A stretch of DNA of 64,000 bases, from assembly GCA_020073145.1 (NCBI GenBank), contig JAIQFS010000004.1, positions 62,001-126,000 of the forward strand, in the 5' to 3' direction. This DNA comes from Terriglobia bacterium. Lineage in GTDB: Bacteria; Acidobacteriota; Terriglobia; Bryobacterales; Bryobacteraceae. The translations under genes and the position numbers were made by a program. A model generated the notes under the pieces. The model was not told where the DNA came from. It saw only the letters and a list, made by a program, of their open reading frames with translations, and ran no database searches. Below, in pieces: positions 1 through 64,000 of the stretch. The first letter of the stretch is position 1. The number at the start of each line of letters is the position of its first letter.

Positions 1-262
1 GGTTCCGAAGGGTGATTACACGCTCTACTGTTGGGTGGAGGATCCCAATCAGTGGCAGCTCATCATCAACAAAGAAACCGGGCAGTGGGGACTCTCGTAC
101 AATCGGACGCAAGACCTCGGCCGCATCAAGATGACCATGAGCAAGCCGCCGGCGCCGGTGGAGACTTTGAAGTACACGCTGACGGCACAGGGCGGCAACA
201 AAGCGCAGCTCCAGTTAGCCTGGGAGAACCACGTCGCCACCGTACCGATCACGGTGAAGTAA
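1..262 (+). CDS. DUF2911 family protein, C-terminal part
   Basis: The reading frame is open from base 2 and runs off the left edge, so only the last 86 codons are present. The visible part opens with VPKGDYTLYCWVEDP and goes on to an IINKETGQWG stretch, which is the typical beta-rich core of DUF2911 proteins. It ends in VPITVK and a TAA stop. DUF2911 proteins are usually secreted, have no known activity, and are common in Acidobacteriota and Bacteroidota. It converges on the next gene with an 18-base gap. The family call is from motif memory and the function is unknown. Confidence 0.75.
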   Translation, partial: VPKGDYTLYCWVEDPNQWQLIINKETGQWGLSYNRTQDLGRIKMTMSKPPAPVETLKYTLTAQGGNKAQLQLAWENHVATVPITVK

Positions 263-280
263 CTCGCAGAGCAAGCCGCG

Positions 281-1132
281 CTACTTCGAGGGCTTCGGGG
301 CGGGCACCGCCAACATATGCGCGGAGCTCTTCTCGTCTTCCTGGCAGACGTACTCCAACAGTTCCATGCCGGGGCGCCAGCGCACGGTGTTGCTGGTGGT
401 CCAGGGCTTGGCGTAGGCTCCCGGGTCGTCGATGGTGACCTGGTATTTCAGGGTCAGCGAATCGGTGCGTGTGTATCGCTCGACGATGTGCAGCTTCTCG
501 GTCTGCGGATGGCCCGCCTGGTCCAGCCAGGCCTTGTCGTTGAAGCCGACCACGTCGACCACCAGGGTGTCCCCTTCGTAATGGCCGACGGCGTCCCCCA
601 TCCAAGTCGGGTTCGGATCTTTGGGGTGAGACCGCCCGTCAATGGGAACGATCCGCCACGGGTAGTTGTCTCCCTCGAACAGAAAAATCACCTGATCCGC
701 GGTCTGGATGATCTGAAACGGATAGGGATCGAACATGTAGCGGGGCACTCCCACCGGCAGGCACTGCGCTTCGGGATCGTCCTTGGCGATGGTCTCGACG
801 CGGTGGTTAAAGACCTCCAGCGCCCAGCGGAGGAAGGGGACGTCGACGTGCCGATCGGCGCTGTGCACGCCCTTCCATTGCGGCTCGGCGATATTGCCCG
901 CGAAACCCGGGTACCACGCGCCCTTGCCGCCGAAATCGGGACGGCCGTCCGGCAAGTGCGGGGCCGGACCGGCCATGGGCCTCGGACCGCGCTCTGGGCC
1001 CGTGCCGAACTGACCGGGGGCCAGGAACGGCCCCGGGTCTTTGGCCAATGGCTGCGTCTGGGCCCGGAGCGCAACGCCGGCCAGACACGCGAACACGAGG
1101 ACAGCGGCCGGGCAACTACGGTTTGGGGTCAC
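281..1132 (-). CDS. Secreted protein of the 'PDGRPD' acidobacterial family
   Basis: The 283-residue product begins with a cleavable signal peptide (hydrophobic residues about 9-23, then LRAQ). It then has the family signature LPDGRPDFGGKG and later IDGRSHP, TWMGDAVGHYEGDTLVVD and LHIVERYTR. The same order of motifs occurs in the gene upstream, so the two are paralogues. The GTG start lies inside the last codons of that upstream gene (17-bp overlap), which suggests translational coupling. Such proteins are numerous in Solibacter-type genomes and often sit with DUF6152 proteins. The biochemical role is unknown; an extracytoplasmic location is inferred. Confidence 0.7.
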   Translation of the reverse strand: MTPNRSCPAAVLVFACLAGVALRAQTQPLAKDPGPFLAPGQFGTGPERGPRPMAGPAPHLPDGRPDFGGKGAWYPGFAGNIAEPQWKGVHSADRHVDVPFLRWALEVFNHRVETIAKDDPEAQCLPVGVPRYMFDPYPFQIIQTADQVIFLFEGDNYPWRIVPIDGRSHPKDPNPTWMGDAVGHYEGDTLVVDVVGFNDKAWLDQAGHPQTEKLHIVERYTRTDSLTLKYQVTIDDPGAYAKPWTTSNTVRWRPGMELLEYVCQEDEKSSAHMLAVPAPKPSK

Positions 1133-2216
1133 TCTTCACAGGCCGCACGAAATTATCGTTGGAGACCTTGGTATCCTTGCCCTTCTTCTCCAGCTCGCGA
1201 GCCCCTTTGAGCGCATTCAGCATCATGTAGTTGCCCTCATGGCAGGCGTACTCGTAGATGCGGTAGCTGGGATCGAGCTTGTAGGGCATGTGGAGGCTCC
1301 ACGGGCGCACCCAAGTGCCGGGGTCGCTGATGGTGGCGTCGTAGCTGAGCTCGTCCGGCGCGATGCGGGTGAACCGCTCGACGATCTTGAGCTGATCGGT
1401 CGGAGGCGCGCCGCCGCCCACGCCGATCTTTCCATTGAAATTGGTGGTCTCCACGACGAGCGTATTGCCTTCCCAGTGGCCGCGCGAATCGCCCATATAG
1501 GTGCGGATATTCTCGCCGACATGAGGCCGCCCGTCCAGCGGAATCACCCGAGATTCGTGAATCATCTCATTCCGAATGACCACGACGCCGGGCGCCTGCA
1601 CGATTTCATTGCCGAAATTATAGAGCGTGGGGAGCATGCTCGAAAGCATGCCGCGGGAAATGCAGCGGCTGTAGATATCGAAGTCTTCCCAGGAGTTGAC
1701 GATGTCGGGAAAATGGCTGCCCGGGCCGCGCCCGCCGCGCAGCGCCTGCATGCGCTCGCGGGCTTCCGGAGTCATCGCGGGAATGCGGCCGTCCGGCGGA
1801 TCGACTACGAGCGACGTTTGCTGGTTCGGCTTGCCGTGCTCCACCCAGTAGCCGGGGGGATTGATGTTCACGCTGCCGCTGGCGGACGAGAATTCTTCGC
1901 TGTCCTGCGCTTCTTGCTTGGCGTACTGCTCCTGCCGCTGGGCCAGTTGTTCCTTGGTGAGGAGCTTTTCATCGCCCAGCACCGGCGGCCGCTGCATGGG
2001 GATGTTGGCGCTGGCCGGCCACTGGCCTTGCAGATCGGGGTCTCCCCACGAGGTTTTGGGAGGCGTAAACGGTTTGGCCGATTTGGTGGCCGGCGCGTTC
2101 TCAGCCGAATGCGCCAGTTGCCAGGGAGCGACGCACACCGGCGGTATCGCCGCCAGCGATACGATCCGGATTGCGGTTCTCAGCCTGCCTCGGGACGTGA
2201 AAAATCGGGGGCCCAT
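1116..2216 (-). CDS. Secreted 'PDGRPD'-family protein, long paralogue
   Basis: I chose the ATG at 2216 because an AAAGGAGA ribosome site lies seven to eight bases before it; the frame stays open further upstream, but with non-protein-like sequence. The product (about 366 residues) has an Arg-rich N-terminus and a hydrophobic export segment, then PDLQGQWP near the start of the mature part and LDGRPHVGENIRTYMGD and GHWEGNTLVVETTNFNGK near the C-terminus. These motifs match the shorter downstream paralogue. The N-terminal half carries an extra Gln/Glu-rich region. It is the middle gene of the DUF6152 operon. Function unknown. Confidence 0.7.
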   Translation of the reverse strand: MGPRFFTSRGRLRTAIRIVSLAAIPPVCVAPWQLAHSAENAPATKSAKPFTPPKTSWGDPDLQGQWPASANIPMQRPPVLGDEKLLTKEQLAQRQEQYAKQEAQDSEEFSSASGSVNINPPGYWVEHGKPNQQTSLVVDPPDGRIPAMTPEARERMQALRGGRGPGSHFPDIVNSWEDFDIYSRCISRGMLSSMLPTLYNFGNEIVQAPGVVVIRNEMIHESRVIPLDGRPHVGENIRTYMGDSRGHWEGNTLVVETTNFNGKIGVGGGAPPTDQLKIVERFTRIAPDELSYDATISDPGTWVRPWSLHMPYKLDPSYRIYEYACHEGNYMMLNALKGARELEKKGKDTKVSNDNFVRPVKSDPKP

Positions 2217-2229
2217 GGGACGTCTCCTT

Positions 2230-2646
2230 TCACCTCGCTCCGGGATTGTTGCGGTCATCCGGGTTCGAACCGCCGACAAAGAGCTTGTGCCCGTCCTTAA
2301 ACGTGACACTGCTACCGTTGGCCTTATTTTCGCCGCTCTTGGCCTGATAGCCCTGCACTTCGAGTTCGGTGCCGGCTTCCAGGGAACGCTTGGTAAAACC
2401 GCGCCGCAGCATGATGTTGGGGCTGCCGCACTCCACCATCCATGTGGTCACTTTGCCGTCCGGCCCGGTCACGTCGATGTGGATCCAGGCGTGCGGATTG
2501 ATCCATTCCATCTCAGTAACTTTTCCCACCAGGTGGACTGGCTTCTTGTCATCGTATTCCGCCTGAAAGGCGTGATGCGCCCAGACCGGCACGGCCGCCA
2601 GATAGAGGGTCACACTGGCAACAAAGGCGCAAAGTCTTAGCCGCAT
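2230..2646 (-). CDS. DUF6152 family secreted protein
   Basis: The start is placed at 2646, where AGGAGAA precedes the ATG and the protein opens with a clean signal peptide (MRLRLCAFVASVTLYLAAVP, cleavage after VWA). The mature part starts HHAFQAEYDDKKPV and holds the family core VTEMEWINPHAWIHIDV and a GSPNIMLRRGF segment. DUF6152 proteins are small exported beta-barrel-like proteins of unknown role. It is the first gene of a three-gene minus-strand operon, 13 bases before the next start. Confidence 0.8.
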   Translation of the reverse strand: MRLRLCAFVASVTLYLAAVPVWAHHAFQAEYDDKKPVHLVGKVTEMEWINPHAWIHIDVTGPDGKVTTWMVECGSPNIMLRRGFTKRSLEAGTELEVQGYQAKSGENKANGSSVTFKDGHKLFVGGSNPDDRNNPGAR

Positions 2647-2805
2647 GGAATTCTTCTCCTGATTCTGAAACGGATGGCCCTCATGAAACCGCACACCACT
2701 GGCTCTCTACATTATGGAAGTCCGTCGCCGAAGTCAACGGGTACGGGCCCCGGGAGCCCGCCAGCGTAGCATTCACGGTGCAGTAGGGATCGCGGGCCTC
2801 GGCTC

Positions 2806-3939
2806 TCAATATCCGAGCCGCAGCATGCCTTCCTGCGTGCCGTTGACGGATCCGTGGACCAGCCAGTCGCGCGAGGCCTGGAAGAGGAGCCGGTGGTTCT
2901 TCTCCCACATGGCGTTGTGCGAGGAGCAGGCCAGGTCGATGAAGACCTTCTGGTGCGAACCGAGGTCGGCGTAGAGCTCCCGTACGCGCTCCGGGTTGAC
3001 CTGCTTGTCATGGGCGCCGGAGACCAGCAGTGCCGGAATCTGCGTTTTGGCAACGGCCGCCTGCGTCCATCCCCAGCTGGTCACCTGCGGCGCGCGGCGC
3101 ACGCCGGGGCCCCAGGTCGCGCCCACCGGATCGGATGCGATCATTTCCGACCACACGGAGTCGCTGGTGGCAGCGTCGTATTGATCGGGGCATCCCACCT
3201 GGCGGTCCCAACCGGCCGTGAACTCCGCGTGCGACTGGGTGTTCATCGCGGCGCCGTTGGCCGGAACCTGCGCCGGCGCGGACGCCGAGGCCGCACGATT
3301 GTAGGCGGGCGCCAGCAGCACGAGTTTCTCGATTTTCTCCGGATGCTGCGCCGCATATCCGCCGGCGCGCGGCCCGCCGAGCGACCACGCCAGCAGGCTG
3401 ACGCGGTCCACGTGGCGCAGGGCGCGCACCGAATCCACCACCGCGTCGAGGTCATTCCAGTCGGAGGCCAGGGTGGTCATCTGGTGTGGATAGGCCGCGT
3501 CGCAAGGTGCGGCGAGCAACGATGGCACGAACGCCGCCTGCTGCTCGCGGGAAAGGTCGCACGGATCGTTCATGGGCGTCGGCCGCGTGGACCGGCCGTA
3601 GCCCGTCATGTCCATGGCGAACACATCGAAGCCCGCCCGCGCCAAATACCGCATCCAACTGTAGTCCTGGTAGGGCACGTCGAAAGCGACTTCGGCGGGC
3701 GTGCCGGCGCCGTGGACGAACAACGCGACCCGGCCCGGCAGCGCACCGCCGCGCAGAACCGTGCCCGCCAGGGTCACTTCGCGCACATAGATCTGGGTGG
3801 TTTGGCCTTCGATCGCCGGGACGGTCGAGCGGACTCGGACGTAATGGTTGACCGTGATCAGATGGTCCGCATCGTCAGCCAGGGCACATTGCCCGGCAAT
3901 GCATCCCAGAATGAGCGCCGCGAACATCGTGCGATTCAT
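2806..3939 (-). CDS. Secreted alpha/beta hydrolase
   Basis: The frame stays open upstream to 4395, but the upstream part is antisense to the neighbouring isomerase. The ATG at 3939 has a good AAGGAGA site and is followed by a signal peptide (residues 1-21, ending CALA). The 377-residue product shows the fold's landmarks: VALFVHGAG (oxyanion region), FAMDMTGYGRS, the nucleophile elbow LLAWSLGG (Ser, with Ala in place of the first Gly), an acid in VSGAHDKQV and the catalytic His in CSSHNAMW. The substrate cannot be told. It is eight bases downstream of the sugar isomerase gene, so the two are likely co-transcribed. Confidence 0.8.
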   Translation of the reverse strand: MNRTMFAALILGCIAGQCALADDADHLITVNHYVRVRSTVPAIEGQTTQIYVREVTLAGTVLRGGALPGRVALFVHGAGTPAEVAFDVPYQDYSWMRYLARAGFDVFAMDMTGYGRSTRPTPMNDPCDLSREQQAAFVPSLLAAPCDAAYPHQMTTLASDWNDLDAVVDSVRALRHVDRVSLLAWSLGGPRAGGYAAQHPEKIEKLVLLAPAYNRAASASAPAQVPANGAAMNTQSHAEFTAGWDRQVGCPDQYDAATSDSVWSEMIASDPVGATWGPGVRRAPQVTSWGWTQAAVAKTQIPALLVSGAHDKQVNPERVRELYADLGSHQKVFIDLACSSHNAMWEKNHRLLFQASRDWLVHGSVNGTQEGMLRLGY

Positions 3940-3947
3940 GAGTCTCC

Positions 3948-4796
3948 TTATCCTTTCAGCTTCTTCCACGTGGCCAGGCAGCGTTGCGCCGTTTCCAGTT
4001 CCGGGAAGCGGCTGCCCTCCTGCTCGATCAGGTAATACTCGACGCCTCCGGCAGCCTCGGCCGCCGCGAAGATTTCTGCCCACGGCGAAACGCCTTCGCC
4101 GAACAGCACCCGGTATCCCTTCCCATCCCCCGGCGCCCAGTCCTTGCAGTGCACGCTCTGAATGCGCCCGGGGTTGGCACGGATCCATGCGATCGGGTCG
4201 GCCCCGGCTTCCAGGCACGTGCCCACGTCGAATTGCAACACGACATCCTTGGGCGTGTTCGCGGCCAGCACGTCCATCGGCCGCTGCCCCTCGACCCGGG
4301 CCCACTCGGTTTGATGATTGTGGAACCCGGTGGCCATCCTCAGCGGCCGCAGCTTTTCCGCCGTTACGGTGAGCAGGTCGGCGACTTCCTTCCACCCTTC
4401 GATGCCGTTCACGTTTCCGGCGCTGGCCATTACGAGGTATTTCGCGCCCAGAATCTGGTTCAGCTCGATCGCCTTGACAATGCCGGCGGCCGTGAACGAG
4501 GGCGTATTGTTGTGGGTCGAATGGCAGCGGACGCCGAGATCATCCAGGAGAACGCGCACTTCTTTGGCGCGGCCCGGCGTCCACTCGAAATACGGCGCGT
4601 AAAATTCGACCACCTGATAGCCCATCTGGGCGACCGCGCGCACGGTGCCGGTCAAATCCCTGGCGAGTTCGCCGCGAACCGAATACAGTTCCAGACCAAC
4701 CGGAATCGTTTTGCCGGTCGCCGCGGCCAGACCCAACGGAACGGCCGCCGAGGCCGCCAGGAAGCTCCGGCGGGACACCGATTCGCGCGGATTCAT
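3948..4796 (-). CDS. Tat-exported sugar phosphate isomerase/epimerase (TIM barrel)
   Basis: The 282-residue protein starts with a twin-arginine signal (VSRRSFLAASAAVPLGLAAA). It then follows the xylose-isomerase-like TIM barrel of the sugar phosphate isomerase/epimerase family: VGLELYSVR, YQVVEFY, FHNHQTEW, VVLQFDVGTCLEAG, SVHCKDW and YYLIEQEG. The conserved His, Asp and Glu residues that bind the divalent metal are present in these motifs. Secreted members are common in acidobacteria and planctomycetes and are thought to act on sugars outside the cytoplasm. It is the first gene of a pair with the hydrolase. Confidence 0.85.
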   Translation of the reverse strand: MNPRESVSRRSFLAASAAVPLGLAAATGKTIPVGLELYSVRGELARDLTGTVRAVAQMGYQVVEFYAPYFEWTPGRAKEVRVLLDDLGVRCHSTHNNTPSFTAAGIVKAIELNQILGAKYLVMASAGNVNGIEGWKEVADLLTVTAEKLRPLRMATGFHNHQTEWARVEGQRPMDVLAANTPKDVVLQFDVGTCLEAGADPIAWIRANPGRIQSVHCKDWAPGDGKGYRVLFGEGVSPWAEIFAAAEAAGGVEYYLIEQEGSRFPELETAQRCLATWKKLKG

Positions 4797-4982
4797 GTCC
4801 AGACGATATCACAACGGGCGCAGAGCCTATTCGTGCTTCCGCACGGGCGGGGGCGACGGCACGGCGCCGCACAGCCCAAGGGCGTCGGCCTTGATGCATA
4901 ATCGTACGAAGGTGGAAAACGGATCGCCTGGCGCGACACGGGCAGGTCCCGCCGCGATTGTCGGATACCCGATGGAGGCCGT

Positions 4983-5663
4983 ATGAAGCGACAGACCTTT
5001 GCTTTGATCTTCTTGTGCACGCTGACCGGCGCGTTTGCGCAACCACAGGGCGCCCGCGGCGGTGGCAGGGGGTTCGCGCCGCAACCGGCGCCCCTGTTCT
5101 TTAAGGAGACGTGGAAAGACTTCTCCGGCAATGTACCGATGACGCAAGACTTCGTGGTGAACCCGGACCTGCGATTGAATCTGTACGGCGCCGGCAAGGA
5201 AGATTTCCATGTCACGAACGAGGGCAATGTCCCTCACATCTGGACGGGACTCTCGGAGTCATCGTGCGTGCTCACGCTCAGCAATAAAGACAATTTCGTG
5301 GATCTGACTGGCAAGGCGAAAATCCGCTGGTACACCAAAACGTCGGGATTTCACGAGGTGCGCCCGGTTTTGAAACTGGCCGACGGCACGTGGCTGATCG
5401 GAGACCACTTCGACGCAAACACCTTCGACTATCACGAAAACGAATTCTATTTGTCGGAAGTGCGCTGGCTGAAGCTCGACATGCCCAAGGTGCAGACCAA
5501 GGGAGTTTTGCTGGAGAAGGTGGATCTCAGCAAAGTCGACGCCGTCGGCTTTGCCGATCTGACCCCCGGAAGCGGCCATGGGCCAGGCGGGTATTCGGAC
5601 GTCGGCTGGATCGAGGTGTACGGAAAACCGATCAAGCGGGACACGGCGAATCCGTCGAACTAG
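4983..5663 (+). CDS. Secreted beta-sandwich-like protein of unknown function
   Basis: The 226-residue product has a signal peptide (residues 1-19, FAQ) followed by a Gly/Arg-rich linker. The rest is rich in aromatic beta strands, for example PLFFKETWKDFSGN, LNLYGAGKEDFHVTNEG and VRWLKLDMPKVQ, ending with SDVGWIEVYGKPI. The pattern resembles laminin-G or glycoside-hydrolase-16-like jelly rolls, but I see no catalytic motif. A GGAGG site precedes the ATG, and a CATAAT hexamer about 80 bases upstream could serve as the -10 element. It stands alone and converges on the permease gene. Confidence 0.6.
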   Translation: MKRQTFALIFLCTLTGAFAQPQGARGGGRGFAPQPAPLFFKETWKDFSGNVPMTQDFVVNPDLRLNLYGAGKEDFHVTNEGNVPHIWTGLSESSCVLTLSNKDNFVDLTGKAKIRWYTKTSGFHEVRPVLKLADGTWLIGDHFDANTFDYHENEFYLSEVRWLKLDMPKVQTKGVLLEKVDLSKVDAVGFADLTPGSGHGPGGYSDVGWIEVYGKPIKRDTANPSN

Positions 5664-5725
5664 TGGTCAAGGAGCCCGAGGTGTGGGCGCATCAATCTCG
5701 GCAGATCCGCAAGGGTCAGGGATGC

Positions 5726-8215
5726 CTATTCGTGTTTGAGCGCTCTCACGGGCACAATGCGCATGGCCCGCGTGCCGGGAATCAGGCCGGCGGCGAGGGC
5801 CACCACGGCCATCAGGGCGGCGGCGCCCAGTAAGACCCACGGATCGTGGGCGCGAATTCCGAACAAACGCGATTCCACCAGCCGAGCCAGGGCGTAGCTG
5901 ACCGGCAGGCCGACAACGATTCCGGCGGCGAGCATCCAGCTGACCTCGCGCAGAACCAGGCCGAGAATGCTCGCCGGTTCCGCGCCCAGCGCAATGCGGA
6001 TGCCGTATTCCCGCGTGCGTCGCGTCACCGCGTACGAGATGGTTCCGTACAACCCCACGGCCGCCAGCGTGGCGGCCAATGCGCCGAACGCCAGCGCCAG
6101 CATGGCCAACAACCGGTCGGTACCAACGGAGTCGCGAATTAACGTGCTCATGGAAGTCAGGCGCTGGACGGGAACGTTGGGATCCATCTGCTTGGCAATG
6201 GATTCCACCGCGCCCATGATGCCCGATTCGTCGCCCTGCACCCGCACGAAGAACGCAGCCTGCCGCGTGAACTCTTCCCCGCCCTGTTCATAGGGCACGT
6301 AGATGAACCGCGCCGGTGTTTCCCGCAGGTCGCCGTACTGCGAGTCGGCCACCACGGCGACAATCTGAACCTGCTTATGATCCCCTCCCAGAATCACGTG
6401 GCGGCCTACGGGATTTTCTTCTCCGTACAGATATCGCGCCAGCGTGCGGTTCAAGATCGCCACGTTCGGTCGGCCGGCGGTATCGGCAGCCGTGAAGTCC
6501 CGACCCGCCAGAAACGGAATGGCCATCGTGCGGAAGTAGCCCGGGCTGACGGAGTTTGCCTGAACGCCGACAAACTTGTCCGCCGCCACGCGCGTATCCG
6601 GCGCCTTCACGCCACTGCCCCAGTTGGCGCCGCCGAATGGGGCGAACTCGGCGGTGGCCGCCATTTTCGCGCCGGGAATCCGGGAAAGCCGCTGCTCCAG
6701 CTCGCGGAAGAAAACCACCGCGCGCGCGTTGCTGTAGCCGCTCAAGCTGGGATCCACAGAGAACGTTACCAGTCGATCGGCATCAAAACCCACGTTGTGG
6801 TTCAGCAGGTTGTAGAGACTGCGGCTGAACAGCCCGGCGGCGATCAACAGCAGCAGGGAGAGGGCGATCTGGGCGGAGACGAGGACGCGGCGCAGTCGCG
6901 ATTGAGCGCCGCCGGCGCTCGAACCGCCGCTTTGGTCCTTCAGCGACGAAGCAATATCCAGCCGCGCGGCCCGCCATGCGGGGGCCATGCCGAAGACCGC
7001 GCCCGTCACCAGTGAAAGCACGACGCCGTATACCAGCAGCCTTCCATCGAGGCTGGCCGTGAGCCATCCGCCGAGGGCATCGGGCGGCAGCAGGCCGAGC
7101 AGGCCGCGCTCCAGAAGAGGCGCAACGGCGATGCCGGCAAGCCCTCCCGCCGCCGACAACACCACGCTCTCCACCAGCAACTGCCGGAACAACTGCCAGC
7201 GCGTGGCGCCGATGGCCAGCCGCAGCCCGATTTCGCGCTGCCGTGCCGCCGCCTTCGCCAGCAGCAGATTGGCCACGTTGGCGCAGGCGATGAGAAGCAC
7301 CAGGCCGGTCATGGCCATCAACACCAGCAGAGGCGCCTGCCATTGCTGTCGAAGCTGATTGAGCCCTTGCGCCGCGGGCGCGACACGCAGAGTCTTGTTT
7401 AGGATCCGCTGACGATCCTGGGGTTCGACGCCCGAAAATTTCGGCAGCTCGTCCGCCAGGATCGACCGGAACAGCGGCAGCAATTCGGCATCGGCCCGGG
7501 CGCTAGTGACTCCCGGCTTCAAGCGGCCGAAGACGTTGAGCCAGTAAGCAGCCGGCTCCGCATCGCGGTCCCAGCCCGCGGAGACCAGGGGCATCATGGA
7601 AAGCGCAGCGAAGAAGTCGGGGTCGTTTCCGGCCAGCAGGCTGCGAAAGCCGGGCGGCGCAACCCCGGCCACCCGCACGGGATGGGCATTCACGAGAATG
7701 CGATTGTTGAGGACGCCGGCATCCGCGCCCAGGCGGTTCTTCCAATACGGGTAGCTGAGAACGATGCCCGGCTCGGCGCCTTGCCGATCGTCAGCTGGCG
7801 TGAGCAGCCGGCCCAGCACAGGCCGCACACCCAGCACACCGAATAGATTTCCCGACACCACTTCGGCTGTGGCGTTGGAAGCCGGGCCGCGGTAGGCCAG
7901 GGTAGCCTGGAATGCGACACGAGCGATTAATCCGCTGAAGGCCTGGTTGCGGTCGCGCAGGGCTTCGTACATGGGCTTGGAAAAGAACGAGGCGCTATTA
8001 TCGCGCCGCATCCAGCCCGGGTTGAAGTCATCGGACGCGAGCGTCACCAACTGCTCGGGATCGGCCACTGGAAGCGAGCGGACCGCTACTTGATAAATGA
8101 GAGACGAAATGGCGGTGTTGGCGCCGATACCCAGGGCCAGCGAGAGCACCGCCGCCAGGGCGAGGCCGCGCGACCGGCGCAGGGTGCGCAGGGCGAAACG
8201 AACTTCATTCCACAT
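5726..8215 (-). CDS. Orphan MacB/FtsX-type ABC permease (ADOP family)
   Basis: The 829-residue protein has the duplicated plan MacB periplasmic core, FtsX membrane block, MacB core, FtsX block. The first transmembrane segment is near residues 15-40 (GLALAAVLSLALGIGANTAI). The first FtsX block reads CANVANLLLAKAAARQREIG then LRLAIGATRW. The second is near the C-terminus, with YAVTRRTREYGIRIALGA and a final RIVPVRALKHE. These are hallmarks of acidobacterial duplicated orphan permeases, which usually lack an adjacent ATPase gene; none is seen here. Substrates are unknown, with export of peptides or antimicrobials suggested for the family. It follows the small membrane protein gene by 12 bases. 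Confidence 0.9.
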   Translation of the reverse strand: MWNEVRFALRTLRRSRGLALAAVLSLALGIGANTAISSLIYQVAVRSLPVADPEQLVTLASDDFNPGWMRRDNSASFFSKPMYEALRDRNQAFSGLIARVAFQATLAYRGPASNATAEVVSGNLFGVLGVRPVLGRLLTPADDRQGAEPGIVLSYPYWKNRLGADAGVLNNRILVNAHPVRVAGVAPPGFRSLLAGNDPDFFAALSMMPLVSAGWDRDAEPAAYWLNVFGRLKPGVTSARADAELLPLFRSILADELPKFSGVEPQDRQRILNKTLRVAPAAQGLNQLRQQWQAPLLVLMAMTGLVLLIACANVANLLLAKAAARQREIGLRLAIGATRWQLFRQLLVESVVLSAAGGLAGIAVAPLLERGLLGLLPPDALGGWLTASLDGRLLVYGVVLSLVTGAVFGMAPAWRAARLDIASSLKDQSGGSSAGGAQSRLRRVLVSAQIALSLLLLIAAGLFSRSLYNLLNHNVGFDADRLVTFSVDPSLSGYSNARAVVFFRELEQRLSRIPGAKMAATAEFAPFGGANWGSGVKAPDTRVAADKFVGVQANSVSPGYFRTMAIPFLAGRDFTAADTAGRPNVAILNRTLARYLYGEENPVGRHVILGGDHKQVQIVAVVADSQYGDLRETPARFIYVPYEQGGEEFTRQAAFFVRVQGDESGIMGAVESIAKQMDPNVPVQRLTSMSTLIRDSVGTDRLLAMLALAFGALAATLAAVGLYGTISYAVTRRTREYGIRIALGAEPASILGLVLREVSWMLAAGIVVGLPVSYALARLVESRLFGIRAHDPWVLLGAAALMAVVALAAGLIPGTRAMRIVPVRALKHE

Positions 8216-8227
8216 GGCTTCGGCCCC

Positions 8228-8863
8228 TTACTTCGCTTTCAAAACGCTTTCGTATTCGGCGCTGAGCGGCGCGGCGAGCTGCTGCCAAAAGGTCAGCTGC
8301 CCCAGATAATCCAGTACGTCACGTTCGACGCTTCGAAGCTGCTCATCGCTCAATGTAGCCGGCCCGCCCGGGCTGTACTTCAGGAGAGCGAACGCCCGAA
8401 TCGCGGTCTGGTACTCGTCGTCCTGAGCGTGCTCGAGCAGCGCTTGGATGTAATACGCAGTGGCAAACCGTTTCGCATCGGCATACCCCAGATAACCGAG
8501 CGCTCCCGTGGCCGAGGCCGTGGTCCAACTGGTAGAGCTGAGGGTAGCGCCGTTGATGAGGATGCTCATCTCCGCATGGGCCAGCTTCTGGTGCGCGAGA
8601 TACTCTCGCACCACGTTCAGCGAACTCTGCCGTCGCTCTGCGTTCTTGGCGACCGCGCGGCGCGCGCCATCAATTCTTCGCTTGTTGTCGCGGACCTCGT
8701 TGAGAATGTTCTCGCGCGCCTGCACTCCCAGCTCGTGATGACGCCAGGCCTCGACGGTCTGCTCCAATCCCAGCGCGATTAGAACACCGAGCGTGATCAT
8801 GAAGAGATGCAGGAAGAAATCCTTGACAGATTCGATGGGCTTGGTGGGCGGATGGATTTCCAT
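8228..8863 (-). CDS. Single-span membrane protein of unknown function
   Basis: I start it at the ATG at 8863; longer frames upstream run antisense to the next gene. The 211-residue product has one transmembrane helix at about residues 15-33 (FFLHLFMITLGVLIALGLEQ) followed directly by EAWRHHELGVQARENI and a long helical, charged part that should be periplasmic or cytoplasmic. The helix-plus-coil plan recalls DUF6090-type proteins, but I am not certain of the family. It is directly upstream of, and likely co-transcribed with, the orphan permease. Confidence 0.6.
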   Translation of the reverse strand: MEIHPPTKPIESVKDFFLHLFMITLGVLIALGLEQTVEAWRHHELGVQARENILNEVRDNKRRIDGARRAVAKNAERRQSSLNVVREYLAHQKLAHAEMSILINGATLSSTSWTTASATGALGYLGYADAKRFATAYYIQALLEHAQDDEYQTAIRAFALLKYSPGGPATLSDEQLRSVERDVLDYLGQLTFWQQLAAPLSAEYESVLKAK

Positions 8864-8924
8864 AGGCCAGTTCCCGATTACAACACTTGCGGATCGAGGG
8901 CGCAAGAAGAACCTGTGGCCGTGA

Positions 8925-8930
8925 TATGAT
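8925..8930 (+). promoter_or_regulatory. Putative -10 element (TATGAT), leaderless type
   Basis: TATGAT ends nine bases before the ATG at 8940 and there is no Shine-Dalgarno sequence in between. No convincing -35 element is seen. It fits the leaderless pattern found at several other genes in the window. Confidence 0.35.
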
Positions 8931-8939
8931 TCCCTTCGT

Positions 8940-9533
8940 ATGAAACGACGCCGCTTCATGCAGGCCCTGGTGGCGGCGCCCGCCACGCCCGCATTGGTCG
9001 CGCAACAGCAGCCTGCGGCGGCCGCATACCCGCCAGCCGCCCCTCCTGTTGACGACAGCGCGCCGCTCGCGGTCAGCATGGCCGACGCCGCCGCGGAACC
9101 GGTATTGCACTTTTTTACGACCTCGCAATTCGCGGCGCTCCGAAAACTGAGCGATCTGCTCATGCCCGCAGCCAATGCTGTTCCCGGCGCGCTCGAGGCC
9201 CACGCCGCCGAGTTTCTGGATTTCCTGATTGGCGATTCTCCCGGAGAGCGGCAGCAGATCTATCGCGGTGGGCTCGACGCGCTCAATGCGCAGGCGAAGA
9301 AGCGCTTTGGAAAATCCTTCGCGGAAACCGAACCGGCCCAGGCCGAAGAACTTCTGGCGCCGCTGCGGGATCCGTGGACTTACGATCCGCCGGCCGATCC
9401 GCTGGCCCGCCTACTGTGGACCGCGAAGGAGGACGTCCGAACGGCCACCCAGAATTCGCGCGAGTGGAGCCTGGCCGCCGCGGCCAACGGACGCCGCTCG
9501 GGTTCCGGCCTCTATTGGCTTCCCATCGATTAG
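8940..9533 (+). CDS. Gluconate 2-dehydrogenase subunit 3 family protein
   Basis: The 197-residue product opens with a twin-arginine-like signal ([21 protein letters not shown]). After an Ala/Pro-rich linker comes the family core [20 protein letters not shown], with [16 protein letters not shown] after it. Subunit 3 proteins are small Tat-exported partners of FAD-dependent GMC dehydrogenases; the signal is thought to carry the folded complex across the membrane. The gene lies eight bases before a GMC oxidoreductase gene, which strongly supports this pairing. The electron-accepting cytochrome c subunit typical of such complexes is not next to them. Confidence 0.85.
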
Positions 9534-9540
9534 GCGACCC

Positions 9541-11112
9541 ATGCCCGTCCCCGATCACGACGTGCTCATCATCGGCTCCGGGGCTTCAGGCGGTATGGCC
9601 GCCTATACACTCACGCGCAAGGGCATCAAGTGCCTCATGCTCGATGCCGGACCGCCCCTCGATTTCACCCGCGTCCGTGTCGCCAAGCCGGTCTACGAAC
9701 TGCCGTACCGCGGCTTCGGCCAGCCGGGGCGGCTCCCGCATGTGTTGCAAGCCAACGAATTCAACGCCAACCAATGGGCCGACGAGACTCAGAATCCGTA
9801 CACGTACGATCCCAAGAACCCTTTCAATTGGGTGCGGGTCCGGCTGGTGGGTGGCAAGACACTGTTCTGGTCCCGCATGTCGTTCCGCTTGAGCGATTAC
9901 GAATTCAAGGCCAAAGACCACGACGGCTTCGGCGACAATTGGCCGATCCGCAACGCGGATCTGGCGCCCTACTACGACCAAGTGGAGCCGATTTTCCGCG
10001 TGGCCGGGCGGAAGGAAGGGCTACCCCAGCTTCCCGACGGCGTCTTCATTGAAGACAATTCACCCGATTCGGAAGCCGCCAAACGCTTCATCGCGGCAGC
10101 CAAACAGCGCAACATCCCGGTCACCAAGATGCGTCGGTCGATGGGCCGCGGCCCGCTCGCCAGTTCCCTGAACCTGCTGTTGCCCGATGCCTTGGCCACT
10201 GGCAATCTGACCATCGTCCCCAACGCCGTGGTGCGCGAGGTCACGGTGGACAAGAACACCGGCCTGGTCAACGGAGCGAACTTCGTCGACCGCCACTCGC
10301 GCCGCGAGATGCACGCGCAGGCGCGCGTGGTGGTGGTGGGGGCCTCCTGCCTGGAAAGCACGCGGCTGCTGCTCAACTCGGGCATCGCCAACTCCAGCGG
10401 CGTGCTCGGCCACTATCTGCACGACCAGTTCTACATCACGCAAGGAGTGCAGGCCGTGGTGCCCGAGGCGCGCGACGGCAAGGCCCAGCGCGGCTCCATC
10501 GGGGGCGGCGGGTACGTTCCGCGCTTCCGCAACCTGGCCACGAAAGAAAAGAATTTTCTGCGCGGCTACGCCTACGACTTCAGTTTCGGCGGCACTCCCG
10601 ACGCCAGGTTTTTTCCGCTCTACGGCGAGGCGCTCGACAGAGCCGTCGAGAGCTGCCGCGGCGCCGGATTCTCGGCCACCATCATGGGCGAGGTATTGCC
10701 GCGTTTCGAGAATCGCGTGAGCATCGACAAGAAAGTCGCCGACGCCTGGGGCATCCCCGCGCTGCACTTTCAAATGCGCTACAGCGACAACGAATTCCAT
10801 ATGGCCAAAGACGCCATGACCACTCTGGCCGAGCTGTGCCAGAGCGCCGGCTTCGAGGTTTTGTCCAAACACGACCGGATGTTCCCGCCGGGCTACAGCA
10901 TTCACGAGCTGGGCACCTGCCGCATGGGCGACAATCCCAAGACCAGCGTGCTCAACCAATGGAACCAGAGCCACGACATCAAGAACCTGTTCGTGGTGGA
11001 TGGCAGCAGCTTCGTCACCGGCGGCTCGCAGAACCCCACCATGACCATCCTGGCGCTCTCCATGCGGGCCTCGGACTACCTGGCGGAACAGATGCGCAAG
11101 GGCGAAGTCTAG
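9541..11112 (+). CDS. GMC-family FAD-dependent oxidoreductase
   Basis: The 523-residue protein has the N-terminal FAD-binding motif [17 protein letters not shown] (residues 8-24). The C-terminal GMC segment reads [14 protein letters not shown], followed by [29 protein letters not shown] supplies the catalytic His, and the Asn of SQNPT is the usual second catalytic residue. It has no signal peptide of its own, which fits export together with the Tat-tagged subunit encoded just upstream. It should oxidise an alcohol or sugar and pass electrons to the respiratory chain; the substrate cannot be read from sequence. The ATG at 9541 was chosen because the FAD motif follows at the expected distance. 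Confidence 0.9.
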
Positions 11113-11160
11113 AGGACTCCGGAGCAGACCATCGCGGTTCGTGTGCCGCTTGGCGCCGGG

Positions 11161-13584
11161 CTACCGTCCGCCGGAATCCCCGTACATCGCGCTCAGAAGC
11201 GATCGCATGCGTTCCGGCGAACCGCTTATCAAACTCACCGGCGGCCGGCGGTAGTGCAGAATCTGGTCGTAGAGGTAATTGGCCATTTGCGAGTTGATCC
11301 CCCATCCCCCCAAATACTGCAGGCGGAGATTGCGGTCCTGGTTGATCTGCGCGCCTCGGATCCAAGGATCCAGATCCGGCTTCTGGCCGGCATAGGTGGA
11401 GAGCAACTCCGTGGCGGAGCCCGTGCCCACTTCCCGCAGCGATTCGGCCACGGGCGCGTAATCCGGACGCCCGAGCCGCTGCTCCACTTCATCCAGGTTG
11501 ATTCGGAGCGGCTCGGCCTGCCCCATGAAAACCATGTCGTAGCCCGCGCCGTCCCGTGTGTTGCCCCAGACCGTGCCGTTTGGGAACACCAGGAAAAACG
11601 TCGCCAGCTCGCTCTTGATGGTCGCCTCATCGGTCTCGTAGAGGGGCACGTACAGGCTGAACATGCCGCCGGGATTCAGGTGCTGCTTCACCGCCTCGAA
11701 GTATTCCTGCGAATAGATGGCGGCGGTGCCCTTGACGAACACGTCCAGCGGATCGGAGGCGATGATGTCGAACTTTTCGGTGGTGGTCAGGATAAAGTGG
11801 CGCGCGTCGTCATAGACCATGCGGGTGCGCGGGTTGTGGAGGACGTTGTAATCCTGCTGGGAAAAGTAGCGGGTCGACGTGGGCGGAATCACCGGCTCGA
11901 TTTCGCACACCGTGATTTTCTGAATGGTGGGGTACCGCGTAAACGTGCCGGCCGAGACTCCTGCGCCAAATCCGATGCCCAGCACCGACTGCGGATGCGG
12001 GTGCAGGAGAGCGGGCAGATGGCCGACCATCCGCTGCAGCTTCATGTCATAAGGTTCGGTGGTGGCTTCCACGTGACCGTTGACGTCGACTTCGGTGGCT
12101 CCGTCGGGCCACATGGTGATGGCGACCGAAGAGTTGCGTCCTTCTTCGGTGTAGACGACCTGTCCGGCGGCCGTGGCGGCGCGCCGACCATAGGCGATGA
12201 CCTTGCCGGGAATCGCATCCACCGCGAAGACGAGCAGGCAGGCGCCGACCACGGAGACCGCGAGGCCGGCGGCCCGCGACGCGCGCTGCCGCGCCTGCGC
12301 GACCAGCACAAACAAAGCGCTCAACGCCGAAACCACCAGTAAGAGGCGGGTCGATTGCTGGGTGCCGATCCAGGGCACCAACACGAGGCTGACGCTGAGA
12401 GCGCCGGCGATGGCGCCCAGCGTGTTGGCCGCGTAGATGCCTCCGACCACGCGCCCCGAATCGGCGTGAGGCCCGGCGGTGGCGGCCGCCGCGCAAGCCA
12501 GGGGGAAACTGGCGCCCCACAACAGGGTGGGCGGCAGGATGGCGAACAGGCAGCGCACCAGATCGATGCGGAAGGTTTGCCACGGCATCCCGCTGGTCAG
12601 CGTGTCGCTGGGCAGAAAGGGCAGCCAGTTGGCGATCATGTAGGCTGTCCACGCAATCGCCACCGCGAGGAGAATCTGGCACCAGCCGAGCGCTTGCCGC
12701 GCGGCGATCGGCCCCGGCTTCACGCGCACCAGCCACGAAGCGCCGCCGCTGCCGAGCGCCAGGCCGATCAGGAACACGGCCAGGATGATGGAGAAGACGT
12801 ACACGGTCGAACCCAGCATCATGCCCAGCAGCCGTGTCCAGATGACTTCGGCGCCCAGCGCGCAAGCGCCGGACAGGCCGATCGTGATGTAGACCGGCCA
12901 CGGCCCGCGAGCCCTGTCTTCGATGCGGACATCCGGCATGGGCGCGCGCGAGGCCAACGCGAAGCTGGCCAACGCTACCAAGACATTAATCGCCGCCGCA
13001 ACATACGTGGCCACGTAGGTGTCGTAAATCCGCAGCAGGTAGAAGCCCGCCGCCAGGCAACCGGCCACCGCGCCCACCGTGTTCCCGCCATAGAGCAGCG
13101 CCCACCACGAAACCCCGCGCGGCGTGGATTCGATCCAGCGCACGATGGCCGGCAGGGACGCTCCCATCAGGATGGTGGGGGGCAGCAGGCAGACGGCGGC
13201 GATCAACCCGCGCAACAACATGCCGGGCAGGCCCGAGGTGGCGCCGGCGAAATAGACGCGATCGATGGCCGGAATTTCAAACAAGGCCAGCAGACCGAAC
13301 AGCGCGATGCCGGCTTCCAGAACCGCGTAGACCCGCAGCGGATGTTTGCGCGCGAGGGCCAGCCGCGGCAGGCCGATGCTGCCGATGCAGAGGCCGCCCA
13401 TGTAGGTGGCTAGCAGAACCCCCATGGACACGGTGGTGGAGCCGATCGCCAGTTGCAGCAGTTGGAACCAGACGATTTCGTAAATCAGCGCGGAACAACC
13501 GCTGCCCGCGAACAGGATTAGCAGCAGCAAGGGGATACGGGAGCCCGCGGCGCGCGCGGGTGGGGAGATGGATTGGCTAGCCAT
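11161..13584 (-). CDS. Membrane-fused spermidine synthase-like protein
   Basis: The 807-residue product joins a large integral membrane region (about residues 15-480, with many hydrophobic helices such as PLLLLILFAGSGCSALIYEI and YGGNTVGAVAGCLAAGFYLL) to a C-terminal spermidine-synthase fold. The latter has the nucleotide-binding motif VLGIGFGAGVSAG and CEIEPVI. The acidic segment FDIIASDPLD is followed by AIYSQEYFEAVKQHLNPGG. Such fusions are widespread in Acidobacteriota and related phyla and their reaction is not settled; true polyamine synthesis is uncertain. The internal repeat of the membrane half looks MFS-like. A TCTAAT hexamer lies four bases before the ATG, hinting at a leaderless start. 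Confidence 0.85.
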   Translation of the reverse strand: MASQSISPPARAAGSRIPLLLLILFAGSGCSALIYEIVWFQLLQLAIGSTTVSMGVLLATYMGGLCIGSIGLPRLALARKHPLRVYAVLEAGIALFGLLALFEIPAIDRVYFAGATSGLPGMLLRGLIAAVCLLPPTILMGASLPAIVRWIESTPRGVSWWALLYGGNTVGAVAGCLAAGFYLLRIYDTYVATYVAAAINVLVALASFALASRAPMPDVRIEDRARGPWPVYITIGLSGACALGAEVIWTRLLGMMLGSTVYVFSIILAVFLIGLALGSGGASWLVRVKPGPIAARQALGWCQILLAVAIAWTAYMIANWLPFLPSDTLTSGMPWQTFRIDLVRCLFAILPPTLLWGASFPLACAAAATAGPHADSGRVVGGIYAANTLGAIAGALSVSLVLVPWIGTQQSTRLLLVVSALSALFVLVAQARQRASRAAGLAVSVVGACLLVFAVDAIPGKVIAYGRRAATAAGQVVYTEEGRNSSVAITMWPDGATEVDVNGHVEATTEPYDMKLQRMVGHLPALLHPHPQSVLGIGFGAGVSAGTFTRYPTIQKITVCEIEPVIPPTSTRYFSQQDYNVLHNPRTRMVYDDARHFILTTTEKFDIIASDPLDVFVKGTAAIYSQEYFEAVKQHLNPGGMFSLYVPLYETDEATIKSELATFFLVFPNGTVWGNTRDGAGYDMVFMGQAEPLRINLDEVEQRLGRPDYAPVAESLREVGTGSATELLSTYAGQKPDLDPWIRGAQINQDRNLRLQYLGGWGINSQMANYLYDQILHYRRPPVSLISGSPERMRSLLSAMYGDSGGR

Positions 13585-13671
13585 TAGGATTAGAGACGGT
13601 TTGAACGGGGTCCGTGTTACGTGTCGATCTTACACTACTTCCGCAGAAGCCATCGCGGCCGCGCGGCGGTG

Positions 13672-13677
13672 TATACT
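13672..13677 (+). promoter_or_regulatory. Putative -10 element (TATACT)
   Basis: TATACT lies 22 bases before the ATG at 13700. An AGCGGAG stretch between them could serve as a ribosome site, so this would be a short-leader rather than leaderless promoter. Confidence 0.35.
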
Positions 13678-13699
13678 GGGCGCGGAAGCGGAGTCACCC

Positions 13700-14590
13700 A
13701 TGCAGAGCAGTCTTCGCAAGACCCTGACCGGCGCCATCCTGATCGCCGGCGTCTCCGTGCCGCTGTTGCTCGCGGTAGAAGCCTCGCGGGAGCCCGCCTG
13801 CACGCGCGGGTGCCTGCTGGAGGCCACCAACGACTATCTGGAAGCCATGCTGGCCCACAAGCCCTCGGCGCTGCGCGTGGCATCGGACCTCAAGGCCACC
13901 GAGAATGGCAAGCCGCTGCGGTTGGGCGATGGTCTCTGGAAGACGGCCAAAGGCATCCCGTACCGCCAATCGTTCGCCGATCCGGCCACCGGACAGGCGG
14001 GCTTTTTCGGCGTGGTGACAGAAGACAGCGGAGACCGCGCCCTTTTCGTGCTGCGCCTGAAGGTGAGCCGCCAGCGGATTGCCGAAGTGGAAACCCTGGT
14101 GGCGCGGAACGGCGCAACCAATCCACTCAGCCTCGAACCCTTGACGGCTCCCAACCTGCTGTTCGAGGAGACCGTGCCGGATGCGGACCGGGTACCGAGC
14201 GAAACCCTCCTGTCGATCGCGAACAGCTATTTCGAGGGTCTCGAAGCCCACCGGGAGGCGCTGATTCCGTTTCACCCCGACTGCAACCGCTGGGAGAACG
14301 GCGTCCAGGTAACCAACACGGGAACGCGCCCGATGAGTTGCCCAGCCGGCATTCCGGCGGCCGGCTCCATTAGCAAAGTGCGCGGCCGGCGTTTCCCCAT
14401 TGCCGATGAGGCCCGCGGCCTGGTGCTGGGCATTGCCGAACTCGATATCCCCGCGGCCGCATCCGCTTCGGGAAACGGCCCGCATTCCGTCCTGCTCTAC
14501 CAACTCTTCAAGGTAGAGAGCGGTCGCATCAAGGGCATGGAGGCGTTTCGCTTGAATGTGCCGCTGGGGGCATCCAATGGCTGGGAGTAG
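13700..14590 (+). CDS. Secreted DUF8021-like protein
   Basis: I start it at 13700, where the product opens with a signal peptide (SSLRKTLTGAILIAGVSVPL and on to EASREPA); the upstream part of the open frame is not protein-like. The 296-residue mature protein has two similar halves. Each begins with a helix ending in a YxEAMxAHKP or YFEGLEAHREAL motif, followed by the beta-rich KPLRLGDGLWKTAKG or FEVxxG-type segment. This resembles the DUF8021 or SnoaL/NTF2-like fold; I recall the family only loosely. It is followed by a DUF4136 gene four bases later. Confidence 0.5.
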   Translation: MQSSLRKTLTGAILIAGVSVPLLLAVEASREPACTRGCLLEATNDYLEAMLAHKPSALRVASDLKATENGKPLRLGDGLWKTAKGIPYRQSFADPATGQAGFFGVVTEDSGDRALFVLRLKVSRQRIAEVETLVARNGATNPLSLEPLTAPNLLFEETVPDADRVPSETLLSIANSYFEGLEAHREALIPFHPDCNRWENGVQVTNTGTRPMSCPAGIPAAGSISKVRGRRFPIADEARGLVLGIAELDIPAAASASGNGPHSVLLYQLFKVESGRIKGMEAFRLNVPLGASNGWE

Positions 14591-14594
14591 TCCG

Positions 14595-15104
14595 ATGACA
14601 CTTCGCTTCTGCTCTCTCGCGCTCGCGCTCTTCCCCGCGATTGGGGCGGCTCAGAAGATCACCGTGGAGTTCGACCAGTCCGCGGACTTCTCGCAATACA
14701 AGACGTTCCTCATCCGCGAGGGTCGGCTGAACAGCAAGAACCCCGCGCTGAACAGCGAACTGGTTCGCAAGAAAATCGACGCGGAGATCCGGCGGCGTCT
14801 GACGGAAAAAGGTCTGACCGAGGCCGAAGCGCGGCCCGATCTCAACGTACGCTATACCCTGGGTTCGGTGCGCCGGCGTGAAGTGGAAGCCTATCCGGCC
14901 GGATGGCGCGGACTGCGCACGCGCCGGATCGTCGTGCCCTATACCGAAGGCACCCTGGTGCTCGATTTCCGCGATCCCAAGAAACAGGCGCTGGTATGGC
15001 GCTCCATCGCCGCCGAAGAAAACTCAGACCCCACGAAGCTCGAAGGCAAGCTGGACGACATGGTCCGCAAGTCGGTCGAAAAATATCCGCCGAAGCAGAA
15101 GTAG
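14595..15104 (+). CDS. DUF4136 domain lipoprotein-like secreted protein
   Basis: The ATG at 14595 sits seven bases after a GGGAG site that lies over the end of the upstream gene. The 169-residue product has a signal peptide ending in IGAAQ. It then has the DUF4136 signature FDQSADFSQYKTFLI, with the helix IDAEIRRRLTEKGLTEAEARPDL and a beta strand YTEGTLVLDFRDPKKQALVWR. DUF4136 proteins are exported and of unknown function. It is probably co-transcribed with the DUF8021-like gene. Confidence 0.8.
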   Translation: MTLRFCSLALALFPAIGAAQKITVEFDQSADFSQYKTFLIREGRLNSKNPALNSELVRKKIDAEIRRRLTEKGLTEAEARPDLNVRYTLGSVRRREVEAYPAGWRGLRTRRIVVPYTEGTLVLDFRDPKKQALVWRSIAAEENSDPTKLEGKLDDMVRKSVEKYPPKQK

Positions 15105-15132
15105 GTTGGCGAAAGGCGAACGCCGATCGTCC

Positions 15133-16710
15133 TCAATCCACCCCAAACGCCATCAGCGCGCGGCCGGCGGTCAGCACCACGTATTGTTTGCCTTCGAACT
15201 CGTAGCTGACCGCATTTCCGAGCGCGGGCCCGCCGGCTTGGAACGTCCAAAGCGGTTTGCCGGTGGCTGCATCGAGCGCAAACAGGTTGCCTTCGTTGGT
15301 GCCGCCGAACACCAGGCCGCCCGCGGTCGAGAGTAGGCCGGCCCAGGGCGGCGAGTGCAGAGGGAACTCCCACTTGGCATCGCCGGTCACCGGGTCGAGC
15401 GCCTTGATCGCTCCCGAGGGCTCCACGCCGGCGAGTCCATGGATGCCACCCGCCGTGTAGTACGTGCCGGTTTGGTAATCGGTGGTGGCCCGGTAGTAAG
15501 TGGTGCCTTCCTCGCGCATGCCGACGTAGAACAATCCGGTTTCGGGGCTGTACGACGGGCTGAACCAGTTGGTGCCGCCGTGCACGCCGGGATACACCGG
15601 CGTGCCTTCGGGCTTGGGATCCATCCCGGGAACCAGGATGGGGCGGCCGCGGTTATCCAGGCCCTTGGCCCAAGTCACCTTGGCGTAGGGTTTGCCTGCC
15701 ACAAACTCACCGGTCTGGCGGTCGAGCACGTAGAAGAACCCATTCCGGTTGGCCACCATCAGGAGTTTGCGGGCGACTCCGCGGACGGTCGCATCGAACA
15801 ACACGGGCGTGTGCGTGGAATCCCAGTCGTGCGTGTCATGCGGCGTGAATTGAAAATGCCACTTGAGCTTACCGGAGGAAGCGTCGAGCGCTACCACGGA
15901 GTCGGCATAGAGGTCATCGCCTTGGCGCACGTCGCCGTCGTAATCGGGTCCGGGATTGCCGGTGCCCCAGTAGATCAGGTTCGATGCCGGGTCGTAGGAG
16001 CCGGTGACCCAAGTGGTGGCGGAGCCATTCTTCCACGAATCGCCGCGCCAGGTTTCATGGCCGGGCTCGCCTGGGCCGGGAACGGTCCAGAAGCGCCAGA
16101 GCCGCGCGCCGGTCTTGGCGTCGTAGGCATCCAGCAGGCCGCGAACGCCGTACTCTCCGCCGGCCACTCCCACGATGACCTTGTCCTGCAGCGCGAGCGG
16201 GGCCACCGTAATCGAATAGCCCGTCTTGTAATCCGCAACCGTGACGTCCCACCGGACGTGGCCGGTTTTAGCGTCGAGCGCCAGCAGGTGCGCGTCCAGT
16301 GTGCCCAGATACACGGTGTCGCCCAGAATCGCCAGCCCGCGGTTCACCTGGCCGCAACAAGCGCGGACATCGCTGGGCAGGGCGCGGCGGAAGATCCACA
16401 GCGGCCGGCCGGTTCGCAGATCCAGGGCCGCGGCGTTGCTCGGCGGCTCGGAGACGTACATCACGCCGTCGGCGACGATCGGCGTCGCCTCAAACTGGTT
16501 CAGATCGTTGGTCTGGTACATCCACGCCGGCTTGAGGCGCGCCACGTTGGTGCGGTCGATCTGCTTCAGCGGAGAGTAGCGGTGACCCGCGTAGCTGCCC
16601 GAGTACGTCAGCCAACTGCCGGGCTCGGAAGCCGAGGCGGCGATCCTCGCGTACGGGACCTGAGCCGCCAGCGAACCGGCGCATGCGCACAACATCAGTA
16701 TTGGTTTCAT
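15133..16710 (-). CDS. PQQ-dependent (quinoprotein) dehydrogenase
   Basis: The 525-residue protein has a signal peptide (residues 1-16) and the eight-bladed propeller pattern of PQQ dehydrogenases, with repeated tryptophan-docking motifs such as LDLRTGRPLWIFR, LDAKTGHVRWDVTVAD and YDAKTGARLWRFWT. The adjacent cysteines in DVRACCGQVNRG match the vicinal disulfide below PQQ in methanol and ethanol dehydrogenases. HDTHDWDS and ALDPVTGDAKWEFPLHSP are also typical. It should oxidise an alcohol in the periplasm. It overlaps the cytochrome c gene by four bases (ATGA), so that protein is the likely electron acceptor. Confidence 0.9.
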   Translation of the reverse strand: MKPILMLCACAGSLAAQVPYARIAASASEPGSWLTYSGSYAGHRYSPLKQIDRTNVARLKPAWMYQTNDLNQFEATPIVADGVMYVSEPPSNAAALDLRTGRPLWIFRRALPSDVRACCGQVNRGLAILGDTVYLGTLDAHLLALDAKTGHVRWDVTVADYKTGYSITVAPLALQDKVIVGVAGGEYGVRGLLDAYDAKTGARLWRFWTVPGPGEPGHETWRGDSWKNGSATTWVTGSYDPASNLIYWGTGNPGPDYDGDVRQGDDLYADSVVALDASSGKLKWHFQFTPHDTHDWDSTHTPVLFDATVRGVARKLLMVANRNGFFYVLDRQTGEFVAGKPYAKVTWAKGLDNRGRPILVPGMDPKPEGTPVYPGVHGGTNWFSPSYSPETGLFYVGMREEGTTYYRATTDYQTGTYYTAGGIHGLAGVEPSGAIKALDPVTGDAKWEFPLHSPPWAGLLSTAGGLVFGGTNEGNLFALDAATGKPLWTFQAGGPALGNAVSYEFEGKQYVVLTAGRALMAFGVD

Positions 16711-17486
16711 GACGGCCCCTGTAACGACGCCAAGTAAGCGACCAGATCCTGCAGTTCCGACTCCGAGAAGACGCTGCGGTAACTCGGCATCGGCGACTTG
16801 CCCCAGTCTTTGTGCAGCTCGCGGAGCTCGTCCTTGCGAAAGGAATAGAGACGATCGGAGGCGTCGCGGATCTGAATGGAAAACGTGTCTTCATCCACGC
16901 GCGCGCCGCTGACCTGCTTGCCGTCCGCGGTCACCGCCCGCACCCAGAGGAAATTATCGGGGGTGTAAATGAGTTTGCGGTAAGAGGCGAAGTTCTCCGG
17001 GACCTCGGCTTCGGGCTCCAGCAGGGCAGTCCGCAGGTAGGCCGGTCCGCGCCGGGTTCCGATGTCGGTCAACTCCGGCCCCAGACGTCCCCCGGCGCCG
17101 CCCACGGTATGGCAGCCCGCGCAGTTGCCTTTGGTCTGGAAGAGGCGCTTGCCATTGGCCGCGTCACCCGGCGCCCGCACGGCCTGGGTACGGCCGAGGC
17201 TGCGCACATAGGCCACCAGCGCGGCGTTCTCTTCGGCGGTCATGCGCGTGGCCGGCATTTGCGTGCCGGGAATGCCGGTGGTGATGATGGCCGAGAGCGC
17301 GGCGTCATCGGGCGCGCGCGGCAGGCGCCGGACGGCCAGGTCCGCGCCGCGGCCGCCTTCGCCCTTGGGGCCATGGCACGGCGCGCAATGCGTCCGGAAC
17401 AGGGCCTCGCCGGCGCCGGCGGCCCATAACGCCGGATGCACCAACAAAACCCACAGCGCGGCATTCCAGACATAGCCCTTTCGCAT
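16707..17486 (-). CDS. Di-haem cytochrome c, partner of the PQQ dehydrogenase
   Basis: The 259-residue product has a signal peptide (residues 1-23) and two CxxCH sites: CAPCH in the first cytochrome domain (residues about 30-110) and CAGCH in the second. The second domain carries the C-terminal extension LGPELTDIGTRRGPAYLRTALLEP and NFLWVRAVTADGKQVSGARV. That extension resembles the planctomycete/verrucomicrobial haem-binding domain described as TIGR02603. It is upstream of and overlaps the quinoprotein gene, which supports an electron-transfer role. The start has TAATAT exactly at -12 to -7 and no ribosome site, so the transcript may be leaderless. Confidence 0.88.
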   Translation of the reverse strand: MRKGYVWNAALWVLLVHPALWAAGAGEALFRTHCAPCHGPKGEGGRGADLAVRRLPRAPDDAALSAIITTGIPGTQMPATRMTAEENAALVAYVRSLGRTQAVRAPGDAANGKRLFQTKGNCAGCHTVGGAGGRLGPELTDIGTRRGPAYLRTALLEPEAEVPENFASYRKLIYTPDNFLWVRAVTADGKQVSGARVDEDTFSIQIRDASDRLYSFRKDELRELHKDWGKSPMPSYRSVFSESELQDLVAYLASLQGPS

Positions 17487-17524
17487 CGTTCGATATTAGA
17501 TCACAACTTTGTTATGCTGGCCCG
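17487..17524. promoter_or_regulatory. 38-bp divergent promoter region, both genes likely leaderless
   Basis: The gap between the cytochrome c gene and the MFS gene is only 38 bp. Plus strand: TATGCT at 17513-17518, ending six bases before the ATG, with TCGATA 17 bp upstream as a possible -35. Minus strand: TAATAT at 17498-17493, also ending six bases before its ATG. Neither start has a Shine-Dalgarno sequence. The two promoters overlap, so transcription may be mutually exclusive. Confidence 0.45.
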
Positions 17525-18931
17525 ATGGCCCAGCTGGCCGCTGCCCGCTCGGATCTCGCCGAACGCACGCGCCGCCACGTCACCCGCCGGGTGATGCCGT
17601 TCCTGTTCCTTCTGTACATCGTTGCCTACATCGACCGCATCAACATCAGCTTTGCGGGGCTGCAGATGACGGGAGACCTGGGCTTCTCCAACGAGGTGTT
17701 CGGGTTCGGCTCGGGGATTTTCTTTGTGGGATATGTGCTGCTGGGCATCCCCGGGGCGATCCTGGTGGAACGATGGAGTGCGCGCAAAGCCATCGCCGTC
17801 ACCATGCTGGTATGGGGTTGCGTGGCGGCGGCCACCGGGTTCATCCACACCGCGCCGCAGTTTTACTGGATGCGGTTCGGGTTGGGCGTGACCGAGGCGG
17901 GATTCTTTCCGGGGCTGATCACCTACCTCGGCCACTGGTATCGCCCGCGAGACCGCGCCAAAGCGGTCGCTCTGTTTATGGCGGCGATCCCGGTTTCCAA
18001 AACCATCGCCGCGCCCATTTCGGCGTCGCTGCTCGCAGTCCACTGGTTGGGGCTGGCCGGCTGGCGCTGGCTGCTGATCCTCGAAGGCGTGCCCGCACTG
18101 ATTTTCGGCGTCATTACCTGGCTGTACCTGACCGATCGGCCGCAGCAAGCCCGCTGGCTTCCGGAGGAGGAACGCAATTGGCTGGTGGGCGAGCTGGCAG
18201 CGGAGAACCGCCAGGCCGCCGCGGGCAGGCCGATGCCGTTCGCCTCCGCTCTGCGCCACCGCGATGTGCTGCTGCTGTGCGGCGTCTATTTCGGCGGCAC
18301 GATTGCCGATTACGGCCTGGGCTTGTGGCTGCCCAAGATGCTGCAGCAGATGGGCAACCTGACGGCAGTCAAAACCGCGCTGCTGTCGGCCATTCCCGCC
18401 ATCGTGTCAATCCCCGCCATGTTGCTTGGCGGCTGGCATTCGGACCGCACCGGCGAACGCCGCTGGCACACCGCGCTCCCGCGATGGGCCGCGGCGCTGG
18501 CGTTGGTCGCGCTCGTACTGCAACACGCGGGCCTTGGATTCGCGCTAGTCTGCTTCACCCTCGCCACCTGCGGCATCATGGCGGCGTATCCGTCGCTGTG
18601 GGCCCTGCCGACCAGTTTTCTCGGCTCCGCCGCCGCAGCCGCCAGCATCGGGATGATCAACTCGTTCGGCAATCTGGGCGGGTTTGCCGGACCGTACCTG
18701 ATCGGGCGGTTCAGCAACCAGTCCGGGAATTTCTCGGGTGGAACCTGGACGATGGTCGTGGGGCTCGCCTTTTCGGGGGCCTGCGCGGTGGCGGTTCGAG
18801 GCCGGCGCGGGCCGTCACACGGGGACGCCGATGCGCCAGAGCATGTACCCGATGGCCTGCTTCACATAGTTCCACCGCTCACGCAGCGGGTCGGTGTAGA
18901 TCTCGCGGCGGGGGGAGCCGTAGGCAGTTAA
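17525..18931 (+). CDS. MFS transporter, anion:cation symporter-like
   Basis: The 468-residue protein has twelve predicted membrane helices. It opens with RRVMPFLFLLYIVAYIDRIN and continues ISFAGLQMTGDLG, the signature of the ACS family (hexuronate, phthalate and similar organic anions). It also has the family's GVTEAGFFPG helix and GWRWLLILEGVPALIFGV. The last helix ends near residue 425 (AFSGACAVAVRGRRG). The final 39 or so residues are read over the 3' end of the convergent ydcF gene and look unstructured, as if the original stop codon had been lost. The substrate is unknown. A leaderless start is likely. Confidence 0.85.
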   Translation: MAQLAAARSDLAERTRRHVTRRVMPFLFLLYIVAYIDRINISFAGLQMTGDLGFSNEVFGFGSGIFFVGYVLLGIPGAILVERWSARKAIAVTMLVWGCVAAATGFIHTAPQFYWMRFGLGVTEAGFFPGLITYLGHWYRPRDRAKAVALFMAAIPVSKTIAAPISASLLAVHWLGLAGWRWLLILEGVPALIFGVITWLYLTDRPQQARWLPEEERNWLVGELAAENRQAAAGRPMPFASALRHRDVLLLCGVYFGGTIADYGLGLWLPKMLQQMGNLTAVKTALLSAIPAIVSIPAMLLGGWHSDRTGERRWHTALPRWAAALALVALVLQHAGLGFALVCFTLATCGIMAAYPSLWALPTSFLGSAAAAASIGMINSFGNLGGFAGPYLIGRFSNQSGNFSGGTWTMVVGLAFSGACAVAVRGRRGPSHGDADAPEHVPDGLLHIVPPLTQRVGVDLAAGGAVGS

Positions 18932-19402
18932 GCCGCGGGACTGGAGCATCTTCTTCACGCGATAGATGTGATAGCCGTCACTCACCACAATCACCGAATG
19001 CAAGTCCATGCGGCGCAGGATCTCGCTGGCCAGGGTGACGGAATGCACGGTAGTCTCGCCCTCCGATTCGACGATGATGGCCTCCGGGGGAACCCCATGG
19101 CTGATGAGATAGGAGCGCCCCACTGCCCCTTCGGTGAAGACGGGGTCACCACCGGCGCCGCCGCTGGTCATGATGCGGGGAGCCAGCTTGCCCTGGTAGA
19201 GTTCGAGCGCATGATCGAGGCGGGCGCGCAGCACCGGAGAGGGCCGCCCGCGGTACTCGGCCGCGCCGAGCACCAGGATGACATCGGCGGGCCGCGCTTC
19301 TTCGCGGGCAGATTGTGCCTCGATGCGAATCGACACGTATCCAACGCCAAGGCACAGCATCAAGGCCGCAGCCGCGACCGTGTTCCAGAACCACTGTTTC
19401 AT
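18815..19402 (-). CDS. YdcF/SanA family (DUF218) membrane-anchored protein
   Basis: The 195-residue product has one N-terminal membrane anchor (residues 4-22, WNTVAAAALMLCLGVGYVSI). The DUF218 core follows: ADVILVLGAAEY, RLDHALELYQG, IMTSGGAGGDP and VESEGETTVHSV, then VIVVSDGYHIYRVKKML. This family includes E. coli SanA and YdcF, which affect envelope permeability, probably through a lipid or wall-precursor step that is still unclear. I start at the ATG at 19402 because it precedes the anchor; the longer upstream frame is antisense to the methyltransferase. Its last 117 bp overlap the convergent MFS gene. Confidence 0.85.
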   Translation of the reverse strand: MKQWFWNTVAAAALMLCLGVGYVSIRIEAQSAREEARPADVILVLGAAEYRGRPSPVLRARLDHALELYQGKLAPRIMTSGGAGGDPVFTEGAVGRSYLISHGVPPEAIIVESEGETTVHSVTLASEILRRMDLHSVIVVSDGYHIYRVKKMLQSRGLTAYGSPRREIYTDPLRERWNYVKQAIGYMLWRIGVPV

Positions 19403-19410
19403 CTGCGCTA

Positions 19411-19427
19411 TTCTGAATCGTTCAGAA
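19411..19427. promoter_or_regulatory. Perfect 7-3-7 inverted repeat, candidate operator
   Basis: TTCTGAA-TCG-TTCAGAA is a perfect dyad lying centrally in the 37-bp divergent gap between ydcF and the methyltransferase gene. It abuts TCTAAT (19428-19433), the likely -10 of the methyltransferase gene, and overlaps CAGAAT, the possible -10 of ydcF. A dimeric repressor bound here would control both genes. Which regulator binds is unknown. Confidence 0.5.
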
Positions 19428-19439
19428 TCTAATTGTAAG

Positions 19440-20240
19440 ATGGCGAAGCTGGAAACGATCACGAGCGCGGCCAATCCGCTGCTGAAAGACGTGCGGCGGG
19501 CCATCGCGCGCGGGGGGCTGACCGAAGACGGCTGGTGCGTGGCCGAGACCTTCCACTTGCTGGAAGAAGCGCTGCGGAGCGACTGTGAAGTCAAGACCGT
19601 GCTGGCGGCCGAATCGGTCCGCTCGGCCGCCGAGGCGCACGTGCGGGGCCTGCGCGGCCTGAAACTGGTGGTGGCGCCGGATGCGCTGCTGCAGAGCGTT
19701 TCGGGGACCGAAAGCAGCCAGGGCGTGCTGGCCCTGGTCAAGCCGCCAGCCTGGAAGCTGGAGCAACTGTTCCGTGGCTGCCCGCTGGTGGTGGTGCTGG
19801 ACGGACTGCAGGACCCGGGGAACTGCGGCGCCATCGCGCGCACCGCGGAAGCCTTCGGCGCCACTGGAGTGCTGTTTCTCAGAGGCTCGGCCAGCCCGTA
19901 CAATCCGAAAACTCTGCGCGCGTCGGCCGGGTCGCTATTCCGGATTCCGTTTCTGCACGGCGTAGATGCGGCGCTGGCCCGCGCGGCACTGCAGCAGAAC
20001 AAAGTGGAACTCTACGCCGGAGTTCCGGCGCAGGGGGGCGTGCGGTCGCTGGCGGAGGTCGACCTGACCCGGCGGTGCGGTGTGATCATCGGTAACGAAG
20101 CGCGTGGCGTCGGACGGGAATTGCGGTCGGCAGCGTTGGATGTCGCGATTCCGACGGTGGGGGTGGAGTCGCTCAACGCGGCGGTGGCGGCCGGCATCCT
20201 CTTATATGAGGCGCGGCGGCAGAGGGCGTTGGCATCGTGA
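19440..20240 (+). CDS. SpoU/TrmH family RNA 2'-O-methyltransferase
   Basis: The 266-residue protein has an N-terminal substrate-binding domain (residues 1-100, ITSAANPLLKDVRRAIARGG) and a C-terminal SPOUT knot. The three SPOUT motifs are clear: DPGNCGAIARTAEAFGA (motif 1), CGVIIGNEARGV (motif 2) and VESLNAAVAAGILLYE (motif 3). These proteins methylate ribose 2'-OH in rRNA or tRNA using S-adenosylmethionine; the exact target cannot be assigned. TCTAAT ends six bases before the ATG. It overlaps rarA by four bases (GTGA), so the two are co-translated. Confidence 0.9.
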   Translation: MAKLETITSAANPLLKDVRRAIARGGLTEDGWCVAETFHLLEEALRSDCEVKTVLAAESVRSAAEAHVRGLRGLKLVVAPDALLQSVSGTESSQGVLALVKPPAWKLEQLFRGCPLVVVLDGLQDPGNCGAIARTAEAFGATGVLFLRGSASPYNPKTLRASAGSLFRIPFLHGVDAALARAALQQNKVELYAGVPAQGGVRSLAEVDLTRRCGVIIGNEARGVGRELRSAALDVAIPTVGVESLNAAVAAGILLYEARRQRALAS

Positions 20241-21523
20241 GCCTGTTTGACACGACCGCACCGTCGGAAGACGGCAAACGCCCGCTGGCCGAACGCATGC
20301 GGCCCGAGCGACTGGAAGACTACATCGGGCAGGAGCACATTCTCGGGCCGGGCAAGCCGCTGCGGCGGCAGATCGAGCGCGATGAGCTGACCTCGATCAT
20401 CCTCTGGGGTCCGCCTGGTGTGGGCAAAACCACGCTGGCGCGGCTGATCGCGCGCGTGACGAAGTGCGAGTTTCTACCCTTTAGCGCGGTGTTGAGCGGC
20501 ATCAAGGAAATCAAGGCGGTGATGGCCGACGCCGAGCGCATCCGGCGGCTGGGGCGGCGCACCATCCTGTTCATCGATGAAATCCATCGCTTCAACAAAG
20601 CGCAGCAGGACGCGTTTCTGCCGTACGTGGAGCGCGGCGACATCATTCTCATCGGCGCCACCACGGAAAACCCGTCGTTCGAGGTGATCGCGGCGCTGCT
20701 ATCGCGCTCGAGGGTATATGCGCTGCGCGGGCTGACGGTGCCGGAGATCGTTGCACTGTTACAGCGCGCGCTGCCGGTGATCGGCCTCGAAGCGCCGGCG
20801 GAACTGTTGGAGCAGCTCGCCATCTACTCCAACGGCGACGCGCGCCAGGCGTACAACACGCTGGAAGCAGCGGCGGCTGCGTCGGGCGGGACGCTCACCG
20901 AGCAGGCGGTGCAGGACGCCATGCAGCGCAAAGTGCTGCTCTACGACAAGGGGGGCGAGGAGCACTTCAACCTGATCTCGGCACTGCACAAATCGGTGCG
21001 CTCGAGCGATGTGGACGCGGCGCTATACTGGCTGACCCGCATGCTGGAAGCCGGCGAGGACCGGCTGTACATCGCGCGGCGGCTGATCCGCATGGCCATC
21101 GAAGACATCAGCCTGGCCGACCCGCGCGCGCTGGAACAGGCCGTGGCCGCGATGCAGGCCGTGCATTTTCTGGGGATCCCGGAAGGCGACCTGGCGCTGG
21201 GGCAAGCCGCGATTTATCTGTGTGTGGCGCCGAAGTCAGACGCCGCATACCGGGCGATGGGCGCGGTGCGGGAGGACGTGGAGAAGACGATCGCCGAACC
21301 GGTGCCGATGAATTTGCGCAACGCGCCAACGCGCGACATGAAGGCTTGGGGGTATGGCGAGGGCTACCAGCACGCGCACCAGTTCGAGAATGCCATCTCC
21401 GATATGGAGTGTTTGCCGCCCTCGCTGGCGGGCCGTCAGTATTATTTCCCCACAGACCGTGGTTTGGAAAAGCGGATTGCCGAGCGTTTGGAAGAAATCA
21501 GGAAGCTCAAATCGAAATCGTAA
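20237..21523 (+). CDS. rarA: Replication-associated recombination protein RarA (MgsA)
   Basis: The 428-residue AAA+ ATPase has Walker A GPPGVGKTT (residues about 58-66), Walker B TILFIDEIHRFNKAQQDA and sensor GATTENPSFEV. The C-terminal MgsA domain contains HKSVRSSDVDAALYWLTRML and EDISLADPRAL, with a tail of LPPSLAGRQYYFPTDRGLE. RarA works at stalled or blocked replication forks with SSB and helicases. Length and domain order match the family. It begins with GTG inside the stop of the methyltransferase gene. A terminator-like hairpin lies about 110 bases after its stop. Confidence 0.95.
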   Translation: MSLFDTTAPSEDGKRPLAERMRPERLEDYIGQEHILGPGKPLRRQIERDELTSIILWGPPGVGKTTLARLIARVTKCEFLPFSAVLSGIKEIKAVMADAERIRRLGRRTILFIDEIHRFNKAQQDAFLPYVERGDIILIGATTENPSFEVIAALLSRSRVYALRGLTVPEIVALLQRALPVIGLEAPAELLEQLAIYSNGDARQAYNTLEAAAAASGGTLTEQAVQDAMQRKVLLYDKGGEEHFNLISALHKSVRSSDVDAALYWLTRMLEAGEDRLYIARRLIRMAIEDISLADPRALEQAVAAMQAVHFLGIPEGDLALGQAAIYLCVAPKSDAAYRAMGAVREDVEKTIAEPVPMNLRNAPTRDMKAWGYGEGYQHAHQFENAISDMECLPPSLAGRQYYFPTDRGLEKRIAERLEEIRKLKSKS

Positions 21524-21630
21524 TCCTGTAAAAGGACCGGCCCTTCTTCTCGCCTGAGGAACGTTGCACCGCGCTTGGTCCGGATTTTGATGCCCCTGCA
21601 GTTAGGCACCCGGACGCGGCTCCGACAGCG

Positions 21631-21660
21631 GGCTGCCTCTAGCGAGCGGCAGCCTCTTTT
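21631..21660 (+). terminator. Rho-independent terminator downstream of rarA
   Basis: A perfect 7-bp stem (GGCTGCC at 21631-21637 with GGCAGCC at 21648-21654) has a 10-base loop and is followed by TCTTTT. It is placed to end the methyltransferase-rarA transcript, and the kinase operon converges on it from the other side. Confidence 0.65.
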
Positions 21661-21757
21661 CGATTTCAGAATAGCGCGAAGAAAAAGACTTCTCGGACGC
21701 TGCGGCCAGAAGCGACTGAAAACAGGCTGAATTTAGCCGAGCTGGGGACGTGATCGG

Positions 21758-21811
21758 CTACGCGGACTCCGGCAAATTCATCATGCGGGCTACTGGAATT
21801 GCCGAGTTGCC
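21758..21811 (-). pseudogene. Remnant of a third kinase-TPR C-terminus
   Basis: Just past the stop of the kinase gene ending at 21829, the minus strand reads GNSAIPVARMMNLPESA and TAG. The intact kinases end SSAHWPRLAKMMNLPEDER and ALWRKMNLPETG. The shared MMNLPE ending, followed by a stop at the same distance, suggests the last codons of a decayed or partly duplicated third copy. Only about 18 codons are recognisable, so this is tentative. Confidence 0.4.
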
Positions 21812-21828
21812 GCGCGGCGGCCCAGGGG

Positions 21829-23958
21829 TCATCGCTCATCCTCCGGGAGGTTCATCATTTTCGCCAGCCTGGGCCAATGCGCGCTGGAGGTGAGCTGGCG
21901 GCCAAAGATGTGCGGAAGAATCGCCGGAGTGCGCGTGTCCCGCTGCTGTATTGCTTTCTCGAACCAGTCCGCGGCAGTATCGATTTCTCCACGGAGGAAA
22001 TGGAAGAAAACGAGCCCGATGGGAGCACCGAGCGCTTCGCCCGAGCCGATTTTCCGCCGAAGCGAATCGGCCCGGCTCTGGTCGCGGGTGAGGCTCAGAA
22101 TGCCAGCGAGGATTCCCATGACACTCCGGTGATCCGGCACCAACGAGAACGCCTTCTCGGCGAAACCGAGCGCCTCGTCAGGCCGGTCCTGCCTGAGACA
22201 GTGGAGGCTCAGCCAAATCATCGGAATCCAGAAGTTCTCGCCGAGCTCCAAAACCTGCCGCAGGGCCGCCTCCCCGGCGGGATCTTCGACTTCCAGTAAG
22301 TACATTCCTGGAGACATACGCAACAGCAAATTCAGAGGATCTTCCCGGAGGGCCAGCTCAATCTGATCGAGAGCATCCGGAATCCGGCCCAAAGGGCGTA
22401 AATAGAAAGTGCTGTAGAAATACCGCATCAGGGGGGAGATGCGCTCGCCGGCCAGGGCGATTCCGAATTGGCGGCCGGCCTCGTTCCAGTCGTAGTCGAG
22501 GACCGATACCAAGGCCAGAACGGCATGGGCTTCGGCCAGCAACGGGTCGATTTCCAAGGCTGTTTGCGCCTCGGCACGCATCTGCGCAGCCGCTTCGCGG
22601 GCTGGCAGCAGAGTCTCGGTCGCCAAGGAAAAGTAATGCAACCCCAATTCACAGTGAGCCTGAGCGAATCGCGGATCGAGCTCAATCGCCTGCAAGTAAC
22701 ACTGCTTACCCCGGGCGAGAGCCTCGGGAGTCCACTTCTGCATATAGTGGCGTGCCTTCAAGAAGGCCTCGTATGCGGGGAGGGCGGGCAGGTACCGCCG
22801 CGGCGCGGTCTCGCTGCGGGAGAGACGCACTTTGAGCGCCGCCGCAATCGCGCGGGCGATCTCATCCTGGATCGTGAACACATCCGTCATGTCACGGTCG
22901 AAACGCTCAGACCACAGGTGGCTCCCATCATGGGCCGCAATCAGTTGCGCCGTGACGCGGACGCGATTGCCCGCTTTGCGAACGCTGCCTTCGAGAACAT
23001 GGGCGACGCCCAACGCCTCGGCGATGCGGCGGATGTCCTCGCTTTTGCCTTTGAACGCGAATGCCGACGTACGCGCAATGACTTTGAGGTCCTTGATCTG
23101 GGCGAGCTCGTTGATGACCTCTTCAGCCAGGCCGTCGCTGAACCATTCGTGATCCTTGGCGGCGCTCATGTCGGCGAAGGGGAGAACGGCGATTGACGGC
23201 TGGGACTCCGGTTTCGTCGCCACCAATTGCAGTGCGGCCAGGAGGTCGGCAGCGGTCTGAAACCGCTCGGCCGGAGCCTTCCGAAGACAGCGCGAAACGA
23301 TCCGCGCTAGTTCGGGCTGAGTTTTCAAGGGCGGTGGATCGTCGCGCAGCACTGACGCCAAACCGCCGAACGCGCGGACACCAGACAGCCATTCATAAAG
23401 CACTGCTCCGAAACTGAAGATATCGGAACGCGCATCGAGATCGCGGTCCTCAATCTGCTCGGGCGACATATAGGCCGGTGTACCCGACACGGTGCCCTCG
23501 AGGGTTTGGGTCGCATCGTCGTGGGCGATGGATTTTGCCAGCCCAAAGTCCAGCAGCTTGGCGCCTTTCCCGGACACCAGGATATTGGCTGGTTTCAAGT
23601 CGCGATGCAGGATTCCACGGGCGTGGGCTTCCTCCAGTGCCCCGGCGATCTGGAGGGCCAGGGAGGCCGCGTTGGCGGGGGACAAGGGTCCTCGCAAAGG
23701 CGAGCCATCGATATACTCCATCACCAGGTAATCGCGTCCAATGTCGTAAATCTGGCAGATGTGGGGATGGTTCAGCGCGGCGATCGCGCGGGCCTCCCGC
23801 TCAAAGCGCCCAGCGTGCTCGATTTTCAGTCTCTTGATAGCGACAATTCGATCAAGCCGAGTATCCCGCGCCTTCCACACTTCGCCCATACCACCCGAGC
23901 CGATGGGCGCGAGCAGCACGTAGGGGCCTAACTGGAGGGCGGGAGCCCAGGCAGACAT
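21829..23958 (-). CDS. Ser/Thr protein kinase with TolB-like and TPR domains (copy 2)
   Basis: The 709-residue protein has an N-terminal Hanks kinase domain (residues about 12-260): glycine loop GSGGMGEVWKARD, Lys42, HRDLKPANIL at 118-127, LDFGLAK and GTPAYMSPEQ. Next is a TolB/CadC-like region (about 255-380; PSIAVLPFADMSAAK, then GVAHVLEGSVRKAGNRVRV). The C-terminal half is TPR helices (YLQAIELDPRFAQAHCELG). I see no transmembrane helix, so it is probably cytosolic. All key catalytic residues are present. It follows its tandem paralogue by 12 bases. Such kinases are greatly expanded in Solibacter; targets are unknown. Confidence 0.92.
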   Translation of the reverse strand: MSAWAPALQLGPYVLLAPIGSGGMGEVWKARDTRLDRIVAIKRLKIEHAGRFEREARAIAALNHPHICQIYDIGRDYLVMEYIDGSPLRGPLSPANAASLALQIAGALEEAHARGILHRDLKPANILVSGKGAKLLDFGLAKSIAHDDATQTLEGTVSGTPAYMSPEQIEDRDLDARSDIFSFGAVLYEWLSGVRAFGGLASVLRDDPPPLKTQPELARIVSRCLRKAPAERFQTAADLLAALQLVATKPESQPSIAVLPFADMSAAKDHEWFSDGLAEEVINELAQIKDLKVIARTSAFAFKGKSEDIRRIAEALGVAHVLEGSVRKAGNRVRVTAQLIAAHDGSHLWSERFDRDMTDVFTIQDEIARAIAAALKVRLSRSETAPRRYLPALPAYEAFLKARHYMQKWTPEALARGKQCYLQAIELDPRFAQAHCELGLHYFSLATETLLPAREAAAQMRAEAQTALEIDPLLAEAHAVLALVSVLDYDWNEAGRQFGIALAGERISPLMRYFYSTFYLRPLGRIPDALDQIELALREDPLNLLLRMSPGMYLLEVEDPAGEAALRQVLELGENFWIPMIWLSLHCLRQDRPDEALGFAEKAFSLVPDHRSVMGILAGILSLTRDQSRADSLRRKIGSGEALGAPIGLVFFHFLRGEIDTAADWFEKAIQQRDTRTPAILPHIFGRQLTSSAHWPRLAKMMNLPEDER

Positions 23959-23970
23959 GGTCTTTCGATT

Positions 23971-26133
23971 CTAGCCGGTCTCCGGCAGGTTCATTTTGCG
24001 CCAAAGGGCGCGACCACGGGGATCGGCGAGGAAAGGGGCGAACAGCGGATGCCGCAAGCCGATTACAATTCGGGGATCTCGCTGCTCGATGGCCCGTTCA
24101 CACCACTCCGCGGCCGAACCAAAATCTCCGGAGAGAATGTGGAAGAACGTCAGGGCTGACGGTACTCCATAGGTCTGGGGCGGCGGGAGTTTATGGATCA
24201 GCGCCTCGGCGCGGGGCCGGTCACCGGCTCGGACGAGCAGGCCGGCCAGCATCGCCGAGGGATGCGAGTGCCAGGGCGCCAACTCGTGGGCCTTTTCCGC
24301 GGAGGCGACTGCCTCGGCCAGCCTGCCCTGCACGGCGCAGATGAAGGCCAGAAACACGGGAGGCTGATAGGCCGACTCGTAGGTTATGATGTCCTTGCGA
24401 GTTTCCCTCTCCGCGTCGGCAAAGCGGCCGGTTAGCAGGAGACTCCCCGCCAATTGGATCCGGCCGCCAAAACTGAACGGATCGTCCTGGAGCCCGCGTT
24501 CGTTTTCGGCGGCGGCCTCGTGGGCCTTGCCCAGGGGTTGCAGGTAGGACCCGGCATACAGGAAGCGCACGGAAGGCGCGACCGGCTCGTGAGCCAAAGC
24601 CAGAAGGAACCGGCGTTCCGCTTCCTTCCAGTCATACTCAAAAAGGCCGGCCACGGCTCCCAGCAAGGCATGCGCTTCCGGGAGTGAGGGATCCAGTTCC
24701 AAGGCCCGGAGTGCCGCTGCGCGCGCCAGCGGCATGACCTCGCGAGCCGGCGCGATGCTGGGAATCGCCTGCGTCAGAAATTGGATGCCCAGCTCGGCGT
24801 GGGCCAGCGCGAATTCCGGATCGAGCGCAATGGCCTCTTCGTAGTGCATGCGGCTGCGCGCCGAAGCTTCCGGCGCATAGTTCAACGAATCGTGGCGCGC
24901 CTTCAATAGAGCTTCGTAGGCGGGGAGACTGGGCGTGTGGCGGCGCCGTCCGGCGGGCTCCGCGGAGAGCTTGACGCGAAGGATCCCGGCGATGGCTTGG
25001 GCGATTTCATCCTGAATGGCGAAAACGTCGGCCAGTTCGCGATCATAGCGTTCGGACCAGAGATGGCTGCCGTCGAGAGCGGCGATCAACTGCGCGGTGA
25101 CGCGGATGCGGCTGCCCGCCCGGCGCACGCTGCCTTCCAGGATGTGCGCTACGCCCAGCGTCTCGGCGATACGACGGACATCTTCGTTCTTGCCCTTAAA
25201 GGCGAACGCAGAAGTGCGTGCGATTACCTTCAGCCCGGGGATCTGGGCCAAGGCGTTGATGATCTCCTCGGCAAGGCCATCGCTGAAGTATTCGTTGTCG
25301 ATGTCACCGCTCATGTTGGCGAAAGGCAGCACGGCGATCGAGGGGGGCAGGGTGGTGGGCTTCACCGCCTGCTGTTCCAGTGCCGCTTTCAGCTCCGCCG
25401 CGGTTTGAAAACGGGCGGCGGGCGCCTTGCGCAGACAGCGCATCACCATACTGGCGAGGACCGGAGCGGCCTGGAGCTTACGGGGCTCATCCCGGAGAAT
25501 GGAGCTGATCGCGTGGGCGGCGGAAGGGCCGCCAAAGGCCTGGGTGCCCGAAAGCATCTCATAGAGAACCGCGCCGAAGCTGAAGATATCGGAGCGCTCA
25601 TCGAGCAACTTCCCCTCCGCCTGCTCCGGCGACATATACGCGGCCGTGCCCATCACGGCGCCTTCCAGGGTACGCGTGGCATCGGAATCGGAAGGGGCGA
25701 CGAGCTTGGCCAGTCCAAAGTCGAGCAACTTGACGGTGCCCTCGCCGGTGACCAGAATGTTGGCCGGTTTGAGGTCGCGGTGTACGATTCCCTTGCGGTG
25801 CGCTGCTTCCAATGCGCCGGCCATTTGAATCGCGAGCCGCAGCGCCTGTTCCTGCGGGAGCGGGCCGCGGACCGGAGAACCTTCGACGAATTCGAGCACC
25901 AGGTAATCCGGCCCGACATCATAAATCTGGCAGATGTTCGGATGATTCAGCGCGGCGATGGCGCGGGCTTCCTGCTCGAAGCGCTCGTTGTGATTGCTCT
26001 TGAGGCGTTTGATGGCGACGATGCGGTCGAGGCGGGTATCGCGGGCCTTCCACACCTCTCCCATGCCACCGGAACCGATGGGGGCGAGCAAGACGTAGGG
26101 GCCAAGTTGGAGGGCGGGGGCCCAGGCGGACAT
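23971..26133 (-). CDS. Ser/Thr protein kinase with TolB-like and TPR domains (copy 1)
   Basis: The 720-residue protein has the same plan as the gene downstream: kinase domain (GSGGMGEVWKARD, Lys42, HRDLKPANILV, LLDFGLAKL, GTAAYMSPEQAEG), TolB-like region (IAVLPFANMSGDIDNEYFSD) and TPR repeats. The first 45 residues are identical in the two proteins while the DNA differs at many third positions, so the copies are old and this part is under strong constraint. The C-terminal TPR half differs most, which suggests different partners. It is preceded by a small secreted protein gene 12 bases upstream and is probably part of that transcript. Confidence 0.92.
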   Translation of the reverse strand: MSAWAPALQLGPYVLLAPIGSGGMGEVWKARDTRLDRIVAIKRLKSNHNERFEQEARAIAALNHPNICQIYDVGPDYLVLEFVEGSPVRGPLPQEQALRLAIQMAGALEAAHRKGIVHRDLKPANILVTGEGTVKLLDFGLAKLVAPSDSDATRTLEGAVMGTAAYMSPEQAEGKLLDERSDIFSFGAVLYEMLSGTQAFGGPSAAHAISSILRDEPRKLQAAPVLASMVMRCLRKAPAARFQTAAELKAALEQQAVKPTTLPPSIAVLPFANMSGDIDNEYFSDGLAEEIINALAQIPGLKVIARTSAFAFKGKNEDVRRIAETLGVAHILEGSVRRAGSRIRVTAQLIAALDGSHLWSERYDRELADVFAIQDEIAQAIAGILRVKLSAEPAGRRRHTPSLPAYEALLKARHDSLNYAPEASARSRMHYEEAIALDPEFALAHAELGIQFLTQAIPSIAPAREVMPLARAAALRALELDPSLPEAHALLGAVAGLFEYDWKEAERRFLLALAHEPVAPSVRFLYAGSYLQPLGKAHEAAAENERGLQDDPFSFGGRIQLAGSLLLTGRFADAERETRKDIITYESAYQPPVFLAFICAVQGRLAEAVASAEKAHELAPWHSHPSAMLAGLLVRAGDRPRAEALIHKLPPPQTYGVPSALTFFHILSGDFGSAAEWCERAIEQRDPRIVIGLRHPLFAPFLADPRGRALWRKMNLPETG

Positions 26134-26145
26134 CGTCCTTCGATT

Positions 26146-26499
26146 CTACTTCTTGTTCAGCTTGAGATTGATCACGGCTTCTTTGCGGTTGTCAAAGGAG
26201 CTCAGCGTCTTGGAGGGGCTGGCGGCGCCCTGATAGTCGGCTTTCAGTTCGTAGTCGATATCGGGGCTGAGGCCATTGAAATAGTAGAGGCCGTCTTCCT
26301 TCGTGATGAAGGAACGGATCTGCAGCGTTTTGGAATTCTTCAACTGGACCACCGCGCCGTTCACGGGGGCGTCCATAGCGGACGTGACCTCACCTTGCAC
26401 CATGCGGGTGTCGGCCTCACCCTTTTTCTTCTTTTGGGCGACTGTGGCGGGGACGGCGACCAACAAGGCCAGCGCCACGCAAATGCGGATTGCGGTCAT
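26146..26499 (-). CDS. Small secreted carboxypeptidase-regulatory-like (Ig-fold) protein
   Basis: The 117-residue product has a signal peptide (residues 1-21, TVAQ) and a single beta-sandwich domain. Its pattern MVQGEVTSAMDAPVNGAVVQL, then SFITKEDGLYYFNGL and YELKADYQG, matches the CarboxypepD_reg or CNA-B-like fold. A strong AGGAGG site precedes the ATG. It is the first gene of the run leading into the two kinases. Such lone domains are abundant in acidobacteria, often in envelope or TonB contexts; no specific role can be assigned. Confidence 0.75.
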   Translation of the reverse strand: MTAIRICVALALLVAVPATVAQKKKKGEADTRMVQGEVTSAMDAPVNGAVVQLKNSKTLQIRSFITKEDGLYYFNGLSPDIDYELKADYQGAASPSKTLSSFDNRKEAVINLKLNKK

Positions 26500-26545
26500 C
26501 GGACCCTCCTAAGAATTGGACGGGAACAGGGCATAGGGCGTTTCC

Positions 26546-26770
26546 CTACTTCCAATCCTCCTCGTCCCCTTCCTCTTCTTCTTCCTCCAGGAAAGCTTCG
26601 TCAGTTTCCTCTTCTTCCTCTTCGACGGCCTCGGGCGACTCCACTTCCAAGGGAGATGTGCCTACAACCCGGAGGTCCGCGCCACACTCGTCGCAACTAA
26701 TCGTGTCGCCTTCGTCGACGTCTTCCTCATCGACATCGATTTTGCCTTCGCATTTCGGACACGTGACCAT
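26546..26770 (-). CDS. LysW-like zinc ribbon protein with acidic tail
   Basis: The 74-residue protein begins MVTCPKCEGKIDVDEEDVDEG and continues DTISCDECGADLRVV, with the two CxxC pairs and the spacing of LysW/ArgW amino-group carrier proteins. An insert rich in Glu follows, and it ends EEDWK. Classic LysW ends EDWGE, where the last Glu carries the lysine or arginine intermediates; here the ending is DWK, so the carrier Glu is absent. No LysX, LysZ or other lysine-pathway gene is nearby. It may be a LysW relative with a different role. A GGGAGGAG ribosome site and a good promoter lie upstream. Confidence 0.8.
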   Translation of the reverse strand: MVTCPKCEGKIDVDEEDVDEGDTISCDECGADLRVVGTSPLEVESPEAVEEEEEETDEAFLEEEEEEGDEEDWK

Positions 26771-26790
26771 GAACTCCTCCCAATCTACCT

Positions 26791-26818
26791 ACTGTAATAC
26801 GACGCCAGCACTTTGCAA
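26791..26818 (-). promoter_or_regulatory. Promoter of the LysW-like gene
   Basis: On the minus strand TTGCAA (26818-26813) and TACAGT (26796-26791) are 16 bp apart, about 20 bases before the LysW-like ATG at 26770. This is one of the better sigma-70-like matches in the window. Confidence 0.5.
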
Positions 26819-27138
26819 GACCGATTTCGGGCCCTCAGCGGACGGGCGATTGGGCATTGCGTCGACGGGTGGCGGCCGGTAAGATGCCCTTCAACCCTAG
26901 ATCCTTGAAGAACTGTTGGTAATCCGTCTTCGAGACTCTGGACCATTTCGAGCCGGGTGACCGGCTGTCGACCGAACCGGGTCACCATCCCGCCAACGAA
27001 ATCCGCTGGCAGCGCCCATAGGGCAGCCAGACACTGGGCGGAGGAATCAAGCGGGTCCACGGCAAAATCGAGGGCGTCGGCGCTTCCGGGGACCTGGCTG
27101 ACCGCCTTCCCTCCAGCCAAACCGGCTCAGACCTCGCC

Positions 27139-27168
27139 CTGACCCCATTGTACCCGTAACGCTATAAT
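27139..27168 (+). promoter_or_regulatory. aceE promoter with consensus TATAAT
   Basis: CTGACC (27139-27144) and TATAAT (27163-27168) are 18 bp apart. The -10 element ends only ten bases before the aceE ATG, giving a leader of a few bases at most, though an AGGA just before the ATG could still act as a weak ribosome site. Confidence 0.5.
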
Positions 27169-27178
27169 AGGACGAGAC

Positions 27179-29854
27179 ATGCATCAAAAGCTCAACGAAA
27201 AGGTGGTGGACCTGGATCCCCAAGAGACGGCGGAATGGGTAGAAGCCCTGGATCAGGTATTGGACGAAGGTGGTCCGGACCGGGCTGCGTTCCTGCTGGA
27301 GCAGCTGACCGACCGGGCGCGTCTCAGCGGCGCGGAACTCCCCAACCTGCTCAACACGCCCTACGTCAACACGATTCGACCCGAGGAAGAGGTTCCGTAC
27401 CCCGGCGACCGGGCCATGGAACGGCGCATCAAGAGCCTGATCCGCTGGAATGCCATGGCGATGGTGGTGCGGCAGAACAAATACGACGCCGGCATCGGAG
27501 GCCACATCTCAACCTACGCCTCGCTGGCCACGCTGCTGGAAGTAGGATTCAACCACTTTTTCCACGCCAGCTACGGCGATGAGCCGGGCGATCTGGTGTA
27601 TTTTCAGGGCCACGCGTCCCCGGGCGTCTACGCCCGCGCGTTCCTGGAGGGGCGGCTGACCGAGGAGCACCTGAAGAACTTCCGCCACGAACTGCGCGAG
27701 CATCCGGGACTTTCGTCGTACCCGCACCCCTGGCTGATGCCGGACTTCTGGCGGTTTCCGACCGTCTCGATGGGCCTGGCGCCCATCAACGCCATCTACC
27801 AGGCGCGGTTCATGCGGTACCTGGAAAACCGAGGGCTGATCGCGCCGACACCGCGGAAAGTGTGGGCATTCTTAGGCGACGGGGAATCGGACGAGCCCGA
27901 ATCCATGGGGTCGATCACGCTGGCCTCGCGGGAGCGGCTGGATAACCTGATCTTCGTGGTCAATTGCAACCTGCAGCGGCTCGACGGCCCAGTGCGCGGC
28001 AACGGCAAGATCATTCAGGAACTCGAAGCCGCCTACCGGGGGGCGGGATGGAACGTGCTCAAGGTGATCTGGGGCTGCGATTGGGACACGCTGCTCGAAC
28101 GCGACACCACGGGGCTGCTGGAGAAGCGCATGGGCGAGGTGGTGGACGGCGAATATCAGACCTACATCACCAAGGACGGAGCGTACATCCGCAAGAATTT
28201 CTTCGGCAAGTACCCGGAGCTGCTCGACCTGGTTACCCACTTGAGCGACGAGGAACTGATGAAGCTGCGGCGCGGCGGGCACGACCCGCGCAAAGTGTAC
28301 AACGCCTACAAGGCCGCGGCGGAATCCACGGGGCAGCCGACCGTCATTCTGGCCCACACCATCAAAGGCTACGGAATGGGGGAGGCGGGCGAAGGCCGCA
28401 ACATCTCGCACCAGCAGAAGAAACTGAACGAGCAGGAGATCGCCAACTTCCGCTCGCGCTTCGAGATTTCCATTCCCGAGGAGGCGGCGCACAACGCCGC
28501 ATTCTTCCGGCCGCCCACGGACAGTCCGGAAATGGCTTATCTGCACGAGCGCCGGCGGCTGCTGGGCGGCTACATGCCCAAGCGGGCGGCGCCGGCCAGC
28601 AAGATTGAGGCGCCGCCGCTCGAATACCTGAAGGAGTCGCTCGAAGGATCGGGCGGGCGCGAAGTCTCCAGCACCATGGCGTTCGTCCGCATCCTGACGC
28701 TGCTCATGAAGCACGCGGAGTTGGGCAAGCGGGTGGTGCCGATCATCCCCGATGAAGCGCGCACGTTCGGCATGGAGTCGCTGTTCCGGCAATTCGGCAT
28801 TTACGCCAGCCAGGGCCAGTTGTACCAGCCGCACGACGCGGAGATGTTCCTGTACTACAAGGAATCGAAGGACGGGCAGATTCTGGAGGAAGGCATCACG
28901 GAAGCGGGCTCGATGGCGTCGTTTACAGCCGCAGGCCTGGCTTACGTCAACTACCGGATGGAGATGATTCCCTTCTTCATCTACTACTCGATGTTCGGAT
29001 TCCAAAGAGTGGGCGATCTGATCTGGGCGTTCGCCGACGCGCGGGGCAAAGGCTTCCTGTGCGGAGGAACGGCCGGGCGGACCACGCTTGCCGGCGAGGG
29101 CCTCCAACATCAGGACGGCCATAGTCTCGTGCTGGCGAGCACGGTACCAACCTGCGCCGCCTACGACCCGGCTTATGCCTTCGAGGTGGCGGTCATCGTA
29201 CAGGACGGCATCCGGCGCATGTATCAGGAGCGGGAGGACCGGTTCTACTACCTCACGCTGTACAACGAAAACTACCCGATGCCGGCCATGCCGGCGAACC
29301 TCAACCCCGACGGAATTCTGAAAGGCATGTACCGTTTCCAGGCGGCCGAAAAGGGCAAGGCGAAGGTACAGCTTTTTGGAAGCGGAGCGATTCTCAATGA
29401 AGCGCTGCGCGCGCAGCAGATCCTGGCGGAAAAATACAGTCTTGCGGCGGATGTGTGGAGCGTGACCAGCTACAACGAACTGCGCCGCGAAGCCTTGACC
29501 GTGGAACGTTGGAACCGCTTGCATCCGGATCAGCCGGAGCGAAAGCCGTATGTAGTGGAGGCACTCACCGGGGCCGAGGGGCCGATCGTGGCGGCCACCG
29601 ATTACATGAAGGTGGTGGCGGACCAGATCGCGCCGTGGCTGGACGGCCGCATGGAAACCTTGGGCACCGATGGTTTCGGACGCAGTGAGAACCGCGAATA
29701 CCTGAGGCGGCACTTCGAAATCAACGCCGAATCCATTGTAGCGGCGGCGTTGTCACGCCTGGCGCGAGACGGCAAGTTCGACCCCAAGAAGGCCAAAGCG
29801 GCCTTTACAGAGTTGGGCGTCGACACGGAAAAGGGCGACCCCGCGCGGGCGTAG
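27179..29854 (+). CDS. aceE: Pyruvate dehydrogenase E1 component, homodimeric type
   Basis: The 891-residue product matches the single-chain E1 of the pyruvate dehydrogenase complex in length and order. It has YNTPYVNTI-like [19 protein letters not shown] near the start, the His-rich [20 protein letters not shown], and the thiamine-diphosphate motif [10 protein letters not shown] running to [20 protein letters not shown]. Further on are [17 protein letters not shown] and ENYPMPAMP. It decarboxylates pyruvate and transfers the acetyl group to E2 lipoyl groups in the cytosol. No aceF or lpd gene is present within the window, so the rest of the complex must be encoded elsewhere. Confidence 0.96.
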
Positions 29855-29879
29855 AGGCCAAGCCTGGCGGCATCAGACG

Positions 29880-30917
29880 TCACGCCGACGGCGCCACAAT
29901 CATCTTGCCCACGCCGTCGGCATAAGCTTCGGCAATGGAAAACGCCTCGCCAATGCGATCGAGCGGGCGTCTGTGGGTCAGCAGCGGCGAGAACCAATCG
30001 GGGTGCTGCGCTAACAATTCCAGAGCGGAGCCGGACTCGCGGTTGGAACGGCGCACGTTGAACAAGGCGAGTTCCTTGCGGCGCATGGGCGAGGTCTCGA
30101 AGGGAATGACGGGATGGGAATGGATGCCGGTCAAGACCACACGGCCGCCGTTGCGCGCGGCTCGAATGGCTTGATTGGTCGTCTCGCCGCGGGCGGCGCA
30201 GTCGATGGCGCAATCGACGCCGCGGCCTGCGGTGTCGGCAAGGATCTGTCGCACGGGGTCGGCGGGACCGGGATCGAGCGTGGCCCCGGCACCCATCTGG
30301 CGGGCCATCTCGCGCCGATGGGCGATTGGCTCGACCACCCAGATGCGGCCCGACCCGGCAGCCCGCAGGCAGGCGATGGTGAGCAGCCCGATCGGCCCGG
30401 CGCCGAAGACGGCCACCGTCTCGCCGCGGCCGATGGCGGCGAACTGCATGGAGTGGAGCGCCACGGCCAGCGGCTCCACCAGCGATCCTACCTCCAGGGA
30501 GACGTGCGCGGGCAGCGCCAGAAGGTTGACGGCCGGCAGATTGATGCGCTCCCGAAAGAATCCGGGCTCTCCCGGGTTGCTGAGGAACCGGAGGTTGGCG
30601 CAAATATTATGGCGGCCTGCGAGACAGTATTCGCAGTGGTAGCAGTACAAAGCAGGCTCGAGCGCCGCACGGTCTCCGGGCGACCAGCCGGTGACACCGG
30701 CCCCGGTCTTCACCACCGTGCCTGCGGGCTCATGACCGAGCACCATGGGATACCGGCATGGAGTATCGCCGATAGCGCCTTCCCCATAGGCGTGCAGATC
30801 GGAGCCGCAAATGCCCACCGCCTCCACGCGCAGCTGGATCTCGCCGGGCGCGGGATCGGCGATTTCCCGGGATTCCACGCGGAACTCGCGAGGCGCGGTC
30901 AATTCGGCGACGAGCAT
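29880..30917 (-). CDS. Zinc-dependent MDR alcohol/polyol dehydrogenase
   Basis: The 345-residue protein has the medium-chain dehydrogenase layout. The catalytic zinc site includes Cys in GICGSDLHAYGEG and His-Glu in VLGHEPAGTV. The structural zinc loop has four Cys in CYHCEYCLAGRHNIC. The NAD(P) motif is VAVFGAGPIGLLTI near residue 170. The pattern is closest to sorbitol, threonine or galactitol dehydrogenases; the substrate is not certain. It is divergent from the next gene with just 18 bp between the two ATGs. TATCTT lies five bases before its ATG. Confidence 0.88.
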   Translation of the reverse strand: MLVAELTAPREFRVESREIADPAPGEIQLRVEAVGICGSDLHAYGEGAIGDTPCRYPMVLGHEPAGTVVKTGAGVTGWSPGDRAALEPALYCYHCEYCLAGRHNICANLRFLSNPGEPGFFRERINLPAVNLLALPAHVSLEVGSLVEPLAVALHSMQFAAIGRGETVAVFGAGPIGLLTIACLRAAGSGRIWVVEPIAHRREMARQMGAGATLDPGPADPVRQILADTAGRGVDCAIDCAARGETTNQAIRAARNGGRVVLTGIHSHPVIPFETSPMRRKELALFNVRRSNRESGSALELLAQHPDWFSPLLTHRRPLDRIGEAFSIAEAYADGVGKMIVAPSA

Positions 30918-30935
30918 GGTTTAAGATACCTTTAG
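30918..30935. promoter_or_regulatory. 18-bp divergent start region
   Basis: Only 18 bp separate the dehydrogenase ATG (30917, minus) from the ATG at 30936 (plus). TAAGAT (30922-30927) ends eight bases before the plus-strand start; on the minus strand TATCTT overlaps it and ends five bases before the ATG. There is no room for ribosome sites beyond this, so both mRNAs are probably leaderless. Confidence 0.35.
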
Positions 30936-31316
30936 ATGATCAATTTTCGCCAGTTCGAAGCGGGTCCCGATCCATTCGGCCGCAAATACCAGATCCTGTT
31001 TAAGTGGCTGCAGACCGCCATCTCGATCCGGCACGCCGACACGGTGGACGTGAAGTTCGTGCTGGTGGACGAGAACGGCGCGCAGACTCAGAAGACCATT
31101 GCGCTGCCGCACGCGGATTTGCAGCGCGTGTGCCGGGAAACGGTCCGGAGCCTGGACGATCCGTGGTGCGCCCGCATCGCAGCCATGCACCTGCAGCATC
31201 TCATCGAGACCGGCGAAGACATGGAAAAGGATCTGGTGACCATGCTGCCCGCCGATCTCAGACGCCATGCGGACGGGCTTCGGCGTGCCGAGCAAACGGC
31301 CGTCAGCGCTGGTTAG
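30936..31316 (+). CDS. Conserved hypothetical protein
   Basis: The 126-residue product begins MINFRQFEAGPDPFGRKYQI and contains FKWLQTAISIRHADTVDVKFVL and a Leu-rich helix AAMHLQHLIETGEDMEKDLVTM. It is neutral to acidic, has no signal peptide or membrane helix, and looks like a small cytosolic alpha/beta protein. I do not recognise a family. The steady codon use and the tight placement against the dehydrogenase start support it as a real gene. Confidence 0.6.
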   Translation: MINFRQFEAGPDPFGRKYQILFKWLQTAISIRHADTVDVKFVLVDENGAQTQKTIALPHADLQRVCRETVRSLDDPWCARIAAMHLQHLIETGEDMEKDLVTMLPADLRRHADGLRRAEQTAVSAG

Positions 31317-31493
31317 GTTCGCCGAGTTCGGGGGGATGTCCGGGTTTCCTGGGTTTGGGTTCTTCCCGATGAAACTCCTCGGATAGCCCTAGCAGTACCA
31401 TCGCCACCTTTTGCCAACCGAGTTTCCCACCTACCCGTACGAGGCACGCAGCCCCGATGCCCGGGAAGACTCGTCGGTGAGCGGCTGGAAGTG

Positions 31494-31499
31494 TATAAT
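31494..31499 (+). promoter_or_regulatory. Putative -10 element (TATAAT) before the CHAD gene
   Basis: A perfect TATAAT lies 59 bases before the ATG at 31559. The -35 region is weak. The 242-bp gap around it (31317-31558) holds no other feature I can support. Confidence 0.4.
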
Positions 31500-31558
31500 C
31501 GGGTTCTGCCACCAATCAGGGCTGCCGCCGTGCAGAATCTGAAGGGCATCTGAAAGCC

Positions 31559-32485
31559 ATGGAAGCCGGCGCCCGCGACTTTGCATCGAAGTATCTGGTC
31601 AAACAGTTGGATCGCGTTGCTTTTCAAGTGAGCACCGCAATCGCGCGGCGCGATACCGAGGCCATTCACGACCTGAGAGTCGCCATGCGCAGGTTCGCGC
31701 AGGGCCTGGTGGTGTTCCGGCCGCATGTTGGCTCCAGGAAGCCGAAGAAGATCCGGCGAGCGCTGAAGCAGGTCATGGAACTTGCCGGCGCCGTGCGGGA
31801 TTACGACGTTGCCTTGGGATTTGTGTCGAAAATGGGTTCGCCCTATGCCGCCCGGCTTCGCAAGGCGCTGGGAGTGGAGCGCAAAAACGCCGAGCGCGAA
31901 CTCATCGAGAGCCTGAAGCACTGGGTGGCGCGAAAGACTTCGCGCAAGTGGCGGGAGGAACTGGAAGGGGCGCACTTTACGCGAATCCCCGACGAATTGA
32001 CGCCGGCCGAAATCGCCGGCGGCGAACTGCCCCGCATGGCCACGGCGTTCCTGGCGTGGGGCGAGCGCGCGGCCCGCACCAAATCATCGGCGGAAGAACT
32101 GCATCAATTCCGGCTCGCGGCAAAAAAGTTCCGCTACACACTCGAAATCTTCGCGGTTCTTTACCAGCAAAGTATCGAGATGTGGCTGCCACTGCTCAAG
32201 AAGGTACAGCAGCTCTTGGGCCGCATCAATGACTGCAGCAGTTTCCGGCGCCTGTTGTCTCGCCTCGGCAGACACCCGAAACTGGAGGCGCAGTTGAAAC
32301 TCAAAGAACGGCGGAGAACGGCCGAGTTTCGACGCTTCTGGACGCGCGAGGTTTCCGAATCCGCGGAAATTCAGCAGCGCGTGGAGCTGTTGCGACAACC
32401 GGCTGATTCCAGCCGTCCCCTCAAGAGGCCCGCCGGGCGCAGTTTGTCGTCACGCGGCGAACTCGTCTTAGTGGCGCACGCCTAG
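31559..32485 (+). CDS. CHAD domain protein (polyphosphate-binding)
   Basis: The 308-residue protein is almost all helix and carries the paired His/Arg-rich repeats of the CHAD domain: EAIHDLRVAMRRFAQGLVVF (residues about 35-54) and EELHQFRLAAKKFRYTLEIF (about 178-197). These basic helices form the positively charged channel that binds inorganic polyphosphate in the family. No CYTH triphosphatase domain is fused. It lies directly before the phosphate-signalling locus, which fits a role in polyphosphate handling. It ends in a shared CTAG with a small convergent gene. Confidence 0.88.
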   Translation: MEAGARDFASKYLVKQLDRVAFQVSTAIARRDTEAIHDLRVAMRRFAQGLVVFRPHVGSRKPKKIRRALKQVMELAGAVRDYDVALGFVSKMGSPYAARLRKALGVERKNAERELIESLKHWVARKTSRKWREELEGAHFTRIPDELTPAEIAGGELPRMATAFLAWGERAARTKSSAEELHQFRLAAKKFRYTLEIFAVLYQQSIEMWLPLLKKVQQLLGRINDCSSFRRLLSRLGRHPKLEAQLKLKERRRTAEFRRFWTREVSESAEIQQRVELLRQPADSSRPLKRPAGRSLSSRGELVLVAHA

Positions 32486-32601
32486 GAAGAAGGCCCGTGA
32501 GAGATTCCGCCCCAACGGCGGCCGCGACGGCCATAGGTTACTGCGTGGTAGAGGATGATGGCTACTGGGATCAGGAGCAGAGCAACCGCTAGGATATTCA
32601 T
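32482..32601 (-). CDS. Small single-span membrane protein (39 residues)
   Basis: This short frame encodes an N-terminal helix NILAVALLLIPVAIILYHAV (residues 2-21) followed by a basic, Gly-rich tail TYGRRGRRWGGISHGPSS. The helix-then-positive-charge layout predicts one membrane span with the C-terminus in the cytoplasm. A GGAA site lies about nine bases before the ATG at 32601. Its stop shares the CTAG palindrome with the CHAD gene's stop. It resembles other small envelope-stress or kinase-modulating membrane peptides only in general form; no family is recognised. Coding status is inferred. Confidence 0.5.
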   Translation of the reverse strand: MNILAVALLLIPVAIILYHAVTYGRRGRRWGGISHGPSS

Positions 32602-32745
32602 CGGCAGGTTCCGATTGCGTCTATTAGCACCCTACAACGGTAACTCCTTTCAGCAGGCAGCTCGATCGCAGCCCTCCCGCAGTTGTATGGTTTCGCACAT
32701 CGCGGCCCGCATGTGACGAAGGCCGGGCGGTTCCGGGGCCCGTGC

Positions 32746-32751
32746 TACTAT
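32746..32751 (+). promoter_or_regulatory. Putative -10 element (TACTAT) of phoR
   Basis: TACTAT ends 16 bases before the phoR ATG. The same hexamer, with the preceding TGC, occurs before the CDGSH gene at 63796. No good -35 element is visible. Confidence 0.3.
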
Positions 32752-32767
32752 TGGGCAACTTCGAGCG

Positions 32768-34129
32768 ATGACATCGATTTCGCGGAGGACCGTCGCGGCG
32801 GCGGCAGTCGCAATCGTACCGGTGATGGTGACCATCGCGATTTGGTCGCCAAGTCCCATCGCGCGGTGGCTAGTGCTGGTTTGGGGAACGATCGCACTGG
32901 CGGTGGCGTGGGCGACGGCACGGTCTCTATCCCGAAGGATCTCGGACCTGACCCGTTTCGCCAACGACCTGCCCAACCCGGGTTCCGTACGTCTGCGACT
33001 GCGTTTCCATGACGATGAGCTGGGAGAACTGGCCCGTTCGCTTTCCCGCACCGCGCCCCAAGTGGACGCCGTGCTCCAGGGGCTCAGCACCGAGTTGGCC
33101 CGCCGCGAAGCCATTCTGGCAAGCATGACGGAAGCGGTGCTGGCGGTGGACGCGAAACTCAACATCTCTTTCTGCAACGATGCTTTTGTCCAGGTGGTGG
33201 GGCACCCCATCGCTGAAGGGATTCCGCTGATCAAGGTATTTCGCGATCCGGGGTTATTCCAGGTCTTGCGACGCGTGATCGACTCCGGCGAAACGATCCG
33301 GCGGCGGTTGAGCATCTCGGTGCAGGCGGACCGCTGGTTTGACGTGTACGCCACGGCGCTGGGAAACCACCCGACAACGCCCGGCGCCTTAGCCATCCTC
33401 CAAGATGTCACGCCGGCAGAGCGGATGGAGCGGGCCCAGCGTGATTTCGTCGCGAATGTGTCGCATGAATTCCGAACTCCGTTGGCCACCATCACGGGCT
33501 GCGCGGAAACGTTGCTCGACGGAGCACTCGACGACCACGAGAACCGGCGCAAATTCCTGGAGGTGATTCACGCCAACAGCGTCCGGCTCACCAACATCGC
33601 GGCCGACCTGATCACTTTGTCGCAACTGGACGGCGGCGGGCCGCGCTCGGAGCCGGCGCCCATCTCCGTGGAAGAAGTGATTGCCGGCGCCCTTCATGTC
33701 ATGGAACCGGTGGCCGGTATGCACGGCATCCGGATCCGGGCGGACGAGATCTGCGCGTCCCGGATCTTGGGGCATCGAATCGCCTTCGAACACGCTTTCT
33801 TGAATTTGTTGGACAACGCCATCAAGTTCAGCAGGCCCCCTGGCGAGGTGGTGGTTCGAGCGGTCGTCAGCGAAGATGAGCATGTGGAAATCTCGGTGTC
33901 GGATTCTGGGATTGGGATACCGGCTGAGGAATTATCCCGCATCTTCGAGCGCTTTTATCGTGTGGACAAGGCGCGCTCGCGTCAAATTGGCGGGACCGGC
34001 CTGGGGTTGTCGATCGTCCGGCACGCGGTGGAGCGGATGCACGGCGTGGTGCGGGTGGAAAGCCAGTTGGGACAAGGCTCCTGTTTCACGATCGCCGTGC
34101 CGCGTTATGTCGAGGGACCGAGTTCTTAA
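32768..34129 (+). CDS. phoR: Phosphate-regulon-type sensor histidine kinase PhoR
   Basis: The 453-residue protein has two close N-terminal membrane helices (about 8-25 and 31-49) with almost no periplasmic loop, a short HAMP-like part, a PAS domain (about 111-215, ILASMTEAVLAVDAKLNISF) and the kinase core. HisKA has the phospho-acceptor His233 in NVSHEFRTPLATI. The ATPase has NLLDNAIKFS, VSDSGIGIPAEE and GGTGLGLSIVRHA. The lack of a sensory loop is typical of PhoR, which senses via PstSCAB and PhoU. It is upstream of the porin and pst genes. No phoB gene is adjacent. Confidence 0.88.
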   Translation: MTSISRRTVAAAAVAIVPVMVTIAIWSPSPIARWLVLVWGTIALAVAWATARSLSRRISDLTRFANDLPNPGSVRLRLRFHDDELGELARSLSRTAPQVDAVLQGLSTELARREAILASMTEAVLAVDAKLNISFCNDAFVQVVGHPIAEGIPLIKVFRDPGLFQVLRRVIDSGETIRRRLSISVQADRWFDVYATALGNHPTTPGALAILQDVTPAERMERAQRDFVANVSHEFRTPLATITGCAETLLDGALDDHENRRKFLEVIHANSVRLTNIAADLITLSQLDGGGPRSEPAPISVEEVIAGALHVMEPVAGMHGIRIRADEICASRILGHRIAFEHAFLNLLDNAIKFSRPPGEVVVRAVVSEDEHVEISVSDSGIGIPAEELSRIFERFYRVDKARSRQIGGTGLGLSIVRHAVERMHGVVRVESQLGQGSCFTIAVPRYVEGPSS

Positions 34130-34163
34130 CCGGACAGTCATCGTAAAATAACAATCCTTACGT
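34123..34163 (+). promoter_or_regulatory. Possible Pho box before the porin gene
   Basis: Units with an 11-bp period can be aligned as TNTTAAC-type repeats: TTAAC (34126-34130), GTCAT (34137-34141) and ATAAC (34148-34152), the middle one as CAGTCAT, six of seven bases of the E. coli CTGTCAT unit. It starts inside the end of phoR and lies about 170 bp before the porin ATG. The match is weaker than the pstS repeat. Confidence 0.35.
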
Positions 34164-34320
34164 ACTCTCATTCCTTAACTCCCTTTGGATGCAATTTGGG
34201 TTGCGATCACGCGGGTCCGAAGCTGCCGTGTGCCTCCATTTGCCGCCAGGGAGTTGCGCCAGACCGACGCGGGTTAACGAGGGCTGACGCTGGCCCTCTC
34301 CTGAAGAGAAGAAAGGAACT

Positions 34321-35997
34321 ATGACGAAGCAACGATATGCGATTCACGCACTGGCCTTCGCGGCTTTTGCCTCCCTATCCATCGGCTGGGCCGCGGATGT
34401 TCCGCCGCCGGATGCGAATAGCGGGAGCCAAGCGGCGCAGATCCAGCAGTTGAAAGCGCAGTTAGACCAGCAGCAGAGGCAGATCGAAGCCTTGCGAGTG
34501 GCGCTGGAGGCCCAGAAGAAAGCGTTGGAGCAAACCGAAAGCGCCGTGGCGCCGGCCGAGCCGGAGCACAAGATGCCGAACCTGGGCGACGTGGCCTCCA
34601 CCACGCCGTTCATTCCGCGCGGCGTGGCCCCGGCGGTGGCCGCGGCGGTGCCGCCGCCTCCCCCGCAGGCGGAAGCGGCAGCCCAGCCCTCGCCGTTGCA
34701 GATCCATCTCGGCGATGCCACCATCACGCCAGTCGGGTTCATGGATATCACCAACACCTTCCGGAGCACCAACGCCGGCTCCAGTCTGCAGACGAACTTC
34801 GGCAGCTTTCCATACAACAACACCGTTCAAGGACGGATGACGGAGGACAAGTGGAGCGCCGAGAACTCGCGTTTGGGGCTTCGGGTGGACGCCAAGGTAC
34901 ACGGCGCGAACGTGCTCGGATATTTTGAGGGCGACTTCGTTGGCCTCGGCAACGCCGCCAACAACACTCAGGTGTCCAGCAACAGCATGTTGTTCCGCAT
35001 CCGCCAGTATTATGTTGACGTGCGCAAGGGCTTCTGGGAAGTGCTAGCCGGCCAGGCCTGGAGCATGCTCCTGCCGAACCGCCGCGGCATGTCCCCGCTG
35101 CCCGCCGATCTGTTCTACACCCAGGTGGTCGACGTCAACTACACCAACGGCTTGTTCTGGGGCCGCATCCCGGGTATTCGAGTCATCGGCCACCCCAGCA
35201 AGACCGTGGCGTTCGGCCTGGCGCTGGAGAACTCCTCGCAGTACTTCGGAGGCTCCGGCGGCGGAGGCACTCCGGTTCTGCCGGCTGCTCTTGCCACGAG
35301 CTACAACACTGAACTGGACAACGGTGTGAACAACGATCGAACCATCGCCAACGTGCATCCGGATATCATCGCCAAGTTTACGGTGGATCCCTCCTCCAAG
35401 TTCCATTTCGAAATGGGCGGCGTAGAGAGCACAGTGCGGTTGTTCAACCAAGGCACCAACCAGTACTTCACCAAAGCCGGCGGCGGCGTAACGCTCAGCC
35501 TCAATGCCGAGATCGTGAAGAATCTCCGGGTGGTTACAGCAAACTACTATAACGACGGCGGCGGGCGCTACATCTTCGGCGCGGCGCCGAACTTCATCGT
35601 TCGCGCCGATGGCAGTCCTTCGCTGGTCCATTCGGCATCTACCGTTTCCGGCTTCGAGGCCAGCATTAAGAACTTCGCCCCGTATATCTACTACGGCGGA
35701 GTCTACATCGACCGCAACACCGCGCTGGACGCCAACGGAACGACCAGGATTGGCTATGGTTTCCCGGGCTCCGGCAACGGCCAGAACCGCAGCATTCAAG
35801 AAATCACAACCGGCTGGACCCATACCATCTGGCGCGATGGCAAATACGGCGCCCTGCAGTGGATGGCTCAGTATGCCTACCTCTTCCGCAACCCCTGGTC
35901 TGTGGCCGCGAATGCACCCAAAAACGCACATGAGAGCGTACTGTGGTTCAACTTGCGCTACGTGCTGCCGGGAAGCGCGCCGACAATCCAGTATTAG
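34321..35997 (+). CDS. Outer-membrane porin with N-terminal coiled coil, likely phosphate-induced
   Basis: The 558-residue product has a signal peptide (residues 1-25, GWAA), a Gln-rich coiled coil (about 39-78, AQIQQLKAQLDQQQRQIEAL) and a Pro/Ala linker. A long beta-barrel region follows that ends in an aromatic residue (PTIQY). The coiled-coil-plus-barrel plan is that of DcaP-type trimeric porins. An AAAGGAAC ribosome site precedes the ATG. Its place between phoR and pstS, with Pho-box-like repeats on both sides, suggests that it lets phosphate or phosphate esters across the outer membrane. Substrate selectivity is inferred from context only. Confidence 0.8.
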   Translation: MTKQRYAIHALAFAAFASLSIGWAADVPPPDANSGSQAAQIQQLKAQLDQQQRQIEALRVALEAQKKALEQTESAVAPAEPEHKMPNLGDVASTTPFIPRGVAPAVAAAVPPPPPQAEAAAQPSPLQIHLGDATITPVGFMDITNTFRSTNAGSSLQTNFGSFPYNNTVQGRMTEDKWSAENSRLGLRVDAKVHGANVLGYFEGDFVGLGNAANNTQVSSNSMLFRIRQYYVDVRKGFWEVLAGQAWSMLLPNRRGMSPLPADLFYTQVVDVNYTNGLFWGRIPGIRVIGHPSKTVAFGLALENSSQYFGGSGGGGTPVLPAALATSYNTELDNGVNNDRTIANVHPDIIAKFTVDPSSKFHFEMGGVESTVRLFNQGTNQYFTKAGGGVTLSLNAEIVKNLRVVTANYYNDGGGRYIFGAAPNFIVRADGSPSLVHSASTVSGFEASIKNFAPYIYYGGVYIDRNTALDANGTTRIGYGFPGSGNGQNRSIQEITTGWTHTIWRDGKYGALQWMAQYAYLFRNPWSVAANAPKNAHESVLWFNLRYVLPGSAPTIQY

Positions 35998-36014
35998 CGA
36001 CGACCCGCGACGAA

Positions 36015-36047
36015 CTGTAGCGAGATCGTAACCGAACTGTAACCAAC
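36015..36047 (+). promoter_or_regulatory. Three-unit Pho box upstream of pstS
   Basis: Three direct 11-bp units lie head to tail: CTGTAGCGAGA (36015-36025), TCGTAACCGAA (36026-36036) and CTGTAACCAAC (36037-36047). PhoB sites in other bacteria are 7-bp CTGTCAT-like units repeated every 11 bp, so the phasing is exact and the sequence close. The repeat ends 29 bases before the pstS ATG, with CAAAAT and an AAGGAGA ribosome site in between. Confidence 0.7.
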
Positions 36048-36076
36048 CGAATGGCAAAATTAAGGAGACAACGAAC

Positions 36077-37087
36077 ATGAAAAGACAATTGCTGGCCTTG
36101 GCGGGCGTATGCGCATTGGGCGTGTCCGTTGCCGCAGCACAACATATCACCGCCGCAGGAGCGACGTTTCCTGCGCCGGTCTACCAAAAGTGGTTCGATG
36201 AATACCACAAGATGCATTCCGGCGTCGAAGTCAACTATCAGTCCATTGGGTCGGGTGCGGGTATCCAGCAGTTGACCTCCGGAACGGTGGATTTCGGCGC
36301 GTCGGACATGCCGATGACGGATGCGCAGATCTCAAAGGTGAAGGTGCACACCCTGCATTTCCCCACGGTCCTGGGCGCCGTCGTGCCGACCTACAACATT
36401 GCGGGGGTCACCGCGGAGTTGAAATTCAGCGGCGAAGCGCTGGCGGGCATCTACCTGGGCGACATCAAGAAATGGAATGACCCGGCTCTGATGAAGGACA
36501 ACCCGGGCGTCAAGCTGCCGGCGGAAGACATCGTGGTGGTTCACCGGTCGGACGGGAGCGGCACGTCGTTTATCTGGACCGACTACCTGTCCAAAGTGAG
36601 TCCAACCTGGAAGAGTAAGGTGGGGGCCAACACGTCGGTGAGCTGGCCGGCGGGCCTGGGCGGTAAAGGGAACGAAGGCGTGGCGGGCACGGTCAAACAA
36701 ACTCCGAATTCGATCGGCTATGTCGAGTTGATCTACGCGATCCAAAACAATATGGCATACGGTTCGGTGAAGAACGAGGCCGGCGCCTACGTCAAAGCGA
36801 GTCTGGCGACGGTCAGTGCGGCAGCCGCGGGGGCGGCCAAGGAGATGCCGGAGGATTTCCGGGTTTCGATTACCAACGCCCCGGGGAAGACCGCGTATCC
36901 GATTTCGAGTTTCACGTGGATGCTGATTCCCAGTGAAATTCCGGATGCAGGCAAAGCCCAGGCCATCAAGGCCTTTCTGCAATGGATGGTGACCGACGGC
37001 CAAAAGATGACATCGGCCTTGGCCTACGCGCCGCTGCCGAAGGAAGTGGTCGCCAAGGAGACGAAACAGATCGCGATGATTAAATAG
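36077..37087 (+). CDS. pstS: Phosphate-binding periplasmic protein PstS
   Basis: The 336-residue protein has a signal peptide (residues 1-21, VAAAQ) and the PstS landmarks: AAGATFPAPVYQKWF at the mature start and YQSIGSGAGIQQLTSGTVDFG, then SDMPMTD. Further landmarks are LSGEALAGIYLGD-like FSGEALAGIYLGDIKKWND and VVHRSDGSGTSFIWTDYL. Ser, Thr, Asp and Arg residues in these loops bind phosphate. It delivers phosphate to the PstCA permease. A three-unit Pho box and a clear AAGGAGA site lie just before it. First gene of pstSCAB. Confidence 0.95.
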   Translation: MKRQLLALAGVCALGVSVAAAQHITAAGATFPAPVYQKWFDEYHKMHSGVEVNYQSIGSGAGIQQLTSGTVDFGASDMPMTDAQISKVKVHTLHFPTVLGAVVPTYNIAGVTAELKFSGEALAGIYLGDIKKWNDPALMKDNPGVKLPAEDIVVVHRSDGSGTSFIWTDYLSKVSPTWKSKVGANTSVSWPAGLGGKGNEGVAGTVKQTPNSIGYVELIYAIQNNMAYGSVKNEAGAYVKASLATVSAAAAGAAKEMPEDFRVSITNAPGKTAYPISSFTWMLIPSEIPDAGKAQAIKAFLQWMVTDGQKMTSALAYAPLPKEVVAKETKQIAMIK

Positions 37088-37113
37088 TTGCATTCGAGCG
37101 ATCAATCGGCCGC

Positions 37114-38076
37114 ATGGCTACTCAAACAGCGGTACTAGAACGGACCGCAGTTCGGAAAACGGCACAAACGGGCGACACCGTCGCCCGTTTGGTCGCTCTT
37201 ACCTTCGCCTCCGTGGTTCTGCTGATCGTCGCGGTTCTGGTATTCGAGTTGTGGGTGGGTTCGGCCGCGGCCCGCCACAAGCTGGGTTGGAGCTTCCTGT
37301 TTTCCTCCGATTGGGATCCTGTTACCGAAAAATTCGGGGCGGCGCCGTTTATGTACGGCACCGTGGTTACCTCGGTTTTGGCTTTGCTGATTTCCGTTCC
37401 GCTAGGCGTAGGCGCCGCGGTATTTCTCTCGGAGCTCGCGCCGGCCAGTATCTCCAACGCACTCACCTTTCTAATCGAGCTGCTGGCGGCGATTCCCAGC
37501 GTCATTTACGGGATGCTGGCGCTCTTCACGCTGGTGCCGTTGATGCGCAACTACGGCGAGCCCTTCCTGAAAAAGTCCTTCGGATTTCTTCCGCTTTTTC
37601 GAGGACCCGCCTTCGGCGTGGGGTTTTTGACGGCCGGCATGATTCTGGCCGTTATGTCGTTCCCTTTCATCATCTCGGTATCGCGTGAGGCTTTGCTGGC
37701 GGTGCCGCGCGACCAGCGGGAGGCGTCCCTGGCGTTGGGCGCCACACGATGGGAGACCACATCGCAAGTGGTCGTTCCCTACGCCCGGCTAGGCATACTC
37801 GGCTCGATTTTCCTGGGGCTCGCCCGCGCCTTGGGGGAGACGATGGCGGTCACCATGGTGATTGGCAACGACCCGAGCATTCACGCTTCGCTGTTTGCCC
37901 CGGGGTATACGATTGCCGCGGTCATCGCCAACGAGTTCACGGAAGCGACCGGCAGCGTCTACCCGGCGGCGTTGGTGGAACTGGGGCTGGTGCTGTTCTG
38001 CATCACCATTGTCATTAATGCGCTGGCGCGGATTTTGATCCTCGCCACCACCAGCAAGGGTTCCAAAAGGCCATAA
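37114..38076 (+). CDS. pstC: Phosphate ABC transporter permease PstC
   Basis: The 320-residue inner-membrane protein has about six to seven helices, the first at residues 26-48. Landmarks are FLSELAPASISNALTFLIEL, LAAIPSVIYGMLALFTLVPL and the EAA loop ALLAVPRDQREASLALGATRWET. The end of that loop contacts the PstB ATPase. Length and order match PstC. It starts 27 bases after pstS, with a weak ribosome site, and is followed by pstA after two bases. Confidence 0.94.
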   Translation: MATQTAVLERTAVRKTAQTGDTVARLVALTFASVVLLIVAVLVFELWVGSAAARHKLGWSFLFSSDWDPVTEKFGAAPFMYGTVVTSVLALLISVPLGVGAAVFLSELAPASISNALTFLIELLAAIPSVIYGMLALFTLVPLMRNYGEPFLKKSFGFLPLFRGPAFGVGFLTAGMILAVMSFPFIISVSREALLAVPRDQREASLALGATRWETTSQVVVPYARLGILGSIFLGLARALGETMAVTMVIGNDPSIHASLFAPGYTIAAVIANEFTEATGSVYPAALVELGLVLFCITIVINALARILILATTSKGSKRP

Positions 38077-38078
38077 CC

Positions 38079-38924
38079 ATGCTCCTGCGCTGGCGCAAAA
38101 CCGTCAACTACATCATGCTCGGGCTGACCGGTGTCTGCACGGTGCTGGCGGTTTCGGCTCTTTTCGTCATCCTGGCGTATCTGCTGTACTTTGGCGGCAA
38201 GTCCCTGGATTGGAACTTCTTCACCAAACTCCCCGCTCCGCCTGGGGAAAGCGGGGGAGGCATGGCCAACGCCATCGTGGGCAGCCTGGAAATCCTGGGG
38301 TTGGCGGGTCTGATCGGCATCCCCGTGGGATTTCTGGCGGGCGTGTACCTCTCCGAATTCGAAGACAAAGCTTTTGCGGCGCTGGTGCGATACACGGCGG
38401 ACCTGCTGAACGGCGTGCCGTCCATCATCGTAGGGATTCTGGCGTGGGCCCTGGTGGTGGTCCCGATGAAGACCTTTTCGGCGCTGGCCGGCGCCATCGC
38501 CTTGAGCGTGATGCTGATTCCGATCGTGACGCGGCAGACGGAACAATTCCTGCGGGAGGTCCCCATGGCCCTCCGGGAAGGGGCTTTGGCGCTGGGCGCC
38601 AATAAGTGGAAAATGATCGCCACCGTGGTGGTGCCGGCAGGAAGCAAGGGCGTCCTGACCGGGATGATCCTGGGCATGGCGCGGATTGCCGGCGAAGCCG
38701 CGCCTTTGCTGTTCACTGCTCTCAACAACCAGTTCTGGGCCCGCGGCCTCAGGCAGCCGACCGCAACCCTGCCCTACATGATTTTCTATAAGGCCGGTGC
38801 GCCCTATGAGGATTGGCATCGCGAGGCCTGGGCGGCTGGGCTGGTCCTGATCACGATGGTGTTGGTCGCAAACATTCTGGCCCGAATGGTTTTAGCGCGG
38901 GGGATCTCGGTTCCGCGCGGATAA
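38079..38924 (+). CDS. pstA: Phosphate ABC transporter permease PstA
   Basis: The 281-residue inner-membrane protein has six helices. It shows FFTKLPAPPGESGGGMANAI, typical of PstA, YTADLLNGVPSIIVGILAW, and the EAA loop MALREGALALGANKWKMI. It forms the phosphate channel with PstC. The start lies two bases after the pstC stop, with AAAAGG just upstream, indicating coupled translation. Confidence 0.94.
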   Translation: MLLRWRKTVNYIMLGLTGVCTVLAVSALFVILAYLLYFGGKSLDWNFFTKLPAPPGESGGGMANAIVGSLEILGLAGLIGIPVGFLAGVYLSEFEDKAFAALVRYTADLLNGVPSIIVGILAWALVVVPMKTFSALAGAIALSVMLIPIVTRQTEQFLREVPMALREGALALGANKWKMIATVVVPAGSKGVLTGMILGMARIAGEAAPLLFTALNNQFWARGLRQPTATLPYMIFYKAGAPYEDWHREAWAAGLVLITMVLVANILARMVLARGISVPRG

Positions 38925-38936
38925 CAGGAAGACTCT

Positions 38937-39767
38937 ATGGCGCCCACCCCCATGTCACCACCGCCGCGATCATCCCGCCCGGAATCTGTGCCGAAAATCC
39001 TAGAACCGGTGCCCGCCGTGAAACCCAAGCTCAAGGCCAGCAATATCAATTTTTACTACGGTGCGTTCCAGGCGCTGCATGACATTTCGCTGGACATGCA
39101 CACGAACCAGATCACGGCCTTGATCGGTCCTTCGGGCTGCGGCAAGTCGACGTTCCTGCGGACGCTGAACCGGATCAACGAGACGATTCGCCACTCGCGG
39201 GTCGAAGGGAAGATCCTGCTGGACGACGAAGACGTTCTGGGCGTGGATGTCACCAGCCTGCGGAGGCGCGTCGGGATGGTCTTCCAACGGCCCAATCCCT
39301 TTCCCAAATCGATCGCGGAGAATATCGCCTACGGCCTGAGGATTAATGGCATGGCCTCGCGCGGCGAGATGAAGGACCGGGTGGAGCACAGCCTGCGCCG
39401 GGCCGCTCTATGGGACGAAGTGAAGGACAAGCTCAACGAATCGGCCTACGCGCTATCGGGCGGCCAGCAGCAGCGGCTGTGTATCGCGCGGGCGCTGGCG
39501 GTGGACCCGGAAGTGCTTCTGCTGGACGAGCCGTGCTCGGCGCTCGATCCCATCGCCACGGCCAAGATCGAGGAGTTGATGTTCGGCCTCAAGGATCAAT
39601 GCACCATGGTCATCGTGACCCACAACATGCAGCAGGCCGCCCGCGTGGCCGACAATACGGGATTCTTCCTGCTGGGCAAGATGATCGAGTTCGACAAGAC
39701 CGACACCATCTTCAAAAACCCTTCGCGCAAGGAAACTGAAGACTATATTACGGGCCGGTTCGGTTAG
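38937..39767 (+). CDS. pstB: Phosphate ABC transporter ATP-binding protein PstB
   Basis: The 276-residue ATPase has Walker [10 protein letters not shown], the Q loop in [15 protein letters not shown], the signature [15 protein letters not shown] and Walker [14 protein letters not shown], then [13 protein letters not shown]. The N-terminus is about 30 residues longer than usual, being Pro/Ser-rich ([18 protein letters not shown]), with no obvious function. AGGAAGA precedes the ATG at 38937. It powers PstCA and, with PhoU, takes part in signalling to PhoR. Confidence 0.95.
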
Positions 39768-39781
39768 AGAGAAGGGGGCGC

Positions 39782-39787
39782 TATAAT
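39782..39787 (+). promoter_or_regulatory. Putative -10 element (TATAAT) before phoU
   Basis: A perfect TATAAT lies in the 53-bp gap between pstB and phoU, 33 bases before the GTG. The -35 region (TTCGGT, spacer 17) is weak. It may give phoU expression independent of the pst promoter. Confidence 0.4.
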
Positions 39788-39820
39788 CACGTACAAGAAA
39801 CGCGCGAGGAGGTCATAGCC

Positions 39821-40489
39821 GTGCGGCACTTTACCATCGAACTGGAAGAACTCAATCAGAAGCTGCTGCAGATGGGCGGGCTGGTGGAGCAGGCCATTCA
39901 CCGCAGTGTCCGGGCGTTGCTGGAACAAGACCGGGACCTGGCCGAAGAAGTCATCCGCGATGAGCCCAAGATCAACCGCATGGAGATGGAGATCGACGGT
40001 TTGGTCACGCGCCTGTTGGCGCTGCGCCAGCCAGTGGCGCGCGATCTACGCCTGCTGACGGCCGCGCTCAAGATCAACAACGACCTGGAGCGTATCGGAG
40101 ACCTCGCCAACCATATCGCCGAACGCTCCCTGTCGCTGATGCACCATCCGCTGGTGAAGCCGATGACGGACATTCCCAAGATGGCGTCCCTGGTGCAGTC
40201 GATGCTGCTGAAGTGCCTGGATGCGTTCGTCAACAGTGACGCCGATTTGGCTCACACCGTACTGCTCTCCGACGCCGAGGTGGACCTGTTGCGGGACGGC
40301 GTCTATAGCGAGCTGCTCGAGATCATGCAGCGCGATCCGAGCGTGCTGACGGCGGCCATCGACCTGATCTTCGTGGCGCGCAACCTGGAGCGAATTGGAG
40401 ATCACGCTACCAATATTGCCGAGGACGTGGTGTTTCTGGTGAAAGGAATTGACGTTCGGCACCATGCCGAACAAACGGAGAGCGCGTAG
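39821..40489 (+). CDS. phoU: Phosphate signalling complex protein PhoU
   Basis: The 222-residue protein is two three-helix bundles. Each has the metal-binding pattern of the family: the first with EEVIRDEPKINRMEMEIDGL and AALKINNDLERIGDLANHIAE, the second with LSDAEVDLLRDGVYSELLEI and DLIFVARNLERIGDHATNIAED. It starts at GTG, eight bases after a strong GAGGAGG site; the N-terminus FTIELEELNQKLLQMG confirms the start. PhoU damps PstSCAB transport and keeps PhoR in its inhibiting state when phosphate is plentiful. Confidence 0.94.
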   Translation: MRHFTIELEELNQKLLQMGGLVEQAIHRSVRALLEQDRDLAEEVIRDEPKINRMEMEIDGLVTRLLALRQPVARDLRLLTAALKINNDLERIGDLANHIAERSLSLMHHPLVKPMTDIPKMASLVQSMLLKCLDAFVNSDADLAHTVLLSDAEVDLLRDGVYSELLEIMQRDPSVLTAAIDLIFVARNLERIGDHATNIAEDVVFLVKGIDVRHHAEQTESA

Positions 40490-40532
40490 GGCGCGGCTCC
40501 CAGATTTCATTCCGGTTTATATGGGATTGCGA

Positions 40533-40538
40533 TATCAT
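40533..40538 (+). promoter_or_regulatory. Putative leaderless -10 element (TATCAT)
   Basis: TATCAT occupies positions -12 to -7 relative to the ATG at 40545, the place expected when transcription starts at the A of the ATG. There is no ribosome site. Confidence 0.4.
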
Positions 40539-40544
40539 GAGAAT

Positions 40545-40931
40545 ATGCCAGTGAAAGCCGAGCAAGAGTCCGTAATTCTGGCGATGGACCGCGGGAACGG
40601 CGATGTCAGGCTGATTACAACCACCTTAGAGAAGGCCGGGTTTCAGGTGTCCGCCTCCTCGGACCAACCGAGCATATTGAATCTGTGCCGCGCGGCCGAT
40701 CATTGCGTTCGACTCGTCATCATCGATACCACTGCCCCTGAAATTCAGACCTCCGAACTCGTGGAAGGCTTGCGCCAGATCGATCCGGGAATCCGGGTCA
40801 TCACGGTGTCGGACCAGAACGAGTCCAACGCCCCCGGAACCCGAGTCGGGCATCTGAAGCGGCCGTTCCGGCGCGCTCAATTGCTGGGATCCGTCCTCGA
40901 AGCCACTCAACCGTTGTATCGCACGGCCTGA
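40545..40931 (+). CDS. Stand-alone receiver-like domain protein, semi-degenerate
   Basis: The 128-residue product has the receiver-fold pattern: strand SVILAMDRGNGDVRL, helix TTTLEKAGFQVSAS, the phosphorylation-site strand LVIIDTTAPEIQTSELV with Asp61, strand IRVITVSDQ and the C-terminal Lys loop LKRPFRRAQLLG. Asp61 and Lys105 are in place, but the N-terminal acidic pair is MD instead of DD and the Lys loop has an extra Arg before Pro. It has no output domain. It follows phoU, but a TATCAT -10 immediately before the ATG suggests its own leaderless transcript. Partner unknown. Confidence 0.65.
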   Translation: MPVKAEQESVILAMDRGNGDVRLITTTLEKAGFQVSASSDQPSILNLCRAADHCVRLVIIDTTAPEIQTSELVEGLRQIDPGIRVITVSDQNESNAPGTRVGHLKRPFRRAQLLGSVLEATQPLYRTA

Positions 40932-40942
40932 ACGGCCGGCCG

Positions 40943-42256
40943 CTACTCGTGCCGAGCGGTCTTCAGGGCTCGCACCAGCGTGGTGAGCACGAATCCGAGC
41001 ACCAGTAGCGCGGCCAGCACCTGGAGCGGCTGGTCGTAGATATGCACGCGGCTCGCGCCTGGAGCCAGCGCGGCACGAGCGCGGCTGGAAAGCTCGGTGA
41101 TGATCACAGGGCCCACCACGGCGGCGGCGCTCCAGGCCGTGAGAAGCGAGCCATGGATGGCGCCGACGTTGTCGACTCCGAAGATGTCGGCCAGAAACGC
41201 CGGAATGGTGGAGAAGCCGCCACCATACATCGTGAACACCACGAACAGGGCTGCTTCGAACAGCACCCAGTTCCGGCTCGCCGCAAACCGCGGAATCGCC
41301 AGGAACAGCATGATCTGCACCACAAAGAACACGAGGTAGGTGTTGCGGCGCCCGATATAGTCGGAGCAGGAGGCCCAGAAGAAGCGCCCGCCGGCATTAA
41401 ACAGGCTGATCAACGAGACGATGGCCCCAGCCTCCAGCGACGTCTTCTGAAACAGGTCCTGGGTCATGGGGGAGGCTTGCGCCAGAATCCCAATGCCCGC
41501 CGTGACGTTGATGAAGAGAATACCCCAGAGCAGGTAGAACTGTCGCGTGCCCAGCGCCTCATTGCGAGTGAGGCTGTGGCCGGTATGGATCATTTTTTGG
41601 GTCTTGACCGGCATCGTCCAGCCGGCCGGTCTCCAACCGTCGGGAGGGCGGCGCAGAATGCGCGCGCCGATCATCATGATGGCGAAATACACCGCGCCGA
41701 GCACCATGACGGTCTTGGCCACGCCGAACAGGTTCATGAAATAGACGTTCAAATACCCGGCCAGAAATGCGCCGCCGCCGAATCCCATGATGGCCATGCC
41801 GGTGGCCATCCCGCGGCGGTCCGGAAACCATTTCACCAGCGTGCTGACGGGCGCGATGTAGCCGAAGCCGCATCCCATGCCGCCAATCACGCCCATGCCG
41901 AGGAAGACCAGAACAGCCTGTTTCAGCGCCAGGCCGGCGCCGCCGATGATCAAGCCGCTGCCGAACAACAGGGCGGCCGCGGTAGCCGCTGCGCGCGGCC
42001 CCCGGCGCTCCACCCACGGCCCGCCGAACGCCGCGCTCAAGCCCAGCAGCACGAGCGCCGTGGTGAAGGTGGTATACGGGGGACTGAACCACCATGGGTT
42101 GCCGGGAAGCAAGGCTTGAATCGGCCGATTGAAGGTGCTCCACGCGTAGACAGAGCCGATGCAGATATGCACGGCCACCGCGCCGACCGGAATAAACCAG
42201 CGGTTGAAGCCGGTACCATTCTCGGTTGCCGTCATTACCCTATGTTGTGTGGCCAT
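40943..42256 (-). CDS. OFA-family MFS transporter (oxalate/formate antiporter-like)
   Basis: The 437-residue protein has twelve membrane helices. OFA-family landmarks are FIPVGAVAVHICIGSVYAWS near the start, GGMGCGFGYIAPVSTLVKWF, PDRRGMATGMAIMGFGGGAF, and IFGVDNVGAIHGSLLTAWS near the C-terminus. The family exchanges small carboxylates such as oxalate, formate or lactate. The start is supported by AGGAAGG seven bases before the ATG at 42256. It converges on the receiver-like gene with 11 bases between the stops. Confidence 0.88.
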   Translation of the reverse strand: MATQHRVMTATENGTGFNRWFIPVGAVAVHICIGSVYAWSTFNRPIQALLPGNPWWFSPPYTTFTTALVLLGLSAAFGGPWVERRGPRAAATAAALLFGSGLIIGGAGLALKQAVLVFLGMGVIGGMGCGFGYIAPVSTLVKWFPDRRGMATGMAIMGFGGGAFLAGYLNVYFMNLFGVAKTVMVLGAVYFAIMMIGARILRRPPDGWRPAGWTMPVKTQKMIHTGHSLTRNEALGTRQFYLLWGILFINVTAGIGILAQASPMTQDLFQKTSLEAGAIVSLISLFNAGGRFFWASCSDYIGRRNTYLVFFVVQIMLFLAIPRFAASRNWVLFEAALFVVFTMYGGGFSTIPAFLADIFGVDNVGAIHGSLLTAWSAAAVVGPVIITELSSRARAALAPGASRVHIYDQPLQVLAALLVLGFVLTTLVRALKTARHE

Positions 42257-42406
42257 TCAACAACCTTCCTGACAGTGGAGCGATTCTATCGTAGTCCCGT
42301 GCCGCCGCGCCATACTTTTTCGGGCACTTTTCGCTCCGCCACAAACTGCGCTGAATTGTTACATTCCCGTTTCAATCGCCAGCTTGAAGAGATACTGTAG
42401 ATAGCG

Positions 42407-42952
42407 GTGCCGCCGTCTCCCCTTTTCTATTTCGACTCCGCGACGCTGGCCGCGCAGGCGCGCGAGGTGCTGGGGCGACTGCCGCGGGTTACGGGTGAAC
42501 CCATTCGAATCCAACGGCGGCGCGGGCTGCGCGACCCGCATGGCGCGGTGCATGCCGGCTCCTATCTGCGCGAGCGCCGCATCGCCTTCGACTGCAGCCC
42601 GGGCGAATTCAACCGCGTTTTCGTTCACGAGTTGTTTCATTTTGTCTGGCTGCGATTGGGCAATCGGCGGCGGCATTCCTATGAAGCGTTGCTTCGTCTG
42701 GAAACGGAGGCGGGCGCGCGGGGGGAACTCGGCTGGTCGGCGGAATGGCGCAAGCAGGACTTGAGCGCGACCGACGTTCGCTCCCGCACCCGCCGTTGGC
42801 GCGAATACTGTTGTGAGAGTTTTTGCGATTCCGCCGCTTGGCTGTATTCGGGAGTGCGGCGGCACGAAGAGTTCACCCTGGCAGGGCGGCACCGGGACCG
42901 GCGGCGCCGGTGGTTCGCAGACCTGACAGAAGGCCGCCAAATATCGATATAA
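42407..42952 (+). CDS. HExxH-motif putative zinc metalloprotein
   Basis: The 181-residue product starts at GTG. Residues about 71-79 read FVHELFHFVW, an HExxH metallopeptidase-type motif. About 60 residues later CCESFCDSAAWLY offers a Glu and an Asp that could be the third zinc ligand, as in gluzincins. The protein is basic, Arg-rich and without signal peptide or membrane helix. I do not recognise a named family. It is 18 bases upstream of two thioredoxin lipoprotein genes and probably in their operon. Protease activity is an inference from the motif. Confidence 0.6.
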   Translation: MPPSPLFYFDSATLAAQAREVLGRLPRVTGEPIRIQRRRGLRDPHGAVHAGSYLRERRIAFDCSPGEFNRVFVHELFHFVWLRLGNRRRHSYEALLRLETEAGARGELGWSAEWRKQDLSATDVRSRTRRWREYCCESFCDSAAWLYSGVRRHEEFTLAGRHRDRRRRWFADLTEGRQISI

Positions 42953-42970
42953 TCGAATGAAGAGATCCCT

Positions 42971-43546
42971 ATGCGTCTGTCCGCGACGGTGGCAATGGTT
43001 CTGGCAGGGGGCTTGATCCCGGGGTGCTCGTCATCCCATCGCGCGCCCGAATCCTCCTCGGCCAAGGCCGATCATGACCGTAAGCTCGCTCCTGACTTCA
43101 AGTTGAAAGACGCTGACGGCAAGGAAGTTCGTCTCTCCGATTACCGCGGTAAAGTCGTGTTGCTGGATTTCTGGGCCACCTGGTGCGGTCCCTGCCGGAT
43201 CGAAATTCCCTGGTTTGCCGAACTGGAACGTAAGAGCAAGAATCGCGGCTTTGCCGTCCTGGGCGTCTCCATGGACGATGAGGGCTGGAAGGTGGTGAAG
43301 CCGTTCATCGCCAACATGAAGATGAATTACCGGGTGGTGCTAGGGGACGACCAGACGGCGCACGACTTTGGCGGCCTGGACGCGCTGCCAACCACGTTCT
43401 TGATCGACCGCCAGGGGAGAATCGCCGACGTCCACGTGGGATTGGCGAATCGCAAAGACTTTGAGGACGGCGTGGAGCAATTGTTGCGGCTTCCCGCCAA
43501 TCCGTCCGTCAGCGCGCTACCGGCGGCCGGCAAGGGAACGTCGTGA
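42971..43546 (+). CDS. TlpA/ResA-type thioredoxin lipoprotein (copy 1)
   Basis: The 191-residue protein has a signal peptide ending in LIPGC, a possible lipobox, then a polar linker and an AhpC-TSA/Redoxin-type thioredoxin fold. LAPDFKLKDADGKEVRLSDYRG is followed by VVLLDFWATWCGPCRIEIPW with the CGPC active site. DALPTTFLIDRQGRIA holds the cis-proline. It should reduce or shuttle disulfides outside the inner membrane, for example in cytochrome c maturation. TATAAT (42948-42953) and GAAGAG lie before the ATG. It overlaps the second copy by four bases. Confidence 0.88.
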   Translation: MRLSATVAMVLAGGLIPGCSSSHRAPESSSAKADHDRKLAPDFKLKDADGKEVRLSDYRGKVVLLDFWATWCGPCRIEIPWFAELERKSKNRGFAVLGVSMDDEGWKVVKPFIANMKMNYRVVLGDDQTAHDFGGLDALPTTFLIDRQGRIADVHVGLANRKDFEDGVEQLLRLPANPSVSALPAAGKGTS

Positions 43547-44133
43547 CGCTGCTGCGCCTGTCGGCCGCGGTAGCCACCGCGCTACTGGTGGGATGCTTCG
43601 TGGAGGGCTGCTCGTTCTGGAATGCGCCTGCGTCCGCTTCCCTGAAGCCGGATCACGAGCGCAAGGCCGCGCCGGACTTCACGCTCAAGGACGGCGAGGG
43701 GCACGACGTGCGGCTTTCGGATTACCGCGGCAAGGTGGTGCTGTTGGATTTCTGGGCCACCTGGTGCGGCCCCTGCCGGATCGAAATCCCCTGGTTCAAA
43801 GAGCTGCAGAGTAAACATCAGGACAAAGGCTTCGCGGTGCTGGGTGTGTCGATCTACGATGACGGCTGGGAGGCCATCAAGCCATTCGCCGCGCAGATGA
43901 AGATGAACTATCCGGTGGTGATGGGAACCGATCAGGCGGCCCACGATTTTGGCGGCCTGGACGCGCTGCCCACCACGTTCCTCATTGACCGCGAGGGTAG
44001 AATCGCCGCTGTCCACGTGGGCCTGGCGAGCCGGAGGGCATTTGAAGATGGGGTGGAACGGTTATTGCAGACGCCTGGGAGCACCGCTTCTGGCGGTGCT
44101 GCTTTGCCTGCCGTCGTTATTGGGGCAAGGTAG
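43543..44133 (+). CDS. TlpA/ResA-type thioredoxin lipoprotein (copy 2)
   Basis: The 196-residue protein starts with GTG in the stop of copy 1 (GTGA). It has a better lipobox (ALLVGC) and the same thioredoxin core, APDFTLKDGEGHDVRLSDYRG, FWATWCGPCRIEIPWF and LPTTFLIDREGRIA. The two copies are about two-thirds identical by eye and are clearly a tandem duplication. Its 3' end overlaps the DsbD-alpha-like gene by 86 bp in another frame. Two near-identical lipoproteins in a row suggest different partners or dosage. Confidence 0.88.
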   Translation: MTLLRLSAAVATALLVGCFVEGCSFWNAPASASLKPDHERKAAPDFTLKDGEGHDVRLSDYRGKVVLLDFWATWCGPCRIEIPWFKELQSKHQDKGFAVLGVSIYDDGWEAIKPFAAQMKMNYPVVMGTDQAAHDFGGLDALPTTFLIDREGRIAAVHVGLASRRAFEDGVERLLQTPGSTASGGAALPAVVIGAR

Positions 44134-44536
44134 AACCTACCTGTCGGTGGGCGAGCCCCAAAAGGCGGCCGGCAAGCGGAACGCGGCTCTCGCGGTGAAG
44201 ATCCCCTTGACCGTCGAGCGCGGGTACCACGTGAACAGCAACGCGCCGCGGGAAACGTACCTCATTCCGCTCAAGCTGACGTGGACCTCCACGGGCGCGC
44301 TCGAAGCCGGAGCCATCACGTATCCGGAGCCGTCCATTGAGAAATACGAATTCGCGGAGAAACCGCTCTCTGTGTTTTCCGGCAACTTCGATCTGATCGC
44401 CCACTTCAAAGTGAAGGGGAACGCCACCGCCGGGCCGGGCGTGGCCGCAGGGAAGCTGCACTACCAGGCGTGCAGCGACCGGGCGTGCTACGCGCCCAAG
44501 ACGGTGGACATTACCGTGCTCTACCAGGTGCAGTAG
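44048..44536 (+). CDS. Free-standing DsbD N-terminal (alpha) domain protein
   Basis: The best start is the ATG at 44048, which gives a signal peptide (CRRLGAPLLAVLLCLPSLLG) but lies 86 bp inside the upstream gene. The 162-residue protein has an immunoglobulin-like fold with the cysteine pair YQACSDRACYAPK near the C-terminus, the redox pair of nDsbD. In DsbD this domain passes electrons from the membrane domain to partners. Here the membrane and gamma domains are absent; the thioredoxin proteins encoded just before may be its partners. Confidence 0.78.
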   Translation: MGWNGYCRRLGAPLLAVLLCLPSLLGQGRTYLSVGEPQKAAGKRNAALAVKIPLTVERGYHVNSNAPRETYLIPLKLTWTSTGALEAGAITYPEPSIEKYEFAEKPLSVFSGNFDLIAHFKVKGNATAGPGVAAGKLHYQACSDRACYAPKTVDITVLYQVQ

Positions 44537-44584
44537 GGCTCGCGGCCCGGCCCTCACAGGCAGGCTGAAACCCGTACCGCGATC

Positions 44585-45769
44585 CTATTGCTTCAAGAAC
44601 TGGCCGATGGTGCGCGTCGCCTGGCGGATGCGCTGCTCATTTTCCACCAACGCAAAACGAACGTGGCCTTCGCCCAGGGGCCCGAATCCGATTCCCGGCG
44701 ACACCGCCACCTGGGCTTTTTCGAGCAGCAGCTTGGAAAACTCAAGGGACCCGATGCCGCGGTACCGTTCCGGCAGCGGCGCCCACAGGAACATCGAGCC
44801 GCGCGGCGACGCGACCGGCCAGCCGGCGCGCACCAGCCCGTCCACCAGCACATCCCGGCGTCTCTGATACACGGCGCAGATCTTGCGGGTTTCTTCCTCG
44901 CACTCGCGCAAGGCGATAATGGAAGCGATCTGGATGGGCTGGAATACGCCGTAATCGAGGTAGCTCTTGATGCGCGCCAGCGCGGCGATCATCTTGGCAT
45001 TGCCCAAGCAGAAACCGACGCGCCAGCCGGCCATGTTATAGCTCTTCGACATGGAAAAAATCTCGACGGCGACTTCCTTGGCCCCGTCCACCTGCAGGAT
45101 GCTGGGCGCTTTGTACCCGTCGAAGCACAGGTCGGCGTAGGCGAAGTCGTGGACCACCATGGTGCCGTGCTGGTGCGCCAGGCGCACGATCTGCCGGAAG
45201 AAGTCCAGATCCACGCAGGTCGTGGTGGGGTTGTGCGGAAACGAAATCAGCAGCATTTTGGGCTTCCGCGTGGAGCTGCGGAAGAGGTCTTCCAGCCGGT
45301 CGAGGAACGTGGCGGCATCCGGCATGGGGAGCATGCAGGCGTGGCCTTCGGCCATGATCACGCCGTACTGATGGATGGGATAAGCCGGGTTGGGGGAAAC
45401 GACGGCGTCATCCGGGCCGACGGTGGCGAACAGCAGGTGGGCCAGCGCATCCTTGGCGCCGATGGTGACGATGGCCTCCTTGTCGGGGTCGAGCGTCACG
45501 CCGTAATTGGCCTGATAGCGGCGGGCGATTTCTTCGCGCAGCCTCGGGATGCCGCGCGATTGCGAATACCGATGATTGCGGGCGCTCCGCGATGCCTCCA
45601 CCAGCTTGTCCACGATCACGCGCGGTGTCTCGCCATCGGGGTTTCCCATCCCGAGGTCGATGACATCGATTTGGGCAGCGCGCGCCTTGGCGCGCATTTC
45701 GTTGATGACGGCAAACACATACGGCGGCAACTTTTGAATGCGGTAGAACTCGTCGGTATTTTCGGGCAT
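44585..45769 (-). CDS. AlaC-type alanine/aspartate aminotransferase
   Basis: The about 394-residue PLP enzyme of fold type I has FYRIQKLPPYVFAVI near the start, then IDLGMGNPDGETP, VSPNPAYPIHQYG and ISFPHNPTTTCVD. The PLP-lysine is in SMSKSYNMAGWRVGF. MFLWAPLPE and VSPGIGFGPLGEGHVRFAL near the end match the AlaC/AlaA-type transaminases. It probably makes alanine from pyruvate and glutamate. Two ATGs are possible: 45769 (TAAAAT seven bases upstream, leaderless-like) or 45778. I prefer 45769. Confidence 0.88.
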   Translation of the reverse strand: MPENTDEFYRIQKLPPYVFAVINEMRAKARAAQIDVIDLGMGNPDGETPRVIVDKLVEASRSARNHRYSQSRGIPRLREEIARRYQANYGVTLDPDKEAIVTIGAKDALAHLLFATVGPDDAVVSPNPAYPIHQYGVIMAEGHACMLPMPDAATFLDRLEDLFRSSTRKPKMLLISFPHNPTTTCVDLDFFRQIVRLAHQHGTMVVHDFAYADLCFDGYKAPSILQVDGAKEVAVEIFSMSKSYNMAGWRVGFCLGNAKMIAALARIKSYLDYGVFQPIQIASIIALRECEEETRKICAVYQRRRDVLVDGLVRAGWPVASPRGSMFLWAPLPERYRGIGSLEFSKLLLEKAQVAVSPGIGFGPLGEGHVRFALVENEQRIRQATRTIGQFLKQ

Positions 45770-45900
45770 CAAACCCATTTTACGATAGGGGTCGGAGCCT
45801 GATTGTCCCGATGGAACTCCCATTTTGCCGGAGAGCCGGACGCCGCCGTTTTCGATAGAGAGTCAGGCGCGATGGCAGCCGCGGCGAGCCACAGATTGTG

Positions 45901-45978
45901 TGGCGTCCCCAGGGGGATTCGAACCCCCGTTACCGCCGTGAAAGGGCGATGTCCTAGGCCGGGCTAGACGATGGGGAC
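45901..45978 (-). tRNA. tRNA-Glu (anticodon TTC)
   Basis: The minus strand folds as a full cloverleaf: acceptor GTCCCC with GGGGAC, anticodon stem-loop CGCC-CTTTCAC-GGCG with TTC anticodon, T arm GGGGG-TTCGAAT-CCCCC, and an encoded 3' CCA (45901-45903). It marks the end of the chemosensory gene run. Confidence 0.95.
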
Positions 45979-46009
45979 TGGGCTGGCCGGAAGAAAGACG
46001 AACCCCTTT

Positions 46010-46039
46010 ACTGTAGCGTTGTGGGAAGGGAACCGTCAA
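46010..46039 (-). promoter_or_regulatory. tRNA-Glu promoter
   Basis: On the minus strand TTGACG (46039-46034) and TACAGT (46015-46010) are 18 bp apart, about 31 bases before the tRNA 5' end. This is a good sigma-70-type match. Confidence 0.65.
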
Positions 46040-46139
46040 CCGCCGCCACCGAACAGCGGGCAGCGCTGAGCGGTTTCCGGTCCGCACCGGCACAGTGAAC
46101 CTTGGTGCGTCAAGCCCGTTACCGGCGTGAGGTGCGCCG

Positions 46140-46610
46140 CTACGCCTGCTCCAGGACTTCCACCAGCGTCACCCACAAGACACCCAGGTCACTGGAGAAG
46201 GGCATGCGGTCGATGACGCTGCTGCCGCACACGCGCAACGAATAGTCGCGGCCTTCGACCACCAGAGGCATGGACAGACCGATGCCGCGAGGCAGCACGG
46301 ACTTCAGATTGCCGGCCAGCATGTTGGTCAGCTCCCCCATAGTGTCGCGGATATCGTCGTTGATCTCGGTCGGCGTCTCAATCGACATGAGCCGGTGAGC
46401 GAACTCGAACGCCTGGGGCTTGGTGCATTCCAGCAGCACCGCCCCTTTCCACTCGCCGGCGAAATGGACGGCCCCGGTGATCACATCGGTGGCCGGCGCC
46501 CAAGGAATCTCAGCCCGCGTCACCTCGAGATTCATCATGGTCTGGAAAACGGACTCGACGATCTGTGCCAAGTCAGCCCGATATACACTCAGCGGAAACA
46601 TGCCTCCCAT
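46140..46610 (-). CDS. CheX-type chemotaxis phosphatase
   Basis: I start it at 46610, after AAAGGGGAG; an in-frame ATG three codons later is also possible. The 156-residue protein follows the CheC/CheX fold: a central helix DTMGELTNMLAGNLKSV carries the E-x2-N catalytic pair (ELTN) that positions water on CheY-P. The N-terminus holds a DUF-type strand VITGAVHFAGEWKGAVLLEC. It should dephosphorylate one of the CheY proteins encoded in the same run. It is the last protein gene of the chemosensory operon, 10 bases after cheR. Confidence 0.82.
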   Translation of the reverse strand: MGGMFPLSVYRADLAQIVESVFQTMMNLEVTRAEIPWAPATDVITGAVHFAGEWKGAVLLECTKPQAFEFAHRLMSIETPTEINDDIRDTMGELTNMLAGNLKSVLPRGIGLSMPLVVEGRDYSLRVCGSSVIDRMPFSSDLGVLWVTLVEVLEQA

Positions 46611-46620
46611 AACTCCCCTT

Positions 46621-47460
46621 TCACGGTGCCCGATAGAAGGCAGCCGGTCCGAACATTTTTCGCTCAAACTCATTGGCCAGATTCAACGTAGTCTCGCTGC
46701 CGCCGAGTAGCAGATAGCCGCCTCGGAACAGTGTGCCCCGCAGTTCGGTCAGGATCTTTTTTTTGCTTTCGATGTCGAAATAGATCAGAACATTGCGGCA
46801 AAAGACGATGTCGAACGGACCCAGGGTGCGCATGCTTTGCCGGAGATCCATGGCTTCGTAGCGGACCATTTTGCGCACTTCGTCCTTCAATTGCCAGTCC
46901 AGTCCGACACGGGTAAAGTATTTCACCAGATAAGCCGCCGGGAGCCCTCGGTTCACCTCGATCTGCAGGTACTTCCCGGCTCGGGCGCGTTCCACGGCCT
47001 GGGTCGAGAGGTCGGTGCCCAGAATCTGGATTTTCCAGCCCCCAAGCCCCATCTCGAGCAACAGCATCGCCAGGGTGTAGGCTTCCTGTCCAAACGAAGA
47101 AGCGGCCGACCAGAAGGCCAGCTTTTGGGTGTCCTGGTGCAACTGAATCAATTCGGGCAGCACCGTGGTTCGCAGAGCATCGAACTGCGCCGCCTCCCGG
47201 AAGAAGAAAGTCTCATGCGTGGTCATGGCCTCGACAACCTGCCGCTTCAAAGGCGCCTCGGCAGTGGCCTGGAGAAGCGCACACAGGTCGTTCAAGGAAG
47301 CCAGTTGCCGCTGTCGCAGGATGGGTGTGAGGCGAGCTTCCAGCAGGTACTGCTTATCTCCGTCAAGCACGATACCGGACTCGCGATACACGTAGTCCTG
47401 CAAGAACCTATAGCTTTCCGGGTTAATTCCCACGGCGGCTGGGGCGTTGGAAAGAGGCAT
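46621..47460 (-). CDS. cheR: Chemotaxis protein methyltransferase CheR
   Basis: The 279-residue protein has both CheR domains. The N-terminal helical domain (about 10-90) has FLQDYVYRESGIVL and ends in MTTHETFFFRE. The catalytic domain (about 90-279) has AFWSAASSFGQEAYTLAMLL (AdoMet site), ILGTDLS and FDIVFCRNVLIYF, then GGYLLLGGSE. It methylates glutamates on chemoreceptors. It lies six bases after cheB. A second, truncated CheR-like protein is encoded about 8 kb upstream in the same run. Confidence 0.93.
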   Translation of the reverse strand: MPLSNAPAAVGINPESYRFLQDYVYRESGIVLDGDKQYLLEARLTPILRQRQLASLNDLCALLQATAEAPLKRQVVEAMTTHETFFFREAAQFDALRTTVLPELIQLHQDTQKLAFWSAASSFGQEAYTLAMLLLEMGLGGWKIQILGTDLSTQAVERARAGKYLQIEVNRGLPAAYLVKYFTRVGLDWQLKDEVRKMVRYEAMDLRQSMRTLGPFDIVFCRNVLIYFDIESKKKILTELRGTLFRGGYLLLGGSETTLNLANEFERKMFGPAAFYRAP

Positions 47461-47466
47461 GCCGGG

Positions 47467-48567
47467 TTAACCTTTCTCGATGTGCTTGAGAATTTCGGGA
47501 ACCACACCGTCCAGCGGGACAACGCGATCGGCCAACCCGGCCCCAACAACTGCGCCTGGCATTCCCCAAACCACGCTGGAATCCTCGTCCTGGGCGATCA
47601 CGTATGCTCCCTGGGCCTTCAACACCTCGGTGCCGCGCAAGCCGTCCTGCCCCATCCCAGTGAGGATCGCGGAAATGACGGATCCTCCGTAGACTTCTCC
47701 CACCGAGCGAAACAGGACATCCACCGCCGGACGGCAGGAGTTTTCGGGAGGCCCCTGGCTCAGAGTGACGAGAGGCTTCCCATCCCGTCTGCTCACCCGC
47801 ATGTGATAGTCTCCCGGCGCAATCAGGATTTTGTTCGGAAGGACAGGACTTCCTTCGGCGGCCTCCTCCACCCGGAGTTTGGTGACAGTCTGCAGCCGTT
47901 CGGCCAGCAGGCGGGTGAACAGCGGCGGCATGTGCTGCACGATCAGAATGGGGAGCGGGAAATCCGGAGGAAACTGGGGCACGATGGCGCTGAGCGCGTT
48001 GGGCCCTCCCGTGGAGACGCCAATGGCCACGACCTGCCGGTCGCGCACGACAGGGACGGGGATGGCTGCAGCCGGCGGCGGCTTCGGCGGAGCGGGCCGG
48101 GACGCGGGCGGCGGCGTGCTCCCCGCGATATAGAAGAACTGTTTGATCTTGGGGATCAATTCCGAGCGCAGGCTGGCCATCGAGCGGTCCAACGATCCGA
48201 CGTTGGCCGCCTTGGCCACGTAGTCATCCGCGCCCAGGGCCAGCGCCTGCAGCGTGATCCCCGCGCCGCGCTCGGTCAACGTGCTGAACATGACGACGCG
48301 GATCTGGGGGTAGTTTTCCCGGATGTGCCGTAACGTCTCCAACCCGTCCATCCCCGGCATTTCGATATCCAGCGTGATGACGTCGGGATTGAGTTGGGGA
48401 ATCCGCGACAGCGCGATGGCGCCGTCGGACGCGAAGCCCGCGACCTCCAGGACCGGGTCTTCGGCCAGCGCATGGGTCACCAGGCGGCGGATCACCACCG
48501 AATCGTCCACCACCAGCACGCGGATCCGGTTGCCAGGCGGAATCGTTTTCTTGAGAATAATTGCCAC
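47467..48567 (-). CDS. cheB: Chemotaxis response regulator/methylesterase CheB
   Basis: The 366-residue protein starts at GTG. The receiver domain (about 15-135) has DD at 21-22, the phosphorylated Asp67 in ITLDIEMPGMDG and Lys in the DYVAKAAN loop. A Pro/Ala-rich linker (about 150-175) leads to the methylesterase with catalytic Ser in GVSTGGPNALS, His in VQHMPPLFTRLLAERL and Asp in LTGMGQDGLRG. It removes receptor methyl groups when phosphorylated by CheA. It follows cheY by 28 bases. Confidence 0.95.
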   Translation of the reverse strand: MAIILKKTIPPGNRIRVLVVDDSVVIRRLVTHALAEDPVLEVAGFASDGAIALSRIPQLNPDVITLDIEMPGMDGLETLRHIRENYPQIRVVMFSTLTERGAGITLQALALGADDYVAKAANVGSLDRSMASLRSELIPKIKQFFYIAGSTPPPASRPAPPKPPPAAAIPVPVVRDRQVVAIGVSTGGPNALSAIVPQFPPDFPLPILIVQHMPPLFTRLLAERLQTVTKLRVEEAAEGSPVLPNKILIAPGDYHMRVSRRDGKPLVTLSQGPPENSCRPAVDVLFRSVGEVYGGSVISAILTGMGQDGLRGTEVLKAQGAYVIAQDEDSSVVWGMPGAVVGAGLADRVVPLDGVVPEILKHIEKG

Positions 48568-48595
48568 GCGACCCTCAGCGCCTCCGGAATCGCGC

Positions 48596-48970
48596 CTACT
48601 GGACCACGCCCAGCATCCGCAGCTTGTCGGCGATGATCTCTTTCGTGAATGGCTTCATCACATATTCGTTGGCCCCGGCTTCCAGGGCCCGGACCATCTG
48701 CTCCACCTCGGTCTCCGTCGTCACCATCATCAGAATGACCGAGGAATGGCGGGGATCGGCGCGAAGCTCTTTGACGAACTCCAGCCCGTCCATCTGCGGC
48801 ATGTTCCAATCCACCAGAACCAGGGAGATGGAGTCCTTCTCCCGTTCAAACACGACCAGGGCCTCCCGCCCGTTGGCGGCCTCGCAGACCTCGTAGCCGA
48901 ACTCCGCGAGGGTCTTCGACAAGATCATGCGGATCGCCTTCGAATCGTCGACTACCATGGCCTTCGACAT
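48596..48970 (-). CDS. cheY: CheY-type response regulator (receptor-side)
   Basis: The 124-residue single-domain receiver has Asp8-Asp9, the phosphorylation site Asp54 in LVLVDWNMPQMDG, Thr in MMVTTETE and Lys in YVMKPFTKE. All catalytic residues are intact. An AGGGGAAA site precedes the ATG. It lies between the receptor gene and cheB. One of two CheY proteins in this run; which one acts on the motor cannot be told. Confidence 0.92.
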   Translation of the reverse strand: MSKAMVVDDSKAIRMILSKTLAEFGYEVCEAANGREALVVFEREKDSISLVLVDWNMPQMDGLEFVKELRADPRHSSVILMMVTTETEVEQMVRALEAGANEYVMKPFTKEIIADKLRMLGVVQ

Positions 48971-49048
48971 CGTATTTCCCCTTTGTGCTGGAGCGAACCT
49001 CGTGCGCCTCCGGCGGAGCGGGCTCCGCCCGCCCCGCCGGGATGCGCT

Positions 49049-51913
49049 TCAGAACGTGAACTTGGAAACCAAAGACTGTAGTTGGGCCGCCATGCCGCTG
49101 AGGGCCTGGGCGGCTTTCTGCGTATCGTTGGCTCCTTGTGTCGTGTTTTGCGCGGCCAGCGCGACTCCGCCGATGTTCTTGGCGATTTCGCCGGTGCCCT
49201 TGGCCGCCTCGCCTACGTTGCGGCCGATTTCGTTGGTGGTCACGGTCTGTTCTTCCACCGCGGAAGCGATATTGTTGGAAATATCGTTGATCTGGTTGAT
49301 GATCGCGCTGATCTCGCCGATGGCCTGGACGGCGCCCTTGGTGTCGCCCTGGATGGCTTCAATCTTCTGCCCGATCTCTTCGGTTGCCTTGGCGGTTTCT
49401 TTGGCCAATTCCTTGACCTCGTTGGCCACCACGGCAAACCCCTTACCGGCCTCGCCCGCGCGCGCCGCCTCAATGGTGGCGTTAAGCGCCAGCAGATTGG
49501 TCTGCTGGGCGATGGAGGTGATGACTTTGATCACTTGCCCGATCTCGATGCTGGATTCGCCCAGCTTGGAGATGGTGTTGTTGGTGTTTTCGGCCACCCC
49601 GACGGCAGTCTTGGCCACCTTGGCGGCTTCGTTGGAGCTCTTCGCGATCTCCCGGATGGATGCCTGCATCTGGTCGCTGCCGGAGGCTACCACGGTCACG
49701 TTCTTCGATACCTGCTCGCTGGCTGCCGAGACCACGTTGGCTTGGGTCGCGGTTTCTTCCGCGTTGCTGGCCATCTGGCTGCTGACCGCGGTAAGTTCTT
49801 CGGCTGAAGACGCCAGCGCAGACGCCTGGTTGGCGGCAAACTTGAGCGGCTCGACTACCGTGTCCAACGTGGCGTTGAACCCCTCGATAATCTTGCGGAA
49901 CTCGCCATGGTGTTTACCGGCGTCGGTGCGCAGACCCAGCTTGCCATCCACGGCTGCTTTGGCCAATAAGTTCGCGTCATCCGCCAGGCCGTTGATATTG
50001 TTCTTCAATGTCACCAGCCACTCGTGGATCTGGTCCTGATCGGAAGCCTTGCCCATGGTGGCGCTCATATCGCCATTGGCGAGTTTGGTCACATACGTAA
50101 TGAGCTCGGTCAGCCAGGCATGAACACCGTTGATGGCATTCTTCATCCGCTCGTGATCGCCCTTGCAGGCAATCTCGACCTTTTCGCGTAAGTTTCCGCC
50201 ACGGACTAACTCAAGAATTCGGTTGCCTTCGCCAATGGGAAGCAGGATGGCGTCCAGCATGTCATTGACACCCTTTACGATTGCGCCGTACGCGCCCTGG
50301 AATTGGTCTGCCTTCCCGCGTTCGAACAACAGTCCTTGGTGAGAGGCCTCGGTCAGACGCCCCAGTTCCACGGCCAATGCACTAACGCTTTCCATCAGCG
50401 TGATAAGGGATGGCACCAGCTCGTCTTGTTCGGACCGGCGAACAATCTTCTTGTACTCAGGCAGTTCCCGGAGGTCTCCCTGTGCAACGTTCTTGATCGT
50501 ACTGATGGCGTGAAGAACACGGGTCTGTACCATGTTGACCGATTTCGCCACCTCGTCAAAGACGCCTGCGTAGCTTCCTTCCACGCGCTTGCTGTAGTCG
50601 TTGACGGACATCTTCGTGAGCACGGCGCCGGACTCCACCAGACCGCCAAGTCCGTCGATGCACGCATTCAGGTTGTTCTTGATCTCGTTGAAGTCGCCGT
50701 TGTAGTTGTCGGTGATCTTGGGCGGGATGTCGCCCTTGCTGATGCGGTCCACGTACTCGGCAGACACGTTCAGCGGTCCGATCACCGCATCGAGCGTCTG
50801 GTTGACCCCCTCGACGATCTTGCGGAAGTCGCCCTGGTGCTTGGTGGCGTCGGCGCGAGTGGCCAGTTTGCCCTCCACCGCCGCCTTCACCAGCACGCCA
50901 GTCTCGGCCACCAACGCGTTGACGTTGTCGATGCAGTTGTTGAGATTGTTCTTGATCTCATTGAAGTCGCCGTTGTAGTTGTCGGTGATCTTGGGCGGAA
51001 TGTCGCCCTTCGAGATGCGGTCCACGTACTCGGCGGACACGTTCAACGGTCCGATCACCGCGTCGAGCGTCTGGTTGACGCCTTCGACAACCTTGCGGAA
51101 ATCGCCCTGGTGCTTGGAAACGTCGGCCCGGGTCGCCAGTTTGCCTTCCACCGCCGCCTTCACCAGCACGCCCGTGTCGGCCACCATGTGTTGCAGTGCC
51201 GTGGCCACACCATTGACCGCCTGCTTCATTTTTTCGTGGTCGCCCTTGTAGGTCTGGGCCATCAACTCGTCGACCTTGCCGCTGGAGATCTGGGCCAGAA
51301 TGCGGTTGCCTTCCCCGATGGGCAGCAGGATGGCGTCCAGCATCTCGTTGATGCCCGCGACCATCGCGAGGTAACCCGGGATTCGGAATTGATCGGCTTT
51401 CCCGCGCTCGGACAATTGACCGTCGCGGGACGCCTGCACCAGACGTTGGACCTCCTGCTGCAGAGCGGTCTCTTCTTGAATGTCCGTGAGGATCTCGAGA
51501 CATCCAACCACCTGGTGATTCTGATCGAAGCGGGGCGATGCCGCCACCCGGACTGCCATCTCCTTGCCGTTGACGCGGGCGACCGCGTCACCACTGCAGG
51601 TGGAGCCGGTCTGCACGGCTCGCGCCGCGGCGCAGGTTCCCTGCCGACACCCCGGGTTGTCAAAGAGATCCCAAAACTTGTTCCCGATACAGTTCTCCCG
51701 CGGCCTGCCGGCGACCCCTGCCGCCGCCAGGTTCAGGTACTGGATCGTGTGATCCCGGTCCATGGCTACCACAGGGTGTGGGACGAGATCGAAGAACAAT
51801 GCGATGTCCTCATCGGAAACTGTATGGTTGGCCGTCCCACCGGGCACGTCCATCACGCCCACACCGCCGCCGCGGCTGGAAGGGATGTGCTTGCGATTTG
51901 ACTTTTGTGACAT
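49049..51913 (-). CDS. Soluble methyl-accepting chemoreceptor with PAS and poly-HAMP domains
   Basis: The about 954-residue protein (ATG at 51913, AAGGAG site) has no membrane helix, so it is cytosolic. Order: a PAS domain (about 30-145) with a cysteine-rich loop [15 protein letters not shown], then a long tandem of HAMP-like units (about 150-690), then the signalling hairpin whose tip contains [20 protein letters not shown] and [15 protein letters not shown]. Two neighbouring HAMP units are nearly identical over 91 residues ([20 protein letters not shown] and on). No CheR-docking pentapeptide is at the C-terminus (VSKFTF). It likely senses an internal redox or metabolic cue through PAS. Confidence 0.9.
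50671..51183 (-). repeat. 273-bp tandem direct repeat inside the chemoreceptor gene
   Basis: Segments from about 50671 and about 50944 are almost identical with an offset of exactly 273 bp (91 codons). Each encodes one HAMP-pair unit from [10 protein letters not shown] to about NEIKNNLN. The near-identity at the DNA level indicates a recent duplication or conversion. Confidence 0.8.
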
Positions 51914-52111
51914 TCGATCCATCTCCTTGTTCTTCCTGTGTCGCACGCGGCACCGTACTTTTCTATACGTCCCTTCGGCCTAGGCCGTGGAACAATCACG
52001 CCCAACCGGGACGACGACGCCCCGTGGCACGCGGACAACCTGGTGGTGTGCATGCATGCCCCCACCTTTCCGGCCTCGTGGCAGTAATCGGTGGGATCTC
52101 AGTTCTTCTTT

Positions 52112-52139
52112 AGGCGGCTTGCGCCTGCGCACGCCGCCT
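52112..52139 (-). other. Strong hairpin after the acetate-transporter gene
   Basis: AGGCGGC and GCCGCCT pair around an inner TGCGC/GCGCA stem with a two-base loop, giving 12 bp with one mismatch, starting five bases after the transporter stop. No U-tract follows on the minus strand, so it is either a weak terminator or an mRNA end-stabilising structure before the chemoreceptor gene. Confidence 0.45.
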
Positions 52140-52144
52140 CACGC

Positions 52145-52696
52145 TCACCCGACCGGCAACACGGTTCTTTCGAATTTCTCGTTCAGCACCTCGGCCATGG
52201 CGAGATAGATGGCGCTCAACCCGCAGGCGATCCCTTCCAGTCCGGCAATCTGTCCGATCACCGCCGAACCGGTCCAGTCGCGAAGGGCCAGCAGGATGAA
52301 CAGCACGGTCAGCGAGAGGAATACGACCTGCAAGCCGCGACTCCCGCGCAGCGTTCCAAAGAACATACAGAACGTAAATAACCCCCACAGGAAGAGGTAC
52401 CAGCCCATAAATGCGGCCGGGGTCGCCTCCGCCCATCCGAACTTGGGCGCCAGGATCAGGCCGACTAGCGTCAGCCAGAAGGCGCCGTAGGAGGTGAACG
52501 CCGTGGTGGCGAAGGTGTTGCCTCGTTTGTACTCGAGCAACCCCGCCAGGATTTGGATCAGCCCGCCGTAAAAGACGCCCATCGCTAGAATCATCGAGTT
52601 GATCGGGAAAAACCCCGCGTTGTGAATATTGAGCAGAACCGTTGTCATGCCGAAACCCATCAGGCCCAGAGGGGCGGGGTTTGCTGTCTTGTCCAT
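52145..52696 (-). CDS. Acetate/succinate channel of the GPR1/FUN34/YaaH (SatP) family
   Basis: The 183-residue protein has six membrane helices and the family signature [20 protein letters not shown] near the N-terminus. [19 protein letters not shown] and [17 protein letters not shown] follow. AAGGAG lies before the ATG at 52696. SatP-type proteins let acetate and succinate cross the inner membrane. Its place between a porin gene and the chemoreceptor gene, all on one strand, is unusual. Confidence 0.88.
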
Positions 52697-52830
52697 AATC
52701 GACTCCTTTTTCGCTACTTGCGTATTGCCGGTCATTCTCCGGCGGTGTCTCCGGGCCGTCCCCTGCCGGCGCTGCCGGGCCCCGATCTGCTCGTGCCGCG
52801 CTGCACTGCGGACGGCTCCTGGCGCCCCAT

Positions 52831-54159
52831 TCAGAAGCTGAAGGTCCACATGGCATAGGGATAGCCGACGGCGTCTCGGCCGGCCTCTTTGAGGTACGGA
52901 CCGGGAAACAGGTGCGCGTACCCGACCCAAAGCTGGAGATTCTTCCCCATCTGCCGGATCCAGCGCACATCGATCTCCTCGCCGACTCGATTCTGTGTGG
53001 CGCTTGGATTCGAGACAAATATGGCGCCGGTGAGGGTGTAGAGCGCATCCTGGCGTTGCGCCAGCCAGAACGCGTGATAGACGGTTTTGACTTTTGTCTT
53101 TCGATCGGGCTGCCATTCCAGGGAGGCCGCGGGCTCGTGCAAGTTGCGCCAGCCGAAATCCGCGGCGGTTCCGTAAACGTTGGTGGGGTAGAGCTGGTCG
53201 AAGCTCTGGTAACGGCCGTCACCGGGTCTCTCGTCGCCAGTCGCATAGTTGTATTCGACCGCCATACGGACCGAGCCGCGCGGCACGGCAAATTTGTACC
53301 CCAGTTCCCCGTGTCCCGCCCAAGCCGCCGCCGTCTGGCCGGTAACCCGGCCGCGCTGGAGCGCGAATTCAGCGGTGTAGTCGAAGTTGCCCGGTATCTT
53401 GCCGGCGGAGCGCAGACCGTACGTGAACAAGTCAACGGATTGCCGGTTCTTCTTCCAGAACACGTACCCATCGACGGTTACCGGAGCCCGGGGGATGTCG
53501 AAGGACGAATAGAACCCGGAGAGCATCTTGTCCTGGCGCGGCCGGTCGAACCCGGCGCACGGGACCCCGACCAGCGACGCGAAGGCATCCAGGCGCACGC
53601 CGGGCTGGCGGAGGCTCAACCGGACGGCATCGAAATTCGGTCCGACGTTGCCCCAGTTGCTGGTGCTGACCAGACGCATGTCGCCGAATACCAGCGGCTG
53701 CCGCCCCACGCGCACTCTCCACGGGGCTTCGTTGCCGCTTGCGCCCGCTTCCACGTACCCTTGGCGCAAGTCGAGCGGGTTGGCCACGGTGTACGGGACC
53801 GGCTCCCGGTCATAGCCCACTTCGCGGGCGTCCTGGGCCTGGGCCACCAGCCGCAGCCACGGCGCCAATGAAATGGTCGCGTTCAACCGCAGGCGATGCA
53901 GGTAGTACGAGTTGTCCCTCCCGGATACGCCGTTCAGACCGAGATAGTTGTCGGAACGGCCGCGGACCTCGGCGCCGAGCTTCAACCAGGATGGAAGTTC
54001 CGCCACCCACCGCTCCAGGCGGCCGGTCCCGGAGGAACCCGACCCAACCGCGGGTTTCACGGCGGGCGCCGTGTCTGCTGTGGGCGTCGCCGGCGTCTCT
54101 CCCGCCAGCGCCAGAGAACCAACCAGCACTCCCATGCCTATGACTGTGCGAATCGACAT
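52831..54159 (-). CDS. Alginate-export (AlgE-like) outer-membrane porin
   Basis: The 442-residue protein has a signal peptide (about 1-19, LALAG) and a Thr/Ala-rich linker. The Alginate_exp beta barrel begins [20 protein letters not shown] and contains [20 protein letters not shown], then [20 protein letters not shown], and ends in Phe (WTFSF), as outer-membrane barrels do. In many non-Pseudomonas bacteria this family takes up small organic acids or aromatics. Its gene lies before the SatP channel gene, so the two could serve one substrate across both membranes. Confidence 0.82.
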
Positions 54160-54184
54160 TGTGATCCCCTGCTGTGCTTCTTAT

Positions 54185-54910
54185 CTACGGGCGGACCGCA
54201 GGTGTGAGGCGGGAGCCGCTATCTTGCCACGGGCTTTGCTCCTTCGTGCTCCGATTGCATCGCCGATTCCGCCGCCACTGGCGACTGCTTCTTGATCCCC
54301 GATTCCATTCGCTGGCCGACCGGCTGCCCGTGGCCATCCTCTGCGATTCACGCAGCCTCTGGTTGCAGCGCTCCATCAGCGGAGCGCCGTGCCCGAAGTA
54401 GATCTCCCGCACATCGCGGGAGCACAGCTTTTCCAAAGCCGCCAGAAAGTCGGGCTCATAAGTGCCCGCCGGCGAGGTGATCAACAGCGGGGTGTCGCCC
54501 GCGAAGAGCACGCCCCGAGCCTGGTTGTAGAGGCAGATCGAGTCGCTGCTGTGCCCGGGCGTGTGGATCACCTCGAACGCTTGGTCGCCCATGCGGATCG
54601 TCTCCCCATCGCGCAGCAGACCATCGACGCCCTCGATGTTGGGGGAATATGCGAACACTTTCGGGTGGAACGCCTCCCGGATCTGCGGCAGCAGCGCGCA
54701 GTGGTCGGAATGGCAGTGCGTCAGCACCACCTGTTCCACGGCCCATTTCCCGACCCCGGTAGGCGCCCGCGCGATGCTCTCCAAGACCGCCGGATCCTGG
54801 CCCACGTCCACCAGCGTGTTGACGTCCTCCAGCCGGCTCGTGCCGCCGAGCACAAGGTAGACCTGGGAGGTATACATCCGGCCGCTGTTCTCCAGCGTCA
54901 CGATCCGCAT
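54185..54910 (-). CDS. MBL-fold metallo-hydrolase with basic tail
   Basis: The 241-residue protein has the metallo-beta-lactamase motifs HCHSDHC (HxHxDH), VIHTPGHSSDSICLY, LFAGDTPLL and a final IYFGHGAP, so it can bind two metal ions. The MBL fold ends near residue 190 (RLRESQRM); the last 50 residues are very rich in Arg and Ser and look like read-through sequence. The start overlaps the CheR-like gene by 13 bp. The substrate is unknown. It is encoded within the chemosensory run. Confidence 0.8.
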   Translation of the reverse strand: MRIVTLENSGRMYTSQVYLVLGGTSRLEDVNTLVDVGQDPAVLESIARAPTGVGKWAVEQVVLTHCHSDHCALLPQIREAFHPKVFAYSPNIEGVDGLLRDGETIRMGDQAFEVIHTPGHSSDSICLYNQARGVLFAGDTPLLITSPAGTYEPDFLAALEKLCSRDVREIYFGHGAPLMERCNQRLRESQRMATGSRSASEWNRGSRSSRQWRRNRRCNRSTKEQSPWQDSGSRLTPAVRP

Positions 54911-55521
54911 CCGCTGCCTTCCACTTTGCGGTACAACCGCCCGTCGGGAACCACGCGCTCGAACAACGAGCGGAACTCTACCGGCATATCCTGAGTCTGC
55001 TCGACGGCAAAATAGCCGCCGGGCGTCAGGGCCCGGTGAAACATGCGGATGACTTCCACCCGTTCGGCCGCTTGCAGGTGAAGCAACACGTTCTTGCAGA
55101 CGATCAGGCTCAACCCCTGCCCGATCTCCTGGAGCGACAGCAGGTCATGCTTCTGGAATGTAATCCGGCCTCGAATGGTGTCCTTCACCCGGAAATGCCC
55201 GGGCTTTTCGTCCGGTTCGAAATACTTTTCCAGAATCCCCGGAGGCATCCGCTCCACTTCCTCCCAGGGGTACACGCCCGCCGCAATGATCGGGCCGAAC
55301 AGATTGCAGTCATCCAGATCGCTGGCGAGGATGCGGAGGTTATTGAACGCAAAGCGGCCCATGCTCTCCGCCAACAGGATGCACAGCGAGTAGGGTTCCT
55401 GGCCCATGGCGCAGCCCGCATCCCAGACGCGGGCGTAGCTGCGAGACGCCAAGATTGGGATCGCGTGCCGGACGATGAGTTCCAGCACGTGCAGGTCTCG
55501 GAAGAAAAAGGTAAATGCCAC
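54898..55521 (-). CDS. CheR-like protein lacking the N-terminal domain
   Basis: The 207-residue protein starts at GTG eight bases after GAGGAA and opens AFTFFFRDLHVLELIV, which is the point where the catalytic domain begins in full CheR (THETFFFRE). The AdoMet site VWDAGCAMGQEPYSLCILL and LSLIVCKNVLLHL are present, as is GGYFAVEQTQ. The N-terminal receptor-binding helices are wholly missing and only 12 bases lie between it and cheW, so this is a real truncation in the genome. It may be a methyltransferase with another target or a regulatory remnant. Confidence 0.8.
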   Translation of the reverse strand: MAFTFFFRDLHVLELIVRHAIPILASRSYARVWDAGCAMGQEPYSLCILLAESMGRFAFNNLRILASDLDDCNLFGPIIAAGVYPWEEVERMPPGILEKYFEPDEKPGHFRVKDTIRGRITFQKHDLLSLQEIGQGLSLIVCKNVLLHLQAAERVEVIRMFHRALTPGGYFAVEQTQDMPVEFRSLFERVVPDGRLYRKVEGSGCGS

Positions 55522-55533
55522 TCAGTGTGTTCC

Positions 55534-56031
55534 TCAGATCTTCTGGGACTGGGGCGTTCCCGCCGCCAGATCGATGGTTCTTTCCGTGTCGAGGATCAGC
55601 AGCAGGCGGTCCTTGAGCTTGTAGACCCCCTGCAGCAACTCGCGAGCGGCCGGGTCGACGTTATCCGGCGGAGATTCGAAGAGGTCCGCATCCACTTCCA
55701 CCACATCGCCGATCTCGTCCACCAGCAGGCTGACAGCGCCCTCCTCGGTGCGGACCACCGTGTTCATGGGCATTCGGCCGTCGGCCCGAGGCGGGAGCTT
55801 GAGACGGCGCCGCATGTCCACGGCGGTGACGATCTGGCCGCGTAGATTGATGAGCCCTTCAATCACCTCCTGCGCCAGGGGCACGCGGGTCATCTCTTGG
55901 TAGCGAAGCACTTCCTGGACCTGTAGTACGTCAATGCCGAAGAACAATCCCTCCACAAAGAAGGTGGCGAATTGCCGGCTGGTCTGAGCCGCTTGCAGCG
56001 CTTCCCCGGTGACTGGCTCTTGAGCCGCCAT
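55534..56031 (-). CDS. cheW: Chemotaxis coupling protein CheW
   Basis: The 165-residue protein is a single CheW domain: ATFFVEGLFFGIDVLQVQEV, LINLRGQIVTAVDMRRRL and SLLVDEIGDVVEV, then LLLILDTERTIDL. It bridges CheA and the receptor. GGAGTAA precedes the ATG. It is six bases after cheA. Confidence 0.93.
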   Translation of the reverse strand: MAAQEPVTGEALQAAQTSRQFATFFVEGLFFGIDVLQVQEVLRYQEMTRVPLAQEVIEGLINLRGQIVTAVDMRRRLKLPPRADGRMPMNTVVRTEEGAVSLLVDEIGDVVEVDADLFESPPDNVDPAARELLQGVYKLKDRLLLILDTERTIDLAAGTPQSQKI

Positions 56032-56037
56032 ATATCG

Positions 56038-58656
56038 TTACTCCTTCCCTCCGTACATGACCGGGGCCGGTTCCGCCGCCCGGACGGCTGCCGCCAGACG
56101 GGCCACCGACCGCATCATTGCGTCGTGATCGAACTTTAACTGGCAATCCTCGAACCCCGGTTCGCGCTTGCCGCGCGCCCCGGCTTCCTCGGCGGAATTG
56201 GCCAGGGCCAGCACGGGGATGCCGGCCAGGTCGCGAACTGCGCGCATCTGCGCGACCAGATTGTAAGCGCCGCCCCCGGGCAGATCGAGCGCGGTGACGA
56301 CCGCGTCGACCTTCCGCTGTTCCAGTTCGCGCAACGCCTCCGCGTTATTGGCCGCCTCCACCACGCGGTAGCCGGCGGCTTCCAGAGCGTTGCGCACCAG
56401 ACCCCGCGAGAACGCGGAGCCTTCCGCCACCATGATGGTGGCGCCTTGGGCAGAGTCTCGGACTTGTGTACTGAACCAGTCCTCTCTCGCCGTCTCGATC
56501 ACGGCGCGCAGATCCACCAGGTCGGTCACTTTCTCACCGATCACGGCGGAGCCCAACAACCCCTTGCGCTCGCCCGACTGGCGGACCGTGATGGTGTCTT
56601 CGGCGATATCCAGAATCTGATCGACGAGGATGCCGATGCGGCGCTCTCCGTCATTGAAGACGATCACCTGCGCCGGATCCTGAACGGCCGCCGAATCCTG
56701 CGAACCGGGTTCCAGGATGGCTCCCAAGGAGGCCAGCGGGAGGATCTGCCCGCGGTATTGCACGACCGGTTTGCCACTGGCGCGCTCAATGTTGGCTTGA
56801 GGGAATTCCTCCAGGCGCGCGACCAACGAGAGGGGAACCGAGAGGCGTTCAAACGGACCCGCCCGGAACAGCAGGAAGGTCTGCCGGTCGTTGCGGGCAT
56901 GTTCGTTGCGCTCGCTCTCAGCGCGGCTCTGCTCGCGCGATTCCCGGACCACTCCGGACATCTGGCCGATGCCCAGCACATCCAGAATCAAGGACACGTG
57001 GCCATCGCCCATGATGGTGGCGCCCGCATAACAACTGAGGCCCTTGAGCTGCTTGCCGAGGGGTTTGACCACGATCTCCTGGGTGTCGCTGATCCCGTCG
57101 ACCACAAGGCCGAACTGCCGGTCTTCGGCCTGCAGGACCACAATATTGAGTACGTCGGCCTCTTGGGCCGAGCCCCGCTTCAGAACCTCGTTCAGGTAGG
57201 CGATGGGCAGCAGCTTGCCGCGCCGCCGGTAGACCGGCGTGCCCTGAATCCACTCGATCTGCTGCTTGCCGGACTCGCCCTCCAGGCGGATCAATTCGAG
57301 CAGGCTAACCTGCGGGATGACGAATCGCTCGCCGCCGCTGGTCACCACCAGACCGGGAATGATCGCCAGGGTGAGGGGGATTTTCAGCTTCACCGTCGTG
57401 CCTTCACCCACTCGGCTCACCAGATCCACGACCCCGCCGATCTTCTCGACGTTGGTCTTGACCACGTCCATGCCCACCCCCCGGCCGCTGACGTTGGTGA
57501 CGGTGGCGGCCGTGGAAAATCCAGGCAGAAAGATGAGTCCGAACGCTTCCCGGTCGCTCATGCGCTCGGCCTGCTCGGGCCGGATCAGCCCCTTCTGTAA
57601 GGCTTTGTCCTTCAGACGCTGGGGATCCAGCCCGGCGCCGTCGTCGCTGATTTCGATGTTGACTTGCCCGCCTTCGTGAAAAGCGCGCAGGCCGAGCTTG
57701 CCCTGCGGGGGCTTGCCCCGGGCGGCACGCACTTCCGGCGTCTCGATCCCGTGATCGCAGCAGTTCCGGACGATGTGGGTGAGCGGGTCTTTGATGGCTT
57801 CAATGATGGTCTTGTCCAGTTCCGTGTCGGCTCCGTCCATCTCCAGTTGAATCTGCTTGCCGAACGACGACGCCATGTCCCGCACCACCCGCGGAAGCTT
57901 GTTCCAGACCACCCCGATGGGCTGCATGCGGGTCTTCATGACGCCTGCCTGCAGTTCGGTGGTGATGAGGTTCAGCCGCTGCGAGGTCGTGTTCAGAGTA
58001 GAGTCTTCCTGCTGCGCGTTGAATTGCAGGATCTGATTGCGGGTCAGGACCAATTCGCCCACCAGATTCATGAGCTTGTCGAGCAGCCCCACGTCCACCC
58101 GGATGCTGGAGTCCGAAACCGAGGGAGCCTTCTGGATGCTTTCGGCTTCGGCCGGAGCCATCTGCGCTGCCGTGGGGGCAGGCGCGGCCGGCGGGACGGA
58201 CGCCGGTCCCGGAGTCTCTTCCGCAGCGGACGGGACGGCCACTGGCGCCGCGGTCTCCTCCGGGGCCGCCAGGCGGCCCTTGCGGGCCTCCTCCAACCGG
58301 TCGCGCAGCTCCGAATAGGTTTCCGGCCCTTCGGTCCCGGTGGCTTCGATCAACACCATTACCTTCTTGGTGGCGTCCACCGCCTCGAGGATGATCGTGA
58401 CCAGTTCCGGTGTCAGGTCGCGCTGCCCTTCCCGCAATTGGCTGAGGATGTCCTCGGCGCGGTGCGTAATGGCCTCCAGCGTGCCGAATCCCAGGAACCC
58501 ACAGGTGCCCTTGATGGTATGCATGGTGCGAAAAATGCTGGCTAGCAGCTCAGTGTCTTTGGGACGCCGCTCCAGTTCCACCATTTCCCGATCCAACCGG
58601 GCCAGGTTCTCGTTGCTTTCAATCAGAAACTCTTTGATGATTTCTTGGTCTTCCAT
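56038..58656 (-). CDS. cheA: Hybrid chemotaxis kinase CheA with two CheW-like domains and a degenerate receiver
   Basis: The about 872-residue protein (ATG at 58656) has an HPt domain with the phospho-acceptor His46 in FRTMHTIKGTCGFLGF, an Ala/Pro linker instead of a clear P2, the dimerisation P3, and the ATPase P4 (VRNCCDHGIE, ISDDGAGLDP, GRGVGMDVVKTNV). It then has a P5 CheW-like domain (about 470-600), a second CheW-like domain (about 640-755) and a C-terminal receiver. In the receiver the phospho-Asp position is Ala (VVTALDLPGG) and the acidic pair reads AE, so it cannot be phosphorylated normally. Confidence 0.92.
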   Translation of the reverse strand: MEDQEIIKEFLIESNENLARLDREMVELERRPKDTELLASIFRTMHTIKGTCGFLGFGTLEAITHRAEDILSQLREGQRDLTPELVTIILEAVDATKKVMVLIEATGTEGPETYSELRDRLEEARKGRLAAPEETAAPVAVPSAAEETPGPASVPPAAPAPTAAQMAPAEAESIQKAPSVSDSSIRVDVGLLDKLMNLVGELVLTRNQILQFNAQQEDSTLNTTSQRLNLITTELQAGVMKTRMQPIGVVWNKLPRVVRDMASSFGKQIQLEMDGADTELDKTIIEAIKDPLTHIVRNCCDHGIETPEVRAARGKPPQGKLGLRAFHEGGQVNIEISDDGAGLDPQRLKDKALQKGLIRPEQAERMSDREAFGLIFLPGFSTAATVTNVSGRGVGMDVVKTNVEKIGGVVDLVSRVGEGTTVKLKIPLTLAIIPGLVVTSGGERFVIPQVSLLELIRLEGESGKQQIEWIQGTPVYRRRGKLLPIAYLNEVLKRGSAQEADVLNIVVLQAEDRQFGLVVDGISDTQEIVVKPLGKQLKGLSCYAGATIMGDGHVSLILDVLGIGQMSGVVRESREQSRAESERNEHARNDRQTFLLFRAGPFERLSVPLSLVARLEEFPQANIERASGKPVVQYRGQILPLASLGAILEPGSQDSAAVQDPAQVIVFNDGERRIGILVDQILDIAEDTITVRQSGERKGLLGSAVIGEKVTDLVDLRAVIETAREDWFSTQVRDSAQGATIMVAEGSAFSRGLVRNALEAAGYRVVEAANNAEALRELEQRKVDAVVTALDLPGGGAYNLVAQMRAVRDLAGIPVLALANSAEEAGARGKREPGFEDCQLKFDHDAMMRSVARLAAAVRAAEPAPVMYGGKE

Positions 58657-58705
58657 CACCGTGCCACTCCGTTCTGCTAACCCGTCCGCCCCGTTAATCC
58701 CCGGA

Positions 58706-58733
58706 TGCGGCCAGGAGAGCGACTCCGGCCGCA
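58706..58733 (-). other. Strong hairpin in the leader of cheA
   Basis: TGCGGCC and GGCCGCA enclose GGAG/CTCC with a five-base loop: an 11-bp stem with one bulged A. It lies in the 201-bp gap between the cheX-like gene and cheA, about 50 bases before the cheA start. No U-tract follows. It may be an RNA processing or attenuation site; the rest of the gap holds nothing I can identify. Confidence 0.45.
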
Positions 58734-58857
58734 CCACCATGAAGGCGGGCTGAACCCGTGGAATCTATTGGTAGAACACACCGGGGACTGTAGGCCCGCG
58801 CCGGTCGTGCGGCGCGACGGGCGTTGCGCGGAGCTGACCTGCGGTTGTATGTACCGT

Positions 58858-59400
58858 TTAAGCGTAGGGCTTGACATCCAGGGGGACGGTCTGACCCAGG
58901 GCATTGGGGTCGTGGCGGCCCGACTTTTCGTTGGGGGCCAGGCACAGTTTGACCTGGAGGATCTCGCCTTCCCAGCCGAACCGCTCCACCACCCACTCGG
59001 CGGTGCCGGCGCTCTTAGTCAGGAAGTTCTTGCCGAATATCACGGTAGGGATGCTCAGCCCCAACTCTCCCAAGTGACGTTCCAGATCCGTTTTGACGCC
59101 TCCTATGATCATGTTGGTCAGCTCGGCGACGGCGTCGAGGACCTCCTCGTCAACGGCGGTGGACTCGGTCTGCAGCATCTGAGAGCAGATGCGGCAGGCG
59201 AGCGTGGGGGAACAGACAATGCTCCCCGTGCCGACCCAGGATCCAGCCAGCCCGATGAACGAAACCACTCCGTCATTGGGACCGGACCCGGCTGGCTCCG
59301 TGGTGGTTTCATCGGAGCCGAGATCGACGCTCAGCATAGTGGAAAAAACTTCCATGGCGGAGTGCCGGATGGAACTGGCGATCAAGTTTGGCACGTTCAT
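58858..59400 (-). CDS. Second CheX/CheC-like phosphatase
   Basis: The 180-residue protein begins MNVPNLIASSIRHSAMEVFS and has the central CheC/CheX helix VLDAVAELTNMIIGGVKTDL with the catalytic ELTN pair, then LGLSIPTVIFG with the conserved Pro. The ribosome site is weak; the ATG at 59400 follows the cheY stop by 14 bases. The C-terminal 25 residues are polar and charged. It is encoded next to the second cheY and probably acts on that protein. Confidence 0.78.
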   Translation of the reverse strand: MNVPNLIASSIRHSAMEVFSTMLSVDLGSDETTTEPAGSGPNDGVVSFIGLAGSWVGTGSIVCSPTLACRICSQMLQTESTAVDEEVLDAVAELTNMIIGGVKTDLERHLGELGLSIPTVIFGKNFLTKSAGTAEWVVERFGWEGEILQVKLCLAPNEKSGRHDPNALGQTVPLDVKPYA

Positions 59401-59414
59401 AATGGTGGGACCGG

Positions 59415-59786
59415 CTAGAGAATTCCGACCAGCTTCTCCTTGATTTGATCGGCGGTGAACGGCTTTCGAACGTAGCCTACAGCGCCGAGGTTGACGGCCT
59501 CCGACACCTTGGCTTCGCCGCCTTCGGTGGTGATCATGACGACCGGTATAGGGGCCCACTCCGCGGACGCCTTGAGGGCCGCGAGCAACTGTAGGCCGTC
59601 CATGTTGGGCATATTAATGTCGGAAAGCACCAGATGAACCTTATGGGACTTGAGCAGTTCCAGGGCTTCCTTGCCGTCCCCAGCCTCATGGATGTCCTTG
59701 ATGGCGATCCCGGTTTGCCGCAACACCCGCTGCAGGATCTTCCGGATGGCGGCGGAATCGTCAACCACCAGGATGTCTGATTCCAT
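59415..59786 (-). CDS. cheY: CheY-type response regulator (kinase-side)
   Basis: The 123-residue receiver has DD at 9-10, Asp56 in LVLSDINMPNMDG, Thr-Thr in VMITTEGG and Lys in YVRKPFTAD. All key residues are intact. It is the first gene of the minus-strand chemosensory run and is divergent from fliM, 140 bases away. Being next to fliM, it is a good candidate for the motor-binding CheY. Confidence 0.92.
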   Translation of the reverse strand: MESDILVVDDSAAIRKILQRVLRQTGIAIKDIHEAGDGKEALELLKSHKVHLVLSDINMPNMDGLQLLAALKASAEWAPIPVVMITTEGGEAKVSEAVNLGAVGYVRKPFTADQIKEKLVGIL

Positions 59787-59926
59787 GGCACTCCTTACAT
59801 CCCTATTTATCGGGAAAAAATTCGGATTTCGTGAGGGCTGGCCCGGGACCGGGAACTTCCTCGGACGCGGATCTAAAGTCCGCCTGCAAAATGCCGATGC
59901 GCAGACTAGGAGCGAGGAACCCGCCG

Positions 59927-60928
59927 GTGAGCCGTCAACTATCGCAGCAGGAAATCGACGCGGTCTTTCAGAAAAAACAAGAGCGCAGATTCGAGACCCC
60001 GGCCGCGCGTTTCGACTTTCGCCGCCCCGACCGCATTCCGAAGTCGCAGGTCCGCGCCATCCACCTCCTCCATGACACCTTCGTCCGGAATCTGGTCTCC
60101 AGTCTCTCGGCCTACCTGCGTTCCTACCTGGCGGTCAATCTGGTCAGCGTCGAGCAGCTTTCCTACGCCGAATTTCTGGAGGGCTTGCCTTCCCCCACCT
60201 GCATGGTCTCGCTCGGGTTGCAGCCCTACGACGGGAACGGGGTCATGGAACTGAACCCGTCGCTGGTCTTCCCCGTGCTCGAGATGCTGCTCGGCGGAAC
60301 CGGCCGGTCGACGGCCGCATTGGACCGAGATATCACCGAGATCGAGCAGAAGCTGCTCGATGGCTTAATCCGCATCATTCTGCAGGATCTTCGCGAGGCC
60401 TGGAAAGGCGTCACCGCGGTCGAATTCACCGTCGAAGCGATGGAGACCGAGCCTCAAATGCTCCGCGTGCTGGCCCCTAATGAAGCCGTGGTGACCATCG
60501 GAGTCGAGATCAAAATCGGCGAAACCGTGGGAATGATGAACATCGCCCTGCCTTCCATCGTCATCAAGATGATGCGGCAGAAATTCGACCAGCAGTGGTC
60601 GGTGCGCAAAAGCCAGGCCAGCGACGCCGAACAAGCGCGCTTTCTGAACCGGCTCAAGGATGCGGTGTTCACGCTCGAGGCCCGCCTGGAGGGCCTGGAG
60701 CTATCCGTCCGCGACCTGCTCGATCTCAACGAGGGCACCCTGGTGACCTTCGACCACCCCGTGGGCTGTCCCATTCAGCTCATCTTGAACGGCAAGGACA
60801 AGTATGTGGGGCAAGTGGTGTGCACGGGCCGGAGAAGAGGATTCCTGGTGGATTCCGTGCGCACCCCGGCTCAGGGCAAAACCAGTCGCGAACTGGCTGC
60901 CGCCGGCTCGCCCGGGGGCTCGGAATAG
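59927..60928 (+). CDS. fliM: Flagellar motor switch protein FliM
   Basis: The 333-residue protein starts at GTG, eight bases after GAGGAA, so that the N-terminus reads SRQLSQQEIDAVFQKK, the CheY-P-binding peptide of FliM. The middle CheC-like domain (about 45-230, DTFVRNLVSSLSAYLRSYL; VEQLSYAEFLEGLPSPTCM; MELNPSLVFPVLEMLLGG) and the SpoA C-terminal domain (about 255-320, LSVRDLLDLNEGTLVTFDHP) are complete. No other flagellar gene is in the window. Its 3' end overlaps the convergent gene by 58 bp. Confidence 0.92.
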   Translation: MSRQLSQQEIDAVFQKKQERRFETPAARFDFRRPDRIPKSQVRAIHLLHDTFVRNLVSSLSAYLRSYLAVNLVSVEQLSYAEFLEGLPSPTCMVSLGLQPYDGNGVMELNPSLVFPVLEMLLGGTGRSTAALDRDITEIEQKLLDGLIRIILQDLREAWKGVTAVEFTVEAMETEPQMLRVLAPNEAVVTIGVEIKIGETVGMMNIALPSIVIKMMRQKFDQQWSVRKSQASDAEQARFLNRLKDAVFTLEARLEGLELSVRDLLDLNEGTLVTFDHPVGCPIQLILNGKDKYVGQVVCTGRRRGFLVDSVRTPAQGKTSRELAAAGSPGGSE

Positions 60929-61509
60929 AAGCTGCGCAGCAGCCCGATAAAGGCCCGCCCGCGCGGCCGCCCGTTGTTGCGATCCAACTCGAGCCGCTGA
61001 AAAAACACCAACAGCCCCAGCACGTCCGCATCGCGGGTCTGGGGAAGTCCGGTCCGCTCCTGTTCCTGGCGGCGGTACTCGGCGAGGCCATCCTGGACCG
61101 CGCTATACAGCCGGTTCGCCAAGGCATTCTCCGGCCGGCTTTCATAATACACACCGGATCCGAGCGTCCGGTACGTGCGGATCAAACTGTCTAAAGCCGC
61201 GCGGACCTCGAAGTCCGTCACCCCGTCGGTTTTCATCGCCGCCGCGCCCAGGGTTCGCCCCACAAACACCAGAAGCTCCTCGCGCTCCGCCAGGAACCGT
61301 TCAGTGATCTGGATATCGCGATGCGGCAGATCGGCGGCGTCGAGAGGCATCGGCTTCTCGTGGCGGCGCGCGTCCTGGAGGTGCTCGCAATCGAGCGGAC
61401 ACGTGACCGACACCTCGCGCTCTTGTCCGCAACACAGAGTACAGATCTCGCCGGGAACGCCCGGGCAGGAACGCTTGGCGCGGCGGCTCCGACAGAGAGT
61501 GCAAACCAT
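60871..61509 (-). CDS. Cys-rich zinc-finger-like protein of unknown function
   Basis: I start it at 61509, where the product begins MVCTLCRSRRAKRSCPG; the longer upstream frame has no ribosome site. The 212-residue protein has three Cys clusters in the first 45 residues (CTLC, CPG...CTLCCG, CPLDCEHL), enough to bind one or two zinc ions, followed by a helical domain with ITERFLAEREELLVFVGRTL and a C-terminal Ser/Pro-rich tail. I know of no function. The 3' end runs over fliM by 58 bp. Confidence 0.6.
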   Translation of the reverse strand: MVCTLCRSRRAKRSCPGVPGEICTLCCGQEREVSVTCPLDCEHLQDARRHEKPMPLDAADLPHRDIQITERFLAEREELLVFVGRTLGAAAMKTDGVTDFEVRAALDSLIRTYRTLGSGVYYESRPENALANRLYSAVQDGLAEYRRQEQERTGLPQTRDADVLGLLVFFQRLELDRNNGRPRGRAFIGLLRSFYSEPPGEPAAASSRLVLP

Positions 61510-61650
61510 TTCCCTAGTGTCCTTGAGGAGCAAACTCGATGCAAGTGCGTCCAGTCTGGACGGCCAGGCTCGGAAGACAGCCTCGATCCCTTGAAGACTC
61601 GGCATCCCGGCCGTTTCCACTGGCGCCGCCTGGAGTCAGGGCCTCGCTAG

Positions 61651-61656
61651 TATAGT
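61651..61656 (+). promoter_or_regulatory. Putative -10 element (TATAGT)
   Basis: TATAGT lies 27 bases before the ATG at 61678. An AAGGA between them (61661-61665) may be the ribosome site. Confidence 0.35.
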
Positions 61657-61677
61657 GGGTAAGGATCCCGCCAACCG

Positions 61678-61830
61678 ATGAACCGAACGAACCTCTTCTT
61701 CAAAGTAGAAATCGAGCACGATGCCGAAGAAAATCCCGAACGAATCGGTGACCAGATCTGCCGGCAGCTCCTCAAGTTTTACGGAGTGCGGCAGGCCGAG
61801 CTCGCCAGCGTCACGGCGTTGGAAGAGTAG
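61678..61830 (+). CDS. Small conserved-looking protein (50 residues)
   Basis: The short frame MNRTNLFFKVEIEHDAEENP, then ERIGDQICRQLLKFYGV and ending SVTALEE, has a strand followed by an amphipathic helix, with good codon use and a promoter plus AAGGA upstream. The pattern looks like a small alpha/beta cytosolic protein. It converges on the dGTPase gene and overlaps its last 20 bp. Family unknown; coding status inferred. Confidence 0.55.
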   Translation: MNRTNLFFKVEIEHDAEENPERIGDQICRQLLKFYGVRQAELASVTALEE

Positions 61831-62959
61831 GATCGCTTCCGATCATTTGCTGATACGTGCGGCGAAAGAAGGCGTCCGTCATGCCGGCGATGTAATCGCA
61901 GACTACGCGGTACGACGGCGTGTGCCGGGCCTGCTCGGCATAAAGCCGGGGAAGACGGTCAGGACGTTCCAGGAAGAACTGAAACAGCGCCCCAATCATG
62001 TCGACCGAGTGGTTCCGCCCCTGAGCGAGCTCCGGAGCGGCGTAGACCTTGGCGTGAAGGAAGCGTTTCAATCGCCGGCTGGTGTCGGCGGCTTGGGGAG
62101 TGAAGGCGGCCAGACGCCGGGGAAACGCGCGGATCTCGTCGGCCGTGGCCACTCCCGCCTCCCGGCTCCGGGCGACCGTGCCGTCGATCAGACCTGAAAC
62201 CAGCACGTCGACGAGTTGGCGGAGACTCTCGTGGAACACCTCCCTCCCGCTGGCGCCGGGAAAGTGGCCCTCCACCGCATCCAGAACCTCGCCGTATTGG
62301 GGAACGCACTCGGCCACGTCGGCAGCCGTCAGCATATCGGCCGAGAAGGCGTCGTCTAGATCGGCCGTGTTGTAGGCCACTTCGTCGGCCAGATCGATCA
62401 ACTGCGCTTCCAGCGGAGGACGAAGGCCGGGCAGAAAGGCGTCGAATTCGGGATTCTCTCCCGGGCCGAAATCGCGGGAGTGTTTGATGATCCCCTCACG
62501 CACTTCGAACGTCAGGTTCAGGCCCGGGAAGCGGGCGTAGCGCTGCTCGAAGTTCTCGACGATGCGCAGCGCATGAAGATTGTGGTCGAAGCGTTCGCCG
62601 AAGCGCTGCATCTGGCGGTTGAGCTCGTCTTCGCCGGCGTGGGCGAAGGGCGGGTGCCCGATGTCGTGCGCCAACGCCAGGGCCTCGGTCAGGTCTTCGT
62701 CCAGCCCCAGGACCGCCGCCGCGGTGCGCGCGATTTGCGACACTTCGATGGTGTGGGTGAGGCGGTTGCGAAAGTGGTCGGATAACCCCGGAGCGAAGAC
62801 CTGGGTTTTGGCTTCGAGCCGCCGGAAGGCGCGGGAGTGCACGATGCGGTCGCGGTCGCGTTGAAAGTCGTTGCGGTAAGGATGGGTCGGCTCGGGGTAA
62901 CGCCGACCCCTGCTTTGCGCCACGGGGAACCGGAGCCCGGCCAGCATGCCCATGGACAC
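61811..62959 (-). CDS. dgt: dGTPase-like HD-domain triphosphohydrolase
   Basis: The 382-residue protein has the HD-phosphohydrolase metal site: RLTHTIEVSQIAR (His), ALAHDIGHPPFAHAGE (His-Asp), and Asp in LADEVAYNTADLDD. The N-terminus RDRDRIVHSRAFRRLEAKTQV is typical of dGTPases. It converts dGTP and perhaps other dNTPs to nucleoside and triphosphate. I use the GTG at 62959; ATGs at 62953 and 62947 are equally possible. The gene begins seven bases after the upstream gene's stop, so the two are likely co-transcribed. Confidence 0.88.
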   Translation of the reverse strand: MSMGMLAGLRFPVAQSRGRRYPEPTHPYRNDFQRDRDRIVHSRAFRRLEAKTQVFAPGLSDHFRNRLTHTIEVSQIARTAAAVLGLDEDLTEALALAHDIGHPPFAHAGEDELNRQMQRFGERFDHNLHALRIVENFEQRYARFPGLNLTFEVREGIIKHSRDFGPGENPEFDAFLPGLRPPLEAQLIDLADEVAYNTADLDDAFSADMLTAADVAECVPQYGEVLDAVEGHFPGASGREVFHESLRQLVDVLVSGLIDGTVARSREAGVATADEIRAFPRRLAAFTPQAADTSRRLKRFLHAKVYAAPELAQGRNHSVDMIGALFQFFLERPDRLPRLYAEQARHTPSYRVVCDYIAGMTDAFFRRTYQQMIGSDPTLPTP

Positions 62960-62966
62960 AAGGCCG

Positions 62967-63674
62967 CTACTGCGGTGGCAGTTGCGCGTACAACTGCAGA
63001 GCCACCTGGCTGACGGCCCCGGGCGTGTTGCGCAAGGTATCCAGAATTTTGCGCGCCTCCGCCGGCCGGATCGGGATTAGAACGCGGGCCATGGAGACCT
63101 GCGCCTGCTCCTTGGACACGAAGACGGTCGGATGCGCCATCAAGTCCTCGAAAACCTTCTGCCCCTGATCCATCTTGCCCTCGGCATAATAGACCTGAGC
63201 CAGCGACAACTTCGCCAGCGAGGCATACTGATCGTTGCCATTCGCGGCCACCGCTTGAAAGCTCTTCTCGGCGTCGCTGAACTTGCCCTGATCGGCCTGG
63301 ATGGAACCCAAGTAATATTGCGCGATCGTCGCTTCCGTACTGCCCGCGTACTGGTTCTTCACGCTGTTGAAAACCTGAGTAGCCGCTTCATCCTTGACTT
63401 GCTGGGTGGGGAATGCGCTAATCGTCGTGCTGCCCGCGGGCGGAGGACCGACCGGGGCTTCTTGAACTTCAATGGCGCGTGACAGCGCCGCCTCGCGGGC
63501 CGCGGCTTGGCGGTGCCGGAAGACGTAAAATCCGCCCCCCAGCAAGACCACCACCGCCACGATGCCGCCGTAGCGCAGGATCTCCTTGCCATGTTCCTCG
63601 AAAAATGTGACTGTATGTTCGACTTCCAGTGCGAACTTGTCCGTCTTCAGCTCTTTGCGGGTGATTCGTGCCAC
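62967..63674 (-). CDS. YfgM-like tetratricopeptide membrane protein
   Basis: I start it at the GTG at 63674 (GAGG six bases upstream), giving VARITRKELKTDKFALEVEH; the longer frame starting at 63749 is not protein-like. The 235-residue protein has one membrane helix near residues 34-53 (YGGIVAVVVLLGGGFYVFRH) and a periplasmic TPR domain (ATIAQYYLGSIQADQGKFSD; KLSLAQVYYAEGKMDQGQKVF). The plan resembles YfgM, a helper of the Sec translocon and the periplasmic chaperone network. Confidence 0.78.
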   Translation of the reverse strand: MARITRKELKTDKFALEVEHTVTFFEEHGKEILRYGGIVAVVVLLGGGFYVFRHRQAAAREAALSRAIEVQEAPVGPPPAGSTTISAFPTQQVKDEAATQVFNSVKNQYAGSTEATIAQYYLGSIQADQGKFSDAEKSFQAVAANGNDQYASLAKLSLAQVYYAEGKMDQGQKVFEDLMAHPTVFVSKEQAQVSMARVLIPIRPAEARKILDTLRNTPGAVSQVALQLYAQLPPQ

Positions 63675-63795
63675 GAAAACCTCGGGTGAATTGGAAGTTT
63701 TTATGGTAGCACGGAGTTTGCCGCACCGGCCATCTGCCGGCTGGCTCACGGAAGCGGAAGCGGGCCCAAAAGCGGGAGTCTTCCCGCATCCATGC

Positions 63796-63801
63796 TACTA
63801 T
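63796..63801 (+). promoter_or_regulatory. Putative leaderless -10 element (TACTAT)
   Basis: TACTAT occupies positions -12 to -7 before the ATG at 63808; no ribosome site is present. Confidence 0.4.
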
Positions 63802-63807
63802 CCGGAG

Positions 63808-64000
63808 ATGCCCACCACCAAGATCAGTCCTGTGCACAATGGCCCGCTTCGCATCGAAGGAGATTTTGAGATTGTCGATCCGGCCGGCGCGGCCTTCGGA
63901 CTGGCTGGACGCACGGTGATCTCGCTGTGCCGCTGCGGTCACTCCGCCAGCAAGCCGTTTTGTGACGGTAGCCACAACCGCAACGGCTTCTCCGATACCG
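63808..64000 (+). CDS. CDGSH iron-sulfur domain protein, N-terminal part
   Basis: The frame runs off the right edge. The visible 64 residues start MPTTKISPVHNGPLRIEGDF and contain CRCGHSASKPFCDGSHNRNGF, the three-Cys-one-His [2Fe-2S] ligand set of CDGSH (mitoNEET-like) proteins. Members act in iron or redox handling. It may have a leaderless transcript (TACTAT at -12 to -7). Confidence 0.9.
   Translation, partial: MPTTKISPVHNGPLRIEGDFEIVDPAGAAFGLAGRTVISLCRCGHSASKPFCDGSHNRNGFSDT

Follow-up and report, generated by a model that had tools for sequence, protein, structure and literature searches.

The window analyzed here, the whole 64,000-nucleotide stretch of DNA from a soil acidobacterium, contains a pst gene cluster in which pstS is preceded by three short direct repeats, and the locus raises the question of whether these repeats form an operator of the PhoB type. 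The relevant features, including a PhoR/PnpS-like kinase gene that stands upstream of a porin-like gene, are as follows.

32768..34129, + strand: PhoR/PnpS-like sensor kinase gene (PAS, HisKA and HATPase domains; best NCBIfam scores below the curated cut-offs)
34321..35997, + strand: porin-like gene upstream of pstS (C-terminal pattern)
36015..36047, + strand: three 11-bp units, CTGTAGCGAGA TCGTAACCGAA CTGTAACCAAC, forming the putative pstS Pho box (sequence, pitch and matrices)
36052..36060, + strand: putative extended -10 element, consisting of TG, one base and CAAAAT (column conservation in 31 sites and sequence)
36062..36067, + strand: AAGGAG, a Shine-Dalgarno-like sequence for pstS that overlaps the predicted transcript start
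36077..37087, + strand: pstS (TIGR00975, 406 bits against a cut-off of 205)
37114..38076, + strand: pstC (TIGR02138, above cut-off)
38079..38924, + strand: pstA (TIGR00974, above cut-off)
38937..39767, + strand: pstB (TIGR00972, above cut-off)
39821..40489, + strand: phoU (TIGR02135, above cut-off)

We infer the porin identity of the gene before pstS, because its product has no NCBIfam match and its Pfam match is weak and below cut-off. In the loci of 11 relatives, pstS is likewise preceded by a gene with this C-terminal pattern. The kinase gene is itself directly preceded by a CHAD-domain gene (31559-32485); CHAD domains bind polyphosphate. A small protein is encoded after phoU (40449-40931) and shows a weak receiver-domain match below the Pfam cut-off.

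The array is located in the 79 bases that separate the stop codon of the porin-like gene (ending at 35997) from the pstS ATG (36077). Its units, CTGTAGC (36015-36021), TCGTAAC (36026-36032) and CTGTAAC (36037-36043), follow each other in exact 11-bp steps, and the exact 11-bp-phased triple that a preliminary description had reported before pstS was thereby borne out, with each unit at its reported position. A Pho box is described, in an excerpt of PMC4415409, as two or more 11-nt direct repeats with seven well conserved and four less conserved positions, and the pstS array has three such repeats. In the 6.32-Mb genome, the triple pattern matches exactly only at the pstS array and twice more with three mismatches; the exact pattern is weak evidence alone because it was derived from the array itself. 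Relaxing the pattern to two units and as many as three mismatches yields four matches in the window against 1.15 expected, two of them in the pstS array. The nearest named relatives belong to the Bryobacterales and other Terriglobia.

The spacing of the units was examined in pstS upstream regions drawn from whole-genome relatives and named genome contigs. Of 30 whole-genome loci, L032, L033, L037 and L038 were dropped as weak or partial matches, which left 106 loci from both sources, and the removal of three loci with too short upstream sequence and two duplicates gave 101 regions. Of these, 54 were classed as acidobacterial, or 52 without two near-duplicates, the window's own region included. 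GTAAC pairs occur at a pitch of 11 in 16 of the 101 regions, at no other pitch from 6 to 20, at pitch 21 in one region and at pitch 22 in three; reverse-strand pairs are absent from all 101 regions at pitches 6-24. Among the 52 acidobacterial regions, too, 16 have GTAAC pairs at pitch 11, and none has them at another pitch between 6 and 20. As a positive control, GTCA[CT] pairs were found at pitch 11 in 29 of the 101 regions, mostly from Proteobacteria, in which the Pho box is known; on the reverse strand, these pairs occur at pitch 12 in 12 of the 101 regions and in three at most at a few other pitches. With the broader unit [GT]T[AC]A[CT], pairs, triples and quadruples at pitch 11 are observed in 30, 13 and 5 of the 52 acidobacterial regions, respectively. 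The other forward-strand pitches between 6 and 20 give at most three pairs and no triples, and the reverse strand gives at most six pairs (pitch 12) and one triple (pitch 6).

The 11-bp pitch extends beyond the close relatives. A further set of 68 pstS regions, taken from other acidobacterial families, combined 28 loci anchored by tblastn (L227-L254, including L231 and L241) with 40 stretches hand-picked to spread over families, one region being only 204 bases long. Unit pairs are present at pitch 11 in 29 of these regions and at any other pitch in no more than four; triples are present in 15 and GTAAC pairs in 12, each at pitch 11 exclusively. Two results count against a Pho box: 39 of the 68 regions have no pitch-11 unit pair at all, and the reverse strand has pitch-11 pairs in eight regions and triples in three. 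Five of these eight regions belong to one family (f27) and may reflect divergent promoters. Pitch-11 pairs occur in 17 of 21 regions in family f8, which belongs to the same class, and in 12 of 47 elsewhere; the motif is therefore frequent in that class and patchy outside it.

Matrix searches gave a corresponding picture of conservation before pstS. With an 18-column matrix, sites were detected in 35 of the 52 acidobacterial regions, the window included, and the 17 regions that have no site count against the interpretation. The scores in the 52 regions split clearly into values of at least 14.3 and values of 4.5 or less, and 0.3% of 1040 dinucleotide shuffles reach 12 bits. Because the matrix had been trained on the same 52 regions, the search was repeated with each region left out in turn, and 35 of the 52 still score at least 10 bits on the forward strand. 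The reverse-strand control, with 3 of 52 regions at 10 bits or more and 6 of 52 at 8 bits or more, counts against a Pho box. The pstS array itself scores 25.6 bits forward and 2.3 bits on the reverse strand in the leave-one-out search.

An anchored alignment of the 31 sites with enough flanking sequence, the window's site among them, shows conserved T and A positions in two more 11-bp registers upstream of the trained part. Downstream, it shows a TGn-nAnAnT pattern, whose hexamer (columns 28-33) starts 10 nt after the last GTAAC. Both the additional upstream registers and the -10 columns lay outside the trained part of the matrix. When 33 relatives, with neither this genome nor L019 among them, were used to build a 45-column matrix, the pstS array ranked first in the window at 26.3 bits, and the next separate site on either strand scored 6.7 bits.

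A sequence model of the alignment behind the 45-column matrix, from which the pstS array was omitted, has six matches in the bacterium's own genome at E values up to 10. The pstS array ranks first (E = 0.0086), a site before a tetratricopeptide repeat (TPR) protein gene on contig C63 second (0.016), and sites on C66, before a phoB-like gene, and on C57 are tied third (0.068); matches on C1 and C23 are weaker. Two of the six matches thus precede clear phosphate genes, and the site before the TPR protein gene and the three others have no evident phosphate link, which counts against the interpretation. A lack of motif enrichment near phosphate genes had been proposed earlier as a refutation, and this genome-wide ranking, with pstS first and the phoB-like gene tied third, does not refute the interpretation.

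The same motif is present before the phoB-like gene in this genome and its relatives. The phoB-like orthologue set has matches in 52 of 61 genomes. Thirty loci were used, and 26, including that of the bacterium's own genome, were analyzed after a start pattern had failed in four. The pstS-trained matrix gives at least 5 bits in 24 of the 26 loci and at least 12 bits in 16, compared with 0.5% and 0% of 2600 shuffles, respectively, and with none of the 26 in-gene controls. In this genome, the array before the phoB-like gene consists of four units in 11-bp steps, TTAAT, TTCAC, TTAAC and GTAAC (L127:4324, 4335, 4346 and 4357). The gene order on C66 is phoB-like gene 1, PhoR-like kinase gene and phoB-like gene 2 (G000 C66:24136-27101, equal to L127:2137-5102), and the four-unit box of phoB-like gene 2 overlaps the end of the kinase gene.

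In a scan of the relatives, 18 loci were read. Two sites precede phoB-like gene 2, one precedes a PhoU-domain gene and one precedes a pstS paralogue that was already in the training set. Three stand before outer-membrane barrel genes and four before dnaA in one genus; for the remaining seven, no gene on the same strand is clearly related to phosphate, although L138, which belongs to these seven, lies approximately 70 bases before a divergent PhoB-like gene. The genes downstream of the three Pho-box-like sites (L147, L148 and L149; L147 named by eye) encode large barrels with carboxypeptidase-regulatory-like domains. The sites before dnaA (L157, L158, L159 and L161, near position 1500; named by eye) share a conserved TTTAACN6GTAAC-like sequence approximately 200 bases upstream of the gene in four genomes of one related genus.

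Within the window, a weaker copy of the motif is found before the porin-like gene.

34125..34169, + strand: weaker Pho-box-like array before the porin-like gene, with TTAAC at 34126, GTCAT at 34137 and ATAAC at 34148 (6.4 bits, 45-column matrix)

Its units are spaced at the 11-bp pitch, and the array is not among the six genome-wide model matches, which counts against the interpretation. Twelve regions with a porin C-terminal pattern gene before pstS, the window included, were compared by raw matrix score for sites before the porin-like gene. The best sites score 20.4 (L043), 15.1 (L046) and 13.2 (L061); six regions lie between 5.0 and 9.4, with the window at 6.4, and three regions stay below 2 (L044, L054 and L070), the start codon of L044 being possibly wrong. 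L043, L046 and the window have TTAA[CT], GTCAT and [GA]TAAC in a common register before the porin-like gene, and a GTCAT unit is therefore probably used in this genome.

The candidate regulators are the two PhoB-like proteins encoded on C66. Among NCBIfam families, both match TIGR02154 best, with 256.4 and 236.4 bits against a curated cut-off of 296.2. Because these scores are below the cut-off, the proteins are named PhoB-like, and the shortfall counts against a Pho box. They are 46 and 41% identical to E. coli PhoB. Thr194, Val197, Arg201 and Arg219 are the base-contacting residues of E. coli PhoB according to an excerpt of PMC3973317; Val197, Arg201 and Arg219 are kept in both proteins, and position 194 is Thr in the first and Ala in the second. 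Many relatives have a close orthologue of phoB-like gene 2 and only a distant match to gene 1, and G018 shows the reverse. Boxes are present in both groups of genomes. At positions 198 and 200, one acidobacterial regulator type has His/Arg and the other Tyr/Leu. A search for a single recognition-helix residue matching the C-to-A change in the core gave no candidate in these positions, as genomes with either regulator type keep the boxes. The pst-adjacent regulators caught by a regular expression are nearly all proteobacterial.

Another OmpR-family regulator of the MtrA-, RegX3- or CreB-like kind could also bind direct repeats, in response to a signal other than phosphate. The genome has 15 Trans_reg_C matches, the best full-length solved relatives of the two PhoB-like proteins, both short of the PhoB cut-off, are MtrA and RegX3, and the sites before outer-membrane barrel genes and dnaA in some relatives would suit such a regulator. 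This alternative is nevertheless improbable, given that many genera carry the motif upstream of pstS and phoB-like genes and one genus upstream of a PhoU-domain gene, and given TIGR02154 as the best family of both regulators.

The sequence downstream of the array bears on how a PhoB-type operator would serve pstS. A scan of 35900-36150 found no classical -35/-10 (sigma-70) promoter and no terminator-like hairpin. CAAAAT at 36055-36060 begins 11 nt past the last GTAAC, and a count of 10 nt makes the hexamer GCAAAA; as a -10 hexamer it is poor, which counts against a Pho box. With a -10 element at 36055-36060, transcription would start at approximately 36067, inside or just after the Shine-Dalgarno sequence, and approximately 10 bases would be left ahead of the pstS ATG. 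This overlap also counts against the interpretation; either the transcript starts closer to the -10 element, or the leader of the Pho transcript is very short. The same crowding of the Shine-Dalgarno sequence is seen in near relatives, such as L014, L015, L043 and L046.

The array could instead act in RNA, for example as leader sequence between the porin-like gene and pstS, and its position does fall inside a possible joint transcript of the two genes. An RNA element is very improbable, as the 11-bp register and a near-fixed distance to the -10 element are kept, the same array precedes phoB-like genes in this genome and in relatives, and the hairpin scan was negative. A chance repeat is the least probable explanation of all: GTAAC is short and the unit pair recurs twice more in the window with three mismatches, but conservation, the pitch spectra and the first rank in the genome by a model built without the pstS array speak against coincidence.

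Compared with known Pho boxes, the acidobacterial arrays are similar in geometry and differ in the core. Like Pho boxes, they are placed before phosphate-uptake and Pho regulator genes, here pstS and the phoB-like loci. Upstream of E. coli K-12 pstS, GTCAT, GTCAT, TTACA and GTCAC follow in 11-bp steps, and after 10 nt comes TATTTT, which we take to be the -10 element. The 10-bp distance between Pho boxes and -10 in E. coli is also given in an excerpt of PMC1906773. The acidobacterial arrays share the 11-bp head-to-tail units and the distance of approximately 10 nt from the last unit to the -10 element (10 or 11 nt at pstS, with its poor hexamer), but they have mostly CTGTAAC where the E. coli core is CTGTCAT (PMC4415409, excerpt), and their alignment shows a TG ahead of the -10 element. 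The E. coli-type core is represented in the window by the single GTCAT unit of the porin array. The cyanobacterial SphR box, CTTAACCT in at least three units (PMC1906773, excerpt), is alike in having three or more 11-bp units and a TAAC core, but TAAC is preceded by T in that box and by G in most acidobacterial units, and the upstream acidobacterial units are often TTAAC or TTCAC. The Streptomyces PhoP box, GTTCACC (PMC4415409, excerpt), likewise consists of 11-nt direct repeat units, and TTCAC also occurs in acidobacterial arrays; unlike in Streptomyces, it is a minor form there, mostly upstream of GTAAC units.

Of the preliminary interpretation, the PhoB-like geometry stands, with 11-bp head-to-tail units, often three or four, and a -10 element approximately 10 nt on. 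Its core of GTAAC rather than GTCAT was too strongly put: GTAAC is the commonest unit, yet TTAAC, TTCAC, GTCAC and GTCAT occur in the same registers, and a pure GTAAC core was rejected.

The pstS array is thus very likely an ordinary PhoB-type operator, a putative Pho box that replaces the -35 element of the pstS promoter, and it is probably a real switch site because many relatives share it. Under phosphate limitation, a PhoB-like response regulator in its phosphorylated form would occupy the 11-bp units in head-to-tail order and substitute for the -35 element, and pstSCAB-phoU would be transcribed from the extended -10 element ten to eleven bases downstream of the units. In this scheme, we infer the identity of the binding regulator, its phosphorylation and the induction by starvation.

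A broader and rather doubtful proposal concerns the Pho regulon of the family, which may comprise two diverged PhoB-like paralogues, one sensor kinase and a shared GTAAC-type array. One paralogue would be autoregulated through the four-unit box, and pstS could be translated from two kinds of message, a porin read-through with a full Shine-Dalgarno sequence and a Pho-induced transcript that starts inside the Shine-Dalgarno sequence and has a leader of approximately 10 bases.

Among the matches listed from open papers, no title or abstract names an acidobacterial Pho box. The array appears to be a well-conserved operator of the Pho-box type, with a TGTAAC-rich core and an ordinary design; as far as the literature search reaches, it is new for this little-studied phylum. 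The TGTAAC core falls between the proteobacterial TGTCAT and the cyanobacterial TTAAC forms, and a Terriglobia matrix would make phosphate regulons predictable in a phylum that is among the most common in soil.
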